A stretch of 64,000 bases of DNA. Source: Acanthochlamys bracteata. Lineage: Eukaryota > Streptophyta > Magnoliopsida > Pandanales > Velloziaceae. Shown in pieces: positions 1 to 64,000 of the stretch (position 1 is its first letter; every line of letters starts with the position of its first letter). The stretch is from NCBI GenBank assembly GCA_019914995.1, contig CM034145.1:2976001-3040000 (forward strand), in the 5' to 3' direction. A program made the translations under genes and the position numbers. Below the pieces are notes generated by a model. That model searched no databases. It was not told the DNA's origin and worked only from the letters and a program-made list of their open reading frames with translations.

Positions 1-2294
1 ACTTTGTGTGAGAGAGTAACAAAAAAAGACATACGGTGTAAAGCGAGGGGCAAGTTTGTGAGAAGAATAGAAATGAAATAAAAGCTAGCATAAATAATCA
101 AATATGCGGAGGTTCGAGTAGTTGGATGGATGTCAAAATATTTTCTTAAAGGAAAAAATATATTGAAGTGTTAGAGTAGATAGATGATTAATAAGATAAA
201 CAGCAATGGTGAAAACATGAGACCATATTAGAGTGGGAGATATGCATAAGAAAAAACAAAAACCAATTCAACAATATGGCAATGCCATCATTCAAAGTAG
301 CCATTATGTTATAATGTATGTGGGAGGGTGATGAGGTGAGAAATGTCATTCATAGAGAAAAACTTTTCAAGAGTTTGTTATTCCCCACCATTATCAATGT
401 AAAGATAAACAATTTTGTGAGAGAAAATTTTTTTCACAAGAGATTTGAAGCAACTAAAAATGTCTTACACATTAGATTTTTTCTTAGTGGGTGAAACCAT
501 ATATAGTTAGTGAAATGACCGACAAAAATAACATAATATTTATGATCATTATGAGATTGAACAAACAATATCTAAGCATCAGAGAAAATAATTTCAAGTA
601 GCCCAAAAAAAATAAGAATGGAAGTGGCAAAAAGTAATTTGTGATTTTATTGTAATGATAGGAATTACAGGTAAACGTCGTCACTAAAGGAGTAGATAAC
701 TACACCATGAAATAGAATGTGCTTAAAGATGTCAAGGAAGGGATGTCCTAATCGTTGATGCCACACGAATGAATGATCTTGACACTAGATAAAGCAAGTA
801 ATGGTGAAGACTTAGTGTAATTTGGTCACTCATAGATGTCCTTTTTTAGTTTAGTCTTGAAGTTCTGCTCCCGTACGAAAATCCTTCATAAGAAAAAAAA
901 TATGAGAAGTATTTAACTAAAACATTACTAGTGATACAAAATTGCAAAATAGAGATTAATTTTTTTTTCATGCTTAGAGCACAAAGAGCATTATTAAGTG
1001 TAAAGTTATGAGTAGAGTACGACAAAAAAATATAACCGGAAGGGTAATTTATAAACCTGTGCCTTCACCAATCAAAAATCCATTGTATGGAGAGTGAAGC
1101 GAGAGATTGCTTATATCGCTAGTAATTGTCAAGTAGCCAAGAGAGAGCTACTATGGCAATATTGGTCAGGAAGTTAGTCTATGGCTGCCACGATATTTGA
1201 TTAGTCAGAACTAGATGGAAGACTACACACCACTAGACTGAATGCCCTTAAGTGCCACATATTTAGCAATAACCAAGGTATTATCGTGTCAAGGTTGATC
1301 ACCATCAGGCGTTGGTGCAGAGGACTTATTATTGTGAGACACGGTTGGATGTGAAGAATCAGTCTTATCATAATTGAAAGAGTGATGAGATCTTAACTTT
1401 TTTGTATGTTGGATTGGCAGTTACAAGTACTGGTTAAGCATTGAAAGTTATATTGCGATGTGTGGATTTAAAAGTGATGAGTTTTTCATATAGTTCCTTA
1501 AGAAAATTGGGGTCTCACGAATTTAGAAAGCAATAATAAGATCACAAATTTCATTGCCGATGCTATCTAAAATTTTTCTAAAAAGATATTCTACATCCAT
1601 AAGAATACCAAATACTGCAAGTTCATCGATATGACCCTTAATCTTATGTAAGTATTTAGCGACATTTTGAGAACCTTACTAAAAATTCTTGAGATGACTT
1701 CTAATGTGCAATGGTAACCACATGTTGCCTTGGTATAGATATTGACAAGAATATGCCAAGCTTTTAGACTGTACTCGGTGAGCACATAGGCTGGATTCAT
1801 AATCTCCGAATTGTCTACAACAATAGCAGGTAGTGACTACGATCCATCAATAAAACCAATGAGATCATAACCAATAAGGAAGTGTTGAATTGAAATTTTA
1901 AGAGAGATAGTTCGCGTCATTGAGTTTAGATGAGCTAGACTTAGGCTTAGGCAACAATTTAATGCAATCAGTTGTTCAATGGAGTCTTGGGTGATAGAAG
2001 AAATAGTATATGACATAGTGATGGAGGCCATTGAGAGTTGAACAAGAGCAACTGTTATTTGCAGTAACAAGATATTGGCAAGATCTAAACGGCAGTGTAA
2101 ATCTAATGAGATCAGCGCTTGATTGTAGCGACGGTGACCACAGCAGTCAACAGTAGTCGAGGAAGTAACACTTAGTCACTGGAGAGTCATTAGAATCACG
2201 ATCAAGCTAACAACTAGTAGTTGAAGCTACTGAGCCAAGAAGATAGGAGAAAAATGAAGAAAAGATGGTTAGAGCAATAATTGCTCAGGCAACG
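1..2294 (-). mobile_element. Ty1/copia retrotransposon fossil, 5' half (gag to integrase)
   Basis: Read on the minus strand, this stretch gives recognisable but decayed copia parts in the expected order. There is a gag amino end near 2054-1837 ending in a G-Y-D-L-I-G-F-I-D-G-S type motif. A UBN2-type gag middle follows near 1800-1591. A GAG-pre-integrase motif (H-Q-R-L-G-H-P) lies near 770-730, and integrase-like stretches near 560-300 include D-N-G-G-E. The element continues past the left edge of the window. It is broken many times and looks old. The gag type suggests an Ale/Retrofit-like copia, but the lineage is an inference. The adjacent LTR at 2295-2660 may or may not belong to it. Confidence 0.75.
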
Positions 2295-2660
2295 TGTAGG
2301 GTATTATAATTAATGGCTTGAATTTTTTATTGATATGTAATATGTATATAGGCTCACTAAAAGCTGAATCAAATCTTCCAAAAATTAAGCTAATCAACTC
2401 CTACAATTATAGGAAGGGGTCTACAAATATCTTTATTTATAGGCATTTATAGGCTCTACCACATGACAAGTCAGTTAGAGTCCTAAAAGGGCTAGGAATT
2501 CTAATACTAAAGGAATCCTTACTAACTTGGAAACTTAGCATCAAGTTTCCTTGTTATTCTAAATACCTTATATTACTAGCTGCTGCTTCTAGAAAGCTCA
2601 AGACACTTTTGGACTGTACTTAGTGGATGCAATCTTTCCAGCCCAAACTATATCCTATCA
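2295..2660 (-). mobile_element. LTR of a retrotransposon (minus orientation)
   Basis: On the minus strand this 366-bp segment starts TGATAGG and ends CCCTACA. It carries a TATA-like stretch (CTATAAATG near 2450-2435) and an AATAAA-type signal near its end, as expected of a promoter-bearing LTR. Just upstream (2661-2674) is a purine-rich tract that fits a polypurine tract, preceded by a short reading frame with N-L-E-D-K, the usual tail of Ty3/gypsy pol. That points to a 3' LTR of a gypsy-type element whose interior lay to the right. The copia gag lies on its other side, so a 5' copia LTR is the alternative. I found no target duplication. Confidence 0.6.
2578..2660 (-). repeat. Direct repeat, left copy (start of the LTR)
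   Basis: About 85 bp, strongly similar and in the same orientation to 6273-6355. Both share the core GGCTGGAAAGATTGCATCCA on the minus strand. The similarity stops abruptly beyond this block. The two copies bracket the 3.6-kb block of host-gene pieces. Confidence 0.75.
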
Positions 2661-2744
2661 TTCCATCCCTCCTGAAAATCAACCTTGTCCTCAAGGTTGA
2701 CGGATATATGGAACTCATCTAAATGAAAGCTTTCAATGGAGGAG

Positions 2745-3365
2745 GAAGATACCTTGTGTCTTAGCAAAGGATTAGAGGTGGAAGATCATCATTTTCAGTA
2801 GCTTGTTGCTAGTAGGAAGCCAAGTCTAAGAAAGACACCCATCAGTTCCTTCTCATCAACCCTTATGGTCACACCAAGCTTCTGAGGCATTAGCCCTAAC
2901 TTGTCTTTCTGATCATTCATGCAAGTACTAATCATGATCTGCATAACAAGCTTGTAGCAGAACTGAATGAATCCATGCTTGAAGTAGGAGACCAGTAGCC
3001 TTGCTGACCCACTTTACAGTAGCTGGGCAAAAGTAGTTTGCACCCCAGAACCTCTCCATTCTCTTAGCTTCATCAGATCCAAACATTGAGGCATACATCT
3101 TTGCAAAGTTGGTTAAGGTGAAGGCCAACCCATGTAAGCCCATGGAATAAGCAGCATTACCCCTTTCTGGGTAGGCTTGAACCTTGCCAAGAAGAGGATC
3201 TTCATGAGTAGCCATGATAATGTTTGTGTTTTCAGTGAACCACTGTAAGGTCTGCTAAGCTTCTTCTCCTTCCACCTGAAGGTACGCAAGTGCCTCAAAA
3301 TCATTCCTTTGGCTGCACATCCACTTGTGATCAAGTTCCACGACATACAGTCCCTCCCTGCCATT
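2745..3365 (-). pseudogene. Elongation factor 2 (eEF2) pseudogene fragment
   Basis: The minus strand encodes a stretch very close to plant cytosolic eEF2, the GTPase that moves the ribosome during translation. Recognisable motifs are I-I-M-A-T-H-E-D-P-L-L-G, L-H-G-L-A-F-T-L-T-N-F-A-K-M-Y and W-G-A-N-Y-F, followed by decayed matches up to M-M-I-F-H-L. The piece covers only the region after the G domain, roughly residues 200-400 of a protein of about 840. The reading frame changes several times and stops occur, so it cannot make eEF2. No introns are seen across the matched part, so it may derive from cDNA. It shares orientation with the helicase fragment to its right and lies inside the repeat-bracketed block. 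Confidence 0.85.
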
Positions 3366-3429
3366 CTACCAAAAACTGTTTGCTACCATAGCAAGCTTGC
3401 AAAGGCCTTTGGGTCAAGCTTAAAGCTTC

Positions 3430-4480
3430 TTCTGACTTAGTTTGGGCAGTCATAGTTTCTGGGTTCAAGAACTTAGCAGCAGATACACATTTCCCATTAG
3501 TTCCAGATGAGGAAACAACGGTGCAATGTTCTTAAAAGCAAAAGAGAATATGCTTACTGATGACGGCAACCGGAGAATTTGCATAGATGTACTCAAAAGA
3601 GCTGTCAGTAGGAACCCCGCAAACATCCTTCAAATGCAGAATTCAGCAGATAAATCAACTTCAGATTCAACCATTTTCTGCATAGTAAAGCTCTCAAGAA
3701 CAGTAGCCTTAACAATATTTGGTATTGGTAAGAAGCCATGGTCAGCATCCATATGAATCACAGTAGAGTTTTTAGTATTTGAAAGGCAGCTTAGAACTAC
3801 TCATAGTAGATAGTGCAGAACTTGTGAACCCTAACAATGATGAATATACCTTGTCCTTCACACCATACATAATGGTTGCATGAGCGGCCGATGTCTTCCC
3901 GGTATGAAGCTTTAAAATACCATTTGATCCAGGAGAACTAGAGAGCTCAGGATTATCAGATAGGTCTAAGAAGCGGCGAGAACCAACTTCTCTTGTAGTA
4001 ACTAACAGGTTTTCAAATGCACTCCCAGAAGGAAGATCATAAGGTAGAAATAAGTTCTCTTTCAAAAAACTTGCAAGGTATGCTAGGAACTTTGTCCTTC
4101 ATCAGCAACAGAATTGTCATCAAATGATAATTCCAAGGAGCTGCCAAGTCCTTGGAAACCGCTGGTACCCTTAATACATAAGTTCTGAATCAGAGGAAAT
4201 TCCAAACATTGAACCCCCTTGACAGGAATGCCCTTGTTATGTAAAGCTTCATGTATCTCTTGATTAGCTCCCATGTAGCACGGTTTCTAGGCAAAACAAA
4301 AAGGGTAGGTGAATAGTTGCTCGGTATCTCCATAGCATCAAATACTCCTCCAACAATAATAATCACAATGCTACTGATTTCATCTCAGCAGCTAATGCTG
4401 AAACCAAGTACCCATCAGATGAAGCTCCTAGAGAAATGAGCGAAGTTTGTCAAGCTTAATTTTGTCTATCCACCATCTTA
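3430..4480 (-). pseudogene. Unidentified coding-like fragments, broken
   Basis: Several minus-strand open stretches (4274-4083, 4065-3772 and shorter ones down to 3430) have the codon and residue texture of a real protein. One contains N-K-G-I-P-V-K-G-V-Q, another S-S-P-G-S-N-G-I-L-K-L-H-T-G-K. They sit in different frames and do not join without breaks. I do not recognise the family. By position and strand they could be part of the same captured block as the eEF2 and helicase fragments. They could instead belong to one diverged gene. Confidence 0.4.
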
Positions 4481-4488
4481 TAATCCAT

Positions 4489-6000
4489 TTAACAATCTCC
4501 TTCCCTTTCCCCAGAAGTCCACCTCTGTCCACATCTTGGAGCTAGCAGAATTGTGTAATGCCTTGCAACAGTATGCAGAACAAATAGCTTCTCCTCCCTT
4601 TCTTCTTGAAGAGTTTCTGCAATTTGATATTCCATTTTCTCAATTATCCTAGACCACTCAGCTCTTAAGTGTTCTGCAACGATTTGATTCCTCAACTTGG
4701 AACCATCTCTTTTAACAGTAAAGAAATCATTGTCAGAGAGAAAAGTAACAGCATTACCTTCCCTTCCAGCTCCTGCAGTACGCCCAACATGATGCACATA
4801 CCTTGTAAGGTCACAAGGGCAGGTGAAGTTTATGACTGTCTTGAGACTGCTGATGTCAAGGCCACGGGCAGTAACATCAAATTCTTGCTTTCAAAAAAAA
4901 TAAATAAATAAATAAATAAATATCAAGTGGATCAAGTCGTTGAACTTGACTAAGATTTTCATGAAGTTGAACAACTTCCATGCCAGCCAGACCAAATACA
5001 AATTTTAATCTATGCCCAGCTTGCTTTATTCCACTGAAAGGTATCACTCTCCGAGTGAAAGTCTTTGAACAAAGAGCAAGAAGTCGAGCCGCCTCATTAA
5101 ATATCAAAATAGCAATATCTCCTAATCCAAATGATTGTGAGTTGCATAGATGATCTACAACTCGCCCTGGTGTAGCTGCGACAATATCAGGTATAGATCT
5201 TTAGAGCAGCCTCTCGCACCTTTGTCGAGAGCCCACCCGCCAACAATAAGACGAGATCTAATATCAGTGAATTTGGAGAGCTTCTCTACCATGCTATGGA
5301 TCTGAACAGCCAGTCATCGGAGCAAGAAGTAGCACTCTGATAGCTGGAACATGCTTAGGCCAAAAACAGCAATTGCTCCAACACAGGCAAAGAAAAGGCA
5401 GTTGTATGCCCAGCGCCAGGCACTGCCACCTGAAGTGGAGTTGCCTTACTGTAGCACAGCGCTTCGCAGGCTCTAAGCAATGGTCGAGATAAGTTAAGCT
5501 TCAAGAAATAATTTGCATGAAATAAATTTTCCAAAAGAAAATGAAATAAAGAGGTTTAAATTATACTAAAACCCCATTACTCTTATCAGATTTTTGTTTG
5601 CTTTTTATTGAGAAAGAAAAGAATAGACAACTTGCCATTAGCGCATATTTTAATACAACCGAACATGCTCCTTTCGATGAGGTAAAATATTGCTTTCGGC
5701 TCGAATAGTAACAACACCAGTGCTGCTTTCTTCATTATTAATCTCCTTTCCATCAACAGCAGCAGTAGCAGAAGATCGCAGGAACGATCTCATCATCTCC
5801 AGCATTATCATGTAGCGAAACAAGGCGATCTCGAAGTGCTTTGGAAATCTTATCGTCGACGGAGGTAGTGTTAGGACGATTGTGTCCGTCCGCCACCGAC
5901 TCTGTATACGAAGCGAATTCCACGGTTATTGTGCATTCTTTGAAGAAGAATCATCGGGATCTAACTGCTCACCAGGGTCTATTGAGAACGAGGAGGTCGT
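4489..6000 (-). pseudogene. DEAD-box RNA helicase (DDX27/RH28 type) pseudogene
   Basis: The minus strand holds most of a DDX27/Drs1-type nucleolar helicase (AtRH28 family, rRNA processing). In order: an amino part with T-T-S-V-D-D-K-I-S-K-A-L-R (about 5880-5840); the segment before motif Q with L-N-L-S-R-P-L-L-R-A-C-E-A-L (about 5500-5450); a damaged Walker A region; a V-L-I-F-N-E-A-A-R-type motif II relic (about 5100); F-G-L-A-G-M and Q-R-L-D-P-L-D; and T-A-R-G-L-D-I with H-H-V-G-R-T-A-G-A-G-R-E-G at 4800-4750. The family has D-E-A-D in motif II and H-R-V-G-R-T-A-R-A-G in motif VI, so key residues are lost. Frames shift repeatedly, and a TAAA repeat interrupts the region between motifs IV and V. 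An A/T-rich gap at 5530-5640 may be an intron remnant. Confidence 0.8.
4893..4921. repeat. (TAAA)n microsatellite inside the helicase pseudogene
   Basis: An A-run followed by about five TAAA units interrupts the helicase relic between motifs IV and V. Confidence 0.85.
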
Positions 6001-6272
6001 CGGCGTGCAGTATTGCGGGCTTGATCTAGGCCGATCGAGGGTCTCCGGATCCGGCAGCATAAAACCTTCATGGCAAGCAGAGGAGCAGCTTGTACTGTGA
6101 TCGGCCGCACTCGATAGCTTGTCTGAACAGCGGAGATCGAGTTCGCCTATTGGAGTGGTGCTTAATATGATCTCAGGAGTTGAGATCGGCTCCAGACACT
6201 GAGGAGACCGCTTGTAATCTCTCCTCTGAATTTGTTTCTGGATTTTCTCCCTCTTGCTCAGCTGCTTCCGAT
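6001..6272 (-). other. Coding-like piece upstream of the helicase fragment, unidentified
   Basis: On the minus strand this GC-richer stretch reads as a serine/proline-rich protein piece, for example L-P-D-P-E-T-L-D-R-P-R-S-S-P. The frame changes or stops at least once. It may be the amino-terminal or 5' part of the helicase gene or a separate captured exon. I do not recognise it. The plus-strand open frames here look like shadows. Confidence 0.35.
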
Positions 6273-6355
6273 CTAACTGCTTTTAGAAAGCTCAAAACAC
6301 TTGCGGACTGTACGCAGTGGATGCAATCTTTCCAGCCCAAAACCGGAACCTATCA
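6273..6355 (-). repeat. Direct repeat, right copy
   Basis: Second copy of the ~85-bp repeat at 2578-2660, starting TGATAGG on the minus strand. Unlike the left copy it does not continue into LTR promoter sequence. Confidence 0.75.
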
Positions 6356-6360
6356 TAATT

Positions 6361-7363
6361 TTACAGCCGGATGGGATCACGATCAGCCCCTGCTGTTTCC
6401 CAACAACTGGATCAGGCGATCCTCGAAAGATGAATGGGGTGCTTCAAAATACTTATAAACTAACTTTTTTAAAATAAAAAATATATTTATATTTAAAATA
6501 ATTTTATTTTAAAAAAATAAATATAAATAATAAATAACATTTTATATTTTTAAAATATTAAACAAATTTATAAATATAAATTTATTATACAATATAAAAT
6601 AAAATAGAAGACCAAAAGCGTTTGAAATCAATGCCAGACACACCCGAAGTACGTGCCCTTACCGCACTGCTGCAAGCGAATCCTCGCTCACCAAGAGGAT
6701 GATTGCTCATATGAAGCCCATCATTGCTTATTACTTCCTTAAACAAACACGCTTATAGCAGCACGCCACGCTCCATCTTCTTTCTTTTTAAGTATGTAGG
6801 AAGCAGTTATCGACAAACGAGCCCCTTTGTGTTACGAGACCAAAAGACAAAATAATACTTTTTCTAGTTGAGATTTGAACTCCGCAGATAGCATACATAT
6901 TTTTTCTAGTTCTACCTTTCTTACCCTTATTGGCATATTCAGACTCAGAAGTTTCTCTCACAGAACCATTATCAGTGGCTCACCCATGGACATACATATA
7001 CCTCCAAGAAGTTACAGTTTAATATATAATTAATGACCATGTACAGCTACAACAATTAAATACATTGACACCGATAACTTTCTAATGAACATTAAGTTAC
7101 AGAGACCTACCAAAAAAACAAAAATCTTTTAATCAAATATAGGAACAAAACACATCCAATAGTCAACAAAAGTCAGCAGCTTTCCCATGTTCCTTATGCA
7201 GCAGAGAATCACCATTGCAGTAGGAATTCTGAAATTCCAGTAATCCCAATACAACGAAGATAACGTCATAAATTACTTGACCGATCGAGCCTTCCATGTA
7301 ATCTGCATTGTTGTAGAAAGAAAATACAAACGTATCAAACAAAATTATTGTATCGAGAAATCT
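6361..7363. other. Intergenic stretch and 3' flank of PDS5
   Basis: The first part holds an almost pure A/T segment (about 6460-6610). The rest has ordinary composition and no recognisable gene. The part next to 7364 is presumably the PDS5 3' untranslated region. An AATAAA on the minus strand overlaps the stop codon, but no poly(A) site can be fixed. Confidence 0.5.
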
Positions 7364-8807
7364 TTATTCATCTGTAAAGATATCAGAAATTACAAGAGGC
7401 TCATCATCAGAGTCTTCCTTGCCATCCGTGTTGGTAGAAGCATCTTCATCCTTAACTGATTCCTCTTCTGATGAGACAACTCCATTTTTATTGCCTCTTC
7501 GCTGAAGCTTCCCTGAGTTGTCCTCTGACGACTCTTTTAAATCAAAAAAAGTTCTATGAGAATCCTATGATAGATAATTCATTCAACTAAAAAACCTGGG
7601 GCTAAACCCAGTGTACTACGTCCATCTCGATCAACAATATATATGTAAAGCAAAACTCAACAAAACTAAGCAGGCTGCAGAGAGTGATCAACTTGTAAAG
7701 TAACAAATCTGCACACAGATATTGGCATTTATTCACTCAGTACAATGTCCAATTTGAGATTAATCAACAAGCTGATGCTCTCAATAGTCGAATTTTAACC
7801 GCAGGATCATATGGTGAACAAAACTTGTACGCTCAAGAGAGACACTTCATGCACATAACTAAGTGAAAATACCAATGCACAATTTCCCAACGAGAAGATA
7901 AACCTTTACGTGAGGAAATCTTTGGCTACTTGCATGCAAATTTAACAATGCATTATGGGTATTCGTTAAGAGAATATCTATATTCTGATCAAAGATATCT
8001 AGCTTAAGTTCTTTAATGCTCTACAATTCCTTACGATTATGGCCTCCCCATAGGTTTCTCCTCAAGCTGAAAGCTCACCGTTGCTAAAACACGAAAAGCC
8101 AGTCATGATTCGATTTCAAAGGGCGACACTGAATAATGAATGGAAGTAGAACATCTCCAAGAGTTGAAGTGCGAACTTTTTGAATTTGCATATTGTAAAT
8201 CTCACACAACGAGATCGTTTTTCAGCATGTAAAATTTACCAATACATGCATACCTTTAGATGAATGGATTTAATTCTATATTTAGTAGAGAAAGATTCTC
8301 TGCCTCTTTCCACACCTACGTCCCTTACTCTCCCCTAAGCATACAGTGCAGTGGTTTTTTCTTTGTATTATGGTCGAATCACATATATTACAACAACCAT
8401 GCTCAAGAAAAAGAATGTACAAGAAACTCATATAAATCTGATACAATTAAGAAATTACCTGGCTGGTTATCATTAGTGTCGGAGCTAGAATTGTGTTGAA
8501 GATTTTCCAAATCAGAACCACCACTTCTATCATAATCATCAGCATCTGCTTTACCACTAGAGGACCCTGATTTAGGTGTGAGGTTCTTCTTGGTAGGTTT
8601 CTCCTGTCTAATCACACAAAAAGAAGATGATATTCTAACAAAACCATCTCCATAAGTGGAAGGAGACTATTTAGAGGAAGATTAAACAGATAAGAAGGTA
8701 CTTTGATGTCGAATTTGTCTTTTGTTTAGCATTTGTCTGGATAGTCTTCCGCGATTGGCTGCAGCATTATGCCACTTGCAGATCAGATTTGTAAGCAAAT
8801 TGCATAA

Positions 8808-8845
<38 letters not shown>

Positions 8846-11800
8846 GAGAGTATAGCTAATGATCTTAATATGCAAATGTGACACTAACATACACAAAACA
8901 CAAAATTTATTTAATCCATTAGCAAAAAGTTGATTACAATGTTTGATTCTCAGTAACTAACAGCAAGGCAGAAAGATTATGCAACCTAGCTTCAATGAGC
9001 TCCAGAGGAATCAGTACAAGATGGACCAAATACTGCACCACGAAAATCTCTAGCAGCACAGGAATCCAAGAAGCACTATATGGACTACAAAGACATATGT
9101 CCAATATAAAATGGCAGTCAGAATCGGCCGACTAAACACAAGTACCTCTAATTTAGAAACATAAACTATCATGGAAAACCTAGTCAATATAATTCAATTA
9201 ATGGAAGAACCACGTAATAATTTATATTTACAAACACTAACCCCATAAATTGACATTAAAATGCTTCAAGATAGAACACATGGAGCCATACAATCATGCA
9301 AACTATAAAGCCCTGATACATCTAAATGAAGCAGCGGAAACCCAGATAGTTGCTGAAAACATCACAAGCGAGAAGCTTATGTGCATTCATCGTCCATAAT
9401 TTAAAGTTTCTAGATTCGATTCATTTCAAAAGGATTGAACTCCAAAATTGAGATCTAAATCTGAATTTAGAGGGAAAGGAACTTTTATGACATCACATAT
9501 CTTCGCAAAAGTTCAAGGAAGAAATGCAGCACGGAATTTAACTTTTCCTAATAGAAAGAGATTTCAATATAGCTAACATCTTTACAAATTGCATAATTTC
9601 ATACTTTCATTTCTGGTCTTAAAGCACAAAAGCAGCAGTATGCTTTTTATCACATAATCTAATTTAATACCAAGGAACTAGGAATGCTACAGTATATTAT
9701 GTACATAAGTAAGAGAGCACCCTCAAAGACATCAATGTCTAGCACTACAAGCAGCTACATTTTTCCTTCACTAGCTTCCATTCAGTTCTAAGTCAAATGC
9801 AAATAAGAGAAGGGTAACATACTGTTTTCTATCTCCAGGAAGATCCTCAATTTTGGCTTTCTGCAGAGTGGAAAGACAAACATTAGCTTATGTCCCCATT
9901 AACAATTACCAGAAAAGAGAAAAGCAAACCTTTTCGGGCATGCCACCATCAGCAGTTAGCTCCCACCTCTCCTTGTTTAGATTCAAAACTTCCACATCTC
10001 CATCATCATACAAAACCTGTACAGAATAATGTTTAGCAAATGTCATCTTGAATAAAACAAACTTTAGATATAATTAAGAAATAGCTTGAGAATTGGGGGA
10101 ATGTCAATGTACCACATGCTTCTTCTCTCCTTGTTCATACGATTGCACCACACCCTCGTAGAACCTGTCATAGGATATAATATCTGCTTTATGATTTTCT
10201 TTGCTAAATGTTCCGTTCCTAATAAGTTGTTGTTCTTCTTACATTAATTGAATCAAGAACCTGAAGTAATTAGTACATATCAAGCAAATGCCAAGGGACT
10301 TACTGTTTATCCAATGGCCACCAAACCTTTATTCTCAACCCTATCAGCTCCTCCGCAGGTTTCTCAGATGAGCACTGAAGAGAGAGAGAAAAAAAAGATA
10401 AACACATTTTTTTTCCAGAAAGACAAAGGAAAGCGAAACATTAAAAGGTCTTGGTCTCTTTTCCTTCAAGCAAAAATCAAATATAGTGCTTGAAAAGTGG
10501 AATCTTCTATAGCTCATAAGAACCTTAGAAGATTCCTACTAAAAAGGGAATAAAAGTTATCTTTGCAAACACACAATTCAAAACATATGCAAGAAATTAT
10601 ATCTTGAAACATATTTTGGCATGTTATGTTTCCAAAACTGCTTGCATATTGTTATATATCCGAGTTTGAATTTGGAAACACAAAGGGAAAGAAGCCATTT
10701 ACATTGACGAATTTCAAGACAACTTCAAACTATTTAATAGTCCTATCACTCTTTATGAATCACTTAGCAAATTAGAGATAGTTGGAGTTCAATTAATCTA
10801 AAATTACTAGTTTTATATGCCTGTCACTTCCAAACCACAAAAGCAAAAGCAGCAGCAACAACCAAGCCTCATCCAACAACGTTGAGTTAGGTACTACGAT
10901 CCTTCCAAGGTATTCTTAATCTGTTATGAGCAATATACTCGATCAGGACACTAAAAGTCATTTTTCAAATTAGCCTACCAAGTCTTCTTAGGCCTCCTCT
11001 ACCTCTCTTTAAAGCAAACCAAAAACAAAAAAAAAAAGGAGGAAACAAGCAAGTCCTATCCATCAAGTTACTCTAATTGAAGTCAGAGAAATATTTTCTG
11101 AAATTCACTGAATATGCAAGTGTGAATAGAGTTAACACGATGCTCAATAACTTATATTTTATGGAACTGTAGTAACAATTTTATGGAATATTGACAACTT
11201 AGTAATTTTGGTTTCAGCATATTAGCGAGTTATATCCGCTTTTGTAGACACTTATACAACAACGCCGCTCCCAAGCCCAAATAAAGGAAGAGGGTTGGGG
11301 TTTTGCTGACAAAAACCCTCATGGCACATTAGCGAGTGAACTCGAGTCTCATAGTCCCAAAATTTTCATATCTACATATACAGCAAGCAAATAAGTTTTC
11401 ATCGATTACAAAACCTCCTTGATCATAAAGATCATTAATTTAGCATTCAAATTGCTGTTAAATTCAATTCTTGAATTCCAAACCTTTCCTAAAAAAGTAG
11501 CAGTGTGGAGGTTCTGATTTTGGATGATGACAGTCAATTTACAAGCGTCCAAATTAAGTTCTAACCAACCCAAGAGATGCTACCAGCTAGCAACAACCAG
11601 ATTGACTTTATATATATCCTTTCCCACATAAACTCACCTAAATTAGTATATCAAACCTAACTGAAGAATCAGTGAGTTAGTCGCAATTTTTGGACAGAAG
11701 AACCAACCAAGCAGGTAGGAACTTGTGCAAGTTACTTTGCATCTAGTTCTTTTAGAGCTGCATTTGCACCACACAAGGCAAGATTCCTACTGAAAAACGG

Positions 11801-14800
11801 TTGATTCAAGGACGCTAATCCCTATTGAATCATGGAATCCCATTTGTAGGACTTTTATATATGTCTGCAGTCCCACTATGAAAGTGGGTGAAAAGGATGG
11901 AAAAAAAACAATGTTCAAAAGTTGCATCCAAGAACACAAATGAAATTTACCAGTAAACCGTTTATTAAGGTTTCAAAGAGATCTACCTTTACTCTAAGAA
12001 CTTTCTCAGTGTATAAAATGACAACTTGGCAAATTTTGGTATTGAATAAAAAAGTACGGTAATTAGATAGTAAAGCTATGGAGCATCCTACATCACCTTT
12101 GCAAGGCCAGCTATACTCCTCCGTTTACGTTTTCTTATTGAAGCAGTTGAACTTTTCAAAAGGTCGCTTTTCTCGTCATTCTCAAGTTTGATAGCTGGGC
12201 TCTGCACATGGATAAAATTAAAAAGAAGATTAGTAGCCCCTTTGTAGCTAGTGAACATAGAAACAGATTTACCCTTGATTTCTTGCTAATTGCAGGTGAA
12301 GTTGATTTTTCAGTTTTCCTGATACTGCTTGAGCTTTTCTTTAACAATGGAAGGGAGGTTAGCAATTCAGAACTAGGAGAATCTGCCGTTATGTTCTTCA
12401 ATGACTCTTTTACAGAATCATCATCATTTTCCACATTGTCTCTTCCCCTAGGATCCGTCTTGCGACCAGATGAAGGCTTCTGCATAGAGGCAGACCTTTT
12501 CTTTTTTGGAGTAGGCATAACTGACTCGCCACCACTTTTCTTTTTGTTTAACTTGTGAGATAATGCTGATTCTCCATTAACATTTCTTTCTACATTTTGT
12601 TCACTTCCACCAGTAACTTTCTTTTTGGTCAAGTTATGTAATGTCATGCCTTCCTCTCCTTCCAAATTGTCCAAATTTATCTCTCTCACCATTCTCAAGA
12701 CATCAATGTCATTTTCTGTAGTTTTTATATCTGCCGAACCATCAGTTTTGACTTTTTTCTTTTGTGCTCCTTTAGATTTGAGAATTTTCATTAGCTTCCT
12801 TAAAGGCACTTCATTACCATCTTTGTCATGTTCAACTTCAAGCACCTCATCGTTGGTAGTAACTGAGCCATCCTGCAAATCACAAATGCAAATGCAATGG
12901 TTAAGCAACATGAAACTTAGTACTTTAGAGGATGCCAACAAGAGTACAAATAAATGATAAACGTGACATACCACATCTCTCTCAGGGGCATCTACTGCCT
13001 CAAAATGGGCCAAAGCATTTGCATCGCCTAACCATGTATACACGCCACTCTCCTAGACATAAGGGAAAGGGAAACATAAACTTTGAGAGGTATTAAAAGT
13101 AAGCAAGATAGCAGGAAAAGCTGCTTACGTAAACATTTACCATCACAATATACCCTCTCTGATGACTTAATTATTGAAATAATAATGACCACACAAAACC
13201 AGCAGTTACCACTCCAAACAAAAGGCCTAATCAATTCTGATAACTTTGTTAGGATTAAACGGGCCTAACACATAACGCATAACTAAAGGAGATGATTTGT
13301 TAACTATACTTATGAAGAAGCACTATATGATTTAAGTATTCTGCTTCACCAAAAATAAGGCACAAGTCAGATGACAGCAACAAGCAGATAGGTGCTGTTA
13401 TCACATTGACCCATTAGTTCTTTTGCAGCCAAAGCAATTAAGCCTTAGGTTAATACTCGTCGCATATCTTGGAACTGAATAAAGACTTCTTGTTATCATT
13501 TCCATGAAAAAGGACGCTAGCACAATAAATTTTTACTTCTTCAAAGGTAAAAATGGGGGAGAACTTCCTGACTGGTTGGCTAACCTCCAAAGGTACTCAC
13601 ATTACACTGGCCTGAAGTTGTCCACCCAGTAAAGCACCTTTTCTTGGCTGTAATTTATGAAATCAACCTCCCAAAATTCCTTAAGAACACATTTGCTTTA
13701 CAGTACAATGGGGGAGAACTTCCTCAGAAAGTTAAATATTCTTGAAATGAATTCTTCCACAATATAGATAGATACACTTTCAGGAAAAGCAACTAACTCT
13801 AACTTTCTTTCAAACTACAGCAATCCAAGTATGGCCTAAATTGGTCAACAATGCATTTTGATCTGAGCAACTTTTACCAGAAGCTCCCATTTTTCCCTAA
13901 TGCCACAGAACATTTTAAGCCAAGTGCGAGGGTAGATGAAATGTACTTCTTAGTCTAAACTACGTGAAATCCAATCTCTTTCTACTTTCTATTACTAAGA
14001 TCAAATCCAATGGCTTTGGCATTTCATTTAAGTTGGAAGACTTCCCATGGTCCTCCACCTAATCTGAGATTAGAACAATAAGCTAACACATTTGTTTCAA
14101 CTTTCAAGATCAAATCCAACAGTTTGCCATTTGCAGTTGGATCATCAAAGGACACCTAAACAACGATCAGACACCTATACTTTTCTGTCTATAGACGGAA
14201 AAATAAAATACCAAGAGCTTTTTTGTTGACAAGAAGGAACAGACACAATACGTGTCATAGAACACGGTTGCTCCAGAACATATACTTACCAAAGCACTAT
14301 CACCTTCTTTCTGCAAAGGCTTATACAGATTGGTAGGCAGAGAGAATGTTGTGCTGCTGATAAGTGTGGTCTGGTCAGTAACTAATCTCTTCAGGATTGA
14401 TATTCCGAGATCAGATAGTGCATGGGACATCTGCATTATTAATACATAGAATACAACAGTCATGGACAACTATTTGCAAAAGCCACCAAAAATAAGAAAA
14501 GAAGATGGTGCACAACGAAGATGAATATAACATACTCTTGTTTTTGTTCCATCAACAACATCTTCTGAGCCTCTAATAGCATTAAAGATAGAGACTACTA
14601 AGTCACAGTGTTCCTTTTCCCAGTTGCTACTTGATAGCAAGCCTTCATCTCCATGCAACAGAATGGAAAGAAACAACTTCAGTTTCCTGCATGTTATCAA
14701 AACATCAGCAGAAGTACGAAAAACCAAGGTTAGCGTGAACCCTATCAGCTCTTGCTCCTACTTAAGTCTGCTTCATCCTCTTAAACACTTCCTGAGAGCT

Positions 14801-17800
14801 ATTGCCAATACAGTATAGCACTACAAGATGTGTTTTCCATGAAGGAAATTATAACCTTAAAAAGGACGTGTACCCAACAATCCAAGTATGGCCTAAATTG
14901 TAGATGGCAAACCAAAGTTGGAATTTAAAACCTATTATAAGCTTGGCAGATAGTGGTATAACTACATATGAGGTTAATACTAGCTGTAGTTTGACAACAG
15001 TACCGAAACAAGTAAAATAAGCTACAAAACTAGCTTTTCAAGAGTTAAAACCAAGGACAGATGTAAGAAATCATGTTTTACTATATTGCAAACAAAAGCA
15101 TGGCAAAAGGCAAATTAGAGTCACCTTACAGATATTTTTCCAGTTATAGAATGGGATCAGATTTCAAGAATAAAGATCTTTCTTCAAAAATATAATTTAA
15201 AAAAAGCATAAACTTCCCCTGCCAGCCTAAAATGACATCTGAAAAGTACTTCCATGTTAAACTCCTACACAAGTTTGTCACATATATGAAAAAGTTTCAA
15301 ACAAATATATGAAAAAGCAATCATAAAATTTTTAAGATAGTAGGCATGCACAGTGTTGCAAAATTCAACTTCAACCAATTTTTTGAATATAAATAGGAAG
15401 CCAAATACAGATATGCTTTCCATGACAGTTTTCCAGTTCTTTCCTCCCTTTCTTCTGTCTTTAAATTAATTCTAGCTCTAAGGTAATTCTGTAGCTTAGA
15501 CTACAGACAGCATTCAAATTAAGATAGATACCAAGTTTATTGGAGATAATCTCATACTAAAATGTGTGGTGAGCTTCCTGTAATTATATAATTATACAAA
15601 ACATTAAATTATATATGAAGTTCGTCCACCAATTGTCTCATTCCAGCTGAGGAAATTGAAGTAACATAACAAAAATATTAGGAAGCAGTGAAGAAAGCAT
15701 ATAAATTCAAATAAAAATAGGAATAAGAATGTGATGCCGCAACTCAGATACCTATAAATAGGTTCAAATGCTTGCAAATCCTCTCTCTCAACAGTCCTTG
15801 GACACATAGGGTGATGGGCAAGAGCATGGACCAAATATGCAAGGATACACTCTGGGTAATTAACCTGAGAGCTCATGTCACCTTGCAAGAGAAGCTGCCG
15901 CGCTCTCAAATGATGACATATTTGAACAATTTCGCATAAACTATGTTTTGCCTGGTAAATTTGTAAAATGCAAGCAAATTATAGTGAGACAACAAAGTTA
16001 TGAAGCATAAGTTAAGAGTTTGTCACATATAGAGAATGTACTAGAATATACCTCATTAAACTCAGGGGAACCACGTTCACTTAAGTTAAATAGGAAGGCA
16101 CAAGCATACTTAGGATCTAACAGCCTCTCCTTTATGTATAGTTGTAACTTAGAGAGAAAAATTTTCCTAGATTCAGGATAGGCATCCTAAGAATCAACAA
16201 AACCAATGTTAAAAATAATCTGAAATAAGTTTTACTGATCGATTACATATGGTTGAAGGAACAGCTAAAAAAGAGTCAGAATTTGCAGTGAAGTGCTTAA
16301 AGTCTACCTCTGATATTCTTAAAGTCATATAAAAGACATCAACTGGAATTTTATGATCCCACTGCCTTGATAAATGCAAAACAGATTTTGCCGCAGCAAG
16401 CCGCATGTGAGCCTTATCAACAGTGCTGCAAGAATGTCACATGAGAGAGGACTGAAATGAAATATGCATATATCATCGAGGAGGAAGTTGCGCTCTTAGG
16501 TACCTTGCTTCAATAGTGCTCGAGATATCCCCGAAGGATAGAATGCTTTTAAGGATATCTACAACCTTTTCAATACCTTGTCGTAAATGTGCATCTCTTA
16601 CTGGCAAATAGCTCTTTACTAATGTTTTAAGACCATAAATCTGCAGAAGAGAAAAGCATACAATGAGGTATAGCTAAAAAGCCAAGGAATACCAACCAGA
16701 AGTTCCAATCCTGACCTTCAACTCACAAAGTGTAGTCCTCTCATTCCAGTCAGTTTTCTCTGCACTTCCACTGGTCTTCTGGCACATTGATACAGAATAT
16801 CAACATTCATCGTTCAAGTTGCATATTAGCATGTGTATAGAGCTGAAGTGCAAAAAGAACTCCTTACCTCACTGCACTCCAAGATTTTGCTCATAATGAA
16901 CCTAACAACCTCATCCTCTCTAGTTTCAAACACTGGCATGGCAGTCTGAGCAATACATGCGAGTGATTGCAATATAGCTGGTAGATTTGTCTTCTCTCCT
17001 AATGTGTCCACAATCCTCTGTAACAATCATGCACAGCTGAGTATAACCACAGAAATCTTTAACCGAAAACCTATACTAAATCATTGAACTGCAGCTCCAG
17101 AACCTTATATAGAACAGATAACGACTTAAGGCCCTCGTCTTTAGTTATTGCAGCTAATGCATGTACAGCATACTTCGCTTGCTTTCGACTGCCCTCAATG
17201 CAGAGTCTTTCAAGCAGTAAGTCCACAGAACTGCAATAAAATCCAATAGTTTCATTATAAGAGAAAAAGTGTCTATAAACTAGAGAATCAACACTGGGTT
17301 TAACTTGGTCGCACCTTGATGCCATCACCAACTTTTCCCTTATCGTTCCACCAGATTTTGCAAGTACATGAGCAATACCTTCTTTAATAATTTCGTTATC
17401 CTCTTTCAAAAGTTGAACAAGATCTTCTTCAGACCCAGCGAGAAGCTGGGGGCAAAAACAAGCAATAATCTGCAATGTTTTTAAAGGAATTAACTCTAAG
17501 ACTGGATGGGGCTAATAGTTCAAGATAATTATAAAATGGCCTAAACTAAAGCAAGTAAGAGTTAACAATATGCCAAGGATAGCATCAAAGGTTCATATCA
17601 GCCAAGCTATTATCTGACCCAGGCATTCAGACCCTCCCAAATGAGGCTAGACTTCTTTGACCAATCATGTGAATTTCCTTGCAACACTCATACCAAACGC
17701 ACATGATAACTGGAGTTGTATTTTTACAACTACTTCACCCTTAGTCCTAGAAAAACATCACCTATGTTTATAACTACTTTGCCCTGAGTCCAAGAAAACA

Positions 17801-20800
17801 TCATAACCCACACATGATCTCCGAATATAAAGAACATAAATGCATATCAGAATCATATCAAAGCTAAAATTAAGAACTAATATTAGATTGACTCATCATT
17901 AATACGTTCCTATATAGAAAAATATGGAACTAAGAACATCTTGGTGAGTTCTAGTGTCACTCAGTTTCTAAATTCTAAAAATTCCAGGTGTTGATGGCTA
18001 AAAATCATAATTATGATTACATTACTTATATATGCAGACATACATACATATACACATATATAGTGACTTCACTGAAAATGAAAAGAGAAGAAAAGGGCAT
18101 CCATCTCTTGTTGCCCAAACTCATCCAAATTGTGGCAATACAACTGTTGCCTCCCAAGTAAGACATCGTGATATAGGAATTGTGTTGGCAATCCTTCTAA
18201 AGTGGTCTTAAATTATGAAAGATGGGTAATTGGGAGTTCATATTAGTTGGACTTTAAACCGACAAGGTAATAGGACTCGGAACAAGAAGGATTCAAAAAT
18301 ACTCAAGAAGGATCAAATAATCACTAACTTTTAGGAGAAAATATCTACTGCGGTATCGGATTTGTCAAACTAATAGGCTGCCTGTATGCACAAGAAGTTC
18401 TGAAATAACCAACCACAAATCATCAGATGCCATGCTCAAGTGTTTGCAAACTCATAAGAATCCACAATCAGACAATTGGGTTAAGCACTCGCAGACCCCT
18501 GTCCTCGTCTAGAAGATAACTGACTAGTTACAGGAATAGGGATTTTTAAGTACATGCAGAAAAATTAGGTATTACAGATGATTGTCAGCTACTTAGCAGT
18601 CAAAACCTACACAAGCAATCTGATGCAAAAGCTGAAATTTACATAAAGAAATATAATAATTGCAATCAGGAGCTTCCACAAACAAATAAAACTACAAGTC
18701 AGGCACAGTGAACGGGGACTAGCAAACAAGGTTAAACTCAACACCAATAGGAGAACTTCAACCTCCAAAGCAGTCTGGCAATTCTCAAGCAAAATAAAAA
18801 GACTTCAATTTCAATAGATCATTATCACTATTTCTATTATCCTACTTATAAGTTTCTGGCCAATCCTGAGCTTCTTGAAGTAAAATAACAGTAATTACCC
18901 AGAATATTAACAGTTGGTACTAACTTTGAAGAGCTTAGAGAAAGTAGCAGCTATAAGTGACGCTGACGCCTAAGCATAATAAATATGAAATACCTCGGAT
19001 GATCTACTGGATCACTTATTATACTTACATAACTGTGAATGATGTGTTGAAAAGCAATGCTGGAATTTACAATATGAACCATAATCTTACAGCTAACAGA
19101 TTCATGCACGAATGCAGAGATTTTGTCTCAACGCTTGATAGTTGGGAAGCTGCCATTGAAAGAATCTCCATGACATGCTCCCTGTTAAAGAGAAGATACG
19201 AGCACTTCACAGAAAGCATAGCCATAAACTCATAGAGAGGGTGTCTCTCTCCTAGAATTTTGAGCAAGTCATCCTGCAAAACAGGAAACAAAAAAGGACA
19301 ATGGATGCATAACGCCGGTAAGTACAAAACAGACTAAGTCATACGTTCTGACTTTTAGATAAAAGTTTATGTTAAAGGAAAATATACAAGCATACCCCAT
19401 AGTATAGATAAAATTTTATGTTAAAGGAAAAGATTAAAAAATACCCGATAAGCCCATGCTTGGTGGAAGCTAGTGGAACTGTCAAGTAAATTTGTAAGTA
19501 TTTTCCATATCTTAACATCCTTCAACTGATTGAGCATCTGAAAATTATCTTCAGTCTTCACTGGATCATTGAACAATCGAGACATTGTCCGGAAGCAGCC
19601 AGAAATTCTCTTTTGGAACTCCAAGGTAGCACCATCCTGCTTGCAAATGTTGTGAATTGCTAATACCACTTACACAACAAGATAACCCAAGAAAGAAAAT
19701 AATCAACCTGATAAGTCCGTCTTAATGATAAGTATTTTTGCATCTCCTGTTGCAACCTGCATCCCAAAAGGAAGCCAGAAGACGATCTTTCAAAATTAGC
19801 TATGCAAGCTTTAATATGAAGAGGTTCACAAAGAGAAAAGAAAGCCGCTTGTATATTCCAAAACCTCTGTTTTTGCACAAGAATCTGCTCCAGAGCTTTC
19901 ACTTCTACTTTTTCAAACTCTGGAAAAACTGCTATCCAGTGTTTAACTCTCTCTTTAACAGAAAACTCAAGAGGGAACATAGAACCACAAAGAATAAGTT
20001 CAACTGCTTCCGGCCTGTTTCATGAAATCACTCAAAAGTTACTGCTGATAGTACAAAGAATACTATCAGCTATTTACACCACTATCAAGTCTCTGGTTAT
20101 GTCAGAACCATGTTACCAGAGGCTGGACAGAAATCATAGGTACAAAGTCAAGGAACCAAAAGATAATGCGTCACAGAAATCCTTATATGTTAACAGAAAG
20201 ATAAAGTTTGTCGTAAAGACATAAGGACAAAGGATTTGTTATGAGTATCATATGCAGCCTTAGACATTAGCAACACAAAATCATCACACAACTCTGTTAC
20301 ACTACTCAAACGTATTCTGAAACACTAAATCTAAAATCAGCTATAACTGAATAATTATGTGCTCTAGAATAACCAGCCACACAATTTGCAAAGCACATCA
20401 CAGACCATATTGTTTTATTAACTGAAGGTTTACAGTTTACAGTGAGCTTCAAAAGGTATTTTGAATTCAAATTAAGGTAACATTAAATATGCATCTACTA
20501 CTTGCATAATAATAGAATCAGACCTAGGCAGATGCCCACCTCAGCTCACTGATGGCTAGAAATAAGCCACGCAGAGATTCCAGTCCAAGAAGGAGGTAGA
20601 AACCAAAAGATACACTTGACACTTGTTAGCCCTCAACTACATTAGTCCCTATCCATCACATGAGTAGAAAACCAGATCCAACCTCCTTCAATGAGGAAGG
20701 CCATCCCACACTAACGCTATGTCAATACATTTGATATCCTCCTTTTTTTGCTTCTCCATATAGTTGTCGAAAAGTCAAAAGTTAAATGATAATGGCAAGT

Positions 20801-23800
20801 TTTCACACGCAATAAACCCAGTAACAGTAATGCAGAATGGAAAAAAGGTACAAGTTGAATTTTGGAATATAGTTGCAAGTTTGCAAGTTTTCCTTTTTCA
20901 ACATAACACTCTAAAACATTTTTTTAATTTTTTTAAATAAATACCATTGATTTAAAGTCACTACAATATCACCGCCGGCCTTATGATATAACCAAACCCA
21001 ATGCAAGTTCTGACAAATGATGGAAATAAGTTACATAAAAGTAGTCGTCTGTAATCAGCCAAATAAAATAATACCTGAAATCCTTATCGTATAAGCAGCG
21101 CAATATCTTTCCAGGTATCCACCAGAAAGCATCATGACCCAAAGCTTCAGAGATCCTCAAACAGTTATTTTTATATAATTCTGCCAACCTCTCCATGGTA
21201 TACTTTTTAACAGATATCTGCAGAAAAATGAAATTGACAGTACGCATTGTTATACAAAATAAACAAAAAAAGTAAAATGACAATTTAAAATATGAAAAAG
21301 TGAAGTTATCTACAGATTTGTCACGCAGGCGTTCCCCAATTAGCCTAATAGCCTCAGCAGAAACAACATTTGATGAGGAGCAAGCCAGATCACAGAGTGC
21401 ACCAACAACTTGTTTCCGTACAGCTTCATCATAATCTAGCAAACGATCACATAGTGACTCTGCATTGTAGAATGTCATTCTGTTGTCACATAAAAAATTG
21501 CAAAAACTGCCACTTGAACATATCACAATGTTAACAGGTAATGACAACTTTTCCCTTACTAATGATCTGAGGAGCTTCAGGTCTCAAATGATTAGAGAGT
21601 AGGCAATTCTTTACATGTTCAATAACACACAAACGTACTTCCACAGCCCTATCAGTCATCCTCTTCAAAAATTCAGAAAAAAGAGACTGAAATGGTTGTG
21701 ATGCTGCACTCCCAGATGAAGCAAATAGGTCCCCGAGTAACTGCACTGCTTTTAGCCGTACATCTAGCTTATCTGTCTAAATATGTTTGAAAATGAGTCA
21801 CAACATGAGTTACAACATCATGGGTGTCAGGTAGAATACTCCACATAACAGCACAGAAATAAAAACTCAAAGGAGAACATGATTCTTGAAAGCTCTCAAA
21901 ATAATTGACTGTGCTAATAGCATTTGGTACACTTGTGATCCAAAGTACCTCAAGTATGATGTTAAGAAGCTAATGATGAGAAGTTCAAGGTTGATGCTAG
22001 ACCAACAAGCCACAATAAAAGAGATGCAATTGCTGATGGTTTTACATATATTTTTTTTCCTATTTCATAAGTAAATAGTAAGAACACGAGAATCAGCAGG
22101 TTTGTTTAATACACAACAAATCATCCACAGTCCAGATCTAAGATAGTGAACAAAGTCATGCACTAAGGATCAGATCACTATGACACAGGTGAAGCATGAA
22201 GAGGCAGTAACTTAGATGAGGTGTAATCCTTCAAAATTAATTACTGAAAACTAAGCACCCAGTTTGTACCTTATGCGGCTACTGGAACAGTTACTGCTAT
22301 AATTGTAGCATCAGCTACCAATTTCTCTGTTCACCATAATTCAGATTATCGAAAGTCAACTATCATACACTCAGGGATCCTCCATCATCAAATTTGTCCT
22401 AATATATCTTTTATATTTGCAGCCAAAACTTTCACATAACATGAGTATATTTCTAACTTCAAAAGAAACTTGGTGGAATTCATTATATTAAAATCAATAA
22501 GATAACTAGGTGGGGTAGTAACAAATCCCTAAAATAGTAAGTATAAAGCATGAATAGTCTATTCAACAAATACAAAGCTAATATTTTTTTGAGTAACCTG
22601 GACACTAAACTAGGTAATATCCACCTAAACTACCAAAAATGTAAATTAATGGAATATCTTAGAGTTGCGGATCCTGTCCTCGCACTCAGATTTAGCAGAT
22701 AATGCCAAACGAGAGTACATGCATATTCTCCAACATCATTATCTGAAAGTGCTAGATATGAGTCTCTACGCACTAGGAAATGATATAGCCAAGTACAAGA
22801 GATTTCCGCCATTCTGCATGAAGTTGATGTATCTAGAAGCAGAAGGCATAGAAGCATTCATGCAAGTATAGAAAGTACTGAAGAGATGCTGGCAAGAAGT
22901 ACTTACCAATAATTCTCCAGTTATATATGGAATAATTCCAGATATGATTTGGGGTGCACAATGATAGATGTCATAAATCACTTCATGATGATCGATGGAG
23001 ACGTTCACATAAATGTTATCACCAGAAAGTGATGATATAAGAAATTGCTTGATAAAAGGCTCCAGCTTCCCTGCACATCGTGCAATAACATTCTTGGAAA
23101 GCTTCCGTGCAGCCAATGAGGAGTCCTGTTGTACAGCTCAAAATCCAAGGGAATTTATGTTGCGTTTGAATGTGAACAGTACAGAATTGAAACCAAACCA
23201 TATGCAAATCTATGATTTTCACTTGTAGTTGAAATGACAAAAGCATGAAAAGAGACAGCTGTAACTCACTTTTCCTTTTCGGCCCAAAACTGAGAATAAA
23301 GCAGTTAACCAATTCTCTTGTAGAACCTCACTCTCTTCAAGTATAAGAACCATGATTGTTTGCATCGAAGTAATAACATTTTCTGGATGATCATCGCTGC
23401 ATTTTACACGTTAGGAAATAAACCTCAGAACTTATGGTTAGAATTCGTCATCTAATTGAGAATATATTTCGAAGAATGAAACTATTTCCATCCAAGACGA
23501 AGTCACTTGATAGTGAAATAATCTAAAGCCAGAGAAAGTGTCACAACATACATCCCACCCACTACCACAACCTCAAAAGAAGGACCAAACACTTATCCAT
23601 GGGAAAAATAACCAATGTTCTTGACACGCAAAATAAAGTAACTTTCTTACATAAAATAACCCAAGGAATTAACCAACACAAGTTCAGGAAAGTAAGATAA
23701 TTTGACTGTAAGATAATTTGACTGACTCTAAAGTGATCTGCATCTCATTCCCAAGCCACACTAAATTTCCAAATATCCTGAAATCCTGACAATCAGTACT

Positions 23801-26800
23801 AAATAGAGATACACCTTAAGAACATCCAATGAGAAGTCAATAAGATGGTGAAACAGCACAAAATCATGGGTTATAACAATTCTTATTACGATGACTATTC
23901 AACCATTGACACTTCAAGCGTGTTCTCTCTTCTCACAGTTGAAGTAGGTCAGCAAAAGCAAGAACACCACAGTAAGTCTCACACCTAAAACTAATCTATA
24001 AGGACTTGAAGAAGAGATGGCCACAAGTAAACTTAGAAACCTGATTTATCTGAATCTAGAAGATATAAGGACCATTACGAACTCCAAAGCATAACCATGA
24101 TTGCATCATTCATATGTTTGGATAAGCAATTAGTATATGAAATTATCGAAGAGTCAAAACATGAGATTGAAGTCCTGTTGTAGAAGTTCTGATCTAATGA
24201 AACTTATCTAGCATCTTAGTGACTACTGAAGATGTATCTCATGGCAAAATCAAAATGATCAATTCAAATTGTCATTTATCAGTGACCAAGATGAACAGAA
24301 ATTAATCAATTGGTTTTTCTTCTTTATGATCCTTTCATTTTCTCTCTTCCTCCCTGTTCTGTAATCTTTTTTTTTTCCTTCCTTTTTCTTTCTTATATGA
24401 GGATTTGATAGTGCTTCAGAGTTGACACTAGTCTTACAGCTAGCTCCTTAATCAAAGGCAGATGCACCAGTAACAACCATTGTTCTTCATATCTCCAACA
24501 GATATAGACCTGATTAACCTTCCCCGAAATAACTGACGAATTTTCTGTCATACAAGATGGAAACTAGAACTACGTAAATCTAGCACATCGCAAAGTTACT
24601 AGCGGATCCATAAGATAGGAATCACTGCTCTTAATTAGCACAAGGGCTTCAATGCTGCTTTTTCTCACTATACCGCATGCCTCTTTAGCTTATATACTAG
24701 CATGCAGATCTGCATTATCAAGATATTCTGGATGCCATTGCATACCCAGCTCCTTCAGATTAGGGGACATTTCTATTTTAAGGAAAGTCATTATCGCCTA
24801 TCCTTATTATTAGTCAAAAACAACCTTGATTCGAGCCAGTTCTATCCTCCCACAGTGTAGTAGGAAGCCCGAACATCCAGTCATATACCCGTTCAGGCTT
24901 CGTACGAGATTCAGATGCTTTCCCTTCACTACTATCCATAGAGCATGACCATGCTTTCCTTTCAGGTAACGGCAGTTCCATGGATTTTGGTGTATACACA
25001 TACTTATGTCACACCACCAATCATCTGAAGTACTAAGGCAAAAATAGAAAGAATTTATGAATTCTGACAGCAGAGATTATAACTACACTCAAGTTACACA
25101 ACAACCACAAACAACTTCTGCCCAAACCTCTGATTGGATTACTTAAGAATGACTTTACTGTGGGAAATACAGCAGTTCAGGTTCACCCTTAACCACTGAA
25201 TATAAACAAATCAATGTTATATACTGTGCAATTAGAGCCAACTTCAAATGATATTTTGGCAGCTATAATAACAATAACTGGAGTTACTCAGCCTAGAAAA
25301 GAAAATAGGAACTATTAAACCAGGTTTCTGAAATGATAAAATGTCATAAATATACATACCTAATAACGGAGAAAAATGTTTGAAACATTTCATTTATGAG
25401 ATCATTACACTCAAGATCCAACATCATAACACATGATTTATATCTTGCAAGCATATCCAAGATTACAACTCTCCTTCCAAATGATGGCCCATTAATATCA
25501 TTTAGTCCACTGAAGGTGCTCACAATCAAATGGAAGACATCCTGTAGTGACATTAAATCAAGTTAGACATTAGGGCTAATTTTTAAAGCAAACTTATTTC
25601 AAATTCTTGGTACAGAAGAGCAATTCTACATGAATGTGAAAATTACCTTTAGGACATCATCACTGTAAGGAGGTTCAGGTGCAGTAATTCGGGTAATCTC
25701 ACAAATGCAGGTTGCTACTAGAAGTTTCACATCCCTATCTTGATGTTTCAGCAATTCTTGCTTTGCAATTGCATTGAGACAAGGCTTAATTGAATCCAAA
25801 ACTGAAGAAGGTGGTGATTGGTCTATCTCAGAAAGATGGTTTGCCACTTGCTATATAGAAAAAATCAGTAAGCAAAACAGTAATGTTTGAGAAAAGGCAA
25901 GTGCCACATGAAATATGTGTATCAACAAATATTGTCAATTACAGAGAGGAAATCAAGAATGCACAACATATGCCTTACAAATATCTCATGTAGACTTCAA
26001 TGAGTATCGTTATAGGAATTGGATGGATACTTCTGAATTGGTTGGAGTAGTTTATGAAGAAAAGCCAATTGGTTAAGACTAGTGTTTAGTACAATTTTGG
26101 CTAATGGAGAAAGTAATTTATTGAGGGGCGTAGATATTCTCTAGCTGCCAGAGGAAAGTCATATTAGTTTTTTAGAAATGTGGGAATTCCTTTATGTTTC
26201 AAGGTATTCTTTAATTGGGACGGATGCTATATGACCGTACCCAGTTTCAATGTTTTCCAATTGACTAGAATTTTTCCATTTCAATTGGTTATTGGAGGTG
26301 TTGTCTCTCTTGAATGGGATAAGGTGTGATAGGACCCTAATCCTACGATATTGATATGTGGTAGAACAAGCTTGAAATATGTTATGAAAACATTCAGGCG
26401 AATGCAGTAATTGCATTAATATTACTACAATTAAAGTTCCTCTCAAGAAGCAAACTCAAGCGAAAGAGATGCAGAAAGGAAAAGAAAAGAAAATTACAAC
26501 AAAGATTGATACACCAAAGACAACATACCAGAAAAGGCTACAAGCCCAAAAGTATTTATATCAATAGATATGGAGCCACTTGACTAAATCATTTAAGCAC
26601 ATTTATGAACGATTAGAAACTTAGAAGTATAAGTTGGAGATTGAAGGTACCACTATCCATCACCCAATGGTTTCCCCTCTAGTTACAACTGATGAATAGC
26701 GCAGAAGTATGTATCCACCGGTCTAAAAGAGTCTGTGGCATTATTATCTATCCATCCAACGGCTTCTACCCTTGTTATACAAATGAAACCATTCTAAAAG

Positions 26801-28403
26801 CCGAACAGCCATTACTACTTAAGGCCATTCCTAAATGTCAACCAGCCAAAGTTTCAGACTACAAGTAAGATAAAACGGACACACAAAGATTATGCTTTCT
26901 CCATAACTATTTCAAATGAGAACAAGAATCGCACTTATTGGAATAAAAACTTTGTAGCTGTATTAGTAAGTGAACCCAACTTTTAAGAGCTATATTATGA
27001 TAGTGTAAGAATACACATGCATCTTACATTACTCATGAGTTTAGCGTTGAATACTTTCCAAGTTTCAGAATCTCGTGTATGTCAAACAGAAGGCAACAGA
27101 GAAATTAGCTGAACTGCTATCCGACATGCAGATATAGGCAAGCATGACAACATCAGACGGAAGGAGCAATGCCATTTCAAATTTCAAAGCCTGTATTTGT
27201 CCTAGCAAGCAATAACACACTTCTGACAATACTACTCTAATCCAGCAGTCAGCCTACATACTAGGCTACCTAGCTTGATCGCTAACGTAAATCATCATTG
27301 CCACCTATTTGAACATCAACCCCATGAAAGAGGTCAGTGAAATTGCATAATCTTGTCAGTAGCTGACTCACAGAGGGTAATTGAACTTCGTAGCACACTT
27401 TGTACATACAAGAGAAACAATACCAATAAACAAGAAAAAAGAGTACAATTTTTTAGTCATTTGTTGTCAATTATTCATCGCGCAAATGCATTACCTCGGA
27501 ATTTGTTTCTCATGTAGAAAAAAACAAGCAAAGGATACATCCATTATGAAGTACCATCTTGTTGTAGACGAGAAAAACAATGAAATTATTATCCTTCTTC
27601 CACCCACACTTGAGACAGCAATACATCTCAAAACAGAACTAAGGAACCAAAGCTAATGGGACTCAGTTGCAAGCTCAGAAATACCGTATGCATGAATTCT
27701 TCTTCATGCTAACAAACATACTAATCCCAACCCCTCCGACTCCCAACAATAAAAAATACAAAATAAAGAAAAATTATAGAAAAACTTCTTAATTTCTTGG
27801 ACTAAGAGCAAGAAATAAAGGAATCCCAACCATCTCTGAATTTTGTGACCAACCAGAAGGTAAAAACTTGTATTTTACGTCCCTGGGTGAAGCTGAACTC
27901 TCTTTAATTCCTGTCGAGTCCAAAGACATAACTGAGTTACAACCAATTTGCAGAGCAACATCCCAAAACCCATGTCGTCGGAAACACTCAAACAAACTCA
28001 GTCAGCTAACTGAAAAGAAATTCAGGAGTTTAGAAGTATCATACGCAAGATTTCTTCTTTATTTGAACTAAGAGCAAGTAAAGAAGGCATCTCCCTTGCT
28101 TCCCATTATAGCCCTCCTTATTGATCTTTTGATTAACCAAATACTACCTAAAGCCGTAGGGAGAAAAGCTAAAATTTTCAGTTGAAAAAGCCCTCAACAG
28201 AAACAGGATAACTTCCCAAAACCCTAATTCTGGAGAAACCCTCAAACGCAAACCACAGCTAGCTAAAATCGAGCTAAAAACAAGTAGAATTCTGCAAAAT
28301 CTACCTTTAGGATCTTGCGCAGTGCGTCTTTTGAAGCCGGAGGGTTTTCCAACTTGGATCCAAAGTCCCGCAGCTGCTGCAGCTGCAGCTGCTTCTGCGC
28401 CAT
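7364..28403 (-). CDS. PDS5: Sister chromatid cohesion protein PDS5 homologue
   Basis: PDS5 is a nuclear HEAT-repeat protein that binds cohesin and regulates its hold on sister chromatids. I traced 32 exons with GT-AG borders and unbroken phase: 28403-28305, 25850-25647, 25541-25360, 23396-23270, 23125-22907, 21776-21560, 21459-21314, 21217-21075, 20014-19865, 19756-19708, 19636-19445, 19273-19091, 17469-17315, 17230-17104, 17017-16868, 16778-16716, 16640-16504, 16425-16308, 16186-16052, 15951-15752, 14686-14536, 14430-14290, 13052-12972, 12872-12273, 12201-12097, 10374-10304, 10164-10113, 10016-9930, 9860-9823, 8758-8702, 8607-8459, 7533-7364. The sum is 4,698 nt, about 1,565 residues, close to Arabidopsis PDS5A. 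HEAT repeats fill residues 1-1100 (W-I-P-G-K-I-L-R-C-L-Y-D-K-D-F and H-A-L-A-H-H are family hallmarks). Residues 1124-1358 are basic and serine-rich, with P-K-K-K-R and R-K-R-K-R-R as likely nuclear signals. A Tudor-like module starts near 1366 (K-V-W-W-P-L-D). The tail is acidic. I chose the start whose product begins M-A-Q-K, as in the family; an in-frame ATG lies 57 nt upstream. Introns longer than 300 bases without their own entry show no clear gene. Confidence 0.95.
8812..8850. repeat. (GA)n microsatellite in a PDS5 intron
   Basis: A run of about 19 GA units with one interruption, in the intron between exons 29 and 30. Confidence 0.95.
23397..25359 (-). other. PDS5 intron 3, with a small coding-like relic
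   Basis: Nearly 2 kb of intron. Most is featureless. At 24999-24814 the minus strand carries a 61-codon frame with coding-like texture (contains L-P-L-P-E-R-K-A-W-S) overlapping another open frame. I do not recognise it, and it has no clear start context or splice partners. It may be a relic of an inserted gene piece or chance. Confidence 0.3.
25851..28304 (-). other. PDS5 intron 1 (2.45 kb)
   Basis: The longest intron of the gene, directly after the first coding exon, where plant genes often carry regulatory introns. Around 26020-26330 the plus strand reads as a decayed protein-like stretch (R-N-V-G-I-P-L-C-F-K-V-F), perhaps a transposon or gene relic. The remainder shows nothing recognisable. 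Confidence 0.4.
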
Positions 28404-28700
28404 ACCCACTACTCCTCGCCCGATCCGTTCCTTAGAAGCGTCCACTCTCCAAACTTTCACAGTCCAGCTTCTCCCAAAATCGAGAAAAAACTAAATCTTG
28501 ATTTCACTTCTGCAGAGGTCGGTGATGGAGCGCTCTTTCTCAAAACCAAAATAAAATCGGGGCGAAGGGGTTTGAGTATTGGATTAATTAACTAATTACT
28601 ATTTTGTTTATCTTAAATAAGGTGAAATAAAGAAAGAAAAGGAGAGAAACGGCTTGAAAAATTAAAGCTTGAAAAATGGGACGAGTGCAATCGCATCTGA
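28404..28700 (-). promoter_or_regulatory. Presumed PDS5 promoter and leader
   Basis: Directly upstream of the PDS5 start. The leader side is CT-rich on the coding strand. No convincing TATA box is visible and no exact E2F site was found. One AACGG core, as used in mitosis-specific activator elements, lies near 28650 in opposite orientation, which alone is weak. The start of transcription cannot be fixed. Confidence 0.35.
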
Positions 28701-29515
28701 AAAAATTACGGTACTGGCCTCGGGTTTTAAGTCTGATCTACTATATATTTAATTATCAAAAATTTTATTTTTTCTCTCAGATATTGATTTGAATAATTTT
28801 ATATAATTTAATTATTGATCAAATTATATTTTATCTTCACACCAATTTTTAGTTTTATTAAAATCTCAATTTTAAATTTTATCACGTATTTTAACTACTG
28901 ATCTAAATTATATTTTTAGTAAATTTATTATAAATTTTTATTTTCATATAATTAAGGTGTGATTTAATTAAGCATTTTGTTTCATATTTTTAGTAAATTT
29001 TTTTATAATTATATATATTTATTTATTATTTTTAAAATATAGTTTAATTATAAATTTATTTTATTATTTTAATAAATTAAAAAAAATTTCATAAAGATAA
29101 AAGTAATTTTATTTTAAAATTTATTTATAAGAATTTAAAAAATTCTAACATATCTTTATAGATGAAGGTCCAATGGAACTAGCATCACAGTTTGCCTCAT
29201 GGGGCTATCTAGCGGAGCCCTCTCGGTTCTAGAATTTAGATTCTTCTTTTATGATGGAAGATTAGTCGTTGCTATGTAGGCAAAAGAGAACTCGTAAAAT
29301 ACTGAATAAGAAAATTACTTGTGATAAGGAGTGCAACGATAAATATAGAGCATATATATGATGTTAGAAATTACTTAAAAAATAGAACTTTTAAAATAAA
29401 AAACTTTTTAAAAAACTTTATACATATATGATAATAGTATCACATCGTTGTTTATGCGAACATTCGCTTACATCAGTCTGATTCTACTAGATAATGCTGT
29501 AAATTTAATTTTTAT
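28701..29515. other. A/T-rich intergenic stretch
   Basis: Mostly A/T-rich to 29160, then ordinary intergenic sequence. No gene, RNA or clear repeat was recognised. Confidence 0.6.
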
Positions 29516-29744
29516 TATTAGATACGAAGAACTATTAATTTAGATATATTGACAAAATTTGAATTTGGTCCGACCATAAATCAGTTTAATCCGATTTTTT
29601 GATAAACATAACAAAATATATGTTTTAGATATTTTTTTCATTTTTGTCATGTCAACGAAGAAGTCAAATAAAAATTGATTTATGATCCAATTGAGCTGAA
29701 ATTTATTAATATATTATAAATTCATAAATTTTTATATCCAACGG
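29516..29744. repeat. Foldback (inverted-repeat) element A
   Basis: The left part (about 29516-29618) and right part (about 29645-29744) are imperfect reverse complements over some 70-100 bases. The arms share the ATCGGACCATAAATCAA-like motif found in element B. This is a MITE-like hairpin of the same family as 29924-30160 but more diverged. Confidence 0.6.
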
Positions 29745-29923
29745 TAAAAATAAAAAATTGAAGCTTTATACTGGTGAATCAAACTGATGTGTACGGATGT
29801 ACATATAAAGAACAATGTGATATATCTCTACCATATATATATGGAAGAAATAAACGCACTTCTATTTTTATGGGCACTCTCGCACACACTCCATTTCCAG
29901 TTTGTCGGCGGCATGATCTCCAT

Positions 29924-30160
29924 CGTTGGATATGAAAAACTATGAGTTTGAAACGTACTAACAAAGTTTTAGCTCAATCGGACCGTGAATTTATTTCGAT
30001 CCGATCATTTGATCAAAATAACAGAAAGAAAAAACCTCATTATATATATTATATTATTTCTTTTATTTTGATCAAGTAACTGGATGGACGTTGATTTATG
30101 GTCCGATTAGGATAAAATTTTGTGAGTAGATTTTTAACTTATTATTTTTCATATCCAACA
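29924..30160. repeat. Foldback (inverted-repeat) element B
   Basis: About 100-base arms (29924-30025 and 30053-30160) are imperfect reverse complements, by eye roughly three quarters identical, around a short A/T-rich loop. The ends read CGTTGGATATGAAAAA on the left and the complement on the right. It could form a long hairpin RNA if transcribed. It codes for nothing. Confidence 0.7.
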
Positions 30161-30366
30161 GTAAATATTAGATTTGGTGTCATCCCAGTTACAAACCAAA
30201 GATGAAGTGCTTTTAGAAAGATAGTAGCCATATTCCTATATATATATATGAATGAAAAAATAGAACATTCATCTAATTTTTTTATTGTGAACGCTAGGAA
30301 TGCATTTAAGGATGCATCTCCAAATATCCTTATAATATACTGAATAAAGAGTGCATCGATAAATAT

Positions 30367-31867
30367 TGTTGAAATCTCCTGCAAGATCAACTCAAGAGGG
30401 GAGGGGGAATTGAGTTGATAAATAAAAATTTTCGTAAAATTTAACGATTCTACAGACAGCAGCGTACAACCGGCTGTTAGTAGTCTTGTATCTTGCAGAC
30501 AGAGAGGGATAGAGTATATAGCAATTTAGGTAAAGAAGAGAGTACTCAGAGTATTTTACGTGGTTCGGCAAACATCTTTGCCTACATCTACGGGTGCTTA
30601 TCACAAGAGCTAAGGCTTCACTAAACTTTTAATAAGCTACACATATACCAAGAGCAAGGTGTTTCACCAAGTACACTTACTCTTAAATGGTTTCTTCACC
30701 AAAACAATCATTCACAACCTACTGGACATCATTGTCCCTCTAGCTGATATGCTAGTTCTATTACAAAGTTTAAAAACTATTACCAAGCTCCAACCGAACT
30801 TCTTTACCAAGTGCACTAAGTACTTCTATCATAAGTTTACAAAGAAAGCTAAAAGAGCAAGGTTAGACATATGATCAATCTCAAAGTAAATAAATGAACT
30901 TCAAATTTTCCGTTGACATGATCAAACTTATTACTGCTGAAGATGATGCTGTGTAAGTGATTGGCAGCAAGAGGAGTTTCTTTACTTGAGAAATTGAATT
31001 GATGTAGTGCAAGTTTGGTTTTAAATTTTTGCTCTCCTCTATTTCATTGTCTCTGTGTCTCTTTACTTCTTATAGAGTTTTTTGTTCTTGCAGGTAGGTG
31101 TTTCTTCTCGTTAGAAAAATATCCGTTGGTTTCTCTGAGCAGTGGTAGACGATTGAAGGTATAAAGTTCAGTGGTCAATCAATTGCTTTTCAATTTCTTT
31201 TTGGCTATTCTGATGCAAGTCTTTCCTCGGCATTAAATGGTCTCTTTCCTCTACATTAAATGAAACGTAGAAAGCAATTTGAAATTTCTGCCTGTTGTCC
31301 TCAATTGTTTCAGCTCAGTTGTATTCTTCAAATTTCTCAAGCTAAGTTGGCTTCTTGAGTTTGCTGTTTCCAGCTAAGTTGACCGCTTTAGACGAGGTGG
31401 ACTTCAACAGCTTGACTATGCTTAGTTGCTTTCTGCTGAGTTTAGTGGGTCTTTTTTTGAAGATTGGACTTGACTCTTCTTGTGAATAAAGATGATATTT
31501 GACTCATTATAGATTTTGTACAGTGTGATTTACTTCAGTGATATGTATATATGTCTATAAGATCTTGAAATGAAAACTTCAGCAGAAACTTCCATGATGA
31601 ACTCGATTCTCTGTTCTGTGCGTCACAGAGAAATCTCATATAGTCAGTAGCTGAGAAGCTGGTTATTGGGTGACTGTGGGATCATCTGTTCTGTATGCTA
31701 TATTTTCTGCTCTTCTCTATTTCAAATGCTCTGTTTGCGATTCTCTGTAGGATAGACTTGTTTCATGAATTTTTACAAAATTTGATTCCAATCATTAGTT
31801 CATCTTAATTCATAAACTATAATTATTAATTATTATTATCATCAAAATAAACCTTGAAGTTCTAATA
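30367..31867 (+). mobile_element. Solo LTR, copy 1 (most diverged)
   Basis: Starts TGTTGAAATCTCCTGCAAGA and is clearly related along its length to the LTRs at 41170 and 50390. Flanked by AATAT at 30362-30366 and 31868-31872, a 5-bp target duplication. No internal retrotransposon region adjoins it, so it is a solo LTR left by recombination. It is the oldest-looking of the three and about 135 bp shorter. The family is probably copia by the TGTT...AACA ends and the GTGGTTCGGC motif, but without internal genes this is an inference. Confidence 0.8.
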
Positions 31868-31872
31868 AATAT

Positions 31873-32112
31873 GAGAGTATATTTAGCTTTACATAAAACT
31901 AAAAGCTTGCTTAAATAAGGAATTTCTAGTGTGTTTAGTGTGCAGCATATTTGAATTTGTAAACCCAAGATTAGGCATAAGAGTTTGCACTTTATTGGCT
32001 TAGTGACCATGCAGCATAATCGAGAGCCACATCAGCGCCTAACTGCCTGTCGAGCTTCCATTCATAATACTAAGCTCGCTTAACCAAGTGTCACACTATA
32101 GCCAACCTAGAC
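31873..32112. other. Intergenic spacer
   Basis: About 240 bases between solo LTR copy 1 and the Harbinger element. Nothing recognised. Confidence 0.6.
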
Positions 32113-32490
32113 TTAGCACTCGTTTGACAGTGTCTTTTTTTTTTTTTTTTTTTGCATTTTATTTCCAAAACGCACTGCACAGTCATAATCTTGTTTGGTT
32201 TAACGTGTTTCCATCTGAAAACGTTGCTTTTTTAGTTTTTCTACAAAACTGCCACTTGGTATTAGAAATGACAATTTTGTCTGTTGCAAATATTTACCCA
32301 ATTATTACTATATATTGATCCTTCAGTTTGCTCTAACCACTCACTCTTTCTATTTTTTATATCTTAGCATAACTGCCCTCTAACGACAAATCGGAACTTT
32401 GGAACTTCATTGATTCTATTTTTTTTCTCCAAGTTTTCTCCAGCAATGTTGTTATTATGATTTCAAGCTTTAAGTGAGAAAATATTGTTT

Positions 32491-32870
32491 GGAACTGACA
32501 AAACTTTTTGTGTTTTCTTTTCTTTTGTTGATTAATAGATGATTATTTTGTTGAGATCATTGGATTATTAGTTAGATAGCTACTGTTGTTGATTAACAGA
32601 TGAGCACTTATTATTAGTTTTCTACTTGATTCATATGAGGTAAATCATTTGTTTTCTTTTCGTTGGTTTGGAACCGACAATACTATTTTGAACCGATAAA
32701 ATTTTCTCTACTTTCTTTTCTTTGGTTGCTTGACAAATGATTATTTTGGTTGATTATTTTGTTGAGGGTTGTTTGATAATTAGTTAGATAGCTGTTGTTG
32801 TTGATTAACAGATGATAAATTGATTATCAATTTCTTTCTTAATTCATATGAGGTACGTCATCTGTTACAA
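32491..32870. repeat. Tandem duplication of a ~190-bp unit
   Basis: Two adjacent diverged copies (about 32491-32660 and 32680-32870). Each ends with GTTGTTGATTAACAGATGA followed by a TTCATATGAGGTA block. It lies within the non-coding left part of the Harbinger element. Confidence 0.65.
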
Positions 32871-34014
32871 TTTATATAATTCATGGATGATGAGAGTTTG
32901 GTGTTGTACTAGGATTTTTTTAGGTATTATGTATTATGCTTTATAACTTTGAATTTTGACTTGAAAATTTTGCATTTGGTAATAACATGTACTATTCACT
33001 ATGCAAGTTCATCTGATAGACTTCATATAAGAAGTTTTCAAATTTATTTGTGTAGCTAGAAGCCTAGAAGTTAAAAACTAGGGAACACTATTTTTCAGCT
33101 TAAAATAAGGAAATACAATCTGCAAGTTATAAAATTGAAACTAAAGAAGCATGGATTTGAGTAAGTAAATTGATAAAAATTATTAAAGCGCTCGTCAATC
33201 AAAAGTTAAGTAACAGTAAGAAAGTAATGATTAATGGACATGGCTAGTAGCAAAATTAAGGAAAAGAGACAGCAACGAAGTAGCGAAACAGGGTAGCAGA
33301 AAAAATAAGAAGATTGCAAAAAGAGATGAAAGCAAAAGTCTTTGCAACACACTTACCACGATTTTTTTATCTTTATCCTTTTCTACTTCGGTTGTTGTAT
33401 TTATTGTAGATTTGTCCACACCCCATCAAAACATGCAAGATTTTCACAGACTTACCAAAAAATAAAATTAATTATCAATATAATAATAATAATTAGATAA
33501 ATATTCAAAGAGTTATTGTTTAAAATATGAAGTCTTTTTAAATTATGTATTAGTTGATGCAGTCAGAGTTCCATTTTAATAAACAACATACTTGACTAAT
33601 TGATGGAGAGTTGAGAATTTCATTCTGTAATTTTCAATAATATAGATTAGTTGGTTGAATACTTCATAAGTGAGGATACTATATATTTTGTCATATTGCT
33701 AGTGAATGTAAGCCTATCTTACAACCTTTAGTGTTTCTATTTGTAAACATATAGTTGTTGCCATAATTTCAAAGATCCAAAAAAGAAGTGACAGAAATAT
33801 ACACAATTTTTAATATTATCACTCACTTTGTTATGTTTGTTTGTCATTTATGTATCTGATTGTTTGACTTGAGAATTTTAGTACATGCTTACAGCTTTAT
33901 TTGATGATGACATTATTATGGATTGTGTAGTTATATATTATATGAATTTATTGTTATGATGATAAATCTGAGAAAGAAGAGCTTATGATTAGGTATGCAT
34001 GATACGATTGTTAG

Positions 34015-34560
34015 ATGTCTACGTCAAGGAAGAAGCATCGTACCAAAGAACGTATGTATTGGCTAGAGAGCTATGTTAAGAAGTTTATTGCATTTTATGA
34101 AGAAGAGATCACAAAGGGTTGGTCTAACATCCGTCGTGTAATCAACGACTACCTAATGAGAACTTTGGTATAAAAAAAATAGTTGGAAAATCATTAAGAT
34201 GCTATGAAAACTGACTTGACTTTTTATAAGAATTTAGTTTTCGGTGAGACAGGTTTGGATGTGATGCTGCAAACAATAAGATTATTGCTGCTGATGAGTA
34301 GTGAGATGTAGATTGAGGTACAACAAACTTTAAGTTATATTTATATTGTTATTTCAATTTCATCAATTGCTGATGCTTTTTATTTGAACGAACTGATTCT
34401 AGGTATATAATATTTAAGGGTAAAGATTTATCCTTAACTTGTGATTGGTACAGTTGTGTATTTGACGGAGTTATTTTTAGGATGAGAAGGTCATGTCCGA
34501 ATACAACCTAACCAAGATAACCTAGATGAAAGTCCAAGCGACAAAGAATACGTGGGGATA
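34015..34560 (+). pseudogene. Harbinger ORF1: Myb/SANT-like protein, broken
   Basis: Starts with ATG at 34015 and reads K-H-R-T-K-E-R-M-Y-W, followed by F-Y-K-N-L-V-F-G-E-T-G-L, the pattern of Myb_DNA-bind_3 proteins that accompany PIF/Harbinger transposases and help them bind DNA and enter the nucleus. Stops appear after about 45 codons, and a frame change follows near the G-L-G-W-D-type motif. It lies upstream of the transposase on the same strand. Confidence 0.65.
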
Positions 34561-34859
34561 GCAATGATATTCACAAATAAGCTGATGGTCCTAGAGACTT
34601 ACCACATGTTATTATGTTTGATGTAGTGTGTCCGTTGTGTTTGGTTTATGAGTTTAACTAGCTTTATTGTATGTGTGCTATCATTGTTGTTCGTATGTTT
34701 GTTATTCATATATGATCGTTAACTTCTATACTGTGATTTTGTTCATAGAAAAATAGGTTATTCTGAGGATGATGATGATAGTTACACGCCTCTTATAAGT
34801 TTGTATGATGAGGATGACAATAACGAAGGTATAGATGAATGAATGTAACTCTTTCTGTT

Positions 34860-36090
34860 AGGTATTCTTGAAACTGTTTATGTCGAGAGATACATGATGA
34901 AAAGTCCGTGCCACACATCTATACGTACGGTCATCAATATATTATGGAAATATTAGCGAAAAATAGAAGTCGATGCTATTCTAATTTTCGCATGAGGAAA
35001 GATATTTTTCTTACATTGTGTGAAAATTTACATACACGTTACAGATTGAAACCAACTCGAGCAACAACGGTCTAGAAGAGCATTGTGATATTTCTCTTGA
35101 CTTGTGCACACAGTTCTACGAATAGATTACTCTAAAATATATTTAATCACTTGGGCAAAGTAATTCACAGACACTTTTGTAGGACGTTAAAAGCGATATT
35201 ATATTTAGCAGCATATTTGATTACAGCGCACCTAGAATATATTAAAGGCGCAGTCTCCCATAGACTAGACAATATACAATATCATCCTTGATTTCAAATA
35301 AATAATTTCATGAATGACTTATCATAATGTTATATAAAAATAAATTTATTTTTCGTTTATTTTTAGCTTTAAATATATCATTACAGGATTATATTGGAGC
35401 TCTTGACGATACGCACATAGAGGCTAAACTGCTGGCTGATGGGGTTATACCTTATATTAGCCATAAAAAATATCCATTCAGAATATTCTTACCATCTGTG
35501 ATTTTAATATTTGCTTTACATTTGTGACGGCTGGTTGGGATACTCACGGTGAAAGGATATTGGAGGATGCATTAGGTAGATTAGGTTTTCCTCATTTGAG
35601 AGACAATAAATATTATTTGGTAGATATAGGTTATCCACACATATAAGATTTTATGGCTCTTATATAGGTGAACGCATCATATATCATTTGAGCAACTTCT
35701 GACGTGCAGGTATAGTTCAACTACGGAAGCCTCTAGGTCCATAATAAAAGTTTAACTATTTATATTCTTCGTGTAGAAGTGTAATTAAACGCACATTTAG
35801 CGAGTGAAAATCTCTGTTTACAATTTTGAATCTTATACTCAGATATAAATTTGAAATCAACATGACATTGTCATCGCCACAATGATGATTCATAACTTCA
35901 TTCGGAGACAAGACATTTACGATGATGCATTCGCTGTTGCAGAATGTGAAAGTTTTGTCCTATCAAGCATAGATGAATGGTGCGGTACGCGGATGTTAGG
36001 TCGGTTCAGTTAGATGTTTATAACAATATTTCAAACTGTCATGCATATCGCGATGAAATTATAATGAGAACATCAAATATATGATTATTT
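34860..36090 (+). pseudogene. PIF/Harbinger transposase pseudogene
   Basis: The plus strand matches plant HARBI1-like transposases. R-S-R-C-Y-S-N-F-R-M lies near 34965. After an intron-like gap ending in CAG near 35380 comes D-Y-I-G-A-L-D-D-T-H-I, carrying the first catalytic D. I-P-Y-I-S-H-K-K-Y-P follows, then T-A-G-W-D-T-H-G and Y-Y-L-V-D-I-G-Y-P-H with the second D. Several stops and frame changes break it. It belongs to the element at 32116-36589. Confidence 0.8.
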
Positions 36091-37639
36091 TAAGCAATGT
36101 TTGGCTATGTATATAATAATATGTTCATGCTCTTGTATCCATTTAATGAGAAAATATATTCCAAACTAACAGTTAAGGTCAATGCAAATCATTGTTAAAT
36201 TATTTTTAACAATAAATTCGGTTATGTAAATAATAGATTTTTAAAAACAAATTAATTTCAAAATTTTCTATTAAATATATTATACAAGTATCAATATAAA
36301 AAAAATAATTCAGTTGAGTGTCTATTTTTAAATAAATATAGATAAAAAGTCAATCGTAGGATTTGTAGATAGCTTATTAGAAAAATTATATTGTACATAT
36401 GCTATGATAAGCATACATCATTTCTTATACACTAAAGGGCAATATCGTTATTTATATATTTTGTATTGAAAAGATACTTAATAAAAGGCACTTTCAAACA
36501 TTTTTTATCCAAAAGCTTCTTTTCTATCACATAAGTAAAAGCTTCTTTTTCAAAAACCTCTTTTTCAAAGAGCACTTTCTAACGTCCATTTATTCTATTT
36601 TACAATCACTATCCATACTAAGCCATTAGGAGCCTACCAGCTTTTAATCAGCTCACTTCACCATCAATGAGAGCCAACAACTATGCAAGTAGCACGATCC
36701 TAGTCGAATCGTTGTTTCTAATACCACTTCTTGGGAACAAGAATTAGAAGACCGTAAACTTTAGTTTTAAGATATCAAATCTTAAAACGAAAATGGATTT
36801 GATATCAAATCTCTATGCAAGTACCACATGCATTAGAGAGCTTAGTCAGCCTAGTTAAAAGATTAAGCTAGTAAGTAATTTTTTGCTCTAGTATAGTAAC
36901 TCTCTTCGCATCTTGTCTCAAGTTATTTGAAAGATTAATCTATCTCCTTTTACTACAATAATGTATGAGTATGTGAACTAAGGAATAAAAATTAGTGAAC
37001 AAAATGTGCATTTCTTTCGATTTATGAACACTTTCATATGGTTTATGGACTTATTAATGATGACTTTATCAACATTTATTAAGTTGGTTTATGAACCTAT
37101 ATTGTATAAATTTTTGAACACATGAGTAGCAGCTTTTGAATATTTCCGTTGATATTAGGTTTGTGAATACTTTTAACAAATTATGAATACTTCTACTAGC
37201 ATGTAACTATACGTGTGAAGAATAATATGCATAACTTAAGAGGTAAAGGGTTTATGTTGCGTCCCATTTTTGACCATGACAAGCATAACTAGACAAATGC
37301 GGCTCAAGTTTGGCATAATCTAGTAGGCATGACTCAATACTCGAGTGAAACTTAACATGTGCCAAAATTCTTTATAAAAATTTGGCAGAGTCTCCTTTAT
37401 AATTCAATGAAAAAAAGAGAATTATGATTCTCAATATATTAATCAAATCAAATACCAAAATAAAATATAATGAATATAAACCATAAAATAAAATAATATA
37501 CAATAGTTAAAGGCTAATGGAAGAAAAGTTATTGCAACTCAACTATAATACAACTAGGCATTAGAGAAGTATATTTCCTCATAATTACAAAGGCATGGAG
37601 ATAAGAATCGATTTGAATTACAAGCCTCATAATTGCAAG

Positions 37640-37835
37640 CCTTATAATTGCAACTTAGTCAGTAATCAATTTGAATTATCGCTAAATCGTATTTTAGTCG
37701 GTAAAGTGTCTTATTTAATGCTGACTTTATTTTTAGTTAGTAAATTCAAACTTTTTAGCGATGTAATTATTTTCAATCGCTATTTGAAAAAATCACCTAT
37801 TTATTTTTTAGTTGATACTATTTTTTTACTAGTAA
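37640..37835. repeat. CACTA-like subterminal repeat remnant
   Basis: Several short motifs of the type AGTCGGTAAA and ATCGCTA recur in both orientations, as in CACTA subterminal regions such as the one at 46540-47010. No CACTA/TAGTG ends were found. Confidence 0.35.
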
Positions 37836-39589
37836 GTACTAATTTATCTATTTAAATTTTTATTTATGCAAATCTATGCATAATTCAACTGAGGGCAAAA
37901 ATAAAAAACTTGATTTTTCATATTAGTTTATACTGAAACCCCAATGTTGATTTTATTATAATAATAATTAAAAATTATAATTTATATCTTATGTGTACTA
38001 ATGTTTACAATTGAGTATATGCGGATTCAGAAGTCTGTAAACTCATAGTGCCAAGAAAAATATTTGGCTATACACGTGCTATTACATAATGACAACTATA
38101 TTATACACAATAGTGAAAAATAGTTAGTTATATGACTAGCTGAATGAAAAGCAAATTTTTTAGATCTGTTCAATTTCATATTGAAAGTGTTACTTATTGC
38201 ATAGACTACACACGTAGAGAAAAAGATATTAGATTGGAAGGAATGGATGAGCCATTCTTTACATATCAAAGATAGACAAAAATCGATGAAAGACAAAAAA
38301 AAAGTTCAGGATATTACAGAACTAAGATTCAACAACAAAAATCGATTACTTCTAACTATTTCTTTGATATTTAGTTACAACAATCTAGACAAAACCAAAT
38401 GAGATATAGATTTCAAAACTAGCATTGAGCGTGACGTTCATATAGATCGAATCCGATCTTTATATCATAGTTAAAGCTTCATAACAAACATCATTCCACA
38501 TCAAGACATAGACAACTCATAGCAAAATCCAATCAAGCGCTCATTATAAAGACAACATTAGAATTATATTGCTAACATTCCATAATTATTTTCAAAGATT
38601 AATTTCAAATATCATTCAAGATAAATTTACGGATTGCAATAAGGAGTCATTACAGATACCACCCACTATCTTACTATAATAAAATATGACAACATTATGC
38701 ACCATCAAATGATGAGACACTTATAAGCAAGTTGAAGAAGAAAATATGACATGTTATCTTGGAGGATTTACAAAATAAAATCTAAGCATCCTGCAATTAC
38801 ATCTTAGAATTGATATTACCAATACATTTCAACTTACGAGTATTCATTATTGAAAAATAAAATCCGCATACTATAGCACATAATGAGCAAGTTGATTATA
38901 AACTTTTTGCGCCATCGAATACCTCACGGCAAGTATCCCCTATGCGATCATCATCCTTAGTGGACAACTTCATAATTGAAGTTCAATCTTCCCAATGACA
39001 TCGTCTAGATCATCGCTAAGTTAATCACATGCACAGAGTAAGGAAAACACAACGAATAGCGCACACATAAAAAGAAAGTAAACAGCCCCGAATAATAAAT
39101 ATTGGAAGGAAAAGAAATTTCACTCATACTAGCGAATTTAAATACTATCATTAATAGATTATACACATAATACAAAACTAATGAGATCCACTTACCAAAG
39201 TCCAGTTTTTGAAAATTGAACGAAGGAGACACGATGTGAAGTGGCATAGCAAACCTAGGTGACTAGTTACTGTAGCACACACGTAAGAGAAATCGAGAAA
39301 TTCTTCAAACCGTTTAAAATTCGAATAACCGAAATTCAGATCTTAAAAATATATATAAAAAAAAGATCATTATAAAGAGAATAAGAGACTACACTAAGCA
39401 AAAAAAGAAAAAAAAGCACGAGTTGAAAAGAAAATATGAATAGATACACAAAGCATTAAATCTTCTACGAGTAGTTAATTGTCCATATATTGTTTAAGTG
39501 CTATTTTCATTGTTTGCCTATTTTTTATACTATTAGTTTTCTTTAAAAGATTTGCTTGATGATAGAGTGATCCTATGTAACTAACTAGA

Positions 39590-40000
39590 GAAGAAACCTC
39601 TGTAAAAAACCAAACCTATTGTGAGAATTTGTATTAGGTGCTAGGTGCAATAGGAGTGAGAAGGAATAGGTAGAAGCCTTCTCATATAGCTTTTCTTTGT
39701 AAAAGCTATAAGTTGACCGGTCGAAGGGGCTTAATGAAGTTTAGGTGGCTGCAAAAAGTTCGCCTCATAGAGGGAACTTGATTAAGGCATCAATATTGAA
39801 AGGGATGTCGAGCTTTGATATTGTAGTACTTGACGAAGCTAGTAAAAAATCATTCTTAGGAAAGAATATCGCAGATGTAGGTTAGAGTTGTAGACGAACT
39901 ATTTAATCTCTGTCTTTGGTGTGCGTGTTCATTTTGTTACTAGCATCTGAACTTTTTTATATAATAAACTCTCTCCTTGTAGAAAATAGGTGAATTTTAG
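39590..40000 (+). mobile_element. Possible LTR fragment
   Basis: The sequence has the texture of an LTR downstream half: ATCGCAGATGTAGGTTAG followed by CGAACTATTTAATCTCTG and a T-rich end, as common in plant copia LTRs. It is not part of the three-copy solo-LTR family. Ends and target duplication were not found. Confidence 0.3.
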
Positions 40001-41169
40001 TTCATTATTTATCTGCTATTTAGTTCACATATGTCTATGTAAATATAGCTCTACTATACGGGTGTGACGAGAAAATAAATAAATAATGGCATGAAAGTTG
40101 AAATCGAAAATATAAAATAAGCTACAAAAGATCATTGAAGATATGATAGGGACAATAAATATGACTCCTAACAAAACTTATTAAAACGCTACCTATTGTT
40201 CGTTATACCTTAGGCCACATTAAATTTTCCTTAGGTAATTCTTTTAATTATAGGCGATGCATGTACTTTCTATATTGATAAATGTATAGATTAAATGTTA
40301 TATATATTTACATACTTGCATACTATAAAATAGATAGTTTGATTTCGAGCCTTCATGATGATAATATTTTTTATGTTTTTATTTTTTTCGGTGGGATGGA
40401 GTATGATAAAAATTGTTTCTTTCTATATTATTGAATCTTCACATCTAAACATTACTTTAAATAAATAGCTATGTGACAACTTCACTCTAAAATAAAAGAT
40501 CAAATTCAAAGGAAATAAATTATCAGTTAAAATAATAGAGGGATCAAACTTGCTCCATGTTAGTAGATTTTCAAATTTCCAAAATTGTATAAAATTATCT
40601 TTGACAAATAAAATATCTATGGAAAGTAGAATGGTTGCAGTCTTGGTAGTTCAAATGCGATACTGAATGTGCAAAACATGGTTAGTCACAGCAAATAGAT
40701 ATGAGAAGAATCTAGAAAAATCTTGATGAGGCACTTTGAGTTCTATTTTTGATCTGCCGGCCAATACGACACCTTAAGTGCATGTATTCTCTTTTATGTA
40801 ATGTCATCTCTTAATAGTTCTTCTGATTGGGGTGGTTCGTTAAACGCTATAAGGCTTCTTTGTTAAAAGGAATATACTAGTCAATAAGAGCACAAGAAGT
40901 TCATTGCAAGTTAAAGAGGTCTAAATCTATCATGTTAAGGTAGATGCATATGCTGATTAGATTAAGAAAGAAGTGGAGACTCTTTTTACTTGAAAAAACT
41001 AAGGTAACGCGTAGCTCTGGAGTATTTGAAGTCAATAGTATGGCATGTTTGTAAGATCAATAGACACGTTTATATGACATATGTGAACGAAGGCTTTTAT
41101 GCCTCTAGATTTTCCAACGAACAAGATATTGCATACGCTCTATTGGACGAGTCATGGACAATTAACAAT

Positions 41170-42808
41170 TGTTAGATATTCCTGCAAGATTAACTCAAGA
41201 GGGGAGGGGTGAATTCAGTTAGTCTATAAAAAATTTTATCAAATTCGTTATCCTACTGGCAGAGAGCTAGCAAATGTAGGTGTGTTAATCTTTGTCACCG
41301 CAGAGCCGAAGAGTTAGTGTGTTTCTTGTGTAAGTACCAAAGAGTAGTGCTCAGGATATTTAACGTGGTTCGGCAAAACCCCTTTGCCTACATCCACGGT
41401 CGCTCTATCACCAGAGCCAAAGCTTCACTAGACCTTTAATATGCTACAAATACACCTAGAGCGAAGTGCTTCGCCAAGCACACATACTCTACCGGGTTTC
41501 TTCGCCAAGACAACCCCTACTAGCCTCCTGGACACGCCTGTCCCCATGGCTGATTTGCTAGCACTATTACAAGGTTTAAGAGCTTACACCAAACTCAACC
41601 CGAGCTTCCTTTACCGGTCCATCCAGCACCACCTTTACACTGTAAGTGACAAGTTGCAAGTAAATAAACAAGTATTGAGTGCAGGATCTATCTCATGAAT
41701 GTTGGGTGTTTAATCGGTGATTCAGATGAGATGATCGGAGAGATTGCTGAGGTATTTCTTCAGTATGATTTGCAGCAAGATTTGTTTGTGTGGAGTAGTC
41801 AAGTTCGTGACCGGCAGTGAGAGTTTCTGTGTAGAGTGGTAGAGTTCTTGTATATCTCTTTTTTTTGCTTGTTCTCTCTACTACATTTTTTCTTTATGTT
41901 TTCTCCTGTTTTCTCTATTTCTCAACCACGTTTCCTCGTTCTTTGTGACTCCTTTTTATAGAACATCTTTCTGTGCGAGGAGCCGTTGAGAACGTTCTTT
42001 GTTGGCGCTTTCGGTTCTTCACGCCGAGAAGGAATGGTGTTGTCCAAAGTGGTTCTTCAAATTGTATTTGTGCAAAGTCTTTGTTGCATTGAATCGTTGA
42101 AGAGATTTGAATTTGCTTTATAAACGGTTGAGTGCTTAATTCAGCTAAGCTTCGCTTGAATTTCGGTGGTGATGAGTTGATATGGTATGTCCATAATAAA
42201 TGCGATCTGAGGTTGACCGCTTGACCGATCAAGGACTTTGACCGCTTTCTTTCCTGATTATTGAGCTTCCCTTTTGTGTGAAAGTGAAGATGATTCTAGC
42301 TCTTGTAGATCTTACGTTTGAGGTCCTTGATCCGTTGAGAGTCTGCGTGATTTTTGAAGGTAAGGAAAAAACTTCGTTGCCGTTGAACATATGGGTTTGT
42401 CCCGAACAGAAGTCTCGTGATATGCTTGATAGCCAAACAACTGATCGTAATGTGGTCATTGCATCCTCATCCGTATGTTGTTCTCATCACCTTGATTCGC
42501 CATAGCATGATTATTTGTCATTTTAGCCGTGGCATCCTCTCATCCCGTATGTTGTTTCTCTGTCTGCTGCTTCAGCAAAGAAAGATAGATTATTATCATT
42601 TAGCTGTGGCATCCTCTGTCCCATGTGCTGTCCTCTGTCCAGTATGTAGTAGCATAACAGTTGGTTGTATGATGGCTGTTTTGTCTGCTGTAAATTAAAT
42701 GTTCTTTGTTTGTCTAATCCTGCAGACCTATTTTCAGATTATTAGTCTTATATAAATTATAATTCTTAATTCTTTGTTATCATCGAAATTATCCTTGTAT
42801 TTTCAACA
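41170..42808 (+). mobile_element. Solo LTR, copy 2
   Basis: 1,639 bp, starting TGTTAGATATTCCTGCAAGA and ending TATTTTCAACA. A perfect 5-bp target duplication ACAAT lies at 41165-41169 and 42809-42813. It is closely similar to copy 3 at 50390. It contains an 85-codon open frame at 41441-41698 also present in copy 3. No internal region adjoins it, so it is a recombination product. Probably copia. Confidence 0.92.
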
Positions 42809-42813
42809 ACAAT

Positions 42814-43480
42814 GAAATGTTGAAATGGATAAGATGGAAGCATGATTTCTAAGCATCTAAGGAGAAGACAAGATAAAGCACTAGTGTGGTTCAAATTGGC
42901 AAGGCTTGCCACTAGAATGTGGATCTAGAGGATTTGCTACCAATAGCGGCTTTCTTTGGTAACCGATCTATGTAAATGACAATACTGTAAATGTTCAAAT
43001 CATTAAACCCACAAAGGTTTGTATAGAATTCAATCTACATCGACATCTTAAATGAAGGGTTTGGATAAACACTAGTGGTTACAAATGATTTGTTTTGGTG
43101 TTGTATGAAAAGTTTCTGACACTCTGTTACAAACGTAAGCTGATGAGATAAGCTGGGCGAATATTCTCAAGTATAAGGAAATAATATGGCTGTGGGCGAA
43201 GTGATCGCAGCAAACAGAGATATGGACAACACTCAATTTAAGACCATTGCCTCAAATAAGCATTAGAGATGAGGGATGGAAATGACTTGGATCTTGGTTG
43301 TTTGAGAGAGCAAGCAATGATCAAACCGCAATACTATTAGTTCAATATTTTGTAAGTGTTCAGGGTTATCAGATGTAAGCATCTTAAGTGAAGACATTTT
43401 GATAATCGATAGACCGTAGATAAGGAATCACATGGTGAGCATGACATAGGCACTAGTTGTGAAATTATTTCTAGCAACAA
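42814..43480. other. Intergenic spacer
   Basis: About 670 bases between solo LTR copy 2 and the MITE, continuous with the sequence left of the LTR once the insertion is ignored. Nothing recognised. Confidence 0.5.
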
Positions 43481-43483
43481 TTA

Positions 43484-43731
43484 GGTGCTATTTGAGATTG
43501 CTTATAAACTCTTTTTCTCCAAATTTTGTTTTGTACTTTTTATAGACTTTCTACAACATTCTACAGAAATTTTTTTAAAGTTTAGAAAGTACAAAAAAAT
43601 TTCGCGTCGTAAGATTTTATTATTACTTATTTTTATTTTTTTAGGTAAAAAGTAAAATTTATTTTTTAAAATTCTCTAAATATTTTTTCTTTTAGAAAAG
43701 CTTATTTTTAAAAGCATTCCCAAACATTCTC
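43484..43731. mobile_element. Tourist-like MITE (PIF/Harbinger-related)
   Basis: 248 bp, flanked by TTA on both sides (43481-43483 and 43732-43734). The terminal inverted repeats are imperfect: GGTGCTATTTGAGATTGCTT on the left against GAGAATGTTTGGGAATGCTT as the complement of the right end. No coding capacity. The TTA target and size fit Tourist-type MITEs moved by PIF/Harbinger transposases. Confidence 0.7.
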
Positions 43732-43734
43732 TTA

Positions 43735-45360
43735 GTAAGCTCCTCAATTGAGAGTCTTAAATTATAAAATGGAACAACTTGACATTATTGAATGACTTTT
43801 ACATTAGGCTCCAATCTAGCAACATTATGGATAAGAACTACGTCAAAAATTGCATGAAGATGCGGCAAAGGAAGTACATAAAGTTGTGATACAAATGAGA
43901 AAATCAAGTTTTTGGAATCATAATCCGGAGTACACTATGTCTTGTTTTAGCAATTGGGGAAATAAAGTGAGAAGTGCTTTGTTTAGCGAGAAAGAGAAGG
44001 AGTCTTTTGGGATCTATTCTTTTCTTGCAACTCACTTTCATCACTACAAGTTACTTCTAATTTATTTTTAGCTACACAAAAAAATTCAAAATGTGATATT
44101 CAATTAATTTTTTTCTACAAAAGATAAGAAACTCACATATAACGACACTGTTTATAATAACTCAATTACTCACTTTCTAATAACTCATTTTCAGTCCAGA
44201 AAAACACACTCTCTCACACAAAAAGATGTGGTTTGCTTAAAAAACCTAAAGAGCCTATTACAAATTTACAACCAAGAAATGAAGACGACTGTAGTTAATC
44301 ATTGTATAGCTTCCTAGTTATTTTGCTTTGTACAAAGGCTATCACTTTGTCTCGGGATTTTTTTTCCCTGAGTTGTAATAATTTTTAGGTTAGGTGTTCT
44401 GTGATTATAGGATTATACGTATGATATGTATGTGGCTTTGGATCCTTTACGGTCCTAGATAGTGGATTCAAATATTTTAAAATTTATGGTTTCTAATGTT
44501 TCAAATACATTAAAACGACAGCGATTGTCCCTTGATATTCCAACCACAATAAATTGTGTGTCCACTTTATTTATTTATTTTTTTGCTTTGTCCGTTCTCA
44601 ACTATAAAGAAAATCTTACATTGACAAAATAAATAGTACCTAATCCAAAGTTCTCTTATAAAAATTATCTAATGTAAAGAAATCAATATAATTAGCAACT
44701 AATAATAATTAGTTTCTTTATACTTTATCATAACAAAATTTTATAAGCAAACCTAAGAAAAAAGTACATGTAACTTGAATAAGTAAAAGCAAGATTAGAA
44801 AAGCTAACATGTACCTATCTAAATTTATAGATGCAATAATTAGCTACAAAAGAAGAAAGAAATACAACAATCCACCATTTACTTGAGTGAATTAGTAAAA
44901 AGTGAATCACTCATGTTGAATATATATGAAATATTAGGAATTTTCGACTAAATGTATGGAAACCCGTCCTACTTCAAATGTATTGGAGAGGATCCGAATT
45001 TATTTTATGTATATGCAGTTAATATGTTGATGTCAGAAATTTATCTAAAATATTTAAAATAAACGTTCTGAAGTATTTAAAATAAGAAGCATTTCTACAA
45101 AGAAATTTATTTTGAATTTTTTTAAACAAATAAGCTTAATATTTTATCTAAATAATAAGAAGCTTATACATCAAATATTTATTTATCTATATTTTAAGAA
45201 TTTTTTAGATATTACAGAAAAATTATTACAAAATAAAAAAAATTAAATTAAAATTTGATAACTAGTAATAAGTACTATCTAAACAACATTGTAGTTTCTT
45301 TTGGTTGGGACCAAATTTATGCCCAAAAGTCAAAAGTATATATGCACACAAGCTTATATT
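43735..45360. other. Intergenic stretch
   Basis: A/T-rich sequence with short open frames that look like chance and a small TTTA repeat near 44567-44583. No gene recognised. Confidence 0.55.
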
Positions 45361-45700
45361 GTGTTTGGATTGAGAATAAATAAGAGTAAAGTGGAATAGG
45401 AATCGATTACTCTTCTATTCTTGTTTGGTAACTTTTTCATAAGAGTAACGAAAAATAAAAATATTCTTTGTTACTCTTATGAGGAGTACTCAGTTATACC
45501 TAATATCGAATGTAATTAAAAGTAAGGATCTGTTTGGATAGAGGAATAAGAAATAGAGTAAATAAGAAAAATTGTAAACAAAATGGGAAAAGAGTAATAA
45601 TTATTCTCATATTTCTTAGATATAAAAATAATAAAAAATAAGTAGTTATTCATGTTTGGTAATTAAAGAGTAAGTAAGAGTAATTTTTGTAGCCATCGGT
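45361..45700. repeat. Two tandem MITE-like units
   Basis: Two adjacent ~170-bp units, 45361-45530 and 45531-45700. Each begins with TGTTTGGAT and has a second TGTTTGGTAA inside, followed by runs of AAGAGTAA. The motifs resemble MITE ends but all face the same way, so this is a tandem or half-element array rather than one MITE. Confidence 0.45.
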
Positions 45701-45954
45701 ATGATAATGTCGAATTGGAAAAAGTCTAAAATGTCATTTTGTGATTTTTGGCTAAGTGACACATACACGTACGAGCAAGGTGGAGAGTCTTAACATATTA
45801 TTGAAAGAAAATATTAAATTACATATCATCCAATTAGTCTAACTAGATAATTTTCTATAGAACAGGGACTCCAGTCAAATAAGTATATGGGCATACTTTT
45901 TTTCAGAATGTCTTACTAAGATGATTTCATAGTTGATTATACATAAAAAGTGCT

Positions 45955-45956
<2 letters not shown>

Positions 45957-45986
<30 letters not shown>
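45957..45986. repeat. (TA)n microsatellite
   Basis: About 15 TA units, just upstream of the CSLD pseudogene. Confidence 0.95.
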
Positions 45987-45987
<1 letters not shown>

Positions 45988-46009
45988 CAAACAAAACAAT
46001 AAGCTATCT

Positions 46010-46532
46010 GGTTATGGAGAATGCCCGTGGTGTGCGAGATCTGGTTTGTATTTCTCATGGCTTCTTGACTAACTCCCCAAGCTCTTCTTTGTCAATCGTG
46101 TCATTGATCTCACTGTCCTTAAAGAAAAGTTCAAGACTCCTACCCCCAACAACCCTACTTGGGAATCCGATCTTTCTGGCATCGACATCTTCATCTCTAT
46201 CAGAGATCCTGAGAAAGAACCCCCTCATTACTGCCAACACCATCTTCTCCATCTCGCTGATGACTACCCAATTGAGAAGTTGTCTTGCTATATTTCTGAT
46301 GATGGTGGCGCGCTGCTTGCCTTCGAAGCAAAGGCCGAGGTAGCCTACTTCGCAAACTTATGGGTACCATTTTGTTGAAAAGATAACGTCAAACTGAGGA
46401 ACCTTAATAGTTACTTCAACTTGAAGAGGGATCCTTATAAGAATGAAGTTCCGATGCATTTCGTGAAGGATGGCCAAAGGGTGAAGAGAGAGTACGATGA
46501 GTTCAAAGCCAAGATTAACGGGTTGCCGGATG
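46010..46532 (+). pseudogene. Cellulose synthase-like D (CSLD) pseudogene, 5' piece
   Basis: CSLD proteins are membrane glycosyltransferases making beta-glucan in tip-growing cells. The plus strand carries a typical CSLD segment: [11 protein letters not shown], then [32 protein letters not shown] (with the first catalytic D-D), [17 protein letters not shown] and [18 protein letters not shown] stop directly after W-V-P-F-C (TGA where the family has an arginine codon) and at least one frame change show it is dead. The CACTA element at 46533 interrupts the match right after G-L-P-D. Confidence 0.85.
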
Positions 46533-46999
46533 CACTATTACAAAAATATCTTTACCGACTGAAAAATATAGACTGAAAAAATAGTCGATAAATCTATCAA
46601 ATACTGACAAAAAATAATCTACTCAGTAATACTTTTTAAAAATACCTACCGAAAAGTCAATAAGTCGGTAAATTAGAAACTTTATGAACTGAAACACGAT
46701 CTAGTTGATAAATTTATTAAGCAAATTTATATTTATAAAAATAGCGATGAAACTTAATTAGTCGATAAATTTACTGACTATCATATATTTAATCGGTAAT
46801 TTTATCAATCATAATTATTTTAATAGCTAATTTACCAACTGAAACACTATCCGATTAGTAAATTTATTAAGCAAATTTATATAATAAAACAATTAGCGCC
46901 TGAAATGTGTTTAGTTGGTAAATTTATAGACTACTATGTATTTAGTCAGTAATAGTATCTACAAGAATTATTTCAGCAGCTAATTTATCCACTAAGTTT

Positions 47000-47640
47000 T
47001 ACTTGAATCGGTAGTGTAACAAGAGTACAAATACTGGTTGCTGGCTAGTCTCTCCCTCTCCGGCTCCGGCTTCGAATTCTCCTCCACGACGTGGTTCCAT
47101 CTCACGCGTAATTTCTCCTCATCTGTCTCCGAAATTTCTTCTATTCTATATCCAGTCTGCTTCTCGTCCATCGTCGTTGTCTTTATCTTGGGCACACGAT
47201 CTCAAGAATCAAAAACTTACTTCTCCTCCTTTATCGCCATACTCGAGAAAATCTTAACATAATCAAGCCGCTCTACGTCAGGGCTTCAAAACACTATGGA
47301 GGTAAATTGCGGTTCACCGAACCGCTGGGCTCGACGTGAAAAATTTGCCCTACTGAAATGGTACTGTCTACAACACCTTGTCATATTAAAGAGTTTTAAA
47401 ACCCGTAAGCTGTGGTAAGCTTACCGTCGAGGTTAAAAGTTGTTTGCCGGCGGTTTGGAAAGAGTAGGTCAGCCTTGTTGACGGTTGCTGCGGCTGTCAC
47501 CACCAACTCTTCTGCGAAGAAGAGATGACTCATTGCTACAGCAGCAAGACGGAATACAAAGCGCCATTGCTCATTGCAAACGCTCCTTGAAACTCCAAAA
47601 GGTAGTTTTCTTTGTTCTGATTCTCACACATAGCATTTAA
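47000..47640. other. Captured, unidentified host-like sequence in the CACTA element
   Basis: Less A/T-rich than the element ends, with open frames on both strands (for example 47195-46992 minus and 47038-47262 plus) and a GTAG donor-like site after 47601. It resembles a 5' leader plus first exon of some gene, but neither strand gives a family I recognise. Confidence 0.35.
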
Positions 47641-48150
47641 GTTCTTTGAATAACAGAGCTTTGATCTAGCATAACAAACTTCTCTACTCTATTTCTTTTC
47701 TTTTTTTTGCTTGATTAGAATTTTCATACGAGTAAATAATGATTCTAGTTTAAATTGTGTGCTATTAATTTTTTTCGTGTTTTTCTTTCTTTATATTGCC
47801 GGGCATATAGCTGTTTTTTTCAGGTGTGACTATTAATCTAATGGTTTTTTTGTTCTTATCAAAAGATATTTTAAAAATTTGTTTAGTGAAGAGCATTGAT
47901 TAAGCTAAATGATTCTTGGAGATTTCTAGTTAGACCGGTGGTGTTGTTTGAGATTTATTGTTGTTGTTGCTGCTGCTTAGCCTAAAAGAAGAAGGAAGAA
48001 TTTTCAAATAGAAGAATAACAACAAAAACCAACAAAGAAAAAGAATGGAATCTCTGATTACATATTATTATTCCACATTCCATTCAAGCACTAATCCAGT
48101 TGTTTACTAATAATTCTAAATTAAATTATTTGGTCTTTTTTGTTTTCAAG
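47641..48150. other. CACTA interior, intron-like
   Basis: T-rich sequence following the donor-like site, with no coding texture. It may be a captured intron. Confidence 0.35.
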
Positions 48151-48591
48151 TTAAAGTTCTGGCATTGCCTGAGAACAAATATTCTGGTGCTGCCTGCTTA
48201 CTTGAAGAGCTAGCCCAAGCTCCCCTGAGAACTGACTACAAGCAGCATCCGCAAGATGAGGTAATACCATTTCCTTCCGCCTATCATGCAAATTGTTATG
48301 AGTCATGCAGTTGTTTGCAATAATCAGCTGAGCCAGTAGGGCTCTGCCTAAGCAAGAAGTTGCATTCAGGTTTAGGTTTGGGGATTGGCTCTTGGAAGTA
48401 GTAGTGTTGCCCCATAGCTGAACTGACAGAAGAGAGAGAGCACAGCTGGAGTCTAACACTCCTGTAAGGCTTTCAATCGGTGGCTGTTCATAGTTTGGAT
48501 CTTCTGGATGTGTGCTTCCAGTTGAGCCTTGCATGTATATTCCAACAAGAATCTTCTTTTTCTGCTTTTCTGGTTGTTTTTTGGACATCAA
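48151..48591 (-). pseudogene. Captured 3' exon piece of an SPL (SBP-box) transcription factor gene
   Basis: A 146-codon minus-strand frame. It contains D-S-S-C-A-L-S-L-L-S, the hallmark of miR156-regulated SPL genes, and nearer the end F-S-G-E-L-G-L-A-L-Q, typical of the SPL9/SPL15 carboxyl end. The SBP DNA-binding domain is absent, so this is only the last-exon part. The first ~20 codons (M-M-S-K-K-Q) probably come from the junction rather than from SPL. The frame is open to its TAA. It sits inside the CACTA element, head to head with the AP2 piece. Confidence 0.7.
48424..48443 (-). promoter_or_regulatory. Canonical miR156/157 target site in the SPL piece
   Basis: The minus strand reads GTGCTCTCTCTCTTCTGTCA, the standard plant miR156/157 site in SPL mRNAs, encoding the A-L-S-L-L-S motif in frame. 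Every base of the standard site is kept. A minus-strand transcript of the CACTA element would carry it. Confidence 0.85.
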
Positions 48592-48592
48592 G

Positions 48593-48690
48593 GTTTATGA
48601 TAAAGCGGCTATCAATGCAATGGAAGAGATGCTGTAACTAATTTTGAGCCTAGTGCTAACGAAGAGGGATTGCTTTCTGTTGGCCGTAAG
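48593..48690 (+). pseudogene. Captured AP2-domain exon piece (AP2/TOE type)
   Basis: After an AG acceptor, the plus strand reads Y-D-K-A-A-I-N, then in a second frame D-A-V-T-N-F-E-P-S, matching the AP2 repeat motif [20 protein letters not shown] of AP2/TOE-type factors. One base is out of step between the two halves, so it cannot be read through. Only about 30 codons remain. Confidence 0.65.
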
Positions 48691-49409
48691 GAAAGTACAA
48701 GAAACATCCTAAATTTGTAATTTCTTTTAATACATATTTCTTTAGTCAACTTATTTAGGTAATTTATCAAATACTTTTTTATTAAATTGGAGTGTGATTA
48801 TTTTCTGTAGTGTTTTGAGCATTAGTTACTTTGAACCTTCACATTATGCAAGTGGGAGAAACCTGTGGAAGGTATTTTGTGTTTTGCCAAGTCGTCAAGA
48901 AATTCAGTACAAAAATGATGATAGTTTTAATAGATCATCATTGTAAAATTTGGTGATTATTGATGTTGATAGATATATATAATATTATATATAATTCGAT
49001 GAGGATATATTGAATATTGTTTATTATTTTAATGAAATCCTTCTTGAATATTGATGTATGTATTAGAATATGTCAGGTAATTAACATATAAAGTTTGATG
49101 TATGTATGTATTGAATGTTTCTTCAATATTGATATATGTATGTACATAGAATAGGATCTTACATTACCGACTAAATGGTGTAGACAGTAATTACCGACTA
49201 TTTTTTTCAATCGGTACTTATCGACTGCAAATTTAGTCGGCAATATAGACTATTTTAATTAGTCGATACTTACCAACTATGAATTCAGTTAGTAATTAGC
49301 GACAACATTCTTTCGTCGATATTTTGGTCGATAATTTTTTTTGTCGACTGATTTTTGTTAGTTGCCCGACTATTTTATTCAGTCCGTGGAGAGTTTATTT
49401 TTAGTAGTG

Positions 49410-49572
49410 AGGCGATATGCTGACGCTTGATCCTTATCATGCTCGCGAAGAGATCGAGGCGATGAAGCTGCATAGGATGAAGTCCGGCGAGGCGGCGTGG
49501 CTCAAGTGGCAGAGGCGAGACTTGCGGCGAGCGGATCGAAGACGAGAGGACGAATATAAACGAACATTGTGG
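49410..49572 (+). pseudogene. CSLD pseudogene, 3' piece after the CACTA insertion
   Basis: Continues the CSLD match with R-R-Y-A-D-A, then in a shifted frame Y-H-A-R-E-E-I-E-A-M-K-L-H-R, where CSLD proteins have Y-H-A-R-E-E-I-K-A-M-K. The match fades after about 40 codons and the frame ends at TAG near 49572. The rest of the CSLD gene is not in the window. Confidence 0.75.
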
Positions 49573-50389
49573 TAGATTTGTTAAAATATAATCGGCAGTT
49601 TGTTTATATAAACGAAAATAAACAAACATTGTGGACGAATATGTTGTATTTACGGATAAGTTTTCTTATTCTTCGTTTCTTGGACAATTTCTTCTTTTCT
49701 TCTTCATCTCTAGTAACAGCATGGATCACCGCCCTCCGAAGGCAGTGGAGATCTTATTCGACGATGATACTATGTCTCCATTAGCATCAAAGAATCCTCT
49801 CCTGCTCAAAGATTCATCGCCGCCGTCGATTTTGGTAATCACCGTTAATTTAAAGAATGATTACCGCTGTAAAGGGCGTGTTTACCTGCACGGTAAACTG
49901 ACTTTAGAAAAAGTTATTTTGTAAAGTGAGTTGAACGGTGAAAGTGGTGTACTTTCTATGTTTATTTTGACAAAAACTGAATATTGAAATTGAGTTTTTG
50001 TGCTTACTTTGGTGCTGAAGTGAAGATCGGGTCAATCGCCAAAGCAAACGCAGCTCTCTGCCTCTCTCCCATTCTTATATCTTCGCTTGTCTTCTTCCCA
50101 CGCCCGCTTCTCTGCGCCGCGTCTTAGTCGAAATTCAAAGGTGATTCCGTCATTACTTGATTTAATCCACCGTTGGGAGCGAATTCAACTAAATCTAGAT
50201 TACAAGTGTGAAATTATTTTTATTTTTTCTAATTCCTAATTTCGTTCTCATTTTCTCTCAAATTCGCTACAAATGTTTTGCAATTCTATTTGAATCTTAT
50301 AGATCTAGTGTTGCTAACACAACATGTATCGTATCCATGCTCCTTCTTCTCTAATTAATAAATTATCTTTTCTCAATCTTTTTCCACTT
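49573..50389 (+). other. Possible 5' exons of the gene split by solo LTR copy 3
   Basis: A short coding-like frame starts with ATG at 49722 (M-D-H-R-P-P-K-A-V-E-I-L-F-D-D-D) and meets a GT donor near 49836. I do not recognise it. At 50030-50140 a CT-rich, leader-like stretch ends at AAAG/GTGATT, fitting a 5' untranslated exon, possibly of the E2 gene to the right. Both are inferences. Confidence 0.35.
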
Positions 50390-52026
50390 TGTTAGATATC
50401 CCTGGAAGATTAACTCAAGAGGGGAGGGGTGAATTGAGTTAGTCTATAAAAATTTTTATCAAATTTGTTATCCTACTGGCAGAGAGCTAGCAGCCGACTG
50501 TGTCAATGCTGTCACCTGCAGACAGAAGAGTTAGCGTGTTTACTGACAGAAGTAGCAAAGAGTAGTGCTCAGGATATTTAACGTGGTTCGGCAAAACCCC
50601 TTTGCCTACATCCACGGTCGCTCTATCACCAGAGCCAAAGCTTCACTAGACCTTTAATATGCTACAAATACACCTAGAGCGAAGTGCTTCGCCAAGCACA
50701 CATACTCTACCGGGTTTCTTCGCCAAGACAACCCCTACCAGCCTTCTGGACACTCCTGTCCCCCTGGCTGATTTGCTAGCACTATTACAAGGTCTAAGAG
50801 CTTACACCAAACTCAACCCGAGCTTTTTTTACCGGTGCATCCAGCACCACCTTTACACTGTAAGTGACAAGTTACAAGAAAATAACCAAGTATTGAGTGC
50901 AGGATCTATCTCATGAATGTTGGGTGTTTTAATCTGAGATTCAGATGAGATGATCGGAGAGATTGCTGAAAGATTTCTTCAGTATGATTTGCAGCAAGAT
51001 TTGTTTGTGTGGAATAGTCAAGTTCGTGACCGGCAGTGGAAGTTTTTGTGTAGAGTGGTAGAGTTTTTGTATTTCTCTATTTTTGCTTGAGTTCTCTCTA
51101 CTTCTGTTTTCTTTATGTTTTCTTCCTGTTTTTCTTTATTTCTCCACCACGTTTCCTCGTTGCTGTGACTCCCTTTTTATAGAACATCTTTCTGTGCAGG
51201 AGCCGTTGAGGAACGTTGCTGTTGGCGCTCGGTTCTTCACGTCAGTGAAGGAATGGTGTTGTCCAGTGGTTCTTCAGCTGTATTTGTGCAAAATCTTTGT
51301 TGCATTGAATGCGTTGAAGAGATTTGAATTTGCTGCAAACGGTTGAGTGCTTAATTCAGCTAAGCTTCTGTTTGAATTTCAGTGAGCTAATGAGTTGATA
51401 TGGTATGTCCATAATAAATGCAGTGCAGGTTGACCGCTTGACTGATCAAAGACTTTGACTGCTTTCTTTCCTTGATTATTGAGCTTCCCTTTTGTGTGAA
51501 AGTGAAGATGATTATAGCTCTTGTAAATCTTCTGTTTGAGGTCCTTCAGTTCGTTGTGAGTGCAGATGATTCTTAAAGGCAAGGGAAACTTCGTTGCCGT
51601 TGAACATATGGGTTTGTCCCGAAACAGAGAAGTCTGCATATGCTTCAGTAGCCAAACAACTGACTGTAATGTGGCTGTTGCATCCTCTGTCCCGTATGTT
51701 GTTCTCTGTCCTGCTTCAGTAGCAGCATAGTAGTTGGCTGTTATTTAGCTGTGGCATCCTCTGTCCCGTATGCTGTTCTCTGTCCCGCTTCAAGCAGTCG
51801 AGCAGCTGACTGTGATGTGGCTGTGGCATCCTCTGTCCCATGTGCTGTTCTCTGTCCAGTATGTAGTAGCATAACAGTTGGCTGTATGATGGCTGTTTTT
51901 GTCTGCTGTAAATTGAATGATCTTTGTTTGTCTAATCCTGCAGACTTGTTTTCAGATTATTAGTCTTATAGAAATCATAGTTCTTAATTCTTTGTTATCA
52001 TCAAAATTATCCTTGTATTTCCAACA
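50390..52026 (+). mobile_element. Solo LTR, copy 3
   Basis: 1,637 bp, starting TGTTAGATATCCCTGGAAGA and ending TATTTCCAACA. A perfect 5-bp target duplication CACTT lies at 50385-50389 and 52027-52031. Very similar to copy 2 along its length. It contains the same 85-codon frame (50659-50916). No internal region. It lies within what may be the first intron of the E2-like gene. Probably copia. Confidence 0.92.
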
Positions 52027-52747
52027 CACTTGATTGGGCTCGTGATCGTCGCTGATCGCTCGCATGACGAGGAAAACAAATCTCCTCCGTTAGAGCCAAT
52101 TTTTCTAATGGCGAACCAAAGGTGAATTCTTCAAATTTGATTTATTATTTGTTGAACTTAGCTTCTGATGAGTGTTCTAACGCTAGAATTTCGTTCGTTA
52201 GTTAGTAGTACATCGATAATCATTCTCTTAATTGATAGGTTGCTTTGTTATGCTGTTTTGTAATAGAGTAGAGCTTATTTGTTGCCTCTTTTGTTTGTTA
52301 AACAAAAAATTGGTAACTTTTTATTAGTTGGCTAGTTGTTTGCAATAGGAATTTGTTAGACATTAATTATTTGCTTTATGGATAGATTGAAAAAGCTTTT
52401 CTGTTTTGTTGATTTTTCGGTGTTTTAGGTTTGTTTGGAAACAAAGACGAAATGTCATTCTTCTATGCTCGAGGCTTTTGCAAATTAGACAGGACAATGA
52501 ATTAAACCTTTTAAAGGTAGGATATGTCATCGTACTTCTTCAAATTTTCTAGTCTGACTTGATGTTTAAGATTTCTTGATAGCTTCAAGTTTTATATTAC
52601 TCAGATATCTTTTCTAGTAGTTTTGGGAACGCGCATTTAAATACCACATGGGCAGTTTAGCAATGCTTTCTTAAGGTTTGTCCCAATGAATATTACTTAG
52701 TTATTAGTTCCGGTTTAGTTTCAGTTGATTTATTCAATGCATCTCAG

Positions 52748-54392
52748 AGCACGCGCATCACCTAAGAGATTTTTGGCGGCCAACTCAGGTGAGACTTTGG
52801 TCAAAGATATGCTACTGATGTTTCATTAGTGCAAAAAGTTTGTTTCATTTGTTACCTGTATCAGTCAAAACTGCTCCTTCTAAAGTCTCTTGTGTATGCC
52901 TTTTAGGTACAACAGAAGATGGCTATAGAAACTAAATTGCATGCAGATACTTTGCTGAAATGTCTAAAATTGTTTGTTTATAGATATTAGATACGCTCGT
53001 GCATCAGTAGAATGGTTACTGAACACCACTGACTCTATATATTTTTCAATACGTTAATTGCTTTTACTTGAAATCTGGAATGTTTTTGTTGTGATATACA
53101 TAATATAGAAATATTTTGCAATTTTTGAACTCTAGTGGCTCATTGCTTTACCTTCTAGCATTCGTTTATTAGACGTAATTTAAATTGCCATTAGCTCGGT
53201 TGTGCGTACATTGCCTGAGTAATACTGATCACTGCAACATGTTTTTCTCCATGGTGGTTGTATCAACTAGCCATTTTTCTGAATTTTATATTGTCCAAAT
53301 TATGCATTTGTGTCTATGTTATTTTCATTGTTTTATATGGCTATATAGTTTTATCCCCTTACTTATAACTTCCGTTCTTATAAATTTGTTAATATAGGTA
53401 ACTAGAAAAGTATTCTAATTTTAAGGTTGCTTTTGTTAATAGATTTACCCTCACATCAGGAAATTGGTATGTTTTTTTTGTCACCTACTTTGACTGAGGT
53501 GTTTGTAATTAACCAAATGCATATATCTGTTTTTATTCAGTAGAAAAATATGTTTATGGTACTTTTTATATCATATCATTTCAGGGAACTATTGCACAGT
53601 CGTTGAAGAAGGAAGGAGATAAAGTCTCTCATGCTGAAGTGCTCTGTGAAGTTGAAACTCTAGAATGCTTAATACTGGTCCTTTGACCGCATTTTCACTT
53701 TGTTTTAATTTCATCATTCTCATTTGTCAATTAGGATAAAGCAACTATAGAGATGGAATGCATGGAAGAAGGCTACATTGCAAAAATACAATGGGGGGAT
53801 GGGTCACAAAACATAAAAGTTGGAGAGGTATCTTCTAAAGCTATTGTTGGGTAAATTCTAATAAAGCTTCTAAAGCTGTTATGGGTCACAAAACAAAAAA
53901 AATACTATGTACAAGGTTAGTGCCTTCATTTCTTTGCTTTCTACATCAAAATAACGTAGGTATTTTCATAGAAGCTTCTTGAAGAAATTCAGTATATGTA
54001 ACACATCCAATTCAAAATAACTAGTTGAAGCTAATTTAGAAATGACCAAAAATCTTTTTTAAAATAACTGTTTATGGTAGAAGCATAAAATTCCTCTTTG
54101 ATGGAAGTATTTACCCTTATGTATCATATTTAGCCTTGTGCTTATAATTGCCGACTGCTTTCATTCTCTAGGTCATTGAAATCTTGATAGGATGCTATGT
54201 TTTGGTGCAAGTGAATCTTATGTTGTTTTTTTCGTCTAAACTGAAACAGTCTTCCTGCTGATGTAGGAACTTAATGTTGGTGAAGATAAGATGCAATCAT
54301 CAGATGAATCGGTAGAGATGAGTCAAGGCCAGTGTGAAGGCTGCCTTTCGCTGTGCAAGTGGGCAACAGTAAGCCTAGTTCAGTTCAGTTGA
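52748..54392 (+). pseudogene. Pyruvate dehydrogenase E2 (dihydrolipoyl acetyltransferase)-like gene, truncated to the lipoyl domain
   Basis: E2 carries acetyl groups on a swinging lipoyl-lysine in the mitochondrial complex. Four exons keep one frame across GT-AG introns: 52748-52788, 53443-53498, 53585-53677 and 53735-53827. They read D-L-P-S-H-Q-E-I-G-M, L-S-P-T-L-T-E, S-L-K-K-E-G-D-K-V, E-V-L-C-E-V-E-T and D-K-A-T-I-E-M-E-C-M-E-E-G-Y, with the lipoylated lysine in D-K-A. The usual E-V-E-T/D-K-A-T junction has lost its donor; the next one adds six in-frame residues (L-E-C-L-I-L). A further in-frame exon (54267-54392) ends in TGA but is not E2-like. The subunit-binding and catalytic domains are missing. 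Exons before 52748 (one candidate near 52427-52515) are uncertain. It may be a dead fragment or a small lipoyl-only gene. Confidence 0.7.
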
Positions 54393-54897
54393 AGGCCGTC
54401 ATTTGGTTTAAAGTGAATGCTTTTGCAATTATATGTCAAACTTGACCATTGGTAACTGTAAACATAATTTTATTGTGAGTATACTTTTTATCAAAGCTGC
54501 TGAATTCTTTTGCCTCCGGAAATGGATCAAGGACTTGACCTCATATTCAGTGTCGTTGTGATGTTCATAATTAGGTTTTCCATTAATATGGTGTAGCTCT
54601 TTCACTGAACCATCAACTATTCATTATAAGCAACGAAAGAAAAATAATAATAATAACTGATAAGGTCATCATTAGAGATGTAGTAACCAACATTTATACA
54701 TTACGTTTATTAACTTAACCACTAGCATATATTATAAATTGAAGTTACAAAACTACCATAATAAGTTACAATCAATATTACAAAACACATAATGACTAGA
54801 GTGAGCATAACTAATAATTGTTACAAAATAAAATAGTGACACTTTAACATTATATATACAATGCAAAAAGTCGTACACAACAATTTTCTAACTATAC
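54393..54897. other. Spacer
   Basis: About 500 bases with no gene; probably includes the 3' end of the second Harbinger element, whose boundary was not found. Confidence 0.5.
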
Positions 54898-55930
54898 CTA
54901 GCGATAAAACAACACATCCATTTCCTTCGCAAGGAATGCACGAGTCTTCTTCTCATCCATCATTAGCTCGTCATATGCTAACCTAATTAGTTCCTCCGAA
55001 AAATCATCAAACAACGCTTTGAGGGTAGCCAATACATCTTTACCATAATCTTCTTTGAATCCTCTTATTGTTGAAGCAATGTCTCGCACAGAGACGACTA
55101 GTTCCTTTTGAAATTTGTTGTCATCATTGCCATGTCTATGCTTGGTCCTTTTTCGTGCAAGTGAAGAAAAGTAAAATAGTGGAACAGGAGGTTGCCTACT
55201 CTGTGAATGACGTGTTGGTGAATAAGTAGGACCTCGTAACTCCTGCATGATTGGTGGAAAGTCTGTATCATCTTCAGTTTCATCCCTTACAGTAGTATTT
55301 TGCCCACTTTCTGGTGTTGACTCTCCATGATTATCAGGGGCAATTCTAAAAAATTGACCAGTGGCTTCATCGTCTCCACAAATAATTCGTAGCTCATTCA
55401 ATAAATAAATTGGTGCATTAATGAATGGTTTGAGCTTGGGGTAAATCATCGACATATAATATTAATGATTACGAATAAACAAAGTATTTGGAAGTATTCA
55501 CCAAAAGTATGGATATTGTATGTAAACAAACGCTCAACTAATGTTCATTGAAGACAAAACTCGATTAATCAACTAATGTTCGTTGTAAACAAACGCTCAA
55601 CTATCAGTCTTCTTGTCCAATACAATCATCTTAAGCTCGTCGTTCTAACCAGCCCCACTAATGCTTAGCAAAAAGTTAATGAGAAGCCACCTTCGACGTA
55701 AAGTACGATAATGGTGTTCTACATATTTACATGTGAATTCCGTGTGACACATGTCATTGATATGGTTGGCAGCAGCAATGAAAGTAGGATTTCTAAAACC
55801 CTTATCCACTTTCTTATCTTGTCTACATTGCTTAGCAAGAAATTCGATGAGCTTCTCATCCTAGAACTTTGTCCACCTTTTATTAGGCATTCCCTTTCGC
55901 GTAGGAAGGGACAAATGTGAAGCTTGACCC
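54898..55930 (-). pseudogene. Harbinger ORF1: Myb/SANT-like protein
   Basis: The Myb_DNA-bind_3-like part (55930-55620, with R-W-T-K-F, E-K-L-I-E-F-L-A-K-Q and L-L-S-I-S-G-A-G) is followed by an intron-like gap of about 150 bases. A 185-codon open frame (55455-54898) then carries the carboxyl half: P-K-L-K-P-F-I-N-A-P-I, a Ser/Pro-rich linker, the basic R-K-R-T-K-H-R and an acidic helical end. One or two stops interrupt the first part. Such proteins assist the transposase in DNA binding and nuclear entry. Confidence 0.65.
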
Positions 55931-56259
55931 GAGTTAGAGTTTTTCGACATCTGTAACCTCAATAATGTCAAAGCACATCATCCTAATTATACAATAAACA
56001 ATAAAGGTAAAACATAAGCTAATTACAAACATATTAGAGCAAATAAAAAGCCATTTGACACAAAAGAATATAGTCTGCATACCAATATTTATTGTGAATG
56101 ATCCAATAACTCTAGAAAAATAGAATTGAAATTCGTACAATTGAATTTCATTAACATTATAAAAGTTATGTCAAACATAGACTAACATATTTACTATAGA
56201 CATTCTCTACTACAAAACAAGCTAAACAACTGAAGCAATACTACAGATCCTTGCTATAG

Positions 56260-57575
56260 TCATTCTATATATCATTTGCAATCTTTTCTCTTAATTCTTG
56301 CCATTTCTCTATTCTCTAAATGTTGCTCTTGTTGACTTTTAGTGCTGAAATTTTGAAAATCATATTTTTCATATATCCTAGAATCATTAATGATTATGTC
56401 ATTATGATCTATCCCAATATATAATTATGTACTACACGACAAGCCAACACAACATTGACTTGCACTAGAAAAGAATAATACAGATATTGATGGATCATCC
56501 TAAATCGACCCTTTAATAAGGCAAAAGCTCTCTATATTGTGCTTCACAATGAAGAGTGCCGATAATTGAATAGCTCTTATAGATTCTCTGGTTTGCGTCC
56601 AATAATTTCTTTCAGATGGTAACGAACTCTGCGATATGGAGCAAGAAAGCTCGGCATGGTTATGTATCCGGCATCAACAAGGTATATTTTTCTACACTCA
56701 AAAAATAAAAGAACTTTTATAATGTCACGTGCATATGCATGTCACTTATAAGAAGAATGGTATGTAGTTATTACCTTGTGGGACATTCAGATGACTCGCT
56801 AAAGGTCAACTCAAAGCATCTTTAAATATAGTGAAGTTATTAGCTGATCCTTTCCAACCAGCCAAGACATATGTGAACCTCATATCAAAGTCACAACATT
56901 CTAGAACGTTTTGACTGATGCTCTTTCGACCTCGAAAGTGTGCTGTCAAATTAGCAGGGACTCTTGCAAGTATATGTGTACCATCAATTAGATCTATACA
57001 ATACTATAAGATGATTTAATAAACATTAAATGACCTAACTTATCATGAAGATTTTTGCACAACTTATAATAACATATACTATACCTGAAAATACGGATAC
57101 CAATTAGGATTTGCCCTTATACGTGGATGTTAATTTGATGTTGTCTGGATTATATACTCATTCTTAAGCTTACATATGGCTGTAAGCACTCGTCGAAAGC
57201 AGCGATGAACTGTTCGCCCTGACTGTAGAAAGTCAATCCTCATCGCCCTATTAGTTCTAATATGTCCAATAATATGCAAAAAGCATGCAAGCTGCTCTTC
57301 TATCAGGACATAGTTCGAGTCTTTTAGTAAATAATTGTTACGCAGTATTTCGGCAAGATTGATAAAGCAAATGTATTTATTCTGAGATAGGAAATGCAAT
57401 TGTTTGTTTCTCCTCTAAGTATTCGACATAAAAGCGAAGCTCTACTCAAATGTCTAAGTAAGGATGGTTCACGAGGAACATTGGCATGCCCCGTGAATTT
57501 GTCAATGACTACGATTATAACAAGCGTAACTGCCTATGCAGCTAAATAAGCAACGAACTTCCTACGTCGATCCAT
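56260..57575 (-). pseudogene. PIF/Harbinger transposase with two introns
   Basis: Reads from M-D-R-R-R-K-F-V-A-Y (57575) through S-Y-L-R, V-L-I-E-E-Q-L-A-C-F-L-H-I-I-G-H and F-R-R-V-L-T-A-I. An intron at about 57083-57003 (GTATAG...ATAG) precedes C-I-D-L-I-D-G-T-H-I with the first catalytic D. F-R-G-R-K-S-I-S-Q-N and L-A-G-W-K-G-S-A-N follow. A second intron (about 56775-56697) precedes I-Y-L-V-D-A-G-Y with the second D, then E-L-F-N-Y-R-H-S-S-L and L-K-G-R-F. A few stops interrupt it, including at the expected third catalytic position, so it is inactive. Length fits the family (about 400 residues). Confidence 0.8.
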
Positions 57576-58875
57576 CTATTTCCAACAAACAAATAAAGTA
57601 ATTGAAAATAAAACACAATAAAATATTCAAACTTTTAATTTGTGTGTCTAAAATTAACTTTAGATCCGTACCTAGTAATGGTATAGATGGGACGCTAAAA
57701 GATAGCTTCTCGTTATATAACCTTATCAGAAAGATGCAATTAAAAGCTTGAACCTTCAAAACAGAAAAGGAAGAGATGAGCATTTACCCAGAAACACAAA
57801 AAAAAAAAAACATTGAAAGTGGGCATACTTGTAGATTAACACTAACACCCCCAGCATTTGGCTGCTTTTGCTTTCCGATTCTCAAAAAGAACAAAAAAAT
57901 AAAGTAAAGCAATCAATATCATCACTCGTGCATGAATGAAGAAGAAAGAAATTCTTTCTTCTTTTATGTTTGGCTTTTCAAATTTTTTGTTTATTCTTTT
58001 CATCTAGTTCATGCAATCCAGCTAGTAGTAAGTATTAAAGAATAGTAAAGTAGTAGTTGTTGAAGGTCAAGTCCCAATCACATCCAACTCTTACGCAAAA
58101 TTGCTCTCTTTGCTCACGGAGGAAGAATAAAACAAAAACCAAAACACATACACCAAAGACAAGATTAGTAACTTAATATTCTCCAACCATTCTTCAATGT
58201 CATCTTTATCATTAATAATTTTGAGTTAGGATAACATTTCCAAATTACAGAAACACAACAGCCAAGTTTGCAGAAAAAAATACTAACTCAAATCATTAAC
58301 AAAACAAAAAATCAGATCTGCAAGCTTGTGACATATCTGCAAATCGAACTCCAAAAAAAATCGTCATCTCAAAATCACATATCTACACAATCTCAAACAT
58401 AAATTTTCAAAATTAACCATAGCAACTAAATGAAGTAACATATTCAAACAACAAAAAACATCTTCGTTCACAATTTACAAACCACAGAAATTTGAAGCAA
58501 ACATTCACACAACTATAGAAACAAAAAAACAAAACTTCAACATGTTGATCTAGAGGTTTGAAAAGTTAAATTTCTTCAAAAACTTACGGTCGAAGACAAA
58601 TCAGTCGTGAAACAAAGAAGAGAAAGGTGGCTTAAGGGAGATGAGATCTGATAAAAAATAGATCAATTTGGAGAGAAAGACTCGTTAGATCTGAATCTTA
58701 AATTTGAAAAACAATGGAGAGAAAAGGAGGTTCTAGATCTAAAATACAGATCTACAAGATAAAGTGTTTTGGAAAGTGCGCGAGAATCGTGGACTTCAAC
58801 TTTTAATGAAAATTTTGAGTTGCATGTAAATGTAGTTTTTATGTTTACTATGTCTTGAAACTGTTCCTCTGCAGA
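57576..58875. other. Harbinger 5' region and spacer
   Basis: A/T-rich with poly-A runs and a CT-rich, leader-like segment on the minus strand near 58790-58600 ending at a candidate donor. This may be the promoter and leader of the minus-strand Harbinger element. No coding part recognised. Confidence 0.4.
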
Positions 58876-59285
58876 TGGTTGATTTCAGCAACAACATTAT
58901 CACCGGTAACATTACTTCGGCTGTTTCTTTGATTTTAGTACTCCAAGTTGTTAATCTCTCGTTGAACTAGCCTTGGAAAATTTTTCGCAATGAACAAGTT
59001 GATATTGAGTAGTAACTCACTATCCGGGAAGATTCTAGGCGCGCTTGGTTCTTGTTCTTAAATGGAGTTGCTCGATTTAGGCAACAACAAGCTTTCTAGT
59101 GATATCCCAGATGAGCTAGTAGGATTGAAGGGTTAGATATTGCGCTTAGTCTTAGCAGGAACTAGCTTATGGGAGCTTTATTGGTTAAAATTTCAGCTTT
59201 CAGTAAGCTATATGTTTTGGACATTTCTTATAATCAGATTGCCTAAAGTCTTAACCCTCTCGGTGGACTCCATATTGTAGTATGA
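58876..59285 (+). pseudogene. LRR receptor-like kinase pseudogene fragment (RGI/RCH type)
   Basis: The plus strand gives decayed leucine-rich repeats: M-V-D-F-S-N-N-I-I-T-G, L-L-D-L-G-N-N-K-L-S and V-L-D-I-S-Y-N-Q-I, in the order found near the end of the LRR domain of RGF-receptor-type (RGI1/RCH2) kinases. Several stops and frame changes occur. The kinase domain is absent. Confidence 0.7.
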
Positions 59286-60170
59286 TAATTCTAAACTGTT
59301 CTATGCACTATGTTGCAGTTTATTATGACTCAGATTTTTCTGTAATGGGAGATCGAGATAAGGATCATCTCTCGATTCTGCAACATGATGTTGAGCTATA
59401 AGGGTTTGCTACTAGGAGTGCTTCAATATCTATACCTTTTAATACACAGAGGAAGGGGACACTACTTTCTCTTGATAGGAGCTTGTAAGACTATAATAAG
59501 AGTCAATATAGAATTGCATTCTCTCTTAAACCAAAAGGTACTCATCTAGGTATGCTAAAGTGTTGTCACTATTTCTGTTTCATGATTAGCATTGTACTTG
59601 AACCTCTTGCTATGCTATGAATCCATTTGCTAATGGTTTAGCGATCTAGTCTGACTTTGGCATAATCAAATTAAAGTATTAGAATAATAAGTTTAAGTCT
59701 GCTAAATGAAAATTGGAGCTCTTAGAAAGGAACTTCAATCAGCACCTTTTATATATGATATCAAATTATGGGTTAATTCTATTTTAATTATTAAGATATG
59801 ACTATTCATAAAGATAGCATGAATAGCTCATATATGCTATTAGATAAAAGCATTCATTCATCTTCTAGCATATATTGTCAGCCATATTTCCATAATGTGC
59901 CTCAGATGTGTTTTCTTTGTGACATATGCATCAACGTGTTTGTCTTATCAGCTACAAAATATTCTCAATGGGGATGATGATGGTTGGTCTACGAAAGTGA
60001 TTTCCTTTATAAATGCACATATTCCTGTCATGAATCCCCAGACAAAGACTGTTCGATAGTTGAATAATTTTTTTTATTATCTCTTGTATGGTTGCAATAT
60101 TTGTAAACCCATTGTTTTTTCCCTCTCTCCTCCCAGCAGGTATTCATTATTTACTTGTCTTACTACTTGT
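59286..60170 (+). other. Unidentified coding-like scraps
   Basis: Short plus-strand stretches have protein-like texture, for example R-K-G-T-L-L-S-L-D-R-S-L near 59450-59490 and D-D-G-W-S-T-K-V-I-S-F-I-N near 59970-60015, separated by A/T-rich sequence. They may be further relics. I do not recognise them. Confidence 0.3.
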
Positions 60171-60193
60171 TATATATATATATATATATATAT
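60171..60193. repeat. (TA)n microsatellite
   Basis: About 11 TA units, directly before a change to GC-richer sequence. Confidence 0.95.
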
Positions 60194-60243
60194 GGATCGC
60201 GTTATGAGCACCTCGTTGCATTAGGGGCACCCGGGCACGCCAA

Positions 60244-60281
60244 ATCATGACCGTCGGATCTCTTGATCCGACGGTCATGAT
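60244..60281. repeat. Perfect 17-bp hairpin
   Basis: ATCATGACCGTCGGATC, a TCTT loop, then the exact reverse complement. It lies in a GC-richer stretch next to the TA repeat, where a terminal inverted repeat of a transposon (perhaps a MULE or MITE end) could begin. Confidence 0.85.
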
Positions 60282-60319
60282 GTATTCACGCGTTTCTCCC
60301 TAACTACTGCTACGGAGTC

Positions 60320-61620
60320 ACTGTTTTACGGACTGTGTTGTATAGTTTTTTTTTTCTTCTTTTTCTCTTCTCTATCGTTCTCTCTCTCCCGTTCTCTTTC
60401 GCTCCGAGCGGCGAAATCCATCGCACGGCAGCAGCCAGCGACGAGATTCGCACCTGCTCTCCTCAATTTCTCCCTCGCCTTCACCGAATCTACTTCCCGT
60501 TGAATCGGGTGATCCTCTTCCCCGCCGATCGGTTTTGTTTCGTTCTTTTCGATCGCAGATATTCTAACTAGTTCATACTGCGATCGATTTCTATTTTTAT
60601 TTCAATTTTTAATTTTTTCGATTTTTTTGAAATTCGAATCTTTTTTCAAAAGAAAACCAATCTTCCTCCTGTGATCGGTTTTCCTTTGAAAAAACTGTTT
60701 TCTCTGGATTCTAGTTCAATTTGTTGGTCCAAGATCAATTTTTCATATTTTTTACTTTTTTGGTTTATCTTTTCGGTAAACCAGTGGGTTTGCCCAAGTG
60801 ATAATTTGTGGCTGTGTTTGAGAAAGCTTGGTTCTTGTTGAACACAAATGAATCGCTAGCATAAAGATTACGTTTCGATTTATTTTTTTGAAATTTTCTG
60901 GATTTTTTTTTTTTGTTTGTGTTGATAAACCGAACAAAAAATTTTGAGCAAGCTTGTGATTTTGTTTTGCAGGCTGTCACTGCTGCAGAAATCCGGCTGG
61001 ATTAAGATGGTGAGGTGAGTTGCAGCTCAATTTTATTAGATCCGGCAGGTTGTCAGTGCTGCTGGACTCGACTGGAGGAAGATCGTGAATTGCAGCTCCA
61101 TTTTGCAGGTATGTTCTTATCACATTTAACTATGCAAATGCATTCAAAGGTTTACATATTTTTGGTTGAGGATTTTGTTTTGCAGGTGCTGTTAGATTGA
61201 GGTGTTCTGAAGAGACCAGGGGATTAGGTGATTTTTTTTATTCTCATGTTCTAGTATTTGCAAGATGCTGCCAGGGATACATTGCAAATGATATTGTGTT
61301 GAAGCTCTGATTGGGCTTGATGTGTTAGTTTCCAACAGCTCTAAGGCTGATCAACCTAGTTTTGAAGCTCTGGGGGGCTTTTGTGTTGTGTCGAGTTGTG
61401 TTGAAGCTATGCATGACTGGTAAAAATTGTGTGTTTGTAAATTGTTGTTATTTTGTGTTGTTGTGAAAATCATTAGCTGTGCAGAATGGTTTTTCTCTGA
61501 TGTAACGTTCACTGGAATGTAAACTTTCATTTTGTATGTACATTGTAAGAAGATTGAGTATACAATGCGAGAATGTTCAGTTGAAATAGCAAATGCTGTA
61601 ATCATTTTAGAATCAATGGG
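60320..61620 (+). other. Transcript-like region without clear protein
   Basis: A CT-rich leader-like stretch (60345-60500) is followed by a donor-like GGGTGATCC, a T-rich intron-like segment and several TTGCAG acceptor-like sites (60970, 61105, 61185). Two similar modules lie in tandem (about 60970-61045 and 61046-61110). The 3' part (61400-61620) looks like a 3' untranslated region. No long frame is kept. It could be a relic of a captured gene 5' end or a non-coding transcript. Confidence 0.3.
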
Positions 61621-61699
61621 AATGGGAATGTGAATGTTCAGGTTTTGATAGCTGTGAATGTGAATGTTGTTTATATTGAATCTAGTGTGAATGTCTGGA

Positions 61700-61880
61700 G
61701 AAGATGTAGAGGACTGGTTGTCTATGAATGTATGACTGGTTATCTAATATACAATGCAGAAATGTTGAATGGCATGACAAAGGTGTATGACTTGCACGAG
61801 TGTACAGCTGGTAAGAGTGTATGACTGGTTATCCATGAATGTGACTGGTTATCTATGAATATAATTGGTTATTCATGACT
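61700..61880. repeat. Degenerate tandem repeat, GACTGGTTATCTATGAAT unit
   Basis: The ~20-bp motif recurs about five times with small changes, most densely at 61820-61880. Confidence 0.7.
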
Positions 61881-61889
61881 ATCTAATAT

Positions 61890-62345
61890 ATTATTTTCTT
61901 ACCATAATTTTTTTCTACTATTACATTTTCACTATTTAAAAGAGATAGACTATTATTTTGCACAACTATTTTTTCACCATTTTTTATTGTAATTTTTTTC
62001 CCATTTTTTGTACTATTCAAAATAGCTTATTATTTTTCATAGTTTTCTTTTACTATTATTTTTTTTCATTTATTTTTTTCACTAACCATAATAGTTCACT
62101 ATTTCTTCCACAGTTTTTTTACTAATATATTTTTTTTGTAATTTTTTTTTCGCTGTTACATTTTACTATTTAAACGAGTTCACTATATTTTCACAGCTAC
62201 TTTCTTATAGTGTTTTCGCTGTAACTTTTTTCACTGTTAATTTTTTTTTTTTTTTTTTCACTATTATTGTTTTAGTTATTTCTTCAACTGTTATTTTTGC
62301 ACAATTATATTTTTCACTGCACAAAAGAGTTTATAGTATTTTTTT
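61890..62345. repeat. T-rich degenerate repeat, TTTTTCACTATT type
   Basis: About 450 bases made of poorly conserved repeats of a TTTTTCACTATT-like unit, with a long T-run near 62240. No coding content. Confidence 0.65.
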
Positions 62346-62412
62346 CATTGCTTATCCAAAAAGTGACAGAATAATAATAATACCCAGTTCATAATACATA
62401 CAAATATAACTA

Positions 62413-64000
62413 CTATTCTAAATTAATAGCTAACTCTTCATCATCATTGTCTTCGTCTTCACTTGTATGCAGATATTCTCTCTCATATCTATTTTTGTCT
62501 TCACCATCAGTTGTATCACCCACTATCAAAATAAAAAGTCACACAAATGTCAATTTCAATTGAATTGCAATAACAAAGTCAACAATGCATCAAACTTAAA
62601 AAATGATTACACTTACTTGCTTTCTTCTTTCTATCTGAATTTTTAGGACAATTTCGTCTGTCATGTTTAACACCGGACTTATTACAGTAAGCACATCTTC
62701 TACCTGTCTTAGCTTTGGCTCTTATAATAGCTTTCTCTAAACCTCCTCTTATTCTAGTACTACCCTTACAAACCCGTATTTCTCTTTTTCGTCTCTTTCT
62801 TTATGAAATGTTGGGATTCAAAAGCAAAACTTCAGAAACATCAATTGGAGCTTGTAAGTTGTTATTGGTAGTACATAAGTCATCAACTGAAATCCTCTTT
62901 ACTTCCAGAAGCCGTCGTGATAATTCATGTAATGTTTGTAACATCATCTGGTATCCTTCATCAGTTTCGGCGGCTTCATAAATCAATTTATTAGAAAGCA
63001 TTTGCAGTTGGGTAGTTCTCAATAATTCAGAATTTTCATGACCACTTATTGGTGCACCATCATACATAGCTCTATATTTGTTAGCGCCCTTCATCCATCT
63101 CTTAAGAATAAACTGATATGGTATTTCTATGTCACGGCTTTGAAAAACCTTTATAAGATGTCCACAAGGAATTCTCATAAACTCAAAAAATTTACAGACA
63201 CAGTTACCTTCCTTTGAAGTTGGATTGAACCTCACCTTCCATTCTCGGCGATCGCCTTCCAAACGAGACTTATAAATATATGTTGTAAAACCATCACCAC
63301 CCTTTTCATCATCATAAAGGACATATTCAGTTTGAGCTTTCTCAAATTTTTTTTTGAATCTGTTGTAAACATTTCTCGTATAAACTTTTGCTGCACTTTT
63401 CAAAAGAAATGCCCCACCATCGACAATGCGACACAAGTGTTCACTAGCATAATCTTCTTTTTTTTCTTTTTCAAAAAGTTTAGTCAAACACTTGTCGTTC
63501 TTCAATACAAACTCTCGAAGGGTAGTTGTTGGTTGAAAAAAATTCTTATAAATAGCATTCATACCTTCTGCACGTCCAGTAGTATTCATTCCCGCATAAA
63601 AAGTATCCCAATGATAAGCTGGTGCCCATTTCTCTCGAATCTCAAATATTCCCCGAAGCCATTCATTGTCTTTTAAATTGTATGTAGATATCAATTCCTC
63701 CCACATTGTTTCAAATGTGCTTGGAATATAATTTTCTCGAATACATGTCTTGATCTCTTTTATGAATTTTGAACTCTTAAAATAAAGATGTGGAAGCTTC
63801 TCAGTAAATTTCTTCATGATATGCCATAAACAAAATCTGTGGCGTGTACTTGGGAATACCTTTGCAATAGCTGTTGTCATAGCTCTGTCTTGATCTGTCA
63901 TGATTGTAGATGGTGCATGTCCGCCCATAGCCGCAAGCCAAGTCTCAAAAAGCCACTGAAAAAATTCCTCTGTCTCATCCAGAAGTAGAGCACAACCAAA
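62413..64000 (-). pseudogene. FAR1/FRS-like or Mutator-like (MULE) transposase gene, partial
   Basis: The minus-strand frame enters from the right edge and runs open to 62801. It has the MULE transposase core (M-T-D-Q-D-R-A-M, F-C-L-W-H-I-M-K-K-F, R-A-E-G-M-N) and a SWIM zinc finger (C-V-C then I-P-C-G-H-L). A TAA at 62801-62803 ends it, yet the same frame continues with a basic stretch and a C-x2-C-x6-H-x4-C zinc knuckle (C-A-Y-C-N-K-S-G). A good donor (GTAAGTG) follows 62617, and an acidic last exon (62522-62413) ends in TAG. Family members have the zinc knuckle, so the TAA looks like a premature stop (CAA to TAA would explain it). The amino-terminal FAR1 DNA-binding part lies outside the window. 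Domesticated FRS gene and MULE transposase cannot be told apart here. Confidence 0.8.

Follow-up and report, generated by a model that had tools for sequence, protein, structure and literature searches.

A probable Pack-CACTA transposon of Acanthochlamys bracteata carrying an SPL gene piece with a complete miR156 target site

Gene-carrying CACTA elements and the present locus

For the Pack-CACTA and Pack-TYPE transposons, the study cited is reportedly that of Catoni et al. 2019. In maize, Pack-TYPE elements have been described as often carrying coding DNA from two or more loci, and Pack-CACTA elements do so most (PMC8903248). In soybean, a CACTA element was found to hold fragments of genes, five in all, which are treated as exons in splicing (PMC1947982). 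Links between transposons and small RNAs have been described in rice, where CACTA elements carry miR820 (PMC3459959) and where MIKKI acts as a decoy of miR171 (PMC5599236, PMC5943564).

We analysed a window of 64,000 nucleotides of A. bracteata (contig CM034145.1 of assembly GCA_019914995.1, positions 2,976,001 to 3,040,000), and all coordinates below are those of this window. The element at 46533-49409 is very probably a Pack-CACTA that carries SPL, AP2-like and exon-like pieces, has no detected transposase and is set in a broken cellulose-synthase-like gene. Pack-CACTA elements carrying scraps of genes are a known kind of transposon, and the present element is another specimen of that kind. 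It resembles the elements described in PMC8903248 in its CACTA ends, in the lack of a transposase domain among the peptides scanned and in coding pieces that apparently come from more than one gene, and differs from them in holding a complete microRNA target site and in a target-site duplication of two out of three bases. The soybean element Tgm-Express1 likewise combines several pieces of unrelated genes, some of them bordered like exons; however, it is 5.7 kb long, its host gene is functional and holds it in an intron, and its pieces have been shown to be transcribed (PMC1947982), whereas the neighbour of the present element is a relic and the element is known from its sequence alone. With the miR820-carrying elements of rice it shares host-gene-like sequence tied to small-RNA regulation, but those elements produce a microRNA (PMC3459959), while ours carries a target site and showed no microRNA hairpin. 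In MIKKI, too, a transposon-derived site serves a conserved developmental microRNA. There, however, the RNA is that of a retrotransposon and the cut-resistant site is made by splicing (PMC5599236, PMC5943564), whereas the site described here appears to have been inherited whole and looks competent for cutting. Among the literature matches listed, none has a title that describes a CACTA element with an SPL piece; most of the matches lie outside this set, and we do not claim that such an element is unpublished.

Ends, insertion site and cargo of the element

The sequence-only reading had proposed an element of 2.9 kb with CACTA ends, and this was borne out. The element is 2,877 bp long and runs from CACTA to TAGTG, the terminal inverted repeats that mark the CACTA (En/Spm) superfamily; 13 of their 14 aligned bases are equal, with a 2-base gap. 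The many short subterminal repeats in both orientations that are a further feature of the superfamily are present as well. Units like TAGTCGGTAA, with at most two mismatches, occur 13 times in the left end (46552-47010, which also contains direct repeats), once in the middle and ten times in the right end (49155-49409); neither the element nor its two end regions are assigned to a strand. The unit was chosen by eye from the element itself prior to the count, and against its 23 copies in the two ends, 500 resampled sequences averaged 0.95 and never exceeded 5. A further 35 copies lie in the remaining 61 kb of the window, which brings the total to 59. The left region also contains a direct duplication of about 160 bp (46681-46993) whose copies are about 76% identical.

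Since the triplets flanking the element are ATG and AGG, the target-site duplication agrees in only two of the three base pairs expected for CACTA elements. No second copy of the element was found within the 64-kb window, and the mobility of the cargo is therefore a presumption; the element would have moved via the transposase of an autonomous relative. Exact patterns of the target site and of the element ends gave no matches in viral and prokaryote collections, which means little because these collections are not of plant origin.

To the left, the element adjoins a plus-strand relic of a cellulose-synthase-like gene (46166-46532), which has in-frame stops, one of them at about 46376, and which matches Cellulose_synt in Pfam (4.5e-11) and cellulose synthase A subunit 3 in the PDB (7.7e-20). 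By eye, the right flank seems to continue this relic; a database match for it was not obtained. The element thus adjoins, and probably lies within, a cellulose-synthase-like gene that is already broken. Several other features were noted in the window. Two direct copies of a 1.6-kb repeat with 88% identity lie at 41169-42808 and 50389-52026, the second beginning about 1 kb from the element, and a diverged copy of the first 440 bases of this repeat lies at 30366-30805. An inverted repeat at 29925-30159 has arms of 106 nt that are 76% complementary and spaced by 23 nt. Minus-strand features are an open frame that encodes MULE transposase and SWIM domains (62801-63928; Pfam 1e-12 and 5.3e-05) and fragments of a gene for PDS5, a protein of sister chromatid cohesion (17071-17475 and 20981-21547; Pfam 1.4e-09 and 4.5e-15).

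A Pfam scan of 15 peptides from the cargo and the flanks (5 + 10) detected no transposase domain, short or degraded remains being possible outside these peptides, and the curated cutoff was passed by the cellulose-synthase-like flank alone. Matches below the cutoff to ribosomal L4 (0.09), Cyt_bd_oxida_II (0.015) and DUF7425 (0.13) were judged to be due to chance, as was the one cytochrome match (E 0.5) of the minus-strand SPL frame in the PDB. Together with the captured host-gene pieces, the SPL piece and the AP2-like piece with its weak database match, the lack of a detected transposase is what is expected of a Pack-CACTA. The earlier proposal of a non-autonomous CACTA element that carries an SPL piece with a miR156 site beside an AP2-like piece is supported.

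The cargo begins with a G+C-richer segment (47038-47601, recognized by its composition and not assigned to a strand), whose scanned peptides gave no Pfam match above the cutoff; a candidate plus-strand splice donor follows at 47602. Further on, an exon-like open piece on the plus strand, VKVLALPENKYSGAACLLEELAQAPLRTDYKQHPQDE, at 48151-48260, here called exon B, is flanked by AG and GT and has no match in Pfam or the PDB. The end piece of an AP2-like domain (YDKAAI / CNGRDAVTNFEPS) lies at 48596-48654 on the plus strand, after a candidate acceptor AG that ends at 48592, and one base is missing between its two motifs, which shifts the frame. Its only database match, obtained with a query that bridges the frameshift, is a weak one to WRI1 (E 0.065 over the full sequence, E 10 for the best single stretch), and it has no match in Pfam. 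Hence the assignment to the AP2/TOE group is largely a presumption, and the AP2/TOE exon piece claimed earlier was not fully confirmed. A miR172 site, as would be expected of a miR172-regulated AP2/TOE piece, was not found in the whole element, where the best penalty was 8.5 (presumed miR172a sequence). The SPL piece sits between exon B and the AP2-like piece on the opposite strand, so that SPL and AP2-like pieces stand head to head, as had been proposed.

A plus-strand splice model that uses 47602, 48150, 48261 and 48592, all with canonical GT and AG, is only a suggestion. By a crude score that uses presumed frequencies, the donors 47602 and 48261 rank 7 and 6, and the acceptors 48150 and 48592 rank 13 and 26, of 130 candidates. 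The plus strand holds stronger sites elsewhere (47823, score 10.9), and sites just as good occur on the minus strand (acceptor 48169, score 9.7; donor 47424, score 8.7). A scan for promoters of the bacterial type, which is inapplicable to plants, gave no clear excess (15 against 11.7, sd 3.7). That the pieces are captured copies is a conclusion which we infer from their fragment character.

The SPL piece and its miR156 site

The SPL piece (GSTGSTHPEDP...DSSCALSLLSVQLWG...ANNCMTHN) occupies 48295-48528 on the minus strand; it was recognized by its frame and by published SPL motifs, and its outer limits are by-eye estimates. Within it, the bases at 48424-48443 match the miR156/157 target site GTGCTCTCTCTCTTCTGTCA as given in PMC3727082 at 20 of 20 positions. 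This is the sole match in the window when up to three mismatches are allowed, and the same pattern was not found in any of 100 shuffles. SPL genes are described as encoding ALSLLS at the miR156 site (PMC3727082). Here, the site is in frame for ALSLLS, and the surrounding frame LDSSCALSLLSVQLWG is akin to the published SPL motifs of Betula (DSTCALSLLSNQTW), Populus (ASDSDCALSLLSSQS) and jujube (CALSLLSSQPT), as expected of a piece of a miR156-regulated SPL gene. The earlier claim of an SPL fragment whose miR156/157 site matches at every base was therefore confirmed. The same exact 20 bases occur in nine of 13 B. rapa SPL listings (counted by eye), and 24 of the 27 bases tabulated for B. rapa SPL15, namely the first 24, are identical.

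Five of the eight residues flanking ALSLLS are the same as in the Betula motif, an agreement that 2 in 300,000 draws of random codons attained; these odds are somewhat flattered because the motif tested was the best-fitting of those compared. For eight other motifs, taken from two further species and from six of the 13 rows of the B. rapa table, the identities are 4/7, 2/5, 4/10, 3/9, 3/10, 3/10, 1/10 and 1/10, the last two being the SPL2 and SPL10 rows. Judged by these residues, the piece resembles some SPL classes well but the SPL2 and SPL10 rows poorly.

A subset of SPL genes has been described to contain a 25-nt element in which the miR156 and miR529 sites overlap (PMC4739381). At 48428-48448, miR529b (presumed sequence) pairs with one G:U and an end mismatch, a penalty of 1.5. 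By its predicted pairing, the site is a combined 25-nt element of the miR156/miR529 type (48424-48448, minus strand) that goes beyond miR156 alone, a detail that is new to this analysis.

The completeness of the site needs no special explanation, because the site is SPL coding sequence. An unconstrained stretch of 20 bases remains whole with a probability of 0.67, 0.36 and 0.12 at a divergence of 2, 5 and 10%, respectively. The intact site is consistent with a fairly recent capture and does not demonstrate selection, and, with the site whole but the AP2-like piece frameshifted, selection on the site keeps a certain plausibility.

Passenger, small-RNA source or decoy

Whether the 20-base match derives from an SPL gene at all has to be considered, since the site consists mostly of CT repeats and the B. 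rapa SPL2 and SPL10 flanks agree so poorly. A chance pyrimidine-rich run is nevertheless almost negligible in probability, given that shuffling never produced the pattern even at three mismatches and that the flanking residues fit other SPL motifs, the Betula motif best. Just as improbable is the reading of the plus strand as a decayed MIR156 gene and not as SPL antisense. Opposite the target site, the plus strand (48424-48443) carries its reverse complement and hence a sequence of the miR156 type, yet a second arm is missing (the window has no target-like match on the plus strand with up to three mismatches), the residues that flank the site on the minus strand are SPL-like, and no mir-156 family match appeared in 47000-49200 at E values up to 10. 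For the last reason, a MIR156 hairpin on the plus strand was rejected.

If the SPL piece is what it appears to be, its RNA could still act in several ways, and the sequence-only reading had favoured two of them, a miR156 decoy and a source of secondary siRNAs. As a decoy, or target mimic, a minus-strand RNA would raise SPL activity. There are precedents in MIKKI and miR171 (PMC5599236) and in lncRNAs of Brachypodium computed to be miR156 mimics, CACTA being the commonest class II element among those associated with lncRNAs (PMC5595811). The site is complete and moderately open in the predicted minus-strand fold (mean unpaired 0.64 against 0.48 for the context), a fold that is otherwise unremarkable (z -0.33). 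A decoy, however, must withstand cleavage, as MIKKI and IPS1 do: in MIKKI positions 11 and 14 are mismatched, and IPS1 carries a bulge of 3 nt where it would be cleaved (PMC5599236). The present site has no mismatch or bulge opposite positions 10-11 of miR156a (presumed sequence); its sole mismatch, as in ordinary SPL targets, is at position 14, and pairing is full elsewhere. Because of the full pairing at 10-11, the predicted RNA would be expected to undergo the cleavage that SPL messengers undergo. With miR156h the mismatch is at position 11 and with miR157a at position 12 (presumed sequences), and these are the mismatches of the standard SPL site. Moreover, the relic, the AP2-like piece and exon B all run opposite to the SPL piece, so that read-through in their direction would yield the antisense of the site and leave the site itself unexposed. 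We hence regard the decoy as very unlikely, and the earlier claim as a weak one. No more credit can be given to an age-gated RNA. Such a putative minus-strand transcript would undergo miR156 cleavage in juvenile tissue but escape it in the adult, and the RNA, with any siRNAs primed by it, would thereby track the phase-change clock and may act back on SPL genes. As to secondary siRNAs, miR156 has 20 nt, whereas such siRNAs are usually triggered by microRNAs of 22 nt, and it should for this reason be a poor trigger. The claim that the RNA is cut into secondary siRNAs is accordingly weak, the counterpoint being the title of one paper, by which miR156 reportedly affects tasiRNA accumulation in moss. 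A broader proposal is that transcripts of either strand of the captured pieces give rise to siRNAs, whether or not started by miR156, and that these siRNAs reach the SPL and AP2-like donors. We consider this possible but rather doubtful, and well ahead of the decoy. A putative RNA of the plus strand would be complementary to SPL messengers, and in maize the gene pieces taken up by Helitrons, Pack-MULEs and Sireviruses have been described as siRNA reservoirs for their donor genes (PMC13317346); rice miR820 lies within CACTA elements and possibly derives from the sequence of its target OsDRM2 (PMC3459959). By these precedents, siRNAs might conceivably affect SPL or AP2 genes. On the other side, Rfam gave no match in the window at the curated threshold. 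With E values up to 10, the region 47000-49200 yielded six matches, of which the sole microRNA family was mir-297 (49098-49150, E 3.4), far below the cutoff. The fold of the plus strand, in a region picked after the fact, is only moderately stable (z -2.2, equalled by 4 of 200 shuffles).

A Pack-CACTA with passive cargo is thus the explanation that we prefer. The SPL piece would have carried the miR156 site along since the site is coding sequence, and at present it would be a passive passenger. If the element were transcribed, the most likely effect would be a source of siRNAs common to the element and its donor genes, and a minus-strand RNA would be no decoy but would be cleaved by miR156 as SPL messengers are.

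Overall, the locus appears as a well-formed Pack-CACTA with a whole miR156 site, also of the miR529 type, and nothing in its sequence indicates a function of the SPL scrap. The element at 46533-49409 is a clear specimen and not evidence that microRNAs gain targets by this route. Gene-scrap transposons can carry microRNA target sites along with the coding pieces that hold them. Many SPL genes have the site within their coding sequence, so that an element which captures that stretch acquires the site whole. Elements of this kind are thus a simple natural route by which new targets could accrue to a microRNA.
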